Both the position numbers and the translations under genes were made by a program. Below, piece by piece: positions 1 to 64,000 of a stretch of DNA of 64,000 nucleotides. Every line of letters starts with the position of its first letter. Position 1 is the first letter of the stretch. The DNA is from Miscanthus floridulus (lineage: Eukaryota; Streptophyta; Magnoliopsida; Poales; Poaceae), in NCBI RefSeq assembly GCF_019320115.1, contig NC_089582.1, positions 116,442,637-116,506,636 on the forward strand, in the 5' to 3' direction. The notes below the pieces were generated by a model. That model did no database searches. It was not told where the DNA came from and saw nothing but the letters and a program-made list of their open reading frames with translations.

Positions 1-2343
1 ACCTAAAGCTAATTATACTATTAAGAAGGCCCCACAGTAAGAACAAGAAAACCCTCTCTGGTTTTTGGCAGAAATAGCCACAGAGATTTAAGTAAGTATA
101 ACTCAAGATCTACTTAGCCAAAAATCATGATATTTAACTTCTTGGAAAGCTTACGAAAAGTACCACAACTTATGTATTTTCACCAAGTCATGATTCATAA
201 CTTAACTAAGCCAATTAATTCAAACATGCAGAACTGTTCAGAGTAGAAGCAAAGCAATACAGGGCATTTGTTATTTTTATAACTCTTAAACTATAAATCC
301 TAAACTCCTAAAATATTTACTAGACAACAACAATCACCTTAGTAGCACTCCACAAAAATTTCACATTTATTTGAGCATAAAAACTGTAGTTATGAAAAAC
401 ACAAGACATGGCAAGTAATAGGAACCTAGCTGCATAGATCTATTTTTACAGCAACATATTTAAACTAAAACATGCCCTATTATAGATCTAGTGCTTAGAG
501 AATTTCACAAGGATTCCAAAAAGTCCTCATTTTCTATTTTATGATTTTTGTACGAATTACTATGAATTTTCAAAGTGGAGCATTCAAATCTGCAAAAATC
601 AAAAAGAAAAGGAATCTAAATCTTGCATCGAGGACCCTGAAGAAAACATATATTAAATACGAACAAATGGATCCTTTCTGGCACTATTTATCTGAGTCAC
701 TGTCTATTCACTTAACCCCCTGGAGAACATCATATTCATGCGCGTGGTCCTTCTTCTTCCTCACCTGGCCAGAACAGAGCAGCGTCGCCGGCACTCGTGA
801 TTCAGGCGGCTGTGGTCGTCGTCGGCGTCGGATAAGTTGTAGGGGAGCTCCCACGGGCCTGCACACCCATGTGTGGCCACTCAGTTAGGCTGGAGGCATG
901 CCAGGTTGGCCTGGCCACGTGCACACGCATCCGCGGCGGCCACGGCACCGGTGGCAGCGCGCCACGGCGGTGGAGAAGGGCCGGGGAGGGACTCGAGAGG
1001 CCAAGGAGAGGGCGGCGGAGCCGGTGGTGCACGCAGATGGACACGAGGAAGCTCGGGGCGGTGGAGATGCGGCGTGGTGAGCTCGGCCAGCCGGCCATGG
1101 CGGACATGGCCATGCTCAGCACACGCGAGCATGGCACCAAGAGCGAGACAGCATCGGGGGAGGGCAGAGGGAGTGAGGGCGAGCGCACTGGGATTCGATG
1201 CTTACTCAAGTAGGGCACCTGGGTGTAGCAGGGAGGCAGGCGCACGCGTCGGCATGGTGGGGCGCGCTCGGTGGCATGGTTGCCACAAAGTCAATTCATC
1301 GAATACGTGGCATGCGTTGCTGTGCCCGACTTAGAGTCCGTTTTCGGCATATTCGGTGCAGATTTGGACCTTGGCACCTATAGAAAAGTTGCTGTCCTCA
1401 GAATGCTCTTCTACTTGTATTAAAGAAGCAAGACCATTAGAGCTATGGATTAGTAGGTAATTAAGCTCTAAATTAACAGTGTCAGTGTGTTGATAGCGAT
1501 GAACAAAAGCCCAAATTGATGCTCAAAACGAAGTCCAACGAGTGCCATCTTTATACATGCTCATCTCCATCATGTATACTCCAACTTTTATCTTTTGACC
1601 AAGTCAAGTTGCTTAACGAATTTTGGAGAATGCGGAATGCCAACGTCGTTGCTTAGCGAAACTCCAGACTTAGAATATTTCTAAGTGCTGAAAACAACAG
1701 CAAATTCGATCTTGTGACCTTGATTTGACTTACTTCTAAGCTAATCTAGCTCTTAGTCCAAAAACAAAGTTTGTTCTACATGATATGGACTACAACTTTC
1801 ATTTAAGGTCCAACCTCAAAACTGGTATAAAACCTGCTATTCTACTTTGACCAAAGTAGGATCACGATGAAGCTTAAATTATCCTTTTTGATCCATTGGA
1901 GCATTTTCTTGGTATTTGCCCAACATGAACCTTTCATGACTTTTGTTGTAGAGTTCATCTAGAGTCATTTTGGCAAGGTTGCAAGGTTTGGTTGACATAT
2001 CATGTTCTCATTCACTTAATAGTGCAATTCAAGCACTTAGTAAAATCATTCCAACAAGGATATAACTTATCATTTCATGTGACTTTTTGATTCCAAACTT
2101 CATGAAACTTTTCGAGTGTCCAATATAGATGGGTATTGATGTGAGACACATGAAGATATCCCAATCACACACCCAAGCATACATCTTGAAAAGGGGTCTA
2201 TAGGCGAGCAAAGGTGCAATATCCAAGTTTAGGTTGGGGCTCATTTCTATAGGTTTGACCTTGACATCTTCATCATTACTTAATATACCATGTTTTAGCT
2301 CAAACCCAATTCTTAACTAGTGGCAAACACCTGGGGTGTTACA
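1..2343 (-). repeat. LTR of a LARD-like gypsy element, partial (sense 3' LTR)
   Basis: This stretch matches 9212-11555 almost base for base, with scattered substitutions and very few indels. It is the downstream part of an LTR whose full copy is 6993-11555, so about 2.2 kb of this LTR lies left of the window. It ends in GGTGTTACA at 2343, the reverse of the TGTAACACC start seen in the minus-strand chromovirus LTRs here. A polypurine-like tract follows directly, so the element reads on the minus strand and this is its 3' LTR. Short open frames in the GC-rich part (about 720-1310) occur on both strands and are not gene candidates. Confidence 0.9.
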
Positions 2344-2356
2344 GCCCTCCCCCCTT
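2344..2356 (-). other. Polypurine tract of the LARD-like element
   Basis: Read on the minus strand this is a run of A and G (AAGGGGGGAGGG then C) directly before the LTR start TGTAACACC. It is the usual plus-strand primer site of gypsy elements. The Tekay-like element at 43948 has a closely similar tract, which suggests that these two families are related. Confidence 0.8.
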
Positions 2357-5300
2357 AAAAGAATCACGTCCCGAGATTCAGGATGAAAGACTTTTATGGA
2401 AGAGAAACATGCTACCAGTTTCCAATATCAGCCAGAGCTTTAGGCTACATAGCTTCAAGCATAAGAGAGGCTAATTTTGTCAAGACACTTTCTGATACTT
2501 GTCCTTTGTAGTAAGTTTTGTCTGAAGAATTTCCTTCGTTAGCCTTCATGAAGTATTGTTACTTTGGGAGGAATCCAAGATAGCAATGTCCTACGTACTT
2601 CGTCCTTGATGTACGAAGAGTGATACAAACGTAGACTAAATACTTGTGGCGTCTACTTCCCTAGTGGATATAGCACATACCATATGGACTTTGCACTGGA
2701 TGATAATCTTCTGAAGGATACTCGTTGCAATGGTTCCATGTGTGCAGTTCTCTTTCTCTGATAACAATATTGTATGGTCTGAGTCTGCCGAGTGAGTGGT
2801 AAACATAATAGCTGACTCTATCGGCTCAATGTTCTCGATGATCATTCCTTAGGGAGCCTTTGGATCTAGGTTGCAATAGGGATCTGGGTGGAATCTGATG
2901 CAACCTCTTGGGTAAAAACACATATAAGGTACCAAAGGCATGTCATCATTGGAGAACCATTGATGTAGAAGGATGTTAGCGAGGCTTGGAGGACAACACA
3001 AGTTGCAAGTAATCACAAAACTAGGGACTAGTTCACTACTAAGCATGTTGAGCACAATTTGCCTTTGTGGTGCAGTTGCACAACAAGTTGGGTTGACTTA
3101 CATCATAGTAGAACCAGCTTTCTTGAACTATATTTGACATCGAGGCTTCCATTCTAAGGCCAATCAATATCTCAAAAACCATAATCTGAAAATCTGCGGT
3201 TTGACACCTTTCCAGTTGCTTTCGAATTGCAAGGGCACAATTTTTGACTTCTAGAACACCTTGACTGCTCACGCATTACTGATCTAAGAGGGCAAAGGCA
3301 AGGAACATAGGGGTGCAATTAGTCTTCTCAAGGGTATGGAGAGTTGTCTAACAGCAATACACCTACAAGTTGTAATTTCTTGGCAGGAATGACAAACACA
3401 ACCGTCTAATGCAAATGATGATCGTAGTCATAGCGAAATTGCAGATTCTATACCCTTTTGTTTTCTATTCATATCTCACAAAGTACTGCTCCAATATGCA
3501 CAAATTCTGGTGGACATGTAGATCCAGGGGTCTTCTAACTACTCACCAAAATTCAACTCAAACGGACACCGTTTGATCATCCAAACAATTCATCTACCAA
3601 AACTGCTCTGTTCTGAAATGGCCGCAAACCGAGCCAACAAGATATCTCTCAAATCTGATGTTTTACTCAACCAATACTCAAACCAACTTAAGACATTGAA
3701 GGGTCCTAAGCAAGGAATGAGATCACCAAGTTTGGGGTCAATCCAACTTCGTTTGAGTCACTAACCACCGGCTTGAAGATAACCGGTTTAGTGCCATAAA
3801 ATCGGGACATATTTCGTGTTCTCCCTTTTCTTTACTTCACACGTTGAGGTCTGGGTTTTGCACTCTCTAACCTTTCTCATAGCAGCAGCAGCCTTTCCCT
3901 AGCTGAGGATGGGGGCTGTTTTTCTCACATGCTTCTCTGATAATACTTCAACCATCATTCTAGACACCAACTTGACTATGCACAAGCATTGGACTTATGG
4001 GCTGTTTTCGCAGGGCACAAAACATTATTCCATATGTAGGGCATTTCTACATTGACAAGGAACCATTCCTATATATCCTTCGACACTTCATCCAATAGAG
4101 TCTGGACACATGTGTTAGTGGCACCTTGGGGCACAAAGATGCTGACTAAAACTAGGGACGTGCTTTCGCTAGCTCCTACCTAGCCGATACAACATCTTGT
4201 ACTATATACATGATTGTCCATGATGGAATTGACTTGATAGCACATTTGGAGAAGAAGTAGCACTTGTATTGCGGGGCTAGGTTTGTTGTTTCCTTGATCA
4301 ACATTGTTCTATGAGAACTGGCCTTCATAGTTACCAAATAGTCATTACCTAACTGAAGACTATCTTTCCTACTGGTAACAACTCAGTTGTCCCTCAACAC
4401 TAAAAAGGTTCCAAATCTTCACTCTTGATAATAAAAATTGTGGTCAAAGCCTACAGATGGTCGCCATTGAAGTCAGCAGAAAGGGGTCACACCAAAGAAG
4501 GTCGGTTCGTCTACGTGATCCTTATGCACCTAAAGATTGAGAACTTGGACAGGAACTCATATATACCAGGTGACCTATTACAGCACATAATATCCTGGTC
4601 CATTTATCATCCGACTGGTAACTTGCTTAACCTTAAGTGTGGTGCACCTTTCTGATCCAACAAAAATGACATAAGTTGCTCACTGGATGACCGACGTCAT
4701 TACAAGGATAGTCACGTCGAGTAGAGTCACTTGTCTACCACCTCTTGCAGTCTGTTTATGTTCCTGTTAGTGACCTGTTCTTCAAAGGTTAACCGTTGGA
4801 CTACTCCAGAAGGAAGTCCTATTGCATCTAGTTCGACATATAGATCTCTTGACATGATAAGGAGAGATAACCAAGGAAGAGCTCACGGGAAAACAACACA
4901 TCGGTGCAGTTCGGCAATGGATCATGACTAGGAACCTCAATACCAGCGTGTGCCAAGCAGCACAACCTTGTGTGCGCACCCACAGGAGGCTCTTGGTTTC
5001 GTCACGGCATCGTAGATCGCTAATCGTGGCACCATTACTGAACATACAACCCACAAGAAATCTTACGTGGCACAATTTGGGTTGCATAGAAGCAAGCACC
5101 ATGAGAAGGAGGGATAGCAAATAATGGTAGTCACAAGGTTAGGATTCAACAAGGAGGCGATCTGAAGATCAAAACACAGCGCAAGAGAACATAGCTTAAT
5201 TGCCAAAGACAACTAAGTATGAGATTCTTGTTTAAATTCCACGCACGCCTCGCGTCTACCAAGGTGATTACCAGATGAAAGATTATCATAAGATCCGGTC

Positions 5301-6978
5301 ATGTTGAGCAACAACATGAGACCAAGACTGATAGACATCCCGAGACGTGGGAAGGTTGGAGACAAGATAACCAAAATTCAAGGGACAGAGCCAAGGCACT
5401 AACTAAGGATTTAGTTGATAAGGCAATGACATGATCTGCGAGGAAAAGGTTCCAAAGCAGAGTAGATAGCGATTAGCGTTGCACCAGATCATCAGTAGAA
5501 GAAGGAGCAATGAGATCTAACAAGGATTTTTGAGCAAGGTCCTCCCACACAGGAGCGGGACAACCATGATACATGCAAGCATTCAAGGGAATCAAGCTTG
5601 GGCCTAAGGTCAAGCAAAGGCATGGATAAAGGTCTTCGTAGCGCAACATTCAAGGCTAGCAACCACATGTATAGGCTTAGGCTCCTAAGAGAGAACTTAA
5701 TTGGAGACGACAACCATGAGATTACCAAAACTTGGACGTGGTTCTAGGATAGCGCTCTTCAACACTCGTATGCTTACCGATGACAAAAGGGTGACAACTA
5801 CGGCACTACCTAGATAACGAGCATCCACACCTACATCATGGTCTTAAGCAAGCATTTTGAAACACTCAATCTAATTAGCTTAAGCAACTATCACTAAGCA
5901 TAAAGCTCGCATATAACAAGCAGTACCTTCAGCAACACTACTACACATAAACATGCGAACCTAGTGGTAAGGTACTGTTATCTTTCATTTCCTTTCTACT
6001 GAGTAGGTGGATATCTCTATAAAACAAGTTTTACTTACATTTAGCAATTTGGTTTTCAAAGGGGTGAACTTTTTGTTAACTATTAACTTGTCATCTATTT
6101 CCTATGGAAGCCAACATACGAGGCAAAGCTAATCACACCCTAACTTCAAGCATAGCTATTCAAGCAGCATGGGACAAGGCATTTTGGCTAGCTTCACACA
6201 GGGAAAATAGTGACATCACATTGATCACAAGTTACTTAGCACTTAGAACAAAGGAAGGGAAGCATATTTATGCACAAGCACAATCATGATGCATGCTCGT
6301 CCTATTTGTCCTCACGAAATTGCTAGCCTAAGGTGGCAATCATGTTCTATGTCGGTGGCATAACACGTACTCTCTCGACATATAACTAGTCGTCAGCTAC
6401 ATTCAAGCTACGCATTCGTGGTTAGCGTACCTGCAGGTAAATTCATTGCAGCCCATCCCCATAAGAGATAATTAAGCACACAATGAAAACAGTAAACTAA
6501 GATACTCTCCATATATACATCCCAAGATATATATACTTCGGTATCCATAGCTACCCAACAGATATACCCACAATTAAGTACCTTCATATATACATATGGG
6601 TAAAATGTAAATATTCCAGTAACCATAGCTAACTCTCGCCTAGACCGATAGTTGAATGGTCATGCTCTCACAACTCATACTTACCTGGGCGAGAGGTAAT
6701 TGATCCATACATTACCATTCAAGTGAACGGCATCCATACAATAGCACGCCGTATGGACGACGAAAGTAAAAATTTCAATAAAGTACATCCCCCAAAGTTA
6801 GTACTTAGATAGCCACCTAATGGTCCTTAACTGGGCATAAAGAAGGATGTCGCTAGCGTAGTTTTGTAAATAAGTTTTGACAAATTTGCCTGTAGCTAAA
6901 GTTTTAGTCAAAATAGGAGTTTAAAAACCAAAACTTTGTTTTTAAAACAATGTACATGATAGTATTATGCTTAATCTC

Positions 6979-6990
6979 GCTCTGATACCA
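6979..6990 (-). other. Primer binding site, initiator tRNA-Met type
   Basis: The minus strand reads TGGTATCAGAGC, complementary to the 3' end of plant initiator tRNA-Met. It lies two bases from the LTR edge at 6993. It fixes the sense strand as minus and 6993-11555 as the 5' LTR. The Tekay-like element has the same PBS at 49739-49750. Confidence 0.92.
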
Positions 6991-6992
6991 GC

Positions 6993-9900
6993 TGTGACAG
7001 AACCGCCCAATTTATACAAGATCAAGTACGGTTGTCCCCGCTAACACGTTGACACACCCATACTTTCACTCATATAAACCCGGTAGTCCACCGGGTGTCC
7101 CAAAAGACCTCGGTAAATCAACATCACAACCAAGATCATCTGATTAAGCAAATACACATCACATACATCGGGTTGCAGCGGAAATAATATTATAAAGGGG
7201 TTAACAAATAATAGTACCAGTTTGGATTTCAAAACCGCTTAGTGAAAACAACATAGCTTTCAAATGATTACATTAATATAAGTTCCAAATATATTGCCAG
7301 CATAAGTGACATCATCCGACAAAAGCATAGAGATGAGAAGTAAGTATAGAATCACCGAGCCCACTGGCGGTTAGCCACCATCATCAGCAGGTCGAGAACA
7401 TCACCTACAACAAGGTGGGATAAACCCTGAGTACTCGAATGTACTCAGCCAGACTTACTCGTCTTAAATCAAAATAAAGCGACACCAAGGATTATGCAAG
7501 GCTTTCTTTAGTGGGCTAGCTGACTTGTTTGCGAAAAGCATAAGCTATCCTGAAGAAACTATTTTAAGTACTTTGCATCATCTTTATTATGACCTATCCA
7601 TCTAGGTAAGCACCTGTACTATAGCAATCACTTGATTAACCAATAACATCTAGTTACCAATTTAGATTTAGTATATCCCATACCATCCAGATAACCATCA
7701 TTGTTCCATAATAATTATTACGATGCCGTAACTCGAGTCAAGTGCTCACTATCTAGGAGCGATGGCGATTCGAATCGATTCCTAACCAGCTAGTGATTTA
7801 TTCCTTACACAAACCTCACTCACCCGCTAAAGTGAGATATTGATCACTGAGTCAACTATCCAGGAATCTCGAGTTTACCAGGAACCACATGTACCCGGGG
7901 GCCGACCGACTGCACTTTGGTCTTATCATCTTGCCCCCGTGTCCTACCACACCTGCTCCAGCACAGTGCGCTGCGGGCAATCTACTCGGCCCGAATAATC
8001 TCCCAGCTTCGCGGTCGAAAGGTACTTTATTCGGCCAGCTAAATGTAAGGCATGCGTTCAACATGACAAGAGGGACGAGCAATGGTCGGTCCTTAATCGA
8101 CACAGATGGAAACTAACAGCACCCCAGAACCCTGTCTGGTTGCCTCCAACTTTTTCCGTCCGGTCTCCAATTATCCATCACACATGGTTAATTCCAGGAT
8201 ATCATTCTTTCCATAGCTAAATTCTTCCAGTAACCACCTATAAATGTAGGTGACCGGATATCACTGATCGCTACCGGTCTAAGCAAGGCTAAGCAGTTAT
8301 TCGATCCTGACCTAACAGGGTAAAAGGTAATAAGGTAGGCAAGGATAGTAATAAATGCATCAACTGTTTCAATCAACTCCTACCACTTAATGCAATAATA
8401 TATAAACTCATATATATAGAAAGAATTGCTTTTATAAATTAGGAGACTTATAATACTCCGGGGCTTGCCTGGGATCCGACACAAGTCAGTTCTGTTATCT
8501 TGCACCGTCATGGTGACATCTCCGGTCCTAGCACTTGCTTAGTCCTTCCATCTTCGAGATAGATCCTCCAGACATCGTCTTCAGGTTCGGCTCCAACATC
8601 ATGCTCTTCACATGGTTCAACTAGCACACCTAAATGAGATGCAAAATGCATGTGTATGAATGGTAGCACAAGATGCATCACATAAGCATTCAAGACAAAC
8701 TAGTTATTCACGACAATCATAGAGTCAAGGCTGCAACAGCAGCAGCTAATTTTACTCATAATAGGAGTTGTACTTATCCAAAAGACATGAAACAAGACAA
8801 TCTAGAAAGCTTATGGAATTTTCTACAATTCATCTTTAATCCTCTTAGTATGATTCTCAAGTTAACTAAGTCAATTATACCCATTTACAGAAATTGGTCC
8901 ACAATTGATAGAAAGCAACCATTTCTGAAACCCAACTTTAAACAGGCATAACTCACAAACCATAAGGCCAAATACCACCAAATTTTAACAGAAGCTAGAT
9001 ACATGAATTATCTACAACTTTGTTATTCTCATATTAAGATGATTTTACAGTTAGAAGGGTCAACTAATGCAATAATTGCATCTCTGTCCAAAACATAGAC
9101 AGAAACTGACATGCCACTTTAAACAGCTATAAATGGAGTTATACATGTCCAATAAATATGGTTCTAGACTTTTTAGAAATATTAGCAATGCTAAACAACT
9201 TTGTTGTAAACACCTAAAGCTAATTATACTATTAAGAAGGCCCCACAGTAAGAACAAGAAAACCCTCTCTGGTTTTTGGCAGAAACAGCCACAGAGATTT
9301 AAGCAAGTATAACTCAAGATCTACTTAGCCAAAAATCATGATATTTAACTTCTTGGAAAGCTTACGAAAAGTACCATAACTTATGTATTTTCACCAAGTC
9401 ATGATTCATAACTTAACTAAGCCAATTAATTCAAACATGCAGAACTGTTCAGAGTAGAAGCAAAGCAATACAGGGCATTTGTTATTTTTATAACTCTTAA
9501 ACTATAAATTCTAAACTCCTAAAATATTTACTAGACAACAACAATCACCTTAGTAGCACTCCACAAAAATTTCACATTTATTTGAGCATAAAAACTGTAG
9601 TTATGAAAAACACAAGACATGGCAAGTAACAGGAACCTAGCTGCATAGATCTATTTTTACAGCAACATATTTAAACTAAAACATGCCCTATTATAGATCT
9701 AGTGCATAGAGAATTTCACAAGGATTCCAAAAAGTCCTCATTTTCTATTTTACGATTTTTGTACGAATTACTATGAATTTTCAAAGTGGAGCATTCAAAT
9801 CTGCAAAAATCAGAAAGAAAAGGAATCTAAATCTTGCATCGAGGGCCCTGAAGAAAACATATATTAAATACGAACAAATGGATCCTTTCTGGCACTATTC

Positions 9901-11555
9901 ATCTAAGTCACTGTCTATTCACTTAACCCCCTGGAGAACATCATATTCATGTGCATGGTCCTTCTTCTTCCTCACCTGGCCGGAACAGAGCAGCGTCGTC
10001 GGCGCTCGTGATTCAGGAGGTTGTGGTCGTCGTCGGCGTCGGATAAGTTGCAGGGGAGCTCCCACGGGCCTGCACACCCGCGTGTGGCCACTCAGTTAGG
10101 CCAGAGGCAGGCCAAGTTGGCCTGGCCACGCGCACATGCGTCCGCGGCGGCCACGGCACTGGTGGCAGTGCGCCACGGCGGTGAAGAAGGGCCGGGGAGG
10201 GACTCGAGAGGCCAAGGAGAGGGCGGTGGAGCCGATGGTGCACGCAGATGGACACGAGGAAGCTCGGGGCGGTGGAGACGCGGCGTGGCGAGCTCAGCCA
10301 GTCGGCCATGGCGAACGCGGCCGTGCTCAGCACACGCGAGCATGGCACCAAGAGCGAGAGAGCGCCAGGGGAGGGTAGAGGGAGTGAGGGCGAGCGCACT
10401 GGGATTCGATACTTACTCAAGTAGGGCGCCTGGGTGCAGCAGGGAGGCAGGCCCACGCGTCGGCATGGTGGGGCGCGCTCGGCGGCATGGTTGCCACGAA
10501 GTCAATTCATCGAGTACGTGGCATGCGTTGCTGTGCCTGACTTGGAGTCTGTTTTCGGCATATTCGGTGCAGATTCGGACCTTAGCGCCTATAGAAAAGT
10601 TGCTGTCCTCAGAATGCTCTTCTACTTGTATTAAGGAAGCAAGACCATTAGAGCTATGGATTAGTAGGTAATTAAGCTCTAAATTAACAGTGTCAGTGTG
10701 TTGACAGCGATGAACAAAAGCCCAAATTGATGCTCAAAACGAAGTCCAACGAGTGCCATCTTTATACATGCTCATCTCCATCATGTACACTCCAACTTTT
10801 ATCTTTTGACCAAGTCGAGTTGCTTAACGAATTTTGGAGAACGCGGAATGCCAACGTCGTTGCTTAGCGAAACTCCAGACTTAGAATATTTCTAAGTGTT
10901 GAAAACAACAGCAAATTCGATCTTGTGACCTTGATTTGACTTACTTCCAAGCTGATCTAGCTCTTAGTCCAAAAACAAAGTTTGTTCTACATGATATGGA
11001 CTACAACTTTCATTTAAGGTCCAACCTCAAAACTGGTATAGAACCTGCTGTTCTACTTTGACCAAAGTAGGATCACGATGAAGCTTAAATTATCCTTTTT
11101 GATCCATTGGAGCATTTTCTTGGCATTTGCCCAACATGAACCTTTCATGACTTTTGTTGTAGAGTTCATCTAGAGTCATTTTGGCAAGGTTGCAAGGTTT
11201 GGTTGACATCTCATCTTCTCATTCACTTAATAGTGCAATTCAAGCACTTAGTAAAATCATTCCAACAAGGATATAACTTATCATTTCATGTGACTTTTTG
11301 ATTCCAAACTTCATGAAACTTTTCGAGTGTCCAATATAGATGGGTATTGATGTGAGACATATGAAGATATCCCAATCACACCACCCAAGCATATATCTTG
11401 AAAAGGGGTCTATAGGCGAGCAAAGGTGTAATATCCAAGTTTAGGTTGGGGCTCGTTTCTATAGGTTTGACCTTGACATCTTCATCATCACTTAATATAC
11501 CATGTTTTAGCTCAAACCCATTGCTTAACTGGTGGCAAACACCTGGGGTGTTACA
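6993..11555 (-). repeat. Complete LTR of the LARD-like element (sense 5' LTR)
   Basis: This LTR of about 4563 bp starts TGTGACAG and ends TGTTACA on the plus strand, so the termini are TG...CA in either reading. From about 9212 to 11555 it is nearly identical to 1-2343. Positions 9955-10520 form a GC-rich island inside otherwise AT-rich DNA and give overlapping long frames on both strands, up to 216 codons. These frames are broken differently in the other LTR and are not genes. The flank after 11555 belongs to another LTR family, so the element is nested. Its target duplication cannot be checked because the left end lies outside the window. Confidence 0.88.
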
Positions 11556-12826
11556 CCGGACATGGATATGGTTTGGGTATTGGTGGGTGTAAGAAGTTGT
11601 GTCACCGTGGACGCGGGGCATAGCTTGGTTACACTGTTTTTCCTGTCTGGTCGGTTAAGGACCGTTCGTTGCATAAGACTCTAGGCAGGTCACAGACCTA
11701 TTATCCCGAGTACATACTTGTGTATGGGCGCTTGGAAGACTTGTTGCTCTCTTATCGTAGATCCGGCTCTTTCTGGACCGACTGTCAGGGTTTTATTTTG
11801 GTGGAGGAGGTCCTTGCACCGCACTGAGTCCAGGACTCAGGGGCGGAGGCTTGGAGTCCCAGTTTGGACGGGGACCTGGACACCTGAGATAGGAGAGTGA
11901 TGGGTTGGTCCTGCTTGTGCCTAGGGTACAAGCGGGGCATGTGTTTTTAGGGTACCCAGCTGGGGGCATTGATTCACGAATCGCTGGGCTATCCGGTACG
12001 GCTTGTCTACGGTTTAGCATCGTAGTAAGAACTGAAAGATGAAAGATGAAAGATGGAAGATGGACAAAGGAAATCTGATTGCTTACTACCTGCTTGAAAG
12101 TAGCACAGGTGCTTACATAGAATTGTTAGTTAATGAACCAATGCGGCTATTAATAAAAATCGAACATAAGGACGCACGCTTAGTAATGCTTCTTGCAAAT
12201 GCAATAAACCCACAAGCCAGATAGCCTTGCATATCCTTGGAGTCTTTTTTTTCTCCTGTCGGGTAAGTCTTGCTGAGTATAATTGAGTACTCAGGGTTTT
12301 ATTCCCCCTGTTGCAGGTGACAGGTGGATGATAAAGCTGACTCTTGTGTGTGGATTCCTCCTGGTAGGCTCAGCGAGGATTTCCTTTACGCTGCGATCGT
12401 AGTTGTTATTTATAACTCTCACCAAATGTTTTTATGAATGAAAGTACTACAACTGTTGTCATAATTTACATATCAATAATTCATCATGCCATGATTAGAT
12501 ATTTATTTCCGCTGTAATTCTGATCACATGTTTATATTCCGCTGTATATTAAATTGTTCATAACTCTGATAATATGATTACATTCTGCTGTTATAATAAT
12601 AAATGTTATACTCTGATGTACATGTAAAGTGATGTAAGAAATGGTTAAGAATGATGTAAGCTTTATTCTCTCATTTGTGATCCTGATGGCAAAAATATGG
12701 ATTTTCGGGTTCTCCCCTGGGGTGTGTCCGATGAAACCGAGTAATTTAGTGTTCTTCCTCGAGTGCTTAGTGTCTATTGGAAGGCGAGCACTCCTGTGAG
12801 GCATTAGATTAGGCGGTTCTGCCACA
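11556..12826 (+). repeat. Right part of an older Tekay-like LTR, plus orientation
   Basis: This segment ends in GGTTCTGCCACA, the sense-strand end of the Tekay-like LTRs in this window (read from the minus strand at 49753 and 40355). It also contains plus-strand counterparts of motifs that the LARD LTR carries in reverse: the segment around GTCGGTTAAGGACCG (near 11650) and the TGAGTACTCAGGGTTTTATTCC segment (near 12285). It is a related LTR in which the LARD-like element inserted; its left half lies before the window. No interior follows, so it may be a solo LTR or a truncated element. A short GAAAGAT-type simple repeat sits at 12033-12062. Confidence 0.75.
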
Positions 12827-13101
12827 GCGAAGCCCACGGCCTAGGAGTCGGGCGGGGCGGAGCCTGTGGCCTTAGGGTCGGGCGAGGCGGAGCCCACCCT
12901 CATAGGCCGGACGAGGCGAGACGAAGCCCGCGGCCACGGTGTCGGGCGAGGCGGAGTACCCCCAAAGGTCAGGAGAGGCGGAACTTGCGCTCCTGGGGTC
13001 GGTAGGAGCCATAGTCGTGCTCTTGACTGCTCGGATGAATCAACGTTGATGGTCATTAGCTCCTCCTCTTTGGGTACCCTAGTATTGGTCCCCGATAATT
13101 T
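12827..13101 (+). repeat. Fragment of a Tat-type gypsy LTR
   Basis: This GC-rich piece has at least four spaced variants of a CGGGCGAGGCGGAGCC motif and ends GGTACCCTAGTATTGGTCCCCGATA. The Tat LTRs at 33090-34415 and 60552-61874 have the same kind of GAGGCGGAG-rich block and end GGTACCCGACA. It is best read as the right end of a related LTR, truncated on the left. No interior follows. Confidence 0.6.
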
Positions 13102-13131
13102 ATATCTCTAAATAAGTTTATTATGAAAGTA

Positions 13132-13265
13132 TACTCTCTGCTCTATCTAACAATACTTATTATACATTATAGATATTTGAACTTTTTTTAATAAATTTAG
13201 TCAAAGTTTAAAAATTTGACTTTTTTGGAAGCGAGATGTGCGTTTATTTTGGGATGGAGGAAGTA
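13132..13265. mobile_element. Stowaway-like MITE
   Basis: A 134-bp AT-rich element lies between TA dinucleotides. The right end reads GGGATGGAGGAAGTA and the left end TACTCTCTGCTC, giving imperfect inverted termini of the CTCCCTCCGT type found in grass Stowaway MITEs. It has no coding capacity and lies about 320 bp upstream of the UGT start codon. Confidence 0.7.
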
Positions 13266-13338
13266 CTATCTAAGTACATAGTAAAAACTATATATCCAGA
13301 AAAGTTAAAATGTCTTATAATTTTAAACGGAGGGAGTA
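13264..13338. mobile_element. Partial Stowaway-like MITE
   Basis: This 75-bp piece ends AAACGGAGGGAGTA and contains ACATAGTAAAAACTATAT. Both are typical of the right half of the common grass Stowaway MITE ending CGGAGGGAG. It shares a TA with the preceding MITE, so the two abut. The left half is missing. Confidence 0.65.
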
Positions 13339-13340
13339 GC

Positions 13341-13350
13341 TTTATATATG
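13341..13350 (+). promoter_or_regulatory. Possible TATA box of the UGT gene
   Basis: TTTATATATG lies about 240 bp upstream of the ATG at 13585, directly after the MITE end. The distance allows a leader of roughly 200 bases. No transcript evidence is available, so this is only the best-placed TATA-like match. Confidence 0.35.
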
Positions 13351-13584
13351 GAAAAATAAAATATGTCCAATTGATGTTATAATAAGATGACAGCTAGCGA
13401 CATTTTCCACCAAATCATGTGCTCTCGCCTCTCGGTCATGATTTTCAAGTATTTCGGCGCAGAAACCCAGTATACTAAGCTTATGCATTCCATCGCAGTA
13501 GGTGCAAAAAGTAATCAGCAAGGCCTGTTGTTGTAGCCGCACTGCCCGCAGGCCGCCGTGCCCGCGCTCGCAGAGCGACCTACC

Positions 13585-15081
13585 ATGGCAGAGCGAAATC
13601 CAGAGCACAGCATCCACGTTGTCTTGCTCCCGAACCCGAGCCAAGGCCACATCAACCCGATCCTCCAGTTCGGCAAGCGCCTCGCCGCGCACCGCGGCGT
13701 CCGGTGCACTCTCGCCGTGACCCGGTTCGTGCTAGGCCAGAGCGGCGAGCCGCCCCCGGGAGGCGCCGTCCACATCGCCGCCATCTCCGACGGCTGCGAC
13801 CGCGGCGGCTTCGGCGAGGCCGGCGGGATCGAGGCGTACACGGCCCGGCTGGAGTCGGCCGGGTCGGAGACCGTGGGCGAGCTCCTCCGGTCCGAGGCGG
13901 AGCAGGGGCGGCCGGTGCGCGCGCTGGTGTACGACGCGTTCCTGCCGTGGGCGCAGCGGGTGGGGCGGCGGCACGGCACCGCGTGCGCGGCGTTCTTCAC
14001 GCAGCCGTGCGCGGTGGACGTGGCGTACGGGCACGCCTGGGCCGGGCGGGTGGAGCCGCCGCTCGCGCTTGGTGGACAGGAGCCGCTCGACCTGCCCGGG
14101 CTCCCGGCCGGGCTCAGGCCAGGCGATCTGCCGACGTTCTTGACCGATCCGGACGATCGCGGGTACCTGGACCTGCTGGTGAACCAGTTCGCCGGCCTGG
14201 ACACGGCCGACCATGTCTTGGTCAACTCGTTCTATGAGCTGCAGCCTCAGGTGCGTACTCCACTCCACTGCCAAGCTTCTCAGAAAGCCGCTGGTAGTAG
14301 ACAAGTAGGATCAGAGTACGAGTGCTCACTGAATTGTTGTTCACGTGTCGCTAAGGAATCGGACTACATGGCGTCCACCTGGAGAGTCAAGACGGTGGGT
14401 CCAGCGGTCCCGTCGGCGTACCTCGACAACCGGTTGCCGGACGACACATCCTACGGCTTCCACATCTTCACACCTCTGACGGAGACGACGAAGGCCTGGC
14501 TGGACGCTCGGCCGGCGCGCTCGGTCGTGTACGCCTCGTTCGGCAGCATCGCCAAACCAGACGCGGCTCAGATGTCCGAGATGGCGGAGGGGCTGTACAA
14601 CTGCGGCAAGGCCTTCCTATGGGTTGTCAGGGCCTCGGAGAGCTCAAAGTTACCTGAAAACTTCACCGACAAGACCAAGGAGAGGGGCCTCGTCGTGACA
14701 TGGAGCCCTCAGCTTGAGGTGCTGGCGCACCCGGCTGTCGGGTGCTTCGTGACACATTGCGGGTGGAACTCGACGATGGAGGGATTGGGCGCCGGTGTGC
14801 CGATGGTGGCGATGCCGCAATGGTCGGACCAGACCATGAACGCCAAGTACATCGAGGACGTGTGGCGAGTAGGCGTGCGAGTGCGCCCGGACGAGAAAGG
14901 TGTGGTGAGGAAGGAGGAGCTTGAGAAGCGTGTGAGGGAGATGATGGAAGGTGAGAGGAGCTCGGAGTACATCCGAAACGCTGCCGATTGGAAGGAGAAG
15001 GCCAAGAGGGCCATGAGCGAAGGCGGCAGCTCCGACAAAAACATCGTAGAGTTCCTTGGCAAACTTGGACTGAAAAGCTAA
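13585..15081 (+). CDS. UDP-glycosyltransferase, UGT74-like (group L), two exons
   Basis: It transfers sugar from UDP-glucose to a small hydroxyl- or carboxyl-bearing acceptor, in the cytosol. The acceptor cannot be read from sequence. The ATG at 13585 (context TACCATGGC) is chosen because SIHVVLLPNPSQGHINP follows within ten residues, the standard UGT N-terminus. Catalytic His22 lies in SQGHINP and its Asp partner is Asp117 in YDAFLPW. The PSPG donor box spans residues 338-381 (14701-14832), from WSPQLEVLAH through HCGWNS to WSDQ; the final Gln is typical of glucose users. A GT-AG intron runs 14251-14355: CAG|GTGCGT joins CTAAG|GAATC, giving LQPQ-ESDYM as in relatives. Spliced exons 13585-14250 and 14356-15081 give 463 residues, full family length. 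The intron is 105 nt and free of in-frame stops, so an unspliced reading is also open. A broken paralogue lies at 18670. Confidence 0.92.
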   Translation: MAERNPEHSIHVVLLPNPSQGHINPILQFGKRLAAHRGVRCTLAVTRFVLGQSGEPPPGGAVHIAAISDGCDRGGFGEAGGIEAYTARLESAGSETVGELLRSEAEQGRPVRALVYDAFLPWAQRVGRRHGTACAAFFTQPCAVDVAYGHAWAGRVEPPLALGGQEPLDLPGLPAGLRPGDLPTFLTDPDDRGYLDLLVNQFAGLDTADHVLVNSFYELQPQVRTPLHCQASQKAAGSRQVGSEYECSLNCCSRVAKESDYMASTWRVKTVGPAVPSAYLDNRLPDDTSYGFHIFTPLTETTKAWLDARPARSVVYASFGSIAKPDAAQMSEMAEGLYNCGKAFLWVVRASESSKLPENFTDKTKERGLVVTWSPQLEVLAHPAVGCFVTHCGWNSTMEGLGAGVPMVAMPQWSDQTMNAKYIEDVWRVGVRVRPDEKGVVRKEELEKRVREMMEGERSSEYIRNAADWKEKAKRAMSEGGSSDKNIVEFLGKLGLKS

Positions 15082-16765
15082 ATGACCGAGGCATGTGAGC
15101 GATAGCAGTAGGAGTTGGGAGGAACCGGGAAGGAGAAGGCAGACGTGAGGAGGAAGAAGGGGCAGGAGATAGCACGGACGAGTTCTTAATTCAGCAATCG
15201 GGTTTAACGTTTACAATGGTCTGTCTGCTCTCTTTCTCTCGCCGATCACATATACTCATTACAGAGGCTCTGCCTCGTTCACGCATGCAAGCGTTCAGGC
15301 CTACTGCTCGCCGAAGACTCCTGGGTTCGGCTTCCTGGGCCTTCGTCCTCTGGGCCGGTCCTTGGATACCCCATCTTCCTCCTGGGCCGAGATACGACGG
15401 TGGCTGACACACGTGTCTTTGGACTTCATTGTTTCAGTGTCATTTGTACGTCTTCTGTTTTTGTTCTCTTTCCTGGGCCCTCGTTGTTGTGGAATAATGT
15501 GCGGCATTTGGTGCAATAATGCAGTTAAAGTCAGTTGTGACAGTGAAGTTTAATTTACTGAAACTGATAAGCTAAGGTCTGCGAAAATGATGCCTATGCA
15601 CTTGGCAATGATAAGCTTAATTTACTGAAACTGAAAAGGATGCAGGCGTCGAGAGCAAGATAGACAACCTCTTGCCATCATCAACGTCCACGGACGGCCG
15701 AGACCCAGACAGTCACAGATTTTCATTCTATTTCACTATCATGGTCTTTACTGGTGCTTCCACAGTCTCAATATTTTAGTCATGCTTTGATGACTTTATG
15801 GAACCATAAGACTGTCATGTTGCATTTGCACAGTTTCAGTAATTCTGAATAATATCAGGTTATGAACTATTTTAGATTCCATATATACATTGCTGTTTTC
15901 ATTTGTGATCCATGCTCGCCAATGATATCAGCAATTCAAAATACCGCCCTTTAAACTGAATGGCAATGCAGTCTGCTTGAAAAATGGTAGTCTATAAATT
16001 GAATGCCAATGACATTATGTGAACTGAATGGCAATGGCAGTCTGCAAATTAAAATGTAAATTTCATTAGCACTATTTTAGTGATTTACAATCAGACGTTT
16101 CTTGAAAAAAAAAAGTCAAAAGCTCGATCCTATTTTGTTCAAATGAAACAATCATCAGTAACATTGAGAATTTAAGATCCTGTTTATGAAGACCGACCTA
16201 TGTATAGCGTCTACCAAAACTCCTGGTTTCTCTTGTTTTCTATCGAGTTATGAAGTTTGACCACCCCTCCCAATTAGCACTTTTCATCTTTTCCACTGAA
16301 ACTTGAGTACACCAAAACCAAGAGAACTGAAGTTTGCATCTAGTTTAACATGCTCTCTTCACATCCTGCAAATTCATAGAACAATTTTATATTTTTATTT
16401 CTCATGAACCAAACACTCCAAACATTCTGTCATGGAATAACAATGTTACTAGCAGAAACTCTGATTTCTTCTTCACTAAGTCGTTTGCTTGCTACTTCCA
16501 TACATCAAATTTTAATCTTTGCATAGCATTTTTAATCTTTTTTGCCGTGTAAATTGTCAACTGTCTTTGCTTTATGGGGAATTCAAAGAAATAATCTAAC
16601 CTTAAGCATTAGTATTAAGAAGAGAACAAGAATGCCAACCTTATCTTTCATCTCAGCATGAACAGAGGTTCACAGAGAAATCGAGCATCTGCAGGGACAT
16701 AACGCTGGACATCAGGGTGCTTCATGGCTGCTCCGACAAAGTCCACCCGCCATCATCGGGGCGTC
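15082..16765. other. Intergenic spacer, no gene seen
   Basis: The first few hundred bases probably include the UGT 3' UTR. The rest is AT-rich without a convincing open frame. Small direct repeats are visible: TTTAATTTACTGAAACTGA near 15549 and 15615, and GAATGGCAATG-type copies between 15950 and 16040. No transposon termini were recognised. Confidence 0.5.
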
Positions 16766-17535
16766 TTTTTTTTTTCGAATGCGCAAAAAATTTACGTATC
16801 ATTGTATTAAGTAGAAAAGCTTAAACAAACAAACATACAACGCGCTTTTGTCGAGCGCCAAAGGAGGTCGACTTAACATAGCCGTAGTTGGACCATCCTA
16901 ACAAAATAACTTTTGTTTCGATATTACATAAAAGGAAACAGCCAAAACCGACGCAGTGGTGCGGCCTAGGAGGTGGCCTTACGTCTACGCGGATGCCTGG
17001 ACGGGCCCTTTCCAACGGCCGGGAAGAGAGTGTCCATCGCCTCGGCCTCCAACACGGTCAGGTTGCCATCGAAGAGCTTATCAAAGGCCTTTACCTCCGA
17101 CGCAAATGGCGCAGATGGACCCTTGATGTATCTAATACGCTGCATGATCAGCACCTCACCTCGCCTGAAAGCAGGTATTCGGGACAGGCTCTGTGCCGCC
17201 AACCACCTGCTCTGCCACGGCAGTACCGGCTTAGTAGGCGGCTGCTTGGGAGGCTCATGAATCAGCGGAGAGTCCCTCTTACACACCACTGCCTCGGTGA
17301 AGTTGTCGAGGCGGCGCATGAAGGAGGCGTCGTCGTCAACTGTCTGGTGGTTGTCCCCCGGCAGCGTACTTGGGTCCGCCTGCACCGGACCAAAACCTGG
17401 TGGGTAGCCCTCTTCGCTCGGGGGGTCGTCAAACACCAACCGCTTTGGCATGACCTGTGACTGCCCCTGCTGAGACGACACCGGGGGCGAGGCGGGGCGC
17501 GGTTCGTGGCCGGCATTTGCTTGCAGCAGCATCAT
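16766..17535 (-). pseudogene. LINE ORF1 C-terminal fragment with 3' tail
   Basis: On the minus strand a 189-codon frame (17535-16966) ends in an Arg/Lys-rich tail. It contains PWQSRWLAAQSLSRIPAFRRGEVLIMQR, which I recognise (without a search) as the C-terminal style of grass L1-type ORF1 proteins. After the stop come about 190 nt of untranslated sequence and a poly(A) tail, seen as ten T residues at 16766-16775. No endonuclease or reverse transcriptase lies between, so this is an internally deleted or 5'-truncated copy. CATCATCGGG occurs just before the T-run (near 16751) and near 17530; it could be a target duplication, but a GCGTC gap before the T-run weakens that. Confidence 0.6.
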
Positions 17536-17540
17536 CGGGT

Positions 17541-17632
17541 GGCCGGTTTTCTCTGTTTGTTTGTTTGTAAAACTCTCTTATATCTTAATACAATGATACA
17601 CAACGCTATTGTGTATTCAAGAGAAAAAAAAA
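17541..17632 (+). mobile_element. LINE 3' tail, plus orientation
   Basis: TTAATACAATGATACACAAC...GTATTCAAGAG followed by nine A residues (17624-17632) is the terminal region of an L1-type LINE. It is the inverted counterpart of the tail at 16766-16830 (there read in reverse as CTTAATACAATGATACGTAA then GCATTCG and poly-A). The two tails lie back to back on the outer edges of this block. Confidence 0.6.
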
Positions 17633-17638
17633 GTTCCA

Positions 17639-17782
17639 TCCGATTTACCTCTCTCAACTAATCCATGAGTGCTATGTTTAGACTTCTCTACAGTCTACAG
17701 CCATCAGCCACCATGTAGCATGCTGACATGACGCCATGTAAGCTAAAACCACTTTCAAAATTGTTCATAGAGGTAAATCCGA
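17639..17782. repeat. Short inverted repeat, possible small MITE
   Basis: TCCGATTTACCTCT at 17639-17652 and its near-perfect inverse at 17769-17782 (13 of 14 matching) bound a 144-bp unit starting seven bases after the LINE tail. No clear target duplication was found. The following bases to 17956 hold nothing recognised. Confidence 0.4.
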
Positions 17783-17959
17783 CTGTTTCAAGATCTACGG
17801 TAGTCTCGTTCCCTACTGCCATAGAAATACCCGAGGCCTGACGAAGCACTAGAAATCTCGGGGCCTGAGCCCACCCGTGGCACGACCCGGGCACCCGGCG
17901 GTCCGGCAGTGCACAAGGAGCTTACCTTTCTCTTAACTGAAAAAGACTATTTAAAATTA

Positions 17960-18202
17960 GGGCTAGTTTGGATGCCAAAATTTTTGGCAAAACGCTACCA
18001 TAGTGTTTTCGTTGTTATTTGATAATTAGTGTCCAATCATAGTTTAATTAGGCTTAAAAGATTCGTCTCGTGGATTTCGTCTAAACTGTGTAATTAGTTT
18101 TATTTTTTATTTATATTTAATGCTTCATGTATGCGTCCAAAAATTCGATGTGACGAAAAATTTTGAAAAATTTGGCATTTTGTGATGCAACTAAACAGGG
18201 TC
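17960..18202. mobile_element. Tourist-like (PIF/Harbinger type) MITE
   Basis: A 243-bp element is flanked by TTA at 17957-17959 and 18203-18205. Its ends GGGCTAGTTTGGATGCC and the inverse GACCCTGTTTAGTTGCATC are imperfect inverted termini. Internal phrases (GATTCGTCTCGTGGATTTCG, GTGTAATTAGTTTT) belong to a very common grass MITE family. The TWA target duplication fits PIF/Harbinger mobilisation. Confidence 0.75.
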
Positions 18203-18325
18203 TTAGTATGTATGGATGTATGCAGTTTTAAGATCTGTGAGTGACATGTTTTTAATGACAACAATGACTGAAAAAGACTAGCGCTAACTGCCCCACTGCA
18301 ACTTGACCGCCGACAGCAACTCTAA

Positions 18326-18598
18326 GGCCGTGTTTAGTTGCTCCTAGACGGCGCCGCCGAGAACACTGTAGTGACATTGTAGCTACAGGGTCGTTTTGTT
18401 TTTATTTGATAATAATTGTCAAAACGTTAACTAATTAGGTTCAAAACGTTCGTCTCGCAAAGTACAACTAAACTGTGCAATTAGTTTTTGATTTCGTCAA
18501 CATTTAGTACTCCATACAAGTACCGCAAGTTTGATACGACGAGGAATTTTCTTTTTACATAGTGCAAAAATTAGATTCTGTGTAAACTAAACATGACC
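18326..18598. mobile_element. Tourist-like MITE, second copy of the same family
   Basis: A 273-bp element with TAA at 18323-18325 and 18599-18601. Ends are GGCCGTGTTTAGTTGC and the inverse GGTCATGTTTAGTTTAC. It shares the TTCGTCTCGC and TGTGCAATTAGTTTT phrases with the copy at 17960. It ends about 70 bp before the start codon of the broken UGT, so it lies in what was that gene's proximal promoter. Confidence 0.78.
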
Positions 18599-18669
18599 TA
18601 AAAATAGAGGCAAACACAAACCTGCATGCCACAGTACCCCTCGCGCAGTCTGCACATAGCCAGTGGGCA

Positions 18670-19156
18670 ATGGCGGGCACAGACAGCAGCAGCACCCACG
18701 TGCTCCCCTCATACCCGTCCCAGGGCCACATCAACCCGCTCCTCCAGCTCGGCAAGCGGCTCGCCGCCCACCGCGCCCGGTTCGTCCTCGGCCAGAGCGG
18801 CCAGCCGTCCCCGGGCGCGGTCCACGTCGCCACATATTCCGACGGCTGCGACAGCGGCGGCTACAGCGAGGCAGGCAACGAGCAGGAGTTCCTCGCTCGT
18901 CTGGAGTCCGCCGGGTTGGCGTCGCTGGACGAGCTCCTCCGCGCCGAGTCCGCGCAGGGCCGGCCCGTGCACGCCGTAGTGTACGACTCGTTCCTGCTGT
19001 GGGTACCGGGCATGGCGCGGCGGCAGGGCGCGTCGTGCGCGGCCTTCTTCACGCAGGCGTGCGCGGTGAACGTGGCCTACTCCCACGCGCGGGCCGGCCG
19101 GGTGGAGCTGCCGGTGGCGGCGGGGGCGAGGGCAAGGCGTTGCCCGGCATGCCGGC
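18670..19156 (+). pseudogene. UGT74-like gene fragment, interrupted by a CACTA insertion
   Basis: The first 160 or so codons align with the intact UGT at 13585: YPSQGHINPLLQLGKRLAAH, SDGCDSGGYSEAG, YDSFLLW and CAAFFTQACAVNVAY all have counterparts. It is therefore a tandem duplicate. Defects are visible. The run after LAAHR lacks about ten residues present in the intact copy (second strand of the N-terminal fold). Residues just before YPSQGH are shortened. A frameshift lies near 19120, after which ALPGMPA continues in the next frame. At 19157 a CACTA transposon begins. No PSPG box or second exon was found anywhere later in the window, so the 3' part is lost or far away. Confidence 0.85.
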
Positions 19157-20830
19157 CACTACGTATAAAACGATTTTTTAAGTAACGGTTATAATTTTTT
19201 TTTAGGGGCGGCTGGTGATGGAGCCGCCTCTACGGTGGCGTGTTTGGGTGTCCAGACACCCGCCGTCCCTACAAATGGAACAGCAGGGGCGGCTGGTGAT
19301 ACGAGTCGCCCCTACAAATAGGGTTTGATTTGTATGGGCGGCTCAATCACCAGCCGTCTCTGGAGTTGCTATTTGTAGGGACGGCTGGTGATTCAGTCGC
19401 CCCTACAAATGCCCCCATATATATAGCTCCGATTTGTAGGGGCGGCTCAATCACCAGCCGCCCCTACAAATGACCGACATATAAAACAGCTGCATCACCT
19501 TCTTTCTCCTCGGGTCACTCACTCCAACCCCTGAAAGAAAGGTAGAGAGGTCTTGGGCACCTCCCAAAAATTACTCTACTAAAGGAGGAAGGTTTTGGTC
19601 TCAAATCTTTTGGTGGAGAATTTGTAGAAGGTAAGAAAATGTTATTCCACACTTTTTTAAGTTTTAATGGTTGGTTAGTGAGTAATTAGGGTTTTATTTT
19701 TCTCTCTCTTCTATGGTGCTTGAGCTACTTATGAAGCAAATTAGAACCAAGTTTTAAATGTACTAAGATAAATTAGGGAGGGGAATAAGATCATACCCTT
19801 ATTTGGTCCATGTTTCTTGATTTTAGCGAACAATTAGTTAGTTTTATGGATGTTTCATGTGCATGTGGATCTAGATCTAGGGTTTGGTTTTTTTATTAAT
19901 TTTGTTTTTGTAAATTTATGTTTGATGAAATTGGACTAAGGTTTGTATGAAAGATATTGGGTAAAGTATAATTGTTGCTAATTGTTGTCTTTGAAATTGT
20001 TTATTGTAATCAGTAAATATGTATTTTAATTATTTATGGATAAATGTGCCATTAATTAATTTTCCTCTGCCATGGTGTGTTTGTATGCTTTATGTAATTA
20101 TATTATATTTATATTCATATATATCTGAAGTATATACAATTATTCTCAAGTAATTATTAATTTGTCTCATTTTTATATATATCTGAATAAGTAGTCATTT
20201 AATGTTTGTTTTGTTGTTGTTGTAAAAGATGGAGTATAGGAACTTTTGGATGTATGGTTCGTTAAGGTTCAAGGCAGGTTTTTCATGAAAAGGTGGATAA
20301 ATTTATTGAAGCAGTAAAAAAGCATGCAACGATATTTAAAGAGAATAAGGATACAATTATTTGTCTATGTAAAGATTGCAAGAACCATATGGCATGGATA
20401 GATGTGACTATCATCAGATCACATTTGATTATGCGAGGATTTGTTGAGGGCTACACAGTGTGGATGAGGACGAATACGACGATGAAACCATAGAATCCCT
20501 GTCCCAATGTTCAGCAGAGCTTGATGCACGAATGAATTTCGAGCTTGGCAATGAACAAGGTGATGATGCTGGTGGTTGGGATGGTAACAATGAAGATGGT
20601 GCTAATAATGATGGTGGAGCACGTGTCGGCAATGAACAAGGTGGTGATGCCTTCAGTTGCAGCGTTGTGCGTCGGTCTTTCAGCAGGGGAGGAGAGGAGC
20701 AAACCACTCAGCTCACTGAAGTGGCTGGAATTCAGATCTTTGAGCTTTTAAGCTTCTTGTTCTATTACATATGCATATATAAATATACAGAATTGCTATT
20801 GGACAACCGGTTGTTTAAATATATAGTACA
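19157..20830 (+). mobile_element. CACTA transposon 1 (left part only)
   Basis: It starts CACTACGTATAAAACG directly after the UGT coding sequence (preceding bases GGC would be the 3-bp target site). Subterminal palindromic units follow at about 19203-19472, variants of GGGGCGGCTGGTGATTCAG and its inverse ending CCCCTACAAAT, at least five of them. This is the terminal design of En/Spm (CACTA) elements. Then come a TATA box, a leader with an intron, and a plus-strand transposase remnant. No matching right terminus (an inverse of CACTACGTAT) was found before the LINE begins, so the element is truncated. The right limit given is approximate. Confidence 0.8.
19480..19486 (+). promoter_or_regulatory. 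TATA box of CACTA 1 transposase gene
   Basis: TATAAAA lies just inside the subterminal repeats. A leader follows with a plausible 5' UTR intron, donor GAAG|GTAAGA at 19631 and acceptor GTAAAAG at 20228, directly before the ATG at 20229. The arrangement is that of an En/Spm-type transposase gene. Confidence 0.6.
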
Positions 20831-20849
20831 TGGCCGGTTTGCAAACTAA
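20229..20849 (+). pseudogene. TNP2-like CACTA transposase, N-terminal remnant
   Basis: The start MEYRNFWMYGSLRF, then CLCKDCKNHMAWID and SHLIMRGFVEGYTVW, match the transposase-associated domain (Transpos_assoc, PF13963 type) at the N-terminus of CACTA TNP2 proteins, with the expected Cys and His spacing. The frame is broken by a stop after about 19 codons plus a frameshift before 20293, and again near 20460, where DEYDDETI continues in the neighbouring frame. An acidic Asn/Gly/Asp-rich stretch follows. The catalytic Transposase_21 region is absent. Decayed and not functional. Confidence 0.75.
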
Positions 20850-20984
20850 GCTCTACCTCTACAGAACTAGCAAAATAAAAAAATTCTCCTACTTCTATAG
20901 ACAACTGCTAGCTAGTCTTACTGCTGGTGCTACGTGTCAAAATATTTACATGTATATTGCTTCCTGGTTGTACGCTCCATCTTC

Positions 20985-22573
20985 CACGCCCGACACGGCC
21001 ATCGCCTCCAAGTTCCACGACACCTTCACGGCGCCGCTCTCGTCATCCAAGAGGGCCGGAATGCGTGAGCTCTTCCCCCGGCGCGCTGGCCGCGGCAAGG
21101 TTGTTCTAGTCGTCGCCCCTGATCGTTCAGTTATGAGTGCTGACCATCCACTAGTCTGGAACGCACGCGGCCTAAACAGTCGTGCACGCCGTTCTGTCGT
21201 TAGGAACACCGTCGCCCAGCAGAGAGCTTCGATAGTCTGCGTGCAGGAGTCCAAGGTCGCGAACTTCGGTGTAACCTTGTGCCATGAAATAACAGGGGTC
21301 GACTTTGACTATGTGTACCTCCCGGCGACTGGCGTCGCCGGTGGAGCTGTCGTCTGCTGGCGTCGCGATCCGTGGCACGCCTGCGCCCGTCGTGCGCCGC
21401 TTCTCGATCACCGTCGAGCTCACTCCTCTCAACGGACCGGGCCTGCCGTGGTGGCTCACTAACGTGTCTGGCCCATCGGCCAGAGCTGATAAGCCAGGCT
21501 TCCTCTCGGAGATCAGGGACGTGCGCGCCGCATCTGGGGGCCCATGGCTTCTGTGTGGTGATTTCAACCTAATTTATAAAGCCAGTGACAAGAGCAACGG
21601 AAGATTGGACCGCGCCAACATGCGCCAATTCCGCGGGGTCATCGACGACTTACAGATTGAAGAACTGCACCTCTCCGGCCGCCTGTTCACCTGGTCCAAC
21701 GGGCGTGACGAGCCGACGTTGGAGCGCCTTGACCGGGCTTTCGCCTCTCTTGAGTGGTTAGAGCAATTCTCTTCCTACCACCTCCGATGCCTCTCCTCCG
21801 ACTGCTCCGACCATGCCCCGCTCCTCCTCGTGCTCAACTCTGAGCCATGGGCGAGACCGCGCTTTCGGTTCGACCAATATTGGACGAGGATCGAGGGGTT
21901 CGTGGATGTCGTCAAAACCGCCTGGGGTGGCCGTCTAGTCGACGCGGACATCTGCCGGTGCCTAACCACAAGCTGCGCGCGCCGGCTAAAGCCCTCTAAA
22001 GCTGGCGCGCCTCCTGCGTTGGAAACATCCGATTGCAACTGGCTACGGCCCGGGCTGTCGTCTATGAGCTAGGCTTGGCGCAGGAGTCCAGACCTCTGTC
22101 GTCTGAGGAGATTCAGCTGCGACGTGAACTCAAGGCGAACACCCTCGGCCTGGCATCCCTCGAGCGCTCCATGGCTCGGCAACGCGCAAGATCCAGGCAT
22201 CTCCGGGAGGGTGATGCCTGCACGAAATATTTTCATCTGCAGGCCTGCCATCGTAGACGTAAGAACTACCTCTTCGCCCTATCTCATAATGGGCAAACGT
22301 TCAGCGAGGAGGAAGCTAAGGCCAACATCGTCTTCGATTACTACAATGCGCTCCTGGGCACGCCGTTCACCAGACAGCACCACATCGATCTGTCATAGCT
22401 GGACCTCCCCTGGCTGCACCTCGACGAGCAGGCAGCCCCATTCACGACGGACGAGGTGGCTCGGGTAATCCAGGAAACGCTGGCTGACAGGGCTCCGGGC
22501 CCTGATGGGTTCCCGGGAGCCTTCTTCCGGGCGGCCTGGGACATTGTTGGCCTAGACATCATCCGTGTGCTCC
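20985..22573 (+). pseudogene. L1-type LINE, 5' part: ORF1 end, endonuclease, start of RT
   Basis: From about 21130 the APE-like endonuclease reads VWNARGLNSRARR, CVQESK, LCGDFNLIY (near 21550) and SDHAPLLL (near 21808), the standard catalytic signatures of L1-clade ORF2. Sequence from about 20985 (PDTAIASKFHDTFTAPL) resembles the ORF1 C-terminus, so the copy starts within ORF1 and is 5'-truncated; the exact left edge is unclear. Frameshifts occur near 21360 and 21960 and a stop at 22396. The RT N-terminal region (GPDGFPGAFF, near 22500) is cut at 22573 by CACTA 2 and resumes at 30547. Confidence 0.85.
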
Positions 22574-22589
22574 CACTACCGGAGGCGGC

Positions 22590-23035
22590 TTCTTTGCCGA
22601 GTGCCTGAGGCACTCGGCAAAGGCCGATATACACTCAGCAAAGCCTTTGGACGCTCGGTAAATAGTTTATCGGTAAAGATCTCTTTGCCGAGTGCACTTT
22701 ATCGGGCACTCGGCAAAGAAAAGGTTCCGTAACGGCGAGCACCACCGTGACGGTGGCTTTACCGAGTGTCAAGGTCAAGCACTCAACAAAGATACCCGCT
22801 TTGCCGAGCGCCGTTGACTTAGACACTCGGCAAAGGTGATCACTTTGCCGAGTGTCGCCGGCAAGACACTCGGCAAAGTGGCCACCTTTGCCGAGTGCCT
22901 GGACCGTGGCACTCGGCAAACCTGTGATGTTTGCCGAGTGCAATGGCTATTGCACTCGGCAAAGCATGTTCCCAGGTAGTTTCCAGATGGTCACTCTGCC
23001 GAGTGTCATGGCCATTGCACTTGGCAAAGTGACTG
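22590..23035. repeat. Left subterminal repeat array of CACTA 2
   Basis: About nine units of the form TTTGCCGAGTG(x)n-CACTCGGCAAA are spaced 40-60 bp apart, some perfect palindromes (near 22592, 22683, 22842, 22888, 22930), others decayed. In En/Spm elements subterminal repeats are the binding sites for the TNPA protein. Each unit is itself a small dyad, unlike the single short motif of classic Spm. Confidence 0.85.
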
Positions 23036-23404
23036 AAAATAACCCTTTTTATTTGTTTTTTACATCCCATCCAAACAAACAGAAGATATATATAACAAAC
23101 ATCACCAACATCACATATATATCACCAACACCACATATATATCACAAACGTCGCTTATATATCACAAACGTCACATGTCTCACAATATATCACAAATAAG
23201 TTCACAAGAAATCCAAGTGCTCCATCATCGTCAAGCACAATTGCAAATAGAAGTATCATTAACAACCACAAGTATCATCACTGATTTGGTGAAGAATTCG
23301 CTGAAGCATGAGGATCGTTCGATGCCGCTGATTGATTCTGCACAAAGGAGAAGAGATTGCATGTGTGAGACAAGATAAATATATACCATACATGAATAAA
23401 ACAT

Positions 23405-25398
23405 TCATACTCCACTAGGTTTGATCGTAAGCATGAACATACAAACTAAAACATTTATACTAACAGGAGTAGAATAGTGAGGAGGTGGAGCAAATAGCGA
23501 AGGTGGCGGAGCTACACCCGTAGCGGCGCCAAGACTTTGCATGTACTGAAGAATCTCTGCCATCCTCCACTGCTCGGCCTCCCACTCGGCCTCCACCCTC
23601 TCCATCTTCGTCTGCATCTGCTCCCGTATCCTCCTCTCTTGTTCCAGCTGGGCCTACAATATATTCACCCCAATGTTACAATAAGGCAAAGGAAAGGTAT
23701 AAAAAAACCAATTAACGACAAATAAACCAGGAATAACCTCGAGTGCCTCCACCCGGTGGTGTGAAGTGTCCTGTCGAGGTCGTATGGCTGGGCTCCTGCT
23801 CGTGCTGCTTGCTCGAATCTGGGAGAGACTGGAAGTAGCGGTCGAGTCGATTGTGCCGTCGCCAATCCAGTACCGCCCATGCTTCTTGCCTCCTCCCACC
23901 CTCATGACGACTTCTCCATCAAGGTCCTTGGTGCTCGGATCGTACTCTGACCCATGGACCTCCCTTGCCATCGATGTGTACTCACTGAGGCGGTTGTAGA
24001 CGGTCGCATTGCTGTACGCCTCGGGCCCGTCCTCTGAGTTGTAGTCGACGTTGGACGTCGCCTTGCCCTTGTGGGCCATAGAAAATGCCTTGAAGATGGA
24101 GCAAGGCTGGCCACCATGTGACGCCGACTACGAGAAAAATTGCAAGATGATTAGAAATCATGCATAATTGAGCATTAGAATAAATAAATGAATTTGCGTA
24201 CCCATGTTTTTGCGTATCCGCTAAGGCTACGGCTGCCTTTATGGTGTGCTACACCTGGCATCATCAAACGTCGCTTCTGGCATAAGTTGTGCGTCTCCTC
24301 CCACTCGCGTGAGCACCACCTGTCCACCATCTGTTCCCAACACTGGAGATGCGCGGAGCACCAATAAGGAATCATATATAGGCCATCAAGTACATGACAT
24401 ATCAGAAGATAAAATTAAGCCTACTTAATCTTAAAAGGAATTAGTGTTAATGTTCTATATTTACCTGCAGGTACTGGTCCCGGGTCAGCGTCATGGATCT
24501 TGTGTCCCTTTTGGTGACCTTCGTTCCAAGGATGGTCCCGTGGTAAGTTACGACGGCCTGGATACGCGCCTCGTAATGCATGTCCACGATGAGTTTTTTG
24601 CAGCATTTGGTAGCCACCGCATCCACCCTGGCCTCATGTCCGTCCTGGCATCTAAAGAAATCCTACATACAAACATGATGTATCCATTCATTATTTCAAA
24701 AATATATTGAGCAATGTAGTGTGAGGAAGACTTACCCACAGCTCTTGCTTCACCCGCTCCGCCTTGTTGTTGAATACCCTACGGGCCCGATCTACCGCAT
24801 CGGGGGCGGCGGCGTAGTGGTCAAACGAGTAGGCCGGCCCCATCACTCCGGCGTACTCAACCAGGCCAGGGAAGTGTTCCTTGCATAGAAGACCGAGGAT
24901 GCCATTGACTTGGCGTGTGTGACCACCTCCACTCGCCACAATCGTCTAGTTCCTGCCCAAGTGATTAAGAAAAATTATTAATTTCTATTTTGATTTTCAA
25001 CATATCATATAAAGTAGTGATAACATCTAAAGTTACTTATTTTTCCCCCTCGGGTCGAATCAGCGGGCGTCTCTCACGAGGTATCGGTAGCTGAGGGAGG
25101 CTCATAGGACCTCGCAAGTAGATGCTCGATGAACTAGAGGAAGCAGAACCCCCGTTGTCGCCTCATCCTCGTCGTCCTCCTCCTGCGCATCCTCCTGCAC
25201 CTCCTCCTCGTCCTCCTGCGCATCCTCCTACACCTCCTCGGTGACCTCCTAGGGCACCTGCTCCTCCTCCTCCTCACGCGACAAGACGACAGGCAACGAC
25301 TCCCTCCTATGGTTTCTCCTCCTCCTACTCTCCCCTGGTGCAGCGGTCCTTGTCCTTCGGTACAAGGACGTTAGCTTCCTCATCCCACTGCCCACCAT
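23405..25398 (-). pseudogene. TNPA/Ptta-like gene of CACTA 2 (interrupted)
   Basis: Candidate ATG at 25398, about 120 nt after the end of the TNP2 remnant. A Glu/Asp-rich segment encoded by CTCCTC repeats follows (about 25060-25320). Then come fragments at 24939-24691 (GFDHYAAAPDAVDRARRVFNNKAERVKQELW region), 24375-24175, 24079-23654 (SEYTSMAREVHGSEYDPSTKDLDGEVVMRVGGGKKHGRYWIGDG) and 23617-23405 (MQTKMERVEAEWEAEQWRM, coiled coil). The pieces fit the plant Ptta/En/Spm accessory transposase type (PF03004 style), with introns between. In-frame stops in the acidic region indicate decay, though exon limits are uncertain. The likely role is binding the subterminal repeats. Confidence 0.65.
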
Positions 25399-25519
25399 CT
25401 TTGTTCAATCATCTGTAATTAAAAAGAGTAAACCAATAAGCACAGATAAACAAGAAGTACTTAGAAATAGATGCAAAATAAACAAAACGTAATTACAAAA
25501 TAACATAGTATTACATGTA

Positions 25520-27960
25520 TTAGAAATAATCTTCATGATCAGGATTAGCTAGATCATAAGTCTCATCATCACTATCAATCATGTCGAAATAATCAACATT
25601 ATCTGAATGAGCAATGTTGTCATTGTTATTGTCTAAATGTAATCGCTCAAGCATTTGTAAGTCCTTCACATTTTGCACCTCATCTCCAGCGTCCTCTTCA
25701 ATAATCGTTTCATTGTCTACTTCCATTCCAATCATTTTGGTTAAGTCTATCTCAAACCTCCCTTCTAGTCCCTCTTCTTGAAAGAACTCTTCGTCATATG
25801 CAAAATCAAATGCTACATCGGATTGAAGAAGCCGGGTGGAAAGATCTTCTCCAACTTATAGAGCAACACAGGTGCCATTCTTTCCAAGTCAGCAATCATG
25901 GTCCGAGATAACTCCTTGGCACAAAGCTGGCGAAAGAAATAGCTCAACTCTGCCAGCACTAGCCAGACATGCTCAGGGACATAGCCTCGAACCATCGCCG
26001 AAAGAAGCCGCTAAATCCATATGTGGTAGTCATGACTCTTCATCCCTAAGACTAGCATAGTACATAAGTTCACTCCCCTCCTCAGATTAGCTGCATACCC
26101 ATCAGGAAACATTAACATCTACATCCATTCTAGTACTTCCCTCCTTTGGGGCTTGCTCTAGACAAAATCATCCTTAGGCCTTCTCCATGTCTTGCCATGA
26201 CTAGGAGGCTTCATATGTTGGTTTGGTCTATCGCATAACGTTGCCAGATCCACTCTAGCCTTAACATTGTCCTTTGACTTGTCAGGAATGTCCATGATTG
26301 TTGCCCAAAGTGCCTCGGCGACATTCTTTTTAGTGTGCATTACATCAATGTTGTGTGGAAGGAGAAGGTCAACAAAATAGGGGAGCCGAGTCAAGCCCGA
26401 CTTATGAGTCCACATATGTTGCTCTCCATATCCCACAAAACCACCTTCTAGATTGACCATGAGACCATCTATCTATTCATGAACCACGGCACCAGTCATT
26501 ATCGGTGGTGCAGGGTCTGTCACTACGACACCTTTTGTAAAGTTCTTGATGTCTCGTCTGAATGCATGGTCAAGAGGGAGGAATTGCCAATGTTTGTCGA
26601 ACGATGAATACTTATCACCCTTCTGCAACCAAATGAACCTCAGACCTTCCTTGCATACTGGACATGGAAACTTCCCGTGAACACACTAGGCGCAGAATAT
26701 CCCATACGCCAGGAAGTCATGCAGGGAGTAGTGGTATCAAACATGCATTTTGAAGTTTTTCTTTGTAGCTCGGTCGTATGTCCATACCCCTTCCTCCCAA
26801 GCATGGATCAATTCATCAATCATAGGCTCCATGAACACACCCATATTATTCCCCTGGTGTCTAAGAATTATCAACGACAAGAATACTTTCTGTCATTGAA
26901 AGCATACACCGGGGGGAGATTGAGGGGGATAACGAACATGGGCCAACATGTGTATGGGGCAACCATCATTCCATAAGGATTGAACACATCTGTTGCCAGT
27001 GCAACACGTACATTACGAGCCTCTTTAGCTTTCTCATGATGAATGCCATCAAAGTGGGTCCATGCTTCACCATTGGATGCATGTACCATCCTATCAGGAT
27101 TGTATCGTTTGCCATTTTTGTGCCATGTCATCTGTTTTGCGGATTCCTCGGTCATGTATAGCCATTGGATCCTCGGTATGAACGGAAGGTGCCGTAGGAT
27201 TGTCACGGGAATGTCAAGCTGCCTCTTCTAGCCATCACCAGAATCTACCTCCAGGAACCTAGAGGATTTACACTTTGGACAATACTTTGCTTCCATGTAT
27301 TCTTTCCTAAATAGGACGCACCCCTTCGGGCAAGCATGTATCTGCTCATACGGCATCTTAAGTGCATGAAGAAGTTTCTGTGACTCATGCATGCTCTTTG
27401 GCAGAAGGTGACCCTCCGGAAGCAGGCTGCCAATAACTGTCAACATACCATCGAAGGCGTCTCGACTCAGGCTATACTGGGACTTTAACGCCATTATGCG
27501 TCCAATGGCATCTAGTTGAGAAACCTTTATCTGGCCGTGAAGGGGTTTCTGTGCCATGGCAAACATGTCGTAGAACGCCTTTACGGTTGCCTCTGGCTCC
27601 TCCTCCGTACGTCCTTCAGCGAACTGTGCCTCGTGATAGTCATTTAACATGTCTGCTACCCCAGCATCAGCATCATAATCCTCGACGCGTGGTCTCACCA
27701 CCTCCTCTCTCATATGATCAGCTTCACCATGGTAGACTCACCGGTATAGTCTGCCATAAATCCATTCTTCCAAAGATGTTCCCCCATGACCTTCTTCGTT
27801 TGTCTTTTCCTGTTTGCACATTTGCTACAGGGACAACAAATTTTACTCGCTCCTTTAGCAGCCATGCCAAATGCCCATTCCAAGAAAGCATCGGTCTTGT
27901 TGATCCATTCATTGGTGACCTGACCCTGACTTGTGTAGCCTGTGTACATCCACTCACGGT
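25520..27960 (-). pseudogene. TNP2-type transposase of CACTA 2 (broken)
   Basis: The N-terminal transposase-associated domain (27949-27710) reads DREWMYTG, EWINKTDAFLEWAFG and CCPCSKCANRK, a Zn-binding type start. A frameshift near 27713 leads to HMREEVVRPRVEDYDADAG and then CPKGCVLFRKEYMEAKYCPKCKSSRF (27713-27228), a second Cys cluster. The Transposase_21 core (PF02992 type) follows at 27206-26871 (TILRHLPFIPRIQ, MTWHKNGKRYNPDRM, VALATDVFNPYG) and 26460-26158 (HNIDVMHTKKNVAEALW). The DUF4218-like part is near 25995-25813 and an acidic end is at 25735-25520. Several frameshifts and stops separate these blocks, so no full protein can be made. Confidence 0.8.
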
Positions 27961-28061
27961 CCTCTATCCTCTAACATATATAGCAACGAGTAATACAAAC
28001 ATCAATTGCATCTACAAGACGTTCCTACTATCTAATAGGTGAGGATAGGTCCTAATCCCAT

Positions 28062-28260
28062 GCGAGGATGTGTATGTGGGGTTAGTTTCCATACTCTACT
28101 CCTATCCGAGACAGAATTTTGGCAGCACCTTCCCGCTGTTCTCCAAATACACGTCCTGCCAGGGAGAGTGTGTATCCGGAGAACAACAGGGAGATGATGC
28201 TAAAACTCTATCTCGAATCGAAGCAGACCATGGAAACTAACCCCACCTACGCATCCGCAG
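28062..28260. repeat. Imperfect hairpin in the leader region of CACTA 2
   Basis: The arms of this 200-bp stretch pair with each other: GTGGGGTTAGTTTCCA at 28076 with TGGAAACTAACCCCAC at 28231, and GCTGTTCTCCAAATACAC near 28135 with the inverse GTTGTTCTCCGGATACAC near 28185, plus GAGACAGAATTTTGGCAGC with a similar inverse. The arms are about 95 nt around a short loop near 28160. It lies just upstream of the transposase start on the minus strand, so it would be in the leader or first intron of that transcript. The remaining bases to 28830 show only a 25-bp direct repeat (28639 and 28673) and CTA/CCA-rich simple sequence. Confidence 0.65.
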
Positions 28261-28829
28261 GCTGTCCAAAAAACATAGACAATTCGAAATAGATACGGTT
28301 TTAGATATGGAAATATCTGCATATTTGCAACCGTATCTCTTTCAAACGCGAGACGCCTAACTGGGTTATGTGATCTATGACTATGATACGGAAAGAGGGG
28401 TTATACCTAGGGTGGTGGTGGAGTCAGGCTAGTGGGGCCATGGTGGGTCGGTGTAGTGGCGAGGCGACGCGGTGCTAGCAGACCCGCAGCAGCGAGGAAG
28501 GCGATCGGGGTCACCGAGGTACTCTGGCTCTGCTCCGATGGGCTCTTCTCTACAAAAAAAGAAACATAAAACTGTCAATACAAAATTTCAGCAGCACCTC
28601 CCCTGCATGGTGAGGTTTCCAAAACCTACAAGAAAACTAACGGCACGATGGCCGACATGCACATATATATGAACGGCACGATGGCCGACATGCACAAGAT
28701 TATATCCAATCACATATATATAACAATGTCACAACCACTCCTACGACTACCACCACTGCTACTCTACCACTACTACTACCGCAACTACTAGTAATACTAC
28801 GATGACGATGATGGTAGGGTATACCTAGT

Positions 28830-29130
28830 GGGCGTCATAGGGCGGCGGTGGTGAAGGGGTCAGGGCACCGGTGGACAAGGCGACAGCTGGGGAAGCGTCG
28901 GGGATGGCGTGGGCATGGGTGGGGGCGGCAGCGGGGCTGGTGCCTCCTTCTTCTTCCTCCTTCCTCCTTTCTCCTCCTCCTCCTTCTCTTCCTCCTTCCT
29001 CCTCTCCTCCTCTCTTTCTCCTCCTCCTCCGGCAGCGCGGGCGTAGGCACGGGCAGCAGCGGCGATGCTGGCGCGGGCGTGCGTGTGTGCGTGCGTGCGG
29101 TGTGTGGGCCGGCTGGGCCGAGAGGTTAAA
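28830..29130. other. GC-rich low-complexity region in CACTA 2
   Basis: Purine/pyrimidine-biased sequence, with a CTTCCTCCTCCT-type tract at 28945-29030 and GGCGGC blocks. It gives Arg- or Pro/Ser-rich frames in several phases that are composition artefacts. It may be the promoter-proximal region of the minus-strand transposase genes, as it lies between them and the right subterminal repeats. Confidence 0.5.
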
Positions 29131-29132
29131 TC

Positions 29133-30540
29133 CCCTCTTTGCCGAGTGCCCCCGATCTGGCACTCGGCAAAGTTTTTTTTAATTATTTATCGAGTGCCAC
29201 CTGGCCAGGCACTCGGCAAGAGTTTTTTTTAAAAAAAATTAAAAATCTTTGCCGAGTGCCATAGGTACTGACACTCGGCCAAGAGACTCCTTTGCCGAGT
29301 GTCTTCTCCTGGCACTCGGCAAAGAGGCTCCTTTACCGAGTGTCATTTTTTGACACTCGGCAAACCATTTTTTTTAACTTTTGACCTCCAAACTTTTTCT
29401 GTAGTCCTCATACAATACCTGGTACTCCATGTTCTAATGTGGCATATTTCTCAAACTTTTTCTATATTTCTTTAATTTATTTCATTTAATTGAATTTTTT
29501 TGGATAATTCAAATTATAACTGCTAGTCATTCGAATAGTGAAAAAATGAATAGAAAAATGATATTCATGTTATTTAGTATAATGTGAGGCCATATCCAGG
29601 AATAAACCACCAATTTTGAACATCTTGTTTATGAAACATGACCACGAACTTGCGGTCAAGTTGTTTTTAAATTCTATAAAAAGCAAACGAAGTCCGAAAA
29701 TCATGAAACTTGTCAAGATGTCAAGATATCATATGTGGAGGCTGTGATAAAAAATTGAGGAGGTTTCGCGCAAGTTGTCACGTGCGATGCTTGCAAACCG
29801 AAGTCGGCCTCTTCACGAGCATCGCACATGACAACTTGCGCGAAACCTCCTCAATTTTTTATCACAGCCTCCACATATGATATCTTAACATCTTGACAAG
29901 TTTCATGATTTTCGGACTTCGTTTGCTTTTTATAGAATTTAAAAACAACTCGACCGCAAGTTCGTGGTCATGTTTTGTGAACAAGATGTTCGAAATTGGT
30001 GGTCTGTTCCTGGATACGGCCTCACATTATACTAAATAACATGAATATCATTTTTCCATTCATTTTTTTTCACTATTCAAATGACTAGCAGTTATATTTT
30101 GAATTATCCAAGAAAATTCAATTCAATGAAATAAATTAAAGAAATATAGAAAAAGTCCGAGAAATGTGCCACATTAGAACATGGAGTACCAGGTATTGTC
30201 TGAGGACTGCAGAAAAAGTTTGGAGATCAAAAGTTAAAAAAAATATGGTTTGCCGAGTGTCAAAATATGACACTCGGCAAAGGAGCTTCTTTGCCGAGTG
30301 TTAGGAGAAGACACTCGTCAAAAGATTAACGGCGACGGCTCTTTGTCGAGTGTTATTGTTTGACACTCGGCAAACCTGGTCTTTGCCGAGTGTTTGCCAC
30401 TCGGCAAACCACCTTTTTGCCAAGTGCCATTTGTTTGCCGAGTGCTTTCTATCTAGCACTCGGCAAACAGCCTCTTTACCGAGTGCCCGATAAAAAATAC
30501 TTGGCAAAGTCTGGGACACTCGGCAAAGAAGTCATCTCCA
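29133..30540. repeat. Right subterminal repeat arrays of CACTA 2
   Basis: TTTGCCGAGTG/CACTCGGCAAA units occur in two blocks: about five at 29133-29365 and seven or so at 30245-30540. A 900-bp palindrome spacer separates the blocks. The outer block joins the terminal inverted repeat. The inner block partly pairs with the outer one as the ends of the palindrome arms. Confidence 0.85.
29290..30323. repeat. Long palindrome inside CACTA 2: about 500-bp arms, 28-bp loop
   Basis: The left arm 29290-29790 and right arm 29819-30323 are reverse complements with scattered mismatches and very small indels. The loop is 29791-29818. Example pairs: CGCGCAAGTTGTCACGTGCG near 29768 with the inverse at about 29821-29840, and AATGTGAGGCCATATCCAGG at 29580 with the inverse near 30020. 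The outer 75 bp of each arm consists of TTTGCCGAGTG units, so the arms include TNPA-type binding repeats. No open frame is conserved. A transcript through it would fold into a near-perfect double-stranded RNA of about 500 bp. Confidence 0.9.
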
Positions 30541-30546
30541 GTAGTG

Positions 30547-32612
30547 TCCACTCCCTCTAGGAAATTGATTTTTGAAGTTTCTTCCTGCTAAACAAAGCAA
30601 CCATGGTGCTCATCCACAAGACACAGGCACCGGATGGCCTCAAGGACTACAGGCCCATCAGCCTAACCCACTGGGTTGGCAAACTATTCGCCAAGGCGCT
30701 CGCTCGGCGTCAGGCGCCACGCATGCCGGAGATCGTCAGGATCAACCAGTCCACGTTGATCTAGGGCCACCGTATCCATGAGAATTTATGCACAGTACAA
30801 CTCTCCTATCGTTGGCTCCATGCCAAAAACCACCGCGCGGTTCTGCTCAAAGTTGATCTAGCGAAGGCCTTTGACACGGTGGCTTGCCTGTTCTAGCTCG
30901 AGGTGTTCGAGCACATCGGCTTCCCCGCGCAGTGGTGTGACTGGCTCTCGGGGACTTCGCCTACATCCGCCACATCCTGAAGCTCATCGCAGGTGCGTCT
31001 GGCCTCTCGACCAACCTAGAGAAGTGCGCCATCACCACTATTCGGTGCTCCATCGAGGAGATCATGGCTATCCAAGAGGTGTTCCCATGTCGGCTCTAGG
31101 ATTTTTTGGCGAAGTACCTGAGAGCCCCACTGTCGCTATCCTAGCTAAGCCGCAACGTCGAGCAAGGACTAATTGATGCCATCGTCGCTCGGATCTTAAC
31201 ATGGAAGGCCGGCCTTCTCATGACCGCGGGGAGAGCCACACTGACATGGACAATGCTTTCCATGATCCTAGTCCATGTCTCCATCTGTTGCAGCTTGTTC
31301 GCCTGGGCAATCGAGGAAATCGATAAGAGGAGGTGCGCTTTTCTTTGGGCGGGAACGGACACCGTCACCGGCGACAAATGCAAGGTCGCTTGGCCCATTG
31401 TCTGCTCGCCAAAGGAGGTTGGTGGACTAGGGTTGTCAGACCTTCGTGTTCTCGGCTTTGCCCTATGCCTACGGTGGGAGTGGCTGCGCCGAACGTAGTC
31501 AGACAACACCTAGGCTTCCCTACCTTCCAAGGCTAAGAGAAAAGTGGACCACATGTTTAGGGCGTCGGTCTCTGTCCTGGTGGGAGATGGTGCCTCTACA
31601 TGCTTCTGGACAGACTTATGGCTTTTTGGATGGAGCCATCTATAGCTTCGTGCCCAACCTCTTCATGGTGGTCGGTTGTCGCCGGTGTAAGCGCACCGTT
31701 AGGAAGCCCTCACGAACCATCAATGGGCGAGGGATATCTCCGGTGCTATGCCAATAGCCGTACTCTGTGAGTACGTCCCTGTCTGGGACTTGGTCGAGCC
31801 GGTCCAGCTATCGCCACAAGTCGTCGACCGCTACATCTAGAAGTGGATGCCAAGCGAAAACTACTCCGCCTCCTCTACATATAGAGCATTCTTCTTTGGC
31901 ATGACTTCGTTGCTTGGAGCCATGTTTGTCTGGAGGGCCTCTGTGCCGCCAAAGGTGATGTTCTTCTTCTAGCTCACACTCCACGTCCGTCTGTGGACCA
32001 CTGAACACCAAAAACGCCATGGACTCCAAGCGGATGCTGTTTGCGTGCTTTGTGATCAAGACGATGAGACCACTGACCATCTCCTGGCATCTTGGCCATT
32101 CACGTGCGAGGTCTAGATGCGGCTCCTTGCATCGATGGGACTCCAACATCTTAGGCCGCACATTGATTCCACTATGGCCGATTGGTGGCTGCAAACTAGG
32201 GCCGACTTCCTGGAGACGTTCCAGCGTGGATTCGACTCCCTCAACCTGCTCATCTCATGGATCATATGGAAAGAGCGCAACAGGCGAACCTTCGACCATC
32301 TCATGAGAACTACCACATAGGTCCTCGCCATCATCCGTGAGTAAGCAGACGCCTGTGTCGCCGTCGGGTTCTAGGCCCTTACGTCGCTGCTCGCCGCGGT
32401 CACCTAGGAGTGGGCCGTTCCCCTAACTTCCTATCGTGCAATTTGTTAACCCCTTAGTACACCTTCTCAGTGCCATCGTTCAAGCCAGTGCTCCCTGTCT
32501 GTGTTTGTTCCGCTTGATGACAGAGGCATCTCGCCACCGTTGGCAACGGGACATGTAACATTTCCCACTTCACTTAATGAAACACGTGCTAATGCATGCT
32601 TTTGAAAAAAAA
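30547..32612 (+). pseudogene. L1-type LINE, 3' part: RT, zinc-knuckle region, poly(A)
   Basis: It continues the LINE after the CACTA excursion. RT motifs: KDYRPISL (near 30635) and KVDLAKAFDTV (near 30855). The catalytic (Y/F)ADD block should follow, but the sequence jumps from the WCDWL region (about 30940) to GASGLSTNLEKC (about 30990), so an internal deletion has removed it. Downstream: WAIEEIDKRRCAFLWAG (31310), KVAWPIVCSPKEVGGLGL (31383) and a zf-RVT-like block (31960-32315, CVLCDQDDETTDHL, LISWIIWKERNRRTF). Stops and frameshifts are frequent. It ends with A residues at 32605-32612. Nonfunctional. Confidence 0.85.
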
Positions 32613-32779
32613 GATGTATGAACACTAGTTGTAAACTTGGTTGACAAATTAACCCTCATATTAATCCCTATTTTATTTTGATGAGATAGGACTAAAAATT
32701 AGTTGGCTAACAATTAGCCCTATGCATTCAAACATGTCCAAAAACCAGCTATAATATCTAATTCTTGGTTGAGTGGTAG
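32613..32779. other. MITE-like remnant between LINE tail and outer LTR
   Basis: The sequence around 32690-32745 (GACTAAAAATTAGTTGGCTAACAATTAGCCC, CAAACATGTCC) resembles the end of a common grass MITE. I could not find both termini. No gene is seen. Confidence 0.4.
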
Positions 32780-33089
32780 TGTCAGTGCAGAAAGTGACCA
32801 ACTAGTGAATATTTGTAGTTTTGCTGTATGTTATAATCGGAGGTGGCTTAGCACTCAATGACACAGGATTTATACTGGTTCAGGCAATGTGCCCTACGTC
32901 CAGTTGGGGTCGGTCAGTGACTTTTATTCCTGAGCCCAGGTGCTCGAAGTTTGCAGTGGGGTTACAAACGAGAAGGAGAAAGGTGGGGTATACAAGAGGC
33001 TCGGTTGGCTCTGGTCAGAAGGGCCAAGAGCGATGGGGACTCCGCTATGAGCTAAGTGTTCAAGTGTGTGCTTGAGGTCTAAACTGGCG
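32780..33089 (-). repeat. Outer gypsy LTR, left segment
   Basis: It starts TGTCAGTG at 32780 and runs to the insertion point of the Tat element at 33089 (last bases TGGCG, the target duplication). The beginning (CCAACTAGTGAATATTTGTAG, ACAGGATTTATACTGGTTCAG) parallels the Tat LTR beginning at 33090, so the two families are related. It continues at 61875. Confidence 0.8.
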
Positions 33090-34415
33090 TGTCGGTGTTT
33101 TGGACCGGGGGGGTCCTCAACCAACTAGTAAATTTGTACTACGTGTACCCAATCCCGGATGGTGATGCAAAGAGACACAAGGTTTATACTAGTTCGGGGA
33201 ATCGGTGCCCTACATCCAGTTTGAGAGATCGATCTTGTATTCCTTGCATCGAAGTGCTTGTAGTAGGGGGTTACAAGCTGGGTGAGAGAGTGAGCTAGTC
33301 CCAGGTCTCGGCGTGGAGCGGTGCAGGCTACTTGAGACGTTGCTCTCAGGCCGCGGGAGAGTGTGCGTGAATTGAGTGAGTGTGTTTGCGCGAGTCTAGG
33401 TCTAATCGCCCGTGTCCCCCCTTGAAATGGCCCTGGTCCCTCCCTTTTATAGTTGAAGGGGGGACAAGGGTAATACATTCGCTAGTTACATGGCATCGTG
33501 CAGATAGAGGCGGCGTGTCCGAGCCTTGTAGCCTGTTCCTATGGCGGCGTGGCCAACAGTGTGGTCCGTCCTTGAAGTACTAGGGCGATGCGCCGGTCAC
33601 ATCCAATCCTGTGCGTCATGGATGCTCCAGTGCTATCTCAAAGCAGGCGTGGAAGTCGGCGTGTTGGTCATCGTGCGTTGACTGCGCGGGAAGCCAAGGC
33701 TCAGTTGGTGCTAAGACCGGGCCATTGTGGGAGGCTCGGCAGACATGAATCCTGAAGTTGCCGAGACCCTAAAGTGGATTGTCGAGGCTTGGAGGGAGTA
33801 GTTGGTGACATATGCTGATTCCGAGGCTATGGTGTCCTGGACTTGACATCCCATGCCACGTTGTCTCTGGGGCAGGGGTTAGGTGGCATAGTGTAGTGCA
33901 GGCACTGATCGTGGGTACAGCACTAGAGCACAGTGGCCGGTAATCCCCACCATGCCCAGTCTAGGACGGTATGGCGTAGACATGACTTCCCATCTTGTCG
34001 ACCGCTCCATAGTGTCAAGCCATCGTCCAGCTAATATTGTGGGAGTGGTTGGTGCATTAATGGAACACGACGCGCTATCGGGGATACTGGCCGAGGCGGA
34101 AGCGACGGGTCGTTGTCGAGCCGGCTTTGAGCGAGACGAAGAATCGACATCTCGTCCGAGGCTTTACGCGTGGGGCCTCGGGCGAGACAGAGAATCGGTT
34201 CCCTATTGAGGCCCCCAGCGGGAGGCCTCGCGCAAGGTGGAGATTTGGCAGGCCACCGAGGCCTCCCATACGAGGCCAGGAGCGAGGCGGAGAGCCGGTG
34301 GGTTCGGATGAGGCCAGGGTTTAACAAATGGCTTATCTTTTGGCTTTGTTTTTGACGGCGTTTAAGTGATTCTTTTAGTATGCGCTTGGGGTACCCCGTC
34401 TTATGGTACCCGACA
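33090..34415 (-). repeat. Tat element LTR (sense 3' LTR)
   Basis: It begins TGTCGGTGTTTTGG and ends GGTACCCGACA, with TGTCGG/CCGACA terminal inverted repeats. The right half is rich in GAGGCCTCG/GAGGCGGAG motifs. The matching copy is 60552-61874. Confidence 0.92.
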
Positions 34416-34431
34416 GTAGCCCCTGAGCCTT
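34416..34431 (-). other. Polypurine tract of the Tat element
   Basis: The minus strand reads AAGGCTCAGGGGCTAC directly before TGTCGGG. A (T)C(A/G)GGGGGCTAC tract before TGTCGG is characteristic of grass Tat elements. It fixes this side as the 3' end. Confidence 0.75.
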
Positions 34432-34644
34432 AGGGAGAGCGTGAGCACTCTTCTTGAGGTTTTATCGAGGCTTGACTTGCGGTGGCTCCTGGCGGGATGG
34501 TGTTTCGTATTTTGAGGCCTCATTGGGTGCGCGCGAGCGCACCCACCAGGTGTAGCCCCCGAGGCCCTGGGGAATGGATTCATTCCTTTAGGGTCTTTTT
34601 CTCACATTGACTGAGGGATGCTATCGTATTTGTCGAGCCCACAA

Positions 34645-36195
34645 GCGCGAGTTCAGGTCGCGGGGTCTCGGCAAGATTGCAGGAAGAACCCCCGTGCCTC
34701 TTCATAGGGTGAGAGGGCGATCAGGAGTCCTCCTGACTTTTTGTGCGACCCTCGCACCTCCTTTTCACTCGAAAGGAGGGGTGGAATATGCCAAGCTACC
34801 CTCGATGGGCGCGAGTGGTGGCATTTTTGGTGAGCTATTATCGGGTGAGTCCGAGTGGAGGCCCATGCCCCGTTCGCTAGGGGTTGGCTAGTGGTATAGA
34901 GACACACTCCAAGAGTACCAGAGGGTTTCTCTAGTGGGTGCTGAGGCCGTTTGCTGGGCCCCCGTGGCTCGGTGCCTCCCTACGGTGGGATCCCATTCGG
35001 AGACCTCCCTGGCGGTCTCAGACACGACTTAGGGCGTCCCAAGCGTTTTGCTCGCTCGGGCCTTGGCCCCATATGGGCTCGCCCATAGTCATCCCTGACT
35101 CTGTTGCCCTGGGGTGGCTATCGAAACCCTTAGGGGCCCAGCCTTTGAACCCCTGGACCGTAACGGGTTCGATGCCCTTTGTCGCATTTTCTCGAATTTT
35201 TAAGTGCGGGCTTGGGTCGCTTGTCTTTGTCTTGGGTGTAGGAGGAACCCCTGAGCCTCCGCATGGAGCAAGAGGGCGGTCAGGGGTCCCCCCTGACTTT
35301 TTTGTTCGACCCTCGCACATCCTTTTTGTTTGGACGGAGGGGTTTTTTGCCGAGCCCACTCGTGTGCGAGCCTGGGTCGCTTGGTCTCTGCAAAATTGTA
35401 GGGAGAGCCCTCGAGCCTCTGCATGGAGTGAGAGGGTGATCAGGAGTTCCCCTAGCTTTTTGTACGCCCCTCGCGCATGAGGGTTTATTTGCTGAGCCCC
35501 CCTCGCGTGCGAGCCTGGGTCGGGGGGTCTCAGCATACCTGCAGGAAGAGCTCCCTAGCCTCTGCACGGAGCGAGAGGGCCATCAAGAGTTCCCTTGACT
35601 TTCTAAATCGACCCTCGCATGTCCTTTTCGTTTGAAAGGAGGGGTTGTTTTGCCGAGCCCCCTCAAGTGCGAGCCTGGGTTGCTGGGTCTCGACAAGGTT
35701 GTAGGAGGAGCCCCCTAGCCTCTGCACGGAGTAAGAGGGCCGTCAGGGGTTCCCCTAGCTTTTCATATGACCCTCGCGCTTCCTTTTCTTTCAAAAGGAG
35801 GGGTGGAATATACCAAGCTACCCTCAATGGGCGCGAGCGGTGGCATTTCCGGTGAGCTGTTATCGGGTGAGTTCGAGTGGAGGCCCGAGCCCCATTTGCT
35901 GGGGGTCGGCTAGCGGTCCAGAGATGCACTCCAAGAGTACCAGAGGGTTTTTCTAGTGGGTGCCGAGGCCGTTTGCTGGGCCTCGGTGGCTCGGTGCCTC
36001 CCTATGGTGGGATCCCATTTGGAGTCCTCCCTACCGGTCTCGAACATGACTTAGGGCATCCCAAGCATTTTGCTTGCTTGGGCCTTGGCCCCGTGTGGGC
36101 TCGCCCGTGGTCATCCCTAACTCTGTTGCCCTAGGGCAGCTGTTGAAACCCTTAGAGGCCTAGCCTTCGAACCCTTGGACCATAATGGGCTTGGC
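34645..36195. repeat. Tandem and segmental repeats in the Tat 3' noncoding region
   Basis: Units of 144-160 bp starting TGCGAGCCTGGGTC (35205, 35364, 35508, 35668; a diverged one near 34645) each contain a phrase like GCCTCTGCACGGAG, GTCAGG and CGACCCTCGC. A longer duplication overlays them: 34660-35175 and 35685-36195 match over about 515 bp (both contain GAGTACCAGAGGGTTT and CTCTGTTGCCCT). Open frames here are Pro/Arg-rich composition artefacts. Bases 36196-36476 hold no gene. Confidence 0.8.
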
Positions 36196-36480
36196 GCCTA
36201 GTTCCTTCATCTGAAAGGAATAGGGTGGGGGAATGTCTCCCCCATCGGCTCGACAACGGCTGGCATGCCTTTTGAGGTGATTTTATTGGGGAGGCAGAAC
36301 GACGCCTGCTGCTGCAGCGATCGGGCACGACGTGGTGTCAGCGGATGGGACATAACTGTTCCTGCGATTAATAAGGAAAAGGTGGCCACATGGGTGGTAA
36401 AATCAGATCAGGATTAACCGCACCGGATCTGAGGGAAACTTCCCCAATTTCGTTGCCCATCCGTTTCGTCTTCATCCTAC

Positions 36481-36487
36481 ATAAATA
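36481..36487 (+). promoter_or_regulatory. TATA-like box of the Tat aORF
   Basis: ATAAATA within CTACATAAATACGC lies 181 bp upstream of the aORF start codon on the same strand. It suggests that the extra gene has its own promoter, opposite in direction to the LTR promoter. Confidence 0.5.
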
Positions 36488-36593
36488 CGCAATGAGCCTC
36501 GCCCCTCCCCTCCTTACCTTGCCCATAATAGCTTTGCCGTCTTTGAGCCGTCGCTAGAGCAGAGAGCCCCGGGAGGAAGAAGGGAGAGAGGCG

Positions 36594-36598
<5 letters not shown>

Positions 36599-36634
<36 letters not shown>
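36599..36634 (+). repeat. (GA)18 microsatellite in the aORF leader
   Basis: About 18 uninterrupted GA dinucleotides, 34 bp before the aORF ATG. Such CT/GA tracts are frequent in plant gene leaders. Confidence 0.9.
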
Positions 36635-36636
<2 letters not shown>

Positions 36637-36667
36637 CACTGCCGTAGTGAAACCCTCCACCGCACTC

Positions 36668-39600
36668 ATGGCCGGCGACATTGTTGTCATTGAGGCAGAC
36701 CCTTGGGGTCCATCCGATGTCACCATGGAGATGCTTTAGTCGCTTTTCGACGGCAGGCTCCTTCATCCAGTTACCGACCCCAACAGGCTAGAGTGGACCG
36801 CTCCGTCAGGTGAGCTGGAGCTGAGGCCTCGCGACGGTTACGTCGTGAGCTTCGTGTCTTTTCACAAGCGCGGCCTTGGCCTTCCGGTGGGCTGGTTCAT
36901 GCGGGCGCTCCTGCACTACTACAGCGTGGAGGTCCACAACTTTAACCCCAATTCCATCGTGTAGGCGGCCATCTTCGTCGCTGTCTATGAGGGGTATCTA
37001 GGGATTGCTCCCCATTGGGAGTTGTGGCTCCACCTCTTTCGGGTGGGGCATACCACCAAGCCGATGGGTACGTCCAGCATGAGGAAGGTGGTGAGGGCTG
37101 GCAGCTGCACTCTCCAAGTGCGCTAGGACCGTCAGCACCTCTACATCCCAGCCCAGCTTTCATCATCCAATCGCCGATGGTACACGAGCTAGTTCTATCT
37201 TCACAACGACGATGGTGGACTTCCCCCCTACACGGGGCAGATCGTGGGGAGCTGCCCGGAGAGGTGGAAGTATGGTGTCCCGAGGGAGGATTAGCCCAAG
37301 CTGCAGCCACTCCTGGAGGGGCTGGAGAGGCTATGGGGCCGTGGCCTTACTACGGCCGTGGTCATGGCCACCTTCCACCGCCGGAGGGTGCTGCCGCTGA
37401 TGGCTCGGCGGCGGCGCCTATTCGAGATGAGGTCGGATGAGCCAAATGAGGGCATCCGGATGTCCTCCTCTGCCCTTTCCGATGAGGAAATTCTTCACCG
37501 GGTGGGGGAGACGGAGGAGGTGAAGCTGAGGGGCAGTAACCTGACCCCCTTCACAATGCGACTATCGCGGGGGTTCCTCTCGCTGGTAAGTCACGTACCA
37601 CTGCAACCCCCGGGGCATCCCCATTTCTCATTGTTTCTTGTTCCCTTATCCGTGTTCGCCGTTCCTGCAGGGGATGAGGGACATACGGGCCTCCCCGCCG
37701 CCTATTCCTGAGGATACAAGGTGGCAGGCAGCTAACCGGGCGCACGCCAAGGAGCAGAAAAGGCGGAAGGACGCCAAGGTGGTGAAGCGCACGAAGAAGA
37801 TCCTTGCGCGTGAGGAACTAGATAAGCGCCGTCGGCAGCAAAGGAAGGACGGTCTCCCGTTGGAGGAGTCCCCATCGCCGTCGCTATCGACGGATGCCTT
37901 GGATGGAGATGACGAGGGTGAGATAGGGCATGGTCCCTTGGACCATCTCCCTAACGTTGAGGAGACGGTGCCTGGGGCATCGGCAAGCAGCCCGGCGCTC
38001 CCAGGAGGAGGAGGAGCCGCCCTAGGGTCGTCGATTGCCCACCTCGGGGTCGAGGCCGACATGCCTGAGGAGCGGGCATTGGGCAAGCGTGTCGTCAGCC
38101 CGGTGGGCTTGGTGGCAGTGGTGGAGCGGGTGGTGGCGGAGGCGACGCAACTGCCCCCACAGAGGACCGAGGGGGCGCCGGGGTCTGTCGAGGACCAGCT
38201 GACGCCAACGGATATGGAGGCCATGCCTCTGCCGACGCCACCGCCTTTGCAGACGAGGGTTGCCATGCCGAAGTGGTTGCAGCCCCACTCGAGGTAAGCA
38301 TATTTTTGGTGGAGCCACAGTGTTTTCCTTTCGTTCTTTTATCTCATGCTGACCCTATAAGTGTTTTGTCCTTAGCCGGAAGTGACCTATGGAGGTGCCT
38401 ACCTTGGTGCCCCACAAAGCGCTCAAGGTGAACCCTAGCTCCACCGCCCACTGGGTGGCGGAGGCGCAAGCCACCCTACAACCTGACGCGGCATCGGCGA
38501 GGGCCGACCAAAAGGAGCTGGCCACCCAAGGAGGGGCTGCCGAGGTGGCCCCGACACAGATGGGGGAGGGGGCGCTTCCACCCCATGAGGGTGAGGCCCA
38601 TGAGCCAGATGAGGGCAAGGTGCCCTCAGTTGCTGAGGCCACAGAGGTCGAGGCCCCCAGGGTCTCTGAGGCCAAGGCGATGGAGGCCGGGGCACCTAGG
38701 ACCGCCGAGGCCACAGCAGCGGGCGCCGGAGCCCCCGCGACCACTGAGGCCATGATGATGGAGGCCGGAGCCCTCGGGACCACCAAGGCCGATGTGATCA
38801 CGGTGAGGCTATCGGCCCAAGAAGTGGAGATGAAGGCGATGGATGCTTCGGTGGCACCCTTAGGCCAAGGCCCGTCGTTGTTATAGGAGGGCACCCGAAA
38901 GGTGGAGGTCCATCCGATCTCCTCCGATGATACCTCCCGAGCATAGGAGGTGGTTGACGCCGAGGTGGCCAGCGTTGTGGAGTAGCCGGTTCCAACCCTG
39001 GGCAAGGGAAGCTCGGCCCTCGTGTGGGCATGACCCGAGTCCCATGGGTGGGATCACCCATGTGTCCTGTGGCAGAGCCGCGATGACCCTAAGGGGGAGC
39101 CTCTGTTTACCCTTGAGGACGCAGCCGAGGGCGGGCGCTGGGACACCTTTGAGCAATACCGTCAGCTGGCAGAGCAGTCACTACAGACGGCGCTGTCCGT
39201 GGTGGCCGATGATCTGCTCGGGGTCGCCCAGGTTCACGCTTTCTTTTCTCATGCTGTGTTGTCTTTTTCTGAGTTTTCTTGTAGTGAATGACCCCCTATT
39301 CTGCTTACCCAGGAGCTCGAGACTCGGTCCCTCGGGAAGTTGGTCTTTCTTCGGTGGGAGAGGGACATCTAGGACCAGCTCCAGCGGCAGAAGGGCCTGC
39401 TTGCTGGCGCCAATGAACTTCTGGCGGTGCGGAGCGTGGAGGTAGAGGACCTCCGCCTTCATTGTGCCAATGCGAAGGTCGAGGTGGCCATGGCCCAGGA
39501 CCAGGTCGCCCCTCTGGCGGCGCGGGTCAAGGAGTTGGAGGAGGAGCTGACCTGCGTGGCCGGTGAGCGAGACGCCTTTAGGTCCCAGGCTAGAGAGGCC

Positions 39601-40349
39601 ACAGCCTCGGGCAAGGTCCTTGCTGGGCAGCTAGGGGCGGAGCAGAGTGTGCACTAGCTGACAAAAGGCACCTTAGATGAGGCCCTTACGGTGGCCGAGG
39701 CCTCACGAACTGAGGCTGTGGTCTGGAGGGAAAAGGCCAAGGGTGAGTCATATCCCCCTCGTTTTATTTGCTTTTTCTTATGTTCGCTCCCTAACTCCCT
39801 AGTATAACACAGAGCTAGGGAGAGAAGCTTCCAGGGTGGCTGAGGCTTCTCGGGTCGAGGCCCAGCGCCTGAAGGAGAAGGCTGAGGCATCTCAGGTCGA
39901 GGCCCAGCGTGGGAAGGAGAAAGCTGAGGCTTCTCAGGTCGAGGCCTGACGCTGGGGCCAGAAGGCCGAGGGTGAGTCCCGTAGACTTCTGCCCCTGTTC
40001 TGGCTTGTATTCCTTTGCGCTCATCCTCATTCTGTTGTGTTTGGCATAGAACTAGAGAAGGAGGTTACCTAGGAAGCCGAGGCCTCCACCGCAGTGCAGG
40101 CGGTGCTTGAAATAGAGATCGGGGAGCACGATGCGCTGAAGAGCGCCGCCCGTACTGCCTACAAGGCCCTAGAAGTCAAGGGGGTCTAGTCAGGAAGCTC
40201 CCTCAGGAGCCGCCTGATTGCGTTGAGCGGTCAAGTGGGTGAGCGACTCCGAGGGGCGGTACATACGGGCGTCAAGCGCGCGCTGGTCATTATCGCTTTG
40301 CACTACATTGGGGTTGACCTCCAGGCCATCAACGATGGCTACGTCCTGC
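36668..40349 (+). pseudogene. Tat antisense gene (aORF), Transposase_28 type, exons 1-6
   Basis: The protein starts MAGDIVVIEADPWG. A region with YVVSFVSFHKRGLGLPVGWF and IFVAVYEGYLGIAPHWELW is the 'putative gypsy type transposon' domain (PF04195). Basic segments (RAHAKEQKRRKDAKVVKRTKK), acidic/Pro/Ala linkers and a long C-terminal coiled coil follow, including 17-residue repeats of the EKAEASQVEAQR kind near 39840-39960. Five GT-AG introns of about 80 nt restore one reading frame: 37586-37670, 38294-38375, 39232-39312, 39743-39812 and 39972-40049. In-frame stops are numerous but almost all TAG or TGA (exon 1: 36737, 36962, 37124, 37190, 37292). Function in the family is unknown. Exon 6 is split by the chromovirus; the rest is at 53347. 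Confidence 0.8.
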
Positions 40350-40354
40350 CCAAC

Positions 40355-43300
40355 TGTGGCAGAACCTCCTAAGTTATAGGGCCCACATACACCTGTCACT
40401 GTCCGGCGACCTCTGACATCTATGCATATGTTTCCATGAACTTAAAAAGACTGTCGGGTGTCCTCGGGGAACCCCGAATCATCCACGATTTCCGAGCAGG
40501 ATCACGTTACAGAGTCATTGTAGTATTACAACATTTATTCAAATATCAAAACCAGAGTAAAAACAGCGGAAGTCTTATGATAACATAGTTTACAAACCAG
40601 TTATTTCAAACCTTACAAACTAAGTTCTTTAATTATTACAAACCATAGTAGTAGTGGAGTGGCATGATTAATATATACATAACACACAAAATAAACATCC
40701 TGCCCAAGGATCACACATTTACTTCTCATCATCAGAACGAATGATAGTCATGCAGCACGATCCAAAACAGATCTACTCATGAGGCTCACCTGCAACAAGG
40801 GGTCAACGAACCCTGAGTATAAAAGTACTCAACAAGACTTATCCGAAATATTAACTGATAAACTCAGTAATGCAGGCTCAGGGATTCAAGGTATAGCTTT
40901 AACAATGATCAAAGTTCTTTTGCGTAAAAGCTCTTTTAACAACATTCTTTATATAGAAAACTTCCAAGAATTATATACAAAGCTGACACGATCCGCACTG
41001 AGATCATGAAACTTCATATTCAGTACCTTCACAAGCCTTATTCAAGTTCTGGTTATTAATTCTATGATGATGAACAGTGAGTTGAGTCTCCTTAACCGAG
41101 GAGCAACGACGATTCGAACCGATTATAAACCCAGCTGGGAATTCCAGACCACACGACATACGCAGGTCCCTGACCTCCATATACCAACCTACCCTCGGAT
41201 CCTCTAAAACAAGAACGGGTCCGCGCCACCCGAGAACACAGTACTCCACCATTCCAGCCCATGGCCACGTGGGTACACGCTATTCCCGCCATCTCTCCAC
41301 TCCCAGTGCACGAGTAGCCATTCTCGTAATAGAATTGCCAAGTTCAGGCTTACCGGAGTATGTGGTTAGTACTACAAATTCTCACCTCATGCAATTCAAC
41401 AACGGACGTGCCTTAATCGACACAGGCGGAAAGAACCCGCTCACAAGACCTCCATGTCTGGTGGCTCACACACACCGAGTCCACCCGGTCTAGATTTATT
41501 ACTCCACATTCCCATATCACATGCTAACATAATTAACCAATGTTCCATTTAAAACTAGCAGGTGGCAGGTAGTCAGCCGACTTTCATCGTTCTACGCATA
41601 GCTAAGCAAAACTAGGCATATACGAGTTTAAAACAGGTAATATGGTAAATATGGAATAACAAGGGTGGTAATGCACCAATTAGGCTTTTACTTAACTCCT
41701 AATCACTTAATGCAGTAACAGAAAGCAAAAGCGAAATTAATTTATAAAATACAAGGTAGGGTTGTATGCATCCGGGGCTTGCCTTCGTTGATGGAAAAGT
41801 CCGATTCCTACGACGTTACACAAGTATTCGATCTGACTTCAATAGACGGATAAACTTCTTCCATGACTTGATTAACTACCACATGTTCACCTTCGTTCAC
41901 TACACGTAATAACAATGCCATGTTTAACATGATGCGGAATACGAAATATGATGCTTGATGATGGATGCAAAGTTAATAATTTGAATACAACTTTCCTTCG
42001 CGGTACAGTTGCAAGTCAAACAAACTAAATCTTTTTCGTAACACATATATCAACTACCAAGGATCATTAACAACAAATGACCCGAGGTCATCACTCAATT
42101 CCAAAAGTCCAAACAAAAACCTAAATCATTAAAGGTTACTATTTGCTTTTATGAATTAATTATTTAATTCAAAATTATGAAATAAATCAACTTATTCTAT
42201 TTGAGCTCAAAATTTTAGTACATGTTCATTACATGTTAACTAAGTGGCAAAACAAATTTCATAATTTTTGGATAAATAAATAAGCCTAGAAAAATCATGG
42301 AAATCCATTTATGAATAAATTGAGCAATTTTTATTACATTTAAAAATTACTGAAAAACACTATTTCATATTTTTCTTAAATACTATACCTCACAGAGAAG
42401 TCACTCAAAAATTTTCATAATTTTTGGAGCTCTAAATAAATCTACACAAAAATAACAAAAACAGACACTATTCATTCAAATCTGAAAATAGAAAAATTCA
42501 TTTTGAACGTTGAGTCACTGACATGGTGACCCCACCTGTCATCTTCTACCTGCCGCGTGTTGACTACGACGACGACGGCGCTGACCGGCGCAAACTCACC
42601 GACGGTGAGATCAACGGCGACGACCAACGTACCAAAATGACCACATCATTCCGGCGCATCGACTGAAGGCGCTAGCTAGACGAATTACTACGAGTTACGA
42701 GCTTGGCGTCGGCCATGGCGGACGCGGTGGCTCGGCAGTGCTACGCCGGTGAAACGAAGCCGAAAACGGGGAAACAGAGGGCATGGGAAGGTCCAGTAGC
42801 TCACCACGAACACTACAGAGCAGAAAGCAAGGCTGGAGAAGCAGCGTAGACGCAGGTCGACGTGAACAGCAACGGCGGCGGAGCAAGGATCGTCGGTGAC
42901 GGTGTGCCGGCGACTGCAGTGGATAAAACAGCCAATCAACAGCGAAATGAGCACTACAGCATCGAGACGAAGCTAAAGATACACCAATCAAGGGCAACGG
43001 CTCACCGACGGGCTCTGGCCACGGAGATGCGCATGCGACGGTGAGGTTACCGGCCGCGAGGAAGAAGGCGATGAAACTCGAGTTCCCGGTGAAGACAAGC
43101 CAAATTGGTGGGTCAGATGGACGCGCAAGGTTCAGGCGGAGCTGGGACTAGCTTATCAGCGACGGTGGAGCACGACAACGACGGCACGGGCTCGCCGGAG
43201 ATGGAGCAGCGGCGATGGGAAAAACAGAGAACGAAGAAAGAAGAACGGCGGCGGCTCCAGAGCTTTATAGGGCAGCCAAGGAAGCGCAAAGAAGCCACGA

Positions 43301-43947
43301 CGAAGCCTTCAGCGCGCCAACGCGATGCCCAGACGGCCACGCGCGCGACTGGAAGCAAGCCGAAGCTCGCCGGCGGTGTAGTGCAAGCGGTGAACACTGT
43401 TCATCGAAATTACAAGTTTGCCATTCGCCAAAATTCACAAATTACTCCCAAATTTTTATAACAACTCAAAAATCTCCAAAAATAAAAGTTGTTCAAAATC
43501 AAAAGTTCTACAACTTTGCTTTATAACCATCTCCTAATTCGGTCTAGATTTTGAAATGAACTTTTGAATTTGAATAGGGAAATTTACCGAATTACGCCTT
43601 TTTGATTTACTAAAAAATTTTCTAAACAACTTGAAAAACTCCAAAAACAAACTTTGTATAACTTGCCAAGCTCTACACTTTTGCTTTTGGGCCCAACCCC
43701 AAAATATGCTTAGATTTTGAAATGGATTTTCAGGGTAGGATTTAAATGTTGAAAAGCGGGGTTTTCTCGAAAAATTCAAAATCCAAACAAACATTGAACT
43801 TGAGTCAAACAATACATTGCAACACATACCACATAAATATAAACTTGTATTAGTGTATGCACCTCAAAGTTTCACCAAATGCCAAATGCTTTGCAATGCA
43901 TATGATGACATGTCAGATTTTAATATTTAAACACCCGAGGTGTTACA
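40355..43947 (-). repeat. Tekay-like LTR (sense 3' LTR)
   Basis: It starts TGTGGCAGAACC and ends GGTGTTACA on the plus strand. It is nearly identical to 49753-53346. Open frames of 60-118 codons within it recur in the other copy and overlap on both strands in the GC-rich part, so they are not taken as genes. Confidence 0.95.
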
Positions 43948-43964
43948 GTCCTTCCCCCTAAAAG
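43948..43964 (-). other. Polypurine tract of the Tekay-like element
   Basis: The minus strand reads CTTTTAGGGGGAAGGAC directly before the LTR start TGTAACACC. Bases 43965-44114 between it and the pol stop are the 3' untranslated part. Confidence 0.85.
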
Positions 43965-44114
43965 AAATCTTGCCCCGAGATTCAAAGCCATAGGGTAAGT
44001 AATGGAAAAGGAAATGTGTCACGAGAACACATACAAACTCTGTCCATAAAACAGCCAAGGTCCCTTTACAAAACACAATTTGTAGCAACCGAGCTCAACT
44101 AACACTACTCTATT

Positions 44115-45521
44115 CTATATTGACGCCAGAAACTCTGGAAACTTTTCTAACAAGTAATCTTCTGATTCCCAAGTAGCTTCCTCTTCTGAATGTTGATTCC
44201 ATTGTATTTTATAGAACTTGATTGTCCATTTTTGAGTAACACGATCTTTCTGATCTAACACTCAGATAGGATATTTGGAATAAGTTAAATCTGGTTCTAG
44301 TTCCACTCCTTCAACTTCAACATTCTGTTCAGGCACTCGGAGACACTTCTTCAATTGAGAAACATGGAACACATCATGCACAGCTGCAAGATGTTCAGGT
44401 AATTGCAAGCGATATGCCACTTTTCCATACCTTTCCAAAATTTGATATGGTCCAATGTATCGGGGTGCCAACTTTCCTTTAACACCAAAATGGTTAACTC
44501 CCTTCATTAGTGATACTTTCAGATATACAAAATCTCCTTTGTTGAATACCAATGGTCTCCATCGTCTATCCGCATAACTCTTTTGGCGGGACTGAGCTAT
44601 CTTTAAATTACTCTGTATTTGTCTAACCTTGTCTTCTGTTTCTTTCACATGGTCAACTCCAAAGAATCTTCTTTCTCCAGGTTCAGACCAACTCAATGAT
44701 GTTCTGCATCTACGACCATAGAGTGCTTCAAATGGAGCCATTCTAATGCTTTCCTGATAACTATTGTTGTATGAGAACTCGGCCAAAGGTAAGCATTCGT
44801 CCCACTTATTGGAATAGTTAAGGACACAACACCTTAACATATCTTCAAGTACTTGATTAACTCTTTCAGTCTGTCCATCAGTTTGCGGATGATAAGCTAT
44901 ACTATACAGAAGTTTGGTACCCAATGAAGAATGCAATTGTTTCCAAAAGTTGGAAACAAATTGTGTACCTCTATCTGACACAATAGTCTTGGGTACTCCA
45001 TGAAGACTCATGATTCTTGCTAAATACATCTTGGCATATTGGATCGTAGGATATATTGTCTTGACTGGAAGAAAATGTGCTGACTTAGTGAGTCGATCTA
45101 CAATAACCCATACTGAGTCAAATCCCTTTGATGTCTTGGGTAGACCAACAATAAAATCCATACTTATATCCTCCCACTTCCAAGATGGAATAGGTAATGG
45201 TTGTAATTCACCAGCAGACCTCAAATGTATAGCTTTCACCTTTTGACAAGTATCACACTTCGCTATATATCTAGCAATTTCTATTTTCATTTTAGTCCAC
45301 CAGAATCTTTGCTTCAAGTCATGGTACATCTTGTTGCTTCCTAGATGGATAGATAACCTAGTAGCATGTGCCTCATCTAGAATTGACTGCCACAACTCAA
45401 GAACTTTTGGTACCACCAGGCGATCCTTGAACCATAACACATCTTCATTGTCAATACTAAAGCATTCCACTTTTCCATTCTTGACTCTTTCCTTAATATG
45501 GGCTATACCCTTGTTTTCCTT
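44115..45521 (-). pseudogene. Tekay-like integrase with chromodomain (two nonsense breaks)
   Basis: The zinc region has HATRLSIHLGSNKMYHDLKQ then CDTCQKVK. The catalytic core has MDFIVGLP, IVSDRGTQFVSNFW and the Glu of TDGQTERVNQVLED, i.e. D,D-35-E. A GPY/F-like module (LAPRYIGPYQILERYGKVAY) follows. TGA at 44264-44262 interrupts the frame just before the chromodomain (44261-44118), whose visible features are WTIKFYKIQWN, EEEATWESEDYL and FPEFL. The chromodomain is thought to guide chromovirus integration to heterochromatin by binding methylated histone tails. The segment is preceded by the TAG at 45524. Everything lies in one frame with the rest of gag-pol. Confidence 0.88.
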
Positions 45522-45959
45522 CTAAGCAGCAATAACTTGATCTCGAATAGGGGCTTCAATAATTATGTTGGTCAAACTTCCTTGTTGAATTACTTCTACA
45601 TTCAACTTTTCCATTTCTTGACATAAATTCAAACCCATTGTTCTCACTGTCAGACAATTGCAATAACTTTTGCGACTGAGGGCATCTGCAACTACATTTG
45701 CTTTACCGGGGTGATAATGTACTTCCAAGTCATAATCCTTAATCAGTTCTAACCATCTTCTCTGTCGCATGTTCAACTCTGACTGAGTAAAGATATACTT
45801 TAAGCTTTTGTGGTCTGTATACATATGACATGTATTACCAAGCAGGTAATGCTGCCAAATCTTCAGAGCATGAACCACAGCTGCTAACTCCAAGTCATGG
45901 GTCAGATAGTGTTCTTCATGTTGCTTAAGTTGCCGGGATGCATAAGCAATGACTCGACC
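45522..45959 (-). pseudogene. Tekay-like RNase H segment
   Basis: [40 protein letters not shown] and [16 protein letters not shown] are the RNase H landmarks. The first active-site Asp ([11 protein letters not shown]) lies just upstream, before the TAA at 45962-45960. The segment ends at TAG 45524-45522. No frameshift is present. Confidence 0.87.
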
Positions 45960-47477
45960 TTATTGCATCAATACACATCCAATACCAATACCTGAAGCAT
46001 CACAATAAACATCAAACGGCTTCTCGATGTCAGGTTGGGCTAATACTGGTGCAGTGGTTAACAGTCTCTTCAAAGTCTGGAAAGCCTCCTCACAATCTGA
46101 TGACCAGACAAACTTAACTTGGTTCTTCAACAATTCAGTTATGGACTTTGATATTTTTGAGAAATCTAGAATAAACCGGTGGTAATATCCCGCCAAACCC
46201 AGAAAACTCCAAACTTGATGAACTGTGGTTGGCGGTTTCCAATCAAGCACATCCTTCACTTTGCTTGGATCAACTGCAACTCCTTCGGCTGACAAGACAT
46301 GTCCAAGAAATTGCACTTCCTTAAGCCAAAAATCACACTTGCTGAACTTGGCATATAGTTGATGTTCCCTCAAACGGGTCAGAACAATTCTGAGATGTTC
46401 CGCATGTTCTTTCTTATTCTTGGAATATACTAAAATGTCATCAATAAACACCACTACAAACCTGTCTAGCTCAGGCATGAATACTGAGTTCATTAGATAC
46501 ATGAAATGAGCTGGAGCATTTGTCAAACCAAAAGATATTACCAAGTATTCATATAATCCATATCTTGTGGTAAACGCCGTTTTAGGAATATCCTCAGGCT
46601 TTATCTTGATTTGGTGATATCCTGATCTCAAATCTATCTTGGAGAAAACTTTGGCTCCGGCCAATTGATCAAAAAGCAGATCTATCCGAGGTAATGGATA
46701 TTTATTCTTGATGGTCACTTCATTCAATGGACGATAGTCGACACATAACCTCAAAGTCTCATCTTTCTTTTTCACAAAAATTGCCGGACATCCCCAAGGT
46801 GAGGAACTAGGTTGGATAAACCCTTTCTCAATCAATTCTTGTAACTGAGTCTTCAACTCGGCCAATTCCTTAGGTGGCATCCTATAAGCTCTCCGAGAAA
46901 TCAGAGCTGTTCCAGGTTGTAACTCTATATTAAACTGTACATCCCTATCAGGTGGTAGACTGGGTAAATCTTTAGGAAATACATCCGGAAATTCACACAC
47001 TACCGGAATATCTCTAATCTCTTTGACAGCAGTTGCACAAATCTTGCCCACTGATCTTCTTAGGATTGGAAGTTGGATAAGAAGTTGAGAATTACTATCA
47101 GGCAAATTCACTCGTAAGGTCCTATTCAAAGCATCTATAACAGCCTTATGCTGATACATCCAATTCATTCCCAAAATTACATCTATATCCTGATCCTTAA
47201 GGATAATCATGGTAGTGGGAAAAATATGCCCACCCAGGTTTATGGGTACCTGGTATGCCATTTCCTTAGTACACAGACGTCCCCCGGGCGACTGTATAAA
47301 GAAACTTTCCTTTGTTGCCCCAATTGAAATTTCATGCTTCACGACAAATGTTCTATTGATGAATGAATGCGATGCGCCAGAATCAAAAAGTATAACTGCG
47401 GGGTGATTGGCAACAGGAAACATACCCATCATCACTGGCTCCCCTTTCGGAATTTCTCTAGCTTGAATATAGAACAC
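45960..47477 (-). CDS. Tekay-like protease and reverse transcriptase segment
   Basis: An uninterrupted 505-codon stretch of the gag-pol frame. The protease active site [11 protein letters not shown] has its Asp at 47384-47382. The spacer leads to RT with [56 protein letters not shown] and the catalytic [11 protein letters not shown] (FIDD in place of YIDD). The RNase H start [11 protein letters not shown] is at its end. The frame is open upstream to TAG 47702 and closes at TAA 45962. The first Met shown at 47477 is not the natural start, since the polyprotein begins at gag. It gives no product by itself unless the stops are bypassed. Confidence 0.85.
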
Positions 47478-48605
47478 CCGTCCTGTCTTCCTCTCATCTT
47501 TGCCCTTTTGAGCATTCTGATTGGGGTTCTTATTTGGTGCCTGACCCTGTTGTTGATTAGCAGGGGCCTTCTGATAATTTTGATTAGCCTGCCTAGGATA
47601 TGGACATTCCCTAGAGAAATGACCAGTTCTTCCACAATTGTAACACGGATAGTTGTGACCCTGGGATGTTGGAGCATTGCCACCAGGAGCATTGGTTGAC
47701 TATGAACCCGGATAGGTTATAGCAGGACGGACATTTGACTGTTGCGCAGCTTGGAACTACGGTGGACGATAAGGAGGACGATTATGATGTACTGGATGAT
47801 AAATCACCCTCTGCCTCTTCTGATTTCCACCAAAAGATCCAGATGGCACACTCTTTTTCTTTTTAAGCTCCTTATGCTGCCGATACTTTGATTCTGAAGC
47901 AATTGCAATATTTACTGCCTCATGGTAAGTAACATTGGTGCAAGTGGTCATCATAGTCTGCAACTTGGTATTTAGACCTCTCATAAACCACCACTTCTTC
48001 TTGGCATCAGTATTGACATGTTCGGATGCATATTGGGACAGATGATTAAATCTTCCCACATACTGCATCACGGTTTGATCTCCTTGTTTCAAAGCAAGGA
48101 ATTCATCTAGCTTCATAGCCATCACTCCTTTAGGGATATAATGGGCTCTGAAGGCAATACAGAACTCAGCCCAAGTTATTGGAATACCAGCAGGTTGCAT
48201 AGCCACTAAGTTTGCCCACCAAGCACTTGCTGCTCCTCTAAGTTGTTGGGCGGCAAACGTAGGTTTCTGATACTCCGTGCATGGGATAAGGTCAAATTTC
48301 TGCTCCATGGTTCGAAGCCAGTCATCAGCCTCCAATGGTTCATCTGCCTTAGTGAACACTAGGGGTCTTGTGTCTGTGAAATCAACATATGTAGCCTCTT
48401 GTCGGTTATGGTGGCGTCCACGGTTTTCGTACATCTGATTCTGATTACTCTAGGCCATCTCATGAAGCAAACGAGAATTTTCAGCCGTCACATTGACAAG
48501 TGCGGTTATAGCATCAGCTAAATTGGTTAGAACTGGTGGCGGATCTAGAATACCATCCTCATCTTGTGAAGTTCCAGGAATATACGAACCTCGCGTACGA
48601 CGCAT
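47478..48605 (-). pseudogene. Tekay-like gag with CCHC zinc knuckle (three nonsense breaks)
   Basis: The likely ATG is at 48605 (MRRTRGSYIPGTSQDED), as the frame is open from there and shared with pol. The capsid-like Retrotrans_gag domain shows FDLIPCTEYQKPTFAAQQL, GAASAWWANL, EFCIAFRAHYIP and MKLDEFLALKQGDQTVMQY (48330-48060). A basic linker follows, then [14 protein letters not shown] (CX2CX4HX4C) at 47645-47604. In-frame TAG codons are at 48452, 47759 and 47702. No frameshift was found. It would form virus-like particles and bind element RNA. Confidence 0.85.
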
Positions 48606-48781
48606 CTGCTCATAATAAACCAAACTTTATTCACATGTCTTTATTAAATTGTACCAAAGCTTACTCTAGACACATTACAAAGAGTTTACTAATGTACAAA
48701 CAAACCCACGAGTACGAGAACAAAACTACTTAACTTAACTAGAGCTACTATTATACAACTCTACTCTTTTCCTTAATTTCT

Positions 48782-49351
48782 TCAAACTTCAGGCTCGGTA
48801 TCCATTCCGGAATTATTACCGCCTTTATCATCGCTTTCATCGATCATTACTAATTCTTCAGGATCTTCTTCTTCTTCCTCTCCCGATTCATCATCATTGG
48901 CAAGGATGACACCGGGGTCCATTGCATCCGCTTGAGGCTCATGATTCGGATTTAGTAGATTGCTAAGCCTATGAACCTCCTCATGTAGATACGTATTATG
49001 TTCTTCTAAATCTTCTACATAGAATTCTAGCTCATGAGTTCTAGCTCTAGCTACATTTTCCCTGTGCCAAGCTTCATTTCTTCCTTCCACCATACGAACT
49101 AACATACTTTCGCAGTTCCTATGTGCAGTGGTGAGCTGCCTCAATTGACCCTGTAATTCTCCTATTTGTATAACATCCAAAGCCCTATCTCTAGTAGATT
49201 GTGCTAACTCCATAGAAACCCTCAGTATCTCTGCTTGGGGATCAGGCCTAGAACTGCTGCTACTGGCACCATCATTTCTAGGGGCAAGTTGGTGACGAGG
49301 AACTCCTTTGGGTCCGGTGGACTTACGGGGCGTCATCTTGACACGAGCCAT
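48782..49351 (-). CDS. Chromovirus upstream ORF: histone H3 tail-like N-terminus, coiled coil, acidic tail
   Basis: An intact 189-codon ORF in a different frame from gag-pol, between the PBS and gag. I start it at the ATG at 49351 (context CAGTATGGC, A at -3 and G at +4) rather than the weaker in-frame ATG at 49393. The protein begins MARVKMTPRKSTGPKGVPR then HQLAPR. Against the plant H3 N-terminus about 16 of 25 positions agree, with one extra residue; K4, T6, R8, K9, S10, T11, G12 and K14 are kept. A Ser-rich linker (about 29-34), a predicted coiled coil (about 40-133) and an acidic region (about 145-189, with GEEEEEDPEE) follow. There is no histone fold, so it is not a histone gene. Function unknown; a chromatin-directed accessory role is inferred. 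The gag ATG lies 177 nt beyond its stop. Confidence 0.75.
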   Translation of the reverse strand: MARVKMTPRKSTGPKGVPRHQLAPRNDGASSSSSRPDPQAEILRVSMELAQSTRDRALDVIQIGELQGQLRQLTTAHRNCESMLVRMVEGRNEAWHRENVARARTHELEFYVEDLEEHNTYLHEEVHRLSNLLNPNHEPQADAMDPGVILANDDESGEEEEEDPEELVMIDESDDKGGNNSGMDTEPEV

Positions 49352-49738
49352 ACTGTAGGTAGCCAATTTAATCCAAGTAAGACCATTGATCAAAATCCAG
49401 AAAGTAGCTAAGATGGTTTACATTCCTCAAACCAGACTCACTACTTAACTCCAGACTAAGAGGTGAAGGAAGTAACAAGTGAATTATTCCTGATGCATGA
49501 ATCGTTCTTACGAACAAAAACATCAAAAATTTATAATGCACATAAACAACATTTATTTTTATATAGGGCATAGTATAATTACTACATCACACAAAAACCT
49601 TTTTAATCAAATAGGGAAGGGTGAGAAAGAAATAAGATAAGTCAGAAGCAATTTGGACTAAATTACCAAGTTAAATTTAGTCATCCAAATCGTTTTGAAG
49701 TTTTTGTAAAACAATACAACAAAACCTTGTAACGATTG

Positions 49739-49750
49739 CTCTGATACCAT
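49739..49750 (-). other. Primer binding site, initiator tRNA-Met type
   Basis: The minus strand reads TGGTATCAGAGC, two bases from the LTR at 49753. It is identical to the PBS of the LARD-like element. The leader from here to 49352 has no gene. It ends in CTACAG just before the upstream ORF, a possible splice acceptor. Confidence 0.93.
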
Positions 49751-49752
49751 TC

Positions 49753-52700
49753 TGTGGCAGAACCTCCTAAGTTATAGGGCCCACATGCACCTGTCACTGT
49801 CTGGCGACCTCTGACATCTATGCATATGTTTCCATGAACTTAAAAAGACTGTCGGGTGTCCTCGGGGAACCCTGAATCATCCACGATTTCCGAGTAGGAT
49901 CATGTTACAGAGTCATTGTAGTATTACAACATTTATTCAAATATTAAAACCAGAGTAAAAACAACGGAAGTCTTACGATAACATAGTTTACAAACCAGTT
50001 ATTTCAAACCTTACAAACTAAGTTCTTTAATTATTACAAACCATAGTAGTAGTGGAGTGGCATGATTAATATATACATAACACACAAAATAAACATCCTG
50101 CCCAAGGATCACACATTTACTTCTCATCGTCAGAACGAACGATAGTCATGCAGCACGATCCAAAATAGATCTGCTCATGAGGCTCACCTGCAACAAGGGG
50201 TCAATGAACCCTGAGTACAAAAGTACTCAACAAGACTTATCCGAAATATTAACTGATAAACTCAGTAATGCAGGCTCAGGGATTCAAGGTATAGCTTTAA
50301 CAATGATCAAAGTTCTTTTGCGTAGAAGCTCTTTTAACAACATTCTTTATATAGAAAACTTCCAAGAATTATATACAAAGCTGACACGATCCGCACTGAG
50401 ATCATGAAACTTCATATTCAGTACCTTCACAAGCCTTATTCAAGTTCTGGTTTTTAATTCTATGATGATGAACAGTGAGTTGAGTCTCCTTAACCGAGGA
50501 GCAACGACGATTCGAATCGATTATAAACCCAGCTGGGAATTCCAGACCACACGACATACGCAGGTCCCTGACCTCCATATACCAACCTACCCTCGGATCC
50601 TCTAAAACAAGAACGGGTCCGCGCCACCCGAGAACACAGTACTCCACCATTCCAGCCCATGGCCACGTGGGTACACGCTATTCCCGCCATCTCTCCACTC
50701 TCAGTGCACGAGTAGCCATTCTCGTAATAGAATTGCCAAGTTCAGGCTTACCGGAGTATGTGGTTAGTACTACAAATTCTCACCTCATGCAATTCAACAA
50801 CGGACATGCCTTAATCGACACAGGCGGAAAGAACCCGCTCACAAGACCTCCATGTCTGGTGGCTCACACACACCGAGTCCACCCGGTCTAGATTTATTAC
50901 TCCACATTCTCATATCACATGCTAACATAATTAACCAATGTTCCATTTAAAACTAGCAGGTGGCAGGTAGTCACCCGACTTTCATCGTTCTACGCATAGC
51001 TAAGCAAAACTAGGCATATACGAATTTAAAACAGGTAATATGGTAAATATGGAATAATAAGGGTGGTAATGCACCAATTAGGCTTTTACTTAACTCCTAA
51101 TCACTTAATGCAGTAACAGAAAGCAAAAGCGAAATTAATTTATAAAATACAAGGTAGGGTTGTATGCATCCGGGGCTTGCTTTCGTTGACGGAAAAGTCC
51201 GATTCCTGCGACGTTACACAAGTATTCGATCCGACTTCAACAGACGGATAAACTTCTTCCACGACTTGATTAACTACCATGTGTTCACCTTCGTTCACTA
51301 CACGTAATAACAATGCCATGTTTAACATGATGCGGAATACGAAATATGATGCTTGATGATGGATGCAAAGTTAATAATTTGAATACAACTTTCCTTTGCG
51401 GTACAGTTGCAAGTCAAACAAACTAAAACTTTTTCGTAACACATATATCAACTACCAAGGATCATTAACAACAAATGACCCGAGGTCATCACTCAATTCC
51501 AAAAGTCCAAACAAAAACCTAAATCATTAAAGGTTACTATTTGCTTTTATGAATTAATTATTTAATTCAAAATTATAAAATAAATCAACTTATTCTATTT
51601 GAGCTCAAAATTTTAGTACATGTTCATTACATGTTAACTAAGTGGCAAAACAAATTTCATAATTTTTGGATAAATAAATAAGCCTAGAAAAATAATGGAA
51701 ATCCATTTATGAATAAATTGAGCAATTTTTATCACATTTAAAAATTACTGAAAAACACTATTTCATATTTTTCTTAAATACTATACCTCACAGAGAAGTC
51801 ACTCAAAAATTTTCATAATTTTTGGAGCTCTAAATAAATCTACACAAAAATAACAAAAACAGACACTATTCATTCAAATCTGAAAATAGAAAAATTCATT
51901 TTGAACGTTGAGTCACTGACATGGTGACCCCACCTGTCATCTTCTACCTCCCGCGTGTTGACTACGACGACGACGGCGCTGACCGGCGCAAACTCACTGA
52001 CGGTGAGATCAACGGCGACGACCAACGTACCAAAATGACCACATCATCCCGGCGCATCGACTGAAGGCGCTAGCTAGACGAATTACTACGAGTTACGAGC
52101 TTGGCGTCGGCCATGGCGGACGCGGTGGCTCGGCAGTGCTATGCCGGCGAAACAAAGCCAAAAATGGGGAAACAGAGGGCATGGGAAGGTCCAGTAGCTC
52201 ACCACGAACACTACAGAGCAGAAAGCAAGGCTGGAGAAGCAGCGTAGACGCAGGTCGACGTGAACAGCAACGGCGGCGGAGCAAGGATCGTCGGTGACGG
52301 TGTGCCGGTGACTGCAGTGGATAAAACAGCCAATCAACAGCGAAATGAGCACTACAGCATCGAGACGAAGCTAAAGATACACCAATCAAGGGCAACGGCT
52401 CACCGACGGGCTCTGGCCACGGAGATGCGCATGCGACGGTGAGGTTACCGGCCGTGAGGAAGAAGGCGATGAAACTCGAGTTCCCGGTGAAGACAAGCCA
52501 AATTGATGGGTCAGATGGACGCGCAAGGTTCAGGTGGAGCTGGGACTAGCTTATCAGCGACGGTGGAGCACAACAACGACGGCACGGGCTCGCCGGAGAT
52601 GGAGCAGCGGCGACAGGAAAAACAGAGAACGAAGAAAGAAGAACGGCGGCGGCTCCAGAGCTTTATAGGGCAGCCAAGGAAGCGCAAAGAAGCCACGACG

Positions 52701-53346
52701 AAGCCTTCAACGCGCCAACGCGACGCCCAGACGGCCACGCGCGCGACTGGAAGCAAGCCGAAGCTCACCGGCGGTGTAGTGCAAGCGGTGAACACTGTTC
52801 ATCAAAATTACAAGTTTGCCATTCATCAAAATTCACAAATTACTCTCAAATTTTCATAACAACTCAAAAATCTCCAAAAATAAAAGTTGTTCAAAATCAA
52901 AAGTTCTACAACTTTGCTTTTATAACCATCTCCTAATTCGGTCTAGATTTTGAAATGAACTTTTGAATTTGAATAGGGAAATTTACCGAATTACGCCTTT
53001 TTGATTTACTAAAAAATTTTCTAAACAACTTGAAAAACTCCAAAAACAAACTTTGTATAACTTGCCAAGCTCTACACTTTTGCTTTTGGGCCCAACCCCA
53101 AAATATGCTTAAATTTTGAAATGGATTTTCAGGGTAGGATTTAAATGTTGAAAAGCGGGGTTTTCTCGAAAAATTCAAAATCCAAACAAACATTGAACTT
53201 GAGTCAAACAATACATTGCAACACATACCACATAAATATAAACTTGTATTAGTGTATGCACCTCAAAGTTTCACCAAATGCCAAATGCTTTGCAATGCAT
53301 ATGATGACATGTTAGATTTTAATATTTAAACACCCGAGGTGTTACA
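49753..53346 (-). repeat. Tekay-like LTR (sense 5' LTR)
   Basis: It starts TGTGGCAGAACC and ends TGTTACA on the plus strand, with the sense strand running from 53346 down. It contains the element promoter near 52665. It is nearly identical to 40355-43947. Confidence 0.95.
52661..52670 (-). promoter_or_regulatory. TATA box of the chromovirus LTR promoter
   Basis: The minus strand reads CCCTATAAAG, about 680 bp inside the LTR and at the edge of its GC-rich block. The same box is in the other LTR at about 43263-43270. Transcription from here would give a U3 of about 0.7 kb and a very long R-U5 of nearly 2.9 kb before the PBS. Confidence 0.6.
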
Positions 53347-53489
53347 CCGACGATGATGAGGAGGCTGATGAGGCAGTCGTGAAGCTGATAGAAGCGGCGG
53401 AGGGCCCCAGCACGGCGCTGGCCAAGCTATTCGAAGAGGAGGTGGTCTCTCCCCCGCCGTCTGCCGATGCTAGAGGCCCTGAGCCTTGA
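53347..53489 (+). pseudogene. Tat aORF, 3' end of the last exon
   Basis: Directly after the chromovirus target duplication the acidic frame continues as DDDEEADEAVVKLIEAAEG and ends in TGA at 53487-53489. The frame before the insertion (GYVLP) joins it once the nested element and one copy of the 5-bp duplication are set aside. The following bases to about 54060 are the convergent 3' UTRs of the aORF and of pol, with a run of 13 G at 53979-53991. Confidence 0.8.
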
Positions 53490-54061
53490 CCTGGGCCCAA
53501 GAGGCCATGTAAATAGAATAGGGATTAACTTTGTATCGTAACGCTTGTGGCCGTCGAGGCCTCTTTTTAACGTACTCGTGTTTCTTAATCATTTTTCTTG
53601 TATTTCCGAGCCTCTGCCCTCTGTTGTGTCTGATCAAATTTCTTTTGCAAAAAACCTCCTTGGAGCCTAAGCCGCCCCTTGGGCGAAAGGTGGTGAGGGA
53701 GTGCCATAGCCTGAGGGCATAGGCCGTCTCACGACTCTACCGGCCTTCCGTCCTTGGAACAGACTTTTTCGGTCCTTGGGTTTTTTACAACCGATTCGTC
53801 AGAGCGTGCTAGAGAGTTTGGCATAGGAATTTTTTCAAAAAATGACTTAAAGAAATGGTGCGTGGGACTTAGGGGGGAGTCCCCCATCTAGCCCCCGAGG
53901 GAGGCTTGGTTCTGCAGAGGTAGAGCCAAGTCTCCCTTACAGTGTTATCGTATTGCTGAGACCCGCGATGGGCTCGATGGGGGGGGGGGGGTTCTCGAAA
54001 AATTAGAACAACTAAAGAACGCTTCTCAATTGTATTCTGAGAAACAATATATACAATGCTT

Positions 54062-55130
54062 GGAAATTTAAGGGTAAAAGCAACGTAGTTGTTCTATGTT
54101 CCAAGCGTTGGTGAAGATTTTGCCCCTCTTGTTGGCTAGCTTGTAGGTCCCGGGCTTCAGCACTTGGGCGACGATGTATGGTCCTTCCCATGGTGGGGTC
54201 AACTTGTGGCGGCCCTTGTTGCTCTGTGTCAACCTCAACACCAGGTCGGCTACCTTCAAGTCTCAGCTTCGAATGCGCCGGGCCTGATAGCGCTGTAGGG
54301 CTTGCTGGTATTTGGCCGAGTGCAGCAGCGCAACGTCTTGGGCTTCCTCCAGTTGGTCGAGGGCGTCCTCGCGGGTGGTGCGGTTGCTTTGCTCGTTGTA
54401 GGCCTATAGCCTCGGGGAACCATATTCCAAGTCGGTGGGGAGGATGGCTTCGGCTCCATAGACCAGGAAGAAAGGTGTGAACCCCGTGGCTTGGCTTGGA
54501 GTGTTCCTTAGGCTCCAGATGACCGATGGGAGTTTGGCGAGCCATTTCCTGCCAAACTTCTTCAACCGGTTGTAAATTCTTAGCTTGAGGCCTTGTAGGA
54601 TCATGCCATTGGCACATTCTATTTGGACATTGGTCCTTGGGTGTCCTACGGCTGACCAGGCCACATGGATGTGGTGGTCATCGCAGAATGTCAAGAATTT
54701 TTTGCTGGTGAACTGTGTCCCGTTGTCGGTGATGATGGTGTTAGGGACCCCGAACCTATAGATAATGTCAGTGAAGAATAGCACTGCTTGCTTGGATTTG
54801 ATTTGGTTGATCGGACGAGCCTCGATCCATTTGGAGAACTTATCGATTGCTACCAGTAGATGGGTGTAGCCCTCGGGGGCCCTCTACAGAGGCCTGACCA
54901 TGTCAAGCCCCCACACAGCAAATAGCCATGTAATGGGGATGGTTTGGAGGGCTAGGGCCGAGAGGTGCGTCTGCCGAGCATAGTACTGGCATCCCTCGTA
55001 GGAGCGTACTAGCTTGGTGGCGTCGGCAACCGTCGTTGGCCAGTAGAACCCTTGGTGGAAAGCATTTTTGATGAGCGTCCGAGGCACTGCATGGTGCCCG
55101 CAGGCCCCTGCATGCAAGTCCCACAGTAGG
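54062..55130 (-). pseudogene. Tat element integrase (broken)
   Basis: An HHCC-type zinc region (FHQGFYWPTTVADATKLV, CQYYARQTH) lies near 55117-54940. The catalytic core has VWGLDMVRP, then IITDNGTQFTSKKF near 54725 and a Glu in IECANGMILQG near 54610, completing D,D-35-E with C where R is usual after the Glu. The end part LVLRLTQSNKGRHKLTPPWEGPYIV (54259-54068) is the integrase C-terminal domain. TAG at about 54405 and TGA near 54260 interrupt the frame. The function was insertion of element DNA into chromosomes. Confidence 0.82.
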
Positions 55131-55479
55131 GCTTGGCCTGCCTCGGTGGTGATGCATCGTTGGAGGACACCGGAGGGACTTCGCCTGTAAAATTCGTCAT
55201 TGCAGAGGATGTAAGTTTTGGCTTGCCACGCAAGCCATCGGGCTTTGGTCCAGTCACTAGGAAGCTATCCCTGAGCGAGCCAATCAAGGAATGGGACTCG
55301 CCAGTCCATGTCCTAGTCGGTCTAGGGAGGCTCTGTGTTGACTTCCATGACCTTGGGCTCGGCCAAAGGAGTCTCAGCGGCAAAGGGGCATTGAGCCCCG
55401 CCGTGGGTTCGACCGATGGGCCCTCCTCTGCTACCGAGGCGTAGTCAATGGAAGGTTTGTGGAGGTCCCTGGCAAAGAC

Positions 55480-55872
55480 GTTCGGGGGGACCGGAGCCCA
55501 TGCCAAGGCCATCTTTGCCAGTTCATTGGCGGCCTCGTTGTACTTCCACGTGATGTGGTTGAGTTCGAGACCGTCGAACTTGTCTTCTAGGCGACGTACC
55601 AACTTGTAGTATGCCTCCATTTTGGGGTTGAGGTAGTTCGACTCCTTCATGACTTGATCGACAATGAGCTGCGAGTTGCCCTGGACGTCGAGACGCCGTA
55701 CCCCAAGTTCGATGGCGACTTGCAAGCCATTGACGAGGGCCTCATACTTGGCCGCGTTGTTGGAGGCGGCGAAGTGGAGCCACACCATGTAGCGCATGTG
55801 TACTCCGAGGGGTGAGATGAAGAGTAGACCCACGCTTGCCCCGGTCTTTGTTAGAGACCCATCGAAATACAT
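55480..55872 (-). pseudogene. Second, archaeal-type RNase H of the Tat element
   Basis: YFDGSLTKTGASVGLLFISP, NNAAKYEALVNGLQVAIELG, VQGNSQLIVDQV and YNEAANELAKMA mark an RNase H with D, E and D active-site positions. It is separate from the gypsy RNase H at about 56310-55900. Tat elements are known to carry such a second, archaeal-like RNase H between pol RNase H and integrase. The domain itself is uninterrupted, though the frame around it has stops. Confidence 0.78.
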
Positions 55873-55899
55873 GGTCCAGTATTCTGTCTAAATTTGAGC

Positions 55900-57150
55900 A
55901 GGTGGCAGTTGGGTGTCGGTCCACTCAGCCACAAAATCGGCCAAGACCTGAGACTTAATCGCTTTTCGAGGTGCAAAAGTCAAGGCTTCCCCCATAAGCT
56001 CGATGGCCCACTTGGCTATCCTACCCGAGGCCTCCCGATTATGGACTATCTCCCAAGGGGAAAGACGATACCACGGTCATTGGGTGGGACTCGAAGTAGT
56101 GACGCAGCTTGCGCTGGGCTAGGACTATGGCATAGACCAGCTTCTAGATGTGGGGGTAGCGTGTTTTGGTCTCGGAGAGCACTTCGCTGATGAAGTAAAC
56201 AGGTCATTGGATGGGTAGAGCATGCCCTTCTTCCTGCCTCTCTACCACTACGGTAGCGCTGACCACTTGGGTCATTGCGGCGACATAGAGTAAGAGGGCC
56301 TTGTCCATGGCCGGTGGTACCAGGATGGGAGGATTGGTGAGCAATGTTTTGAGCCTATCGAGGGCTTCTTCAGCCTCAGGGGTCCAAGAAAAGCGTTCAG
56401 ATTTTCTCAAGAGGCGGTACAGAGGCAAGCCTTTTTCGTTGAGGCACGAGATGGAGTGACTCAGGGCCGCAAGGCATCCCATGACCCTCTGCACTCCCTT
56501 GAGGTCTCGGATTGGTCCCATGCTGGTTACGGCCGATACCTTCTCCAGGTTGGCCTTAATGCCACGTTCTGAGACTATGAACCCTAAGAGCATGCCTTGG
56601 GGAACCCCAAACACACACTTCTTGGGGTTGAGCTTGATGCCCTTCTCTCTGAGGCATTTGAAGGCTATCTCCAGGTCATCGATGAGATCCCTGGCCTTTC
56701 TGGACTTGACCATGATGTCATCCACATAGGCCTCGATGGTTCGCCCAATGTGCTCGCCAAAACCCTAGGTCATGCACCGCTGGTATGTGGCTCCTGTGTT
56801 TCTGAGGCCAAAAGGCATAGTCACGTAGCAGTACATGCCGAACGGTGTGATAAAAGAAGTCGCGAGCTGGTCGGACTCTTTCATCTTGATTTGATGGTAA
56901 CTAGAGTACGCATTAAGGAAAGATAGAGTCTCACATTCTGCAGTGGAGTCAACGATTTGATCGATTCAGGGTAATGGGAAGGGGACTTTTGGACAGGCTT
57001 TATTCAAACCGGTGTAATCTACACACATCCTCCACTTCCCATTTTTCTTCTTGACCAACATAGGGCTAGCTAACCACTCTGGATGGGATACCTCCTTGAT
57101 GAATCTGGCCGCCAAGAGCTTCTGCAACTCCTCGCCAATGGTCCTACGTT
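55900..57150 (-). pseudogene. Tat element reverse transcriptase and gypsy RNase H
   Basis: RT begins near 57140 (PEWLANPMLVKKKNGKWRMC, VDYTGLNKACP) with the catalytic EAYVDDIMVKS at about 56730-56700, then LNPKKCVFGVPQGMLLGF and FSWTPEAEEALDRLK. The RNase H remnant follows: LLLYVAAMTQ, VYFISEVLSETKTRY, FAPRKAIKSQVLADFVAEW. Frame breaks: several stops between 57000 and 56730, TAG at about 56205 and others. The YVDD motif is intact. Confidence 0.82.
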
Positions 57151-57310
57151 TTTCCTTATCGAATCAGCGTAGGCGCTGCTTCACTAGCCAGGAGCCGGCC
57201 CGGATGTCCAAGGCATGCTCGGTGACCTCCCTCGATATGCCCGGCATGTCCGAGGGACTCCACACGAACATATCGGCATTAGCGCGGAGAAAGTCGATGA
57301 GCACGGCTGC

Positions 57311-58111
57311 CTATTTGATGTCGAGAGTGGCGCTGATCCTCAGCACCCAGTCATCGGGGCACGCAGGGTCGACTAGGACGAGTTTGACAGCCTCTACAGG
57401 CTCAAAAGTCCTGGCTCGATGCTTGGGCTTGGGCAGGTGGCTGCCGAGTCGGTCAAGGTCGATGATGAGGGTCTCAGCCTCCATGAGAGCCTCGGCGTAC
57501 TCGATGCACTCGACATTGCATTCGTATGCATGTTCGTACGTTGACTCAATCGTGATGATGCCATTGGGACCTGACATCTTGAGCTTGAGGTAGGTGTAGT
57601 TGGGGACCACCATGAACTTGGCGTAGCACGGCCACCCCAGGACGGCATGGTAGGTTCCTTTGAACCCAACCACCTCGAAGGTAAGGACCTTCTTGTGGTA
57701 GTTGGAGGGGGTGCCGAAGCAAACGGGAAGGTCGATGCGCTCGAGGGGTCGCGTGTGCTTCCCCGACACAATGCCATGGAAAGGTGTGGCATCACCTCGG
57801 AGCCGTGACTGGTCGATCTCCAGGAGCTCTAGGGTGTTGGCGTAGAGGATGTTGAGGCCACTGCCTCCATCCATCAACACCTTGGTGAGTCGGGTGTTGC
57901 CGATGATCGGGTCAACAACAAGTGGGTACTGCTTGGGATTTAGGACATGGTCGGGGTGGTCATCCCAATCAAAGGTGATTACTTCCCAAGACCAGTCGAG
58001 GTATCGGGGAGTGGCTACCTTAACCGAGAAGACCTCTCGGCATTCCCTCTTTCGCTGGTGCGCCGTAAGGCATGCCGAGGGTCCATCAAAGATCATGAAG
58101 GCGCTGTGCAC
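57311..58111 (-). pseudogene. Tat element protease region
   Basis: A 266-codon frame contains LTKVLMDGGSGLNILYANTLE. It is the retropepsin active site in the DGGS form usual in Tat elements instead of D(S/T)G. A flap-like region (TYHAVLGWPCYAKFMVVPNY) follows. It would process the Gag-Pol polyprotein. The frame ends at a stop before RT. Confidence 0.75.
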
Positions 58112-58139
58112 CTTAGGGAACCCTTCGTCCTTATCGTCG

Positions 58140-59863
58140 TCCCGGTCGCCGATGCCCTTCTTCTTGGTATCATCGTCGGGGAGCCCGAGCTTGGTGTAAT
58201 AATGCTAGAGCATGGTGCAATCCATGAGGGCGTGCCTCACTGGGCCCTGGTGATAAGGGCAGGGCTTCTTTAGCATGTCGTCAAAGAGCCCGGGGCACCT
58301 AGGGCCTTGGGGATTCTTGCGCTCCGCTGCAGTGACTAGATCAGCCTCGAGCATCTCCTGCTTCCCCTGGTGACCTTTTTTCTTTTTCCTGGGGAGGCGG
58401 GGAGCCGAGGCCTCGGTGGCCTCGTCCCTCCGCTTCCTCTTGGCATCGTTGTTGGGGAAGATGGCTCCAATAGCCTCTTCGCCCGAGGCAAAGTTGGTGG
58501 CGATATCGAGGAGCATGGCAGCTAATCGTGGCACGTTCTGGCCTAACTCTCAGACCAAGTCTCGGTAGGTGGTGCCGGAGAGGAAAGCCTAGACGATTTC
58601 TGAGTCGCCGATACTGGGCAACTTGGTGCACTATTTGGAGAAGCGCCGGATGAAGTCTTGGAGAGACTCGTCCAGTTTCTAGTGATAGCTCTTAAGATCC
58701 CAGGAGTTTCCAGGGCGCACGTATGTGCCCTGGAAGTTCCCGATGAAGACCCTAACCAAGTCACGCCAGTCATGGATCTGTGAGGGAGGAAGGTGTTCGA
58801 GCCAGGCACGTGTTGAGTCTAACAGGAGCAAGGGGAGGTTACGGATGATGAGCAGGTCATCATCCGCGCCGCCTAGCTGACAAGCCAGGCGGTAATTAGC
58901 AAGCCAGAGCTTGGGGTTGGTCTCGTCGCTATACTTTGTGAGGTTGGCCGGTTGGCGAAACCGGGCTAGAAACTGAGCGTTGCGGATGGCCCTACTAAAG
59001 ACTAGGGGGCCGGGCAGTTCGAGAGAGGGACTATGGTCCTCCTCACTGTCATAGCAGCTACCCCAATGCGGATGGTAGCCTCGGGCAGGCCCCTCACTGT
59101 TGTGGCACCGTCGTCGGCTGACCACCTCGTGGTTGCCCTGCGCCTCGCATTGGTTATCGAGGTGGTTGTGGACCGAGGGGACCCTGTTGATTGTCAGCGC
59201 CCGAGCGGGCTCGAGATGAACCGAGGCCTCCCTATCTTGCCGATGCGGTGCCAAGGGGAGGTCCGAGGCGGCTCCACGCCACCGGGAGGCGGAACTCTCG
59301 GCCTACTGCACTGCGGCGGTCTTGAGAAGATCCCGGAGCTCGCTGCGAACCCGTCGCCCTTCCTTGGTAGAGGGCTCGGGCATCGCGCGCACTAGCATCG
59401 CCGTAGCCGTGACATTCTGGCTAGCGCGATTGAAGATTGGGGGACGATTGTCCCCTTCGTCGTCGTTGATGTGGTGGTGCACGTCGCGAGCCCGCCACCG
59501 GGCTCCTCCGCCATCACCACGGCCCTATTGCTCCTGCTCGAGAGTGTTTCGGAGCTATTGCAGAAGGAGTCGATCTTGCTCGACCTTGGCCTGAAGCTCA
59601 CGGAGCTGCTCTAGGTCCAGGCATCAAAGTTGTCCAAGGGCAAGGTTCTCATTCTGTGCTACTAGTGGGACAATGCATGAGGGCGTGGCATCGCTCGTTC
59701 CTTGATGAAGCAGAGTATGGTTGCCTGCCCCCTCGTCCTCATCGCCCATGCTTGGCATCCCAAGTCCGACGTGGAAGCACTCATGAGCGGGATCATAAGT
59801 ACCTTCATCGTTAGAGTCGGAGTAGCTAAAACAATAGTCACTCGTGGCCAGGAAGCAGCGCAT
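58140..59863 (-). pseudogene. Tat element gag (broken)
   Basis: An acidic N-terminal region (from about 59863) precedes the Retrotrans_gag-like domain, with LTKYSDETNPKLWLANYRLACQ, DLLIIRNLPLLLLDSTRAWLEHLP and WRDLVRVFIGNFQGTY (58960-58720). A basic stretch and a small zinc-binding motif, CPYHQGPVRHALMDC (near 58250-58210), follow. In-frame stops lie near 59624, 59308, 58680 and 58205. The function was formation of the virus-like particle. The leader 59864-60534 has no recognisable gene. Confidence 0.75.
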
Positions 59864-60534
59864 GCTTCAGGGTCACGAAGTCTGGAGAAATCCGCTCCGG
59901 CCCCCGCCTCGTCCTCCTCTGAGGAGTCGGCGTGGGAGTGAGTCAAAGTCGTGGTACCAAAGTGGAGGGCGAAGCATTGGTGGTGTCCTGAGGGCTCCAT
60001 GTGAATGGAAGCGTAGGCATAAGCATAGGAGGCGATGACATTTCTCAACCCAAAGGGGTACGGAGATGGTGCCATCGCCAGATTCTGCTTTGCCAGAGCC
60101 GATGCCTCAGGAGGTGGCAGAGCAGAGCTCGGTGACGGGGCGTTGCCACACACCACCGGCGTCTCTCCCTTGTCTAGGCTTAGGCCAGATAGGTCCCCAA
60201 CCAGGGACCTTGTGCCAACAGCTAGGCACAGGATACTGGTGGAGCGCGGTGTGTCGTCCTAGGTTCGCATGGTGTCGGCATGGCCCCACTCGCGTCACGC
60301 CTAGCGAGCGTGACGAGAGTGGCCGCCTGGGCACCGCCTACGCCTGGGCTGTGGGTGCATGATGTCATCGTCAGTAGGTGGGGCTTGGGGTGTGAGGAGT
60401 ACCATGTCGTACTCATGCCCTAGAGACATGAACTCTAGGCTCCCAAACTAGACCACCGTGCCGAGACGCAGTAGTCGTACAGGGTCTGCCATCCGGAACT
60501 TGTTGGGATGACAAAGCTGACACGTAGAGTCCCC

Positions 60535-60551
60535 TACCTAGCACACCAACT
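60535..60551 (-). other. Probable primer binding site of the Tat element
   Basis: The minus strand next to the LTR reads TTGGTGTGCTAGGTAGG after one G. Grass Tat elements have TTGG(T/C)GCGCCAGGTAGG here, so this looks like that site with two C-to-T changes. I did not assign the tRNA. Confidence 0.55.
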
Positions 60552-61874
60552 ATCGGTGTTTTGGACCGGGGGGGTCCTCAACCAACTAGTAAATTTGTAC
60601 TGCATGTACCCAATCTTGGATGGTGATGCAAAGAGACACAAGGTTTATACTAGTTCAGGGAATCGGTGCCCTACATCTAGTCTGAGAGATCGATCTTGTA
60701 TTCCTTGCACCGAAGTGCTTGTAGTAGGGGGTTATAAGTTGGGTGAGAGAGTGAGCTAGTCCCAGGTCTCGGCATGGAGCGGTGTAGGCTACTTGAGATG
60801 TTGCTCTCAGGCCGTGGGAGAGTGTGCGTGAATTGAGTGAGTGTGTTTGCGTGAGTCTAGGTCTAATTACCCATGTCCCCCTCGAAACGGCCTTGGTCCC
60901 TCCCTTTTATAGTTGAAGGGGGGACAAGGGTAATACATTTGCTAGTTACACAACGTCATGTGGATGGAGGCGGCGTGTCCGAGCCCTGTAGCCTGTTCCT
61001 ATGGCGGTGTGGCCATGGTGTGGTCCATCCTTGAAGTACTAGGGCGACACGCCGGTCACATCCGATCCTGTGTGTCATGGATGCTCCAGTGCTATCTCGA
61101 AGCAGGCATGGAAGTCGGCGTGTTGGTCATCATGCGTTGACTGCGCGGGAAGCCGTGGCTCAGTTGGTGCTGAGACTGGGCCATCATGGGAGGCTCAGCA
61201 GACATGAATCCCGGAGTTGCTGAGACCCTGAAGTGGATTGCCGAGGCTTAGAGGGAGTAGTTGGTGACATACGCTGATTCCGAGGCTATGGTGTCCCAGA
61301 CTTGACCTCCCATGCCGTGTTGTCTTCGGGGCGGGGGTTAGGTGGCACAGTGTAGTGCAGGCACTGATCGTGGGTACAGCACCAGAGCACAGTGGCCGGT
61401 AATCCCCGCCGTGCCCGGTCCAGGACGGTATGGCGTAGACGTGACTTCCTGTCTTATCAACCGTTCTGCAGTGTCGAGCCGTCGTCTGGCAGATATTGCG
61501 GGAGTGGTTGGCGCATTAATGGAACATGACGCGTTGTTGGGGATACTGGCCAAGGCAAAAGCGACGGGTCGTTGCCGAGCTGGCTTCGAGCGAGACGGAG
61601 AATCGACATCTCGTCCGAGGCTTTACGTGTGGGGCCTTAGGCGAGATAGAGAATCGGTTCCTTGTCAAGGCCCCCAGCGCGAGGCCTCGCACGAGGCGGA
61701 GATTTGGTAGGCCGCTGAGGCCTCCCGTATGAGGCCAGGAGCGAGGCGGAGAGCCGGTGGGTTCGGACGAGGCCGGGGTTTAACAAATGGCTTATCTTTT
61801 GGCTTGTTTTTTGACAGCGTTTAAGTGATTCTTTTGGTATGCGCTCGGGGTACCCCATCTTATGGTACCCGACA
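60552..61874 (-). repeat. Tat element LTR (sense 5' LTR)
   Basis: It matches 33090-34415 throughout. Its first two bases are TA instead of TG, a G-to-A change at the terminus. It ends GGTACCCGACA, followed by the TGGCG target duplication. Confidence 0.92.
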
Positions 61875-62782
61875 TGGCGGTTCTGTGGTTGTGAGCTATT
61901 GGACTAATGAATCTAAAGGAACTAAGCTTGAATCGGTCCAGTTCCAACTCCTTTCGTTGGAGGGAGTGCATCCCCTTTTATAGATGAAGGGGATGGCTTT
62001 ACAGGTGAGAGGGAGAGGGTATGGATGCTTTTAAGCCTTATTGCCCACGCCAATGAGGATTGGATAATGGTAAGCGCCCACAACACTGTTGATCTCACTG
62101 TAGAATGTCAGGTGCACATGGGAGGTTGTGCTATCTTCTTCAGGAAGGGTTGATGTCAGTACCTACAAAATACTGTTGGATGCCTAGAGGCATGTGAGGA
62201 GTCTTACCACGTCTACCGGGTATGGTGAATCTTGGCGCCTACAACACTATTAATGCCCAGAGGCATGTGAGGGGCTTTTTGCCATATGGGAGTACAGCGG
62301 CGTCTACAATACTATTTATGTCAGGTGGCTACAGAATACTATTCCATGCAGGGTATGGTCCTTGATACAGTGGTTTTGACTTGCGAGCCTTGCCTTGCCT
62401 TTCTCCGCACGTCTTCTAGTTCCTACCGAGCGGGCGTCCCTGGTCGAATGGCTCCAGTCGGCTCTGAGTGCGCCAGTCGGAGAAGAGCGGTGAGCAGGGT
62501 TCCTACGAGCCCTGGTCGGAGGGACGTGGGGTCGGAGTCAGAAGTAGGGCTCGGGGTAGGCCTTCCGATCAGAGAGGCCATCCAGAGATAGCCGAAGCCC
62601 GAATTGAGTGCTCCGGTCGGAGAGGTGGGCCAAAGTAGTTGACGACTGGGTGTTGCTCTTCTTGGGCCAGGCCTTCTGGTCGGTTGCTGGATCGTTCCTT
62701 TGCCCTATTGTTTTTAGACTCTTGGGCCGAGCCTTGGCGCAGAAGCCGGTCCCCGAGGGACCCCGGGTTTATGAACCTGATA
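61875..62782 (-). repeat. Outer gypsy LTR, right segment
   Basis: It continues the LTR begun at 32780 after the Tat element and its TGGCG duplication. It ends TATGAACCTGATA, the inverse of the TGTCAG start with one change. Together the segments give an LTR of about 1.2 kb. A purine-rich minus-strand tract (GGGGGCTCGGGGGCTCC) follows directly, so this is the sense 3' LTR of a minus-strand element. Internal near-repeats occur (GAGGCATGTGAG near 62190 and 62260). Confidence 0.75.
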
Positions 62783-63037
62783 GGAGCCCCCGAGCCCCCG
62801 GGTGATTCGGGTAGAATCGTCTGGGGGATTTTTTTGTCTTGCTGACGGGTGCGCGCGAGTGCATCCGTGGGTGTTGCCCCTGAGCCCCTGGGCGGTTCGA
62901 GCATAACCGTTTGGGGGGTATTATTTTTGTGGGCGTGTGTGCATGTTTTTAGTTTGAGATAGAATTTTGTCAACCAAGGCGTCGCTGTGCAGCCAAGGTG
63001 TTTTTAGGCGCGAAGATTGGATTGAAACAGAACTTAC

Positions 63038-63300
63038 TGATCCTAGAGTCGATGCATGCCGTAGATCGGGTGAGGAAGTTAGTTCGAATGCGAGAGAGCT
63101 CATTGATCCTGGCGTCGATGCGTGCCATGGGATCGGGCGAGGAAGTTAGTTTGAACACGAGAAAGCTTACTGATCCTAGCGTCGATGCGTGTCGTGGGAT
63201 CAGGCGAGGAAGTTAGTTCAGACACGAGAAAGCTCACTGATCCTGGCATCGATGCGCGTCGTGGGATCGGTTGAGGCAGTTAGTTTGGACAAACCCTAGC
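63038..63300. repeat. 67-bp tandem repeat, about four units
   Basis: Units start TGATCCTxGxxTCGATGCG at 63038, 63104, 63171 and 63238 (spacing 66, 67 and 67 bp). Each contains GAGGAAGTTAGTT and an ACGAGAAAGCTCAC-like end; the last is partial. Degenerate echoes (CCTAGCGTCA, GTGCCGTGGGACC) continue to about 63420. Confidence 0.88.
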
Positions 63301-63528
63301 GTCAGTGCGTGCCGTGGTTTCTAAATAGTTAGTTTAGGGGTTGGACGAGACTGAGACCGTGGGTCCTAGCGTCATTGCGTGCCGTGGGACCGAGCGGGTT
63401 GGAGCCATGAATCCTAGCCTCGGCACAGCCTGGGCAGCCGAGGTAGTTAGTTTAGTTAGTTTTTCACACGAGTTCGGAGTCACTGTCCCTAGATTTTTGG
63501 AGCGCGGTCGGAAGTAAAGCCGTTATGT

Positions 63529-63715
63529 GAGTTTGGAGTCATGGTCCCAAGCCATAGCCGAATGTCATAGATCCTATTGACACGAGTTTGGAGTCGTGGT
63601 CCCAAGCCATAGCTGGATGTCCTAGATCCTCGGAGTCATGGTCCCAAACCGTAGTCGGATGTCATAGATCCTATCGACGTGAGTTCGAAGTCGCGGTCCC
63701 AAGGTTTTTGGCTTG
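63529..63715. repeat. About 50-bp tandem repeat, three to four units
   Basis: Units start GAGTTTGGAGTC at 63529 and 63584, with variants near 63632 and 63681. Each contains TGGTCCCAAGCC and a GATGTCATAGATCCT-like phrase. Spacing is 55, 48 and 49 bp, so the array is irregular. Confidence 0.8.
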
Positions 63716-64000
63716 TGCCCCCGAGCCCTATCGGGCCTTCGCGTGGGTCGATGTGAGTTTGTGTGCGTTACCCCATCTGGTTCCTCACAACTAGAGGGGC
63801 TGAGTTTCATCGCTTGTCCCAATTGCTCGGGCTCGAAGACTAGCTCGGTGAGTTCGCTAACTGGTGTGATCGAGCGGAATCCGGGTCCGTCGTTCATGAC
63901 GGGGTCAGCATAGCCCTCTTGTGACATTCCACTACTCCTTTACCTACAACCCAGTAGATGCCTAGGTCGTTCCAAAGACCGACCTAGGTGGCCTAACGGC

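Follow-up and report, generated by a model that had tools for sequence, protein, structure and literature searches.

A conserved histone H3-tail-like N-terminus on the ORF0 protein of a chromovirus-type retrotransposon from Miscanthus floridulus

The retrotransposon and its additional open reading frame

The window analyzed here (the whole 64,000-nucleotide stretch of Miscanthus floridulus DNA) carries one LTR retrotransposon, running on the minus strand from 53346 to 40355, the features of which are presented in Table 1. The LTRs exceed 3 kb, have TG...CA termini reading TGTAACACC...GCCACA, and both a primer-binding site and a polypurine tract are present; the primer-binding site, TGGTATCAGAGC, is presumably of the initiator Met tRNA type. 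Alignment of the LTR pair over 3594 bases gave 56 transitions and 5 transversions, and 30 of the 56 transitions fall at CG sites, the pattern expected when an element is methylated and silenced. At a substitution rate of 1.3e-8, the LTR distance corresponds to an insertion age of about 0.66 million years. The element is flanked by GTCGG and GTTGG, which resemble a 5-bp target duplication differing at a single position.

Table 1. Features of the window, with coordinates counted from its first nucleotide.
Feature	Coordinates	Strand	Basis
5' LTR, TG...CA	49753..53346	-	98.3% identical to 3' LTR
Candidate 5' splice site CAG/GTGAGC in LTR (first intron base 50187)	50182..50190	-	Sequence scan
Primer-binding site	49738..49749	-	Sequence
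Candidate 3' splice site, TACAG a single base upstream of ORF0 ATG	49353..49354	-	Inference
ORF0 (5' additional ORF), 189 aa, stop included	48782..49351	-	ORF translation; homologue search
H3-tail-like N-terminus of ORF0, codons 1-25	49277..49351	-	H3 alignment; kept in relatives
ORF0 residues 38-133, predicted single long helix, probable coiled coil	48953..49240	-	AlphaFold2; heptads
ORF0 residues 134-189, acidic, mostly low-confidence, net charge -20	48785..48952	-	AlphaFold2; charge
Probable gag ATG, directly after GAGCAG	48603..48605	-	Sequence
gag capsid region	47757..48434	-	Retrotrans_gag E 3.6e-21
Protease and reverse transcriptase	45960..47477	-	RVP_2, RVT_1
RNase H piece	45522..45893	-	RT_RNaseH
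Integrase	44262..45470	-	Integrase_H2C2 E 1.3e-17, above cut-off
Chromodomain-like stretch with EEATWESE, cut from integrase by in-frame stop	44115..44261	-	Sequence
Polypurine tract before 3' LTR	43948..43959	-	Sequence
3' LTR, TG...CA	40355..43947	-	LTR comparison
Second element, RT end	56204-56725	-	Domain search
Second element, RNase H (RVT_3)	55009-55872	-	Domain search
Second element, integrase core	54404-54784	-	Domain search

The coding regions follow the order gag, protease, RT, RNase H, integrase, and are interrupted by in-frame stops. One of these lies in gag upstream of the capsid piece and another precedes the chromodomain-like stretch, which indicates that the copy has decayed. 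The integrase region also gave an rve match at E 2.4e-07, just below the cut-off. Excerpts of PMC3350952 give EEXTWEXE as a chromodomain motif characteristic of Tekay; EEATWESE, located after the in-frame stop, matches it, and a second motif given there, (K/R)-X-(L/T)-R-X-(k/r), had no exact match by eye in the decayed stretch. Domain order, long LTRs and the EEXTWEXE motif point to a Tekay-type chromovirus (Ty3/gypsy). Searches of viral contigs and genome contigs returned no DNA relatives of the element. A second decayed gypsy-type element was observed on the minus strand upstream of the 5' LTR, at 54404-56725.

Between the 5' LTR and the gag ATG at 48605 lies an extra ORF, referred to here as ORF0. 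As the sequence-only reading had described, it is a minus-strand frame with its ATG at 49351, 189 residues and a stop codon ending at 48782. An extra 5' ORF is known from the grass elements Retrosat2, RIRE3 and RIRE8, maize Tekay and sorghum Sb7, and in the grass Tekay-type elements the ORF0 or 5'aORF occupies the same place between 5' LTR and gag, again with long LTRs (excerpts of PMC3485330 and PMC11728184). Some of the published members combine a long helix with disorder, as here; hydrolase-like or dsRNA-binding-like structures have also been proposed (excerpts of PMC3485330 and PMC11728184).

The leader of the unspliced RNA in the window contains 27 ATGs ahead of the ORF0 ATG, between 50178 and 49386, so that ORF0 would not easily be made from unspliced RNA. 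The candidate donor in the LTR is the only donor-like site scoring at least 8/9 between 50320 and 49353; it is weak alone, because at least one such site occurred in 26% of mononucleotide shuffles of 50320-49353. Around it, between 50342 and 50179, no ATG starts, and TATA-like boxes lie at 50375 and 50353, with three more further down. We hypothesize that an intron running from this LTR donor to the TACAG ahead of ORF0 would remove the leader-ATG problem. Splice-like sequence was observed at 49353-49354 and at 48606-48607, directly before the ORF0 ATG and the gag ATG respectively, and ORF0 and gag could possibly be made from separate spliced mRNAs with the donor in the LTR.

With respect to predicted shape, AlphaFold2 gave residues 1-37 of the window ORF0 (charge +6) low confidence, followed by a high-confidence helix (block means 94-98 for residues 41-130) and an acidic end of low confidence; the tail is thus predicted to be disordered. 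With the best of the seven registers, 57% of heptad a/d positions were hydrophobic versus 16% elsewhere, a pattern which makes a coiled-coil pair likely. The distant relative P0143 showed the same predicted plan, with a helix at 39-130. No histone fold was predicted for either the window ORF0 or P0143, each modeled as a single helix; ORF0 and histone H3 are alike over residues 1-21 and differ in that one long helix is predicted for ORF0. The possibility of a decayed whole H3 was rejected: the match of P0142 to H3 was extended as far as residue 60, yet a search with only the 67 residues that follow its tail gave no match among PDB chains at E up to 10. Pfam matches of the ORF0 proteins to ATG16, Bestrophin_2 and other coiled-coil families were below cut-offs and were likewise set aside. 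Within the acidic end, at 48820-48860, a hydrophobic patch is followed by acidic residues (ELVMIDESDD; VVVIDDD in P0143), which we take to resemble a SUMO-interaction motif.

Likeness of the ORF0 tail to histone H3 and its retention in relatives

When aligned to H3 with one inserted residue, the window tail was identical at 15 of 23 positions after Met (16 of 24 including Met), so that the earlier count of 16 of 25 was about right. None of 100,000 composition-preserving shuffles of the tail reached 15 H3 identities, the maximum being 11, and the window, taken on both strands, has 889 open 26-codon stretches that begin with ATG, among which the tail scored best and the next best reached 7/23. 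When the 25 tail residues were run blind against the PDB with phmmer, histone H3 was the top match (E 0.0037), and all of the best 60 of 120 matches were H3-type chains. The tail of P0004 matched H3 at E 0.00063, while a profile of the tails of 12 representatives matched it at E 1.2e-10, again with H3-type chains in all of the best 60 of 138 matches. One control 25-mer taken from the ORF0 helix matched nothing in the PDB at E up to 10. The sequence match to the histone tail is thus beyond chance, as would be expected of a histone mimic. The H3 likeness reported at the start of this chromovirus ORF was confirmed and is stronger than first claimed.

The likeness begins exactly at Met, and the sequence upstream of the tail varies between lineages of relatives. 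The sequence-only reading had placed the tail at the very N-terminus. This holds in the window, where the stretch from the upstream stop to the ORF0 ATG contains no other in-frame ATG, but not necessarily in 10 of 75 tail-bearing proteins, where an in-frame Met 16-68 residues upstream means that the tail need not be N-terminal.

A search with the full-length window ORF0 found 248 homologues at E<=0.01. Among the best 120 of these, the ORF reached the start in 25, all of which carried the tail; P0007 and P0087 begin within the tail, P0062 and P0084 begin with other residues, and the remaining listed homologues begin further inside or with other residues. A second search, using residues 1-60 of P0015 and hence biased towards the tail, found 48 proteins (46 reaching the start) and revealed distant relatives whose tails are nearer to H3. 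Two of these, P0142 and P0143, have 17 H3 identities in the tail; they start MARTKQTARK, in which ARTKQTARK is exactly H3 1-9. The tail of P0146 is without the inserted residue.

The tail bias of the P0015 search was removed by using a profile of post-tail parts only, which found 279 proteins among 7991 candidates scored. In the best 120 of the 279, 34 ORFs have the tail at their start and match H3 there at 13/21 residues or more; 4 of these were profile seeds, 6 were already in the full-length listing and 24 were new. Of the other 86 listed matches, none of which begins with the tail, at least five (P0084, P0160, P0200, P0202 and P0206) start with other residues and, as read by eye, appear to be frame-shifted or rearranged copies; the rest start inside the body and so say nothing about the tail. 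All 34 listed relatives whose ORF reaches the start carry the tail. Relatives lacking the H3-like residues were to count against the sequence-only reading, and this tail-blind search did not refute it.

In P0084 and P0062, leader or LTR-end sequence is joined to the ORF0 body. These were considered as spliced products; by eye, internal deletions fit better, and both look like internally deleted copies.

In total 75 tails were found, the window's own included, and 74 were counted, as P0171, the start of which is plainly tail-like, was unplaced by the script anchor; P0202 was left out as a frame-shifted copy. Single-linkage at 50% body identity gave seven clusters, two of them short fragments, with 59 of the 75 in one cluster; the sets of 12 and 8 representatives were chosen by hand. 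In the eight hand-picked full-length representatives, mean identity was 85% in the tail versus 34% in the body, the tail being higher in 28 of 28 pairs, and in the seven automatic clusters the corresponding values were 74% and 36% (20 of 21 pairs). All 13 invariant columns of a chosen 19-sequence alignment, and all three of a 29-sequence alignment, fall within residues 1-25, noting that some alignment members are short at the far end, which lowers invariant counts there. Relatives retain the tail even as the remainder of ORF0 diverges, and it is the best-kept part of ORF0 in the relatives examined. We are highly confident that the H3 likeness exists and is conserved. Arguing from amino acids only, the tail would appear to be under selection at the protein level.

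Retention of the H3 residue in the 74 tails was as follows: A1 70, R2 41, T3 67, K4 70, Q5 5, T6 71, A7 28, R8 57, K9 73, S10 53, T11 54, G12 62, G13 1, K14 43, A15 1, P16 73, R17 61, K18 0, Q19 73, L20 72, A21 72, T22 0 and K23 0. In the 12 representatives, both K9 and Q19-L20-A21 were present in 12/12. Position 7 is Pro in 38/74 tails, the window copy included, position 2 is Lys instead of R2 in 20/74, and S10 is variable, features which are unlike a faithful H3 ligand. Where Arg is replaced, the residue is H or C in 13 of 17 cases at position 8 and in 12 of 13 at position 17; CG decay in dead copies yields exactly these changes, and the true constraint on R8 and R17 may therefore be tighter. 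A1 and T3 are lost in P0131 and P0133, and K4 is lost in four relatives (P0192, P0204, P0207 and P0133). The P0131 and P0133 tails begin MGRLKQTP or MGPLMQTP, with the H3 head gone and KGVPRHQLAPR kept, a hint that the two halves of the tail may have separate duties.

At 20 of positions 1-21, the exception being K18, the H3 residue occurs in at least one of the 12 representatives, with G13 and A15 found in P0146 only. The residue pattern fits an H3 ancestor, and a host H3 gene is the probable source of the tail; convergence may be an alternative origin of the likeness. With respect to ubiquitin-acceptor lysines, the equivalents of K18 and K23 are Lys in none of the 74 tails, and that of K14 is Lys in 43. 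The loss of K18 and K23, absent from the sequence-only reading, opens another candidate pathway.

Possible roles of the H3-like tail

We give an even chance to the interpretation that ORF0 is a retrotransposon-encoded H3-tail mimic serving to bind host H3-tail factors. Met would be removed from ORF0 and Ala1 exposed; the rods would pair, each dimer displaying two H3-like tails away from nucleosomes, and ORF0 would compete with H3 for host factors which read or modify the tail. Such competition would weaken silencing of the element. As K4 and K9 are kept, methyl-lysine writers and readers, the SUVH/CMT-type enzymes put forward in the sequence-only reading among them, are possible partners. HP1-type chromodomains bury position 7 of the H3 tail, and the Pro7 in 38/74 tails together with the variable S10 argues against an HP1-type reader as the partner.

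It is the ubiquitin branch that is indicated by the loss of K18 and K23 from tails in which P16, R17 and Q19-L20-A21 are mostly retained. The retention of K4, K9, T6, P16 and Q19-L20-A21 in most tails, with K18 and K23 replaced, fits a bait which would be bound like H3 yet be unable to carry the ubiquitin marks by which the CG-maintenance methyltransferase is recruited and activated. The specific version of this, in which a dimeric rod would act as a poison H3 tail, occupying VIM-MET1 and/or the H3K9-methylation machinery and passing on no ubiquitin signal, we regard as tentative and rather unlikely. In excerpts of PMC12704277 and PMC7060239, the PHD finger of UHRF1 recognizes ARTK in H3 and VRTK in PAF15; UHRF1 ubiquitylates both H3 and PAF15, and the DNMT1 RFTS binds the doubly ubiquitylated tail (the same sources, with excerpts of PMC9681727 and PMC6316679). 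As described in parts of PMC12474915, Arabidopsis VIM1 promotes H3-tail ubiquitylation in vitro, with a partly non-specific E2; the activity of Arabidopsis MET1 rises 2-fold with doubly ubiquitylated H3, a stimulation termed modest; and work cited there found no binding of the VIM1 PHD finger to any canonical histone. The VIM1 PHD result and the modest stimulation of MET1 count against the bait interpretation. The K18/K23 loss singles out one pathway which is checkable with peptides.

Viral histone mimicry, as in NS1 and ORF8, is short and internal or C-terminal, whereas that of ORF0 is N-terminal, about 21 residues long, co-linear from Met and kept across relatives. Influenza NS1 and SARS-CoV-2 ORF8 are, like ORF0, parasite proteins with a short H3-like stretch (excerpts of PMC10893272). 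Closer in position is PAF15, the vertebrate PCNA-associated factor, whose H3-like N-terminus VRTK replaces H3 at UHRF1 (excerpts of PMC7060239 and PMC12704277). PAF15 is a cellular protein which is doubly mono-ubiquitylated and recruits DNMT1; ORF0, in contrast, belongs to a retrotransposon and is without Lys at H3 positions 18 and 23 in 74/74 tails. VANC of the Arabidopsis VANDAL transposons is likewise an extra plant-transposon protein countering silencing (excerpts of PMC10398659 and PMC5735166), but acts sequence-specifically on DNA, whereas ORF0 would act by protein mimicry.

The existence of ORF0 is already published, and the H3 likeness was not found in the literature examined. The word 'histone' has 0 occurrences in the main texts of PMC3485330 and PMC11728184, and no ORF0-H3 link appeared in titles or abstract openings among the matches listed from open-licence literature. 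For plant Tekay-type ORF0/5'aORF proteins, excerpts of these two papers offer structure-based guesses at function. The conserved H3 start makes that function testable, in terms of which H3-tail binder is held and whether silencing is weakened or integration steered. If the mimic interpretation is true, it would represent histone mimicry carried by a retrotransposon; the poison-tail version would make it an anti-silencing weapon based on epitope mimicry, kept while the remaining protein changed.

A different and, in our estimation, unlikely role for the tail is that of a handle for the element's own machinery, binding the integrase chromodomain directly or after K9 methylation, and so joining ORF0 to the integration complex or keeping that complex off the wrong chromatin. 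A chromodomain-like stretch follows the integrase of this chromovirus, the factor with which plant group II chromodomains interact was reported as not found (excerpts of PMC3350952), and sunflower Tekay groups with and without the 5'aORF differ in insertion pattern (excerpts of PMC11728184), all of which are in keeping with such a role. However, group II chromodomains, the Tekay kind, are without the aromatic cage residues for methyl-lysine (excerpts of PMC12786077 and PMC11728184). This argues against the chromodomain or integrase target which the sequence-only reading had put forward.

It is improbable that the tail acts as an import or chaperone signal of the histone type, taking ORF0, and perhaps the particle or cDNA, to the nucleus via the H3 route. 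The best-kept block, P16...Q19-L20-A21, does lie inside the H3 region used for import, and residues 1-37 of the window protein carry a charge of +6, but the retention of A1, T3 and K4 in most tails would be left unexplained, and K23, which import receptors contact in H3, is lost.

We consider it quite improbable that the tail is merely what remains of an H3 5' coding end once captured, without any H3-related role and kept by an RNA-level duty such as splice acceptor context, packaging or a leader function. Capture is consistent with a match that runs co-linearly from Met, the ORF0 ATG is preceded by the splice-acceptor-like TACAG, and the start region adjoins the leader, where cis signals lie; constraint on RNA nevertheless fails to predict K9 in 12/12 and Q19-L20-A21 in 12/12 of diverged representatives. 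Finally, a chance or compositional likeness, suggested by the abundance of R, K, P and T which the tail shares with many basic tails, was refuted at the sequence level by the 0/100,000 shuffles and the tail profile match to H3 at E 1.2e-10, and its probability is negligible.
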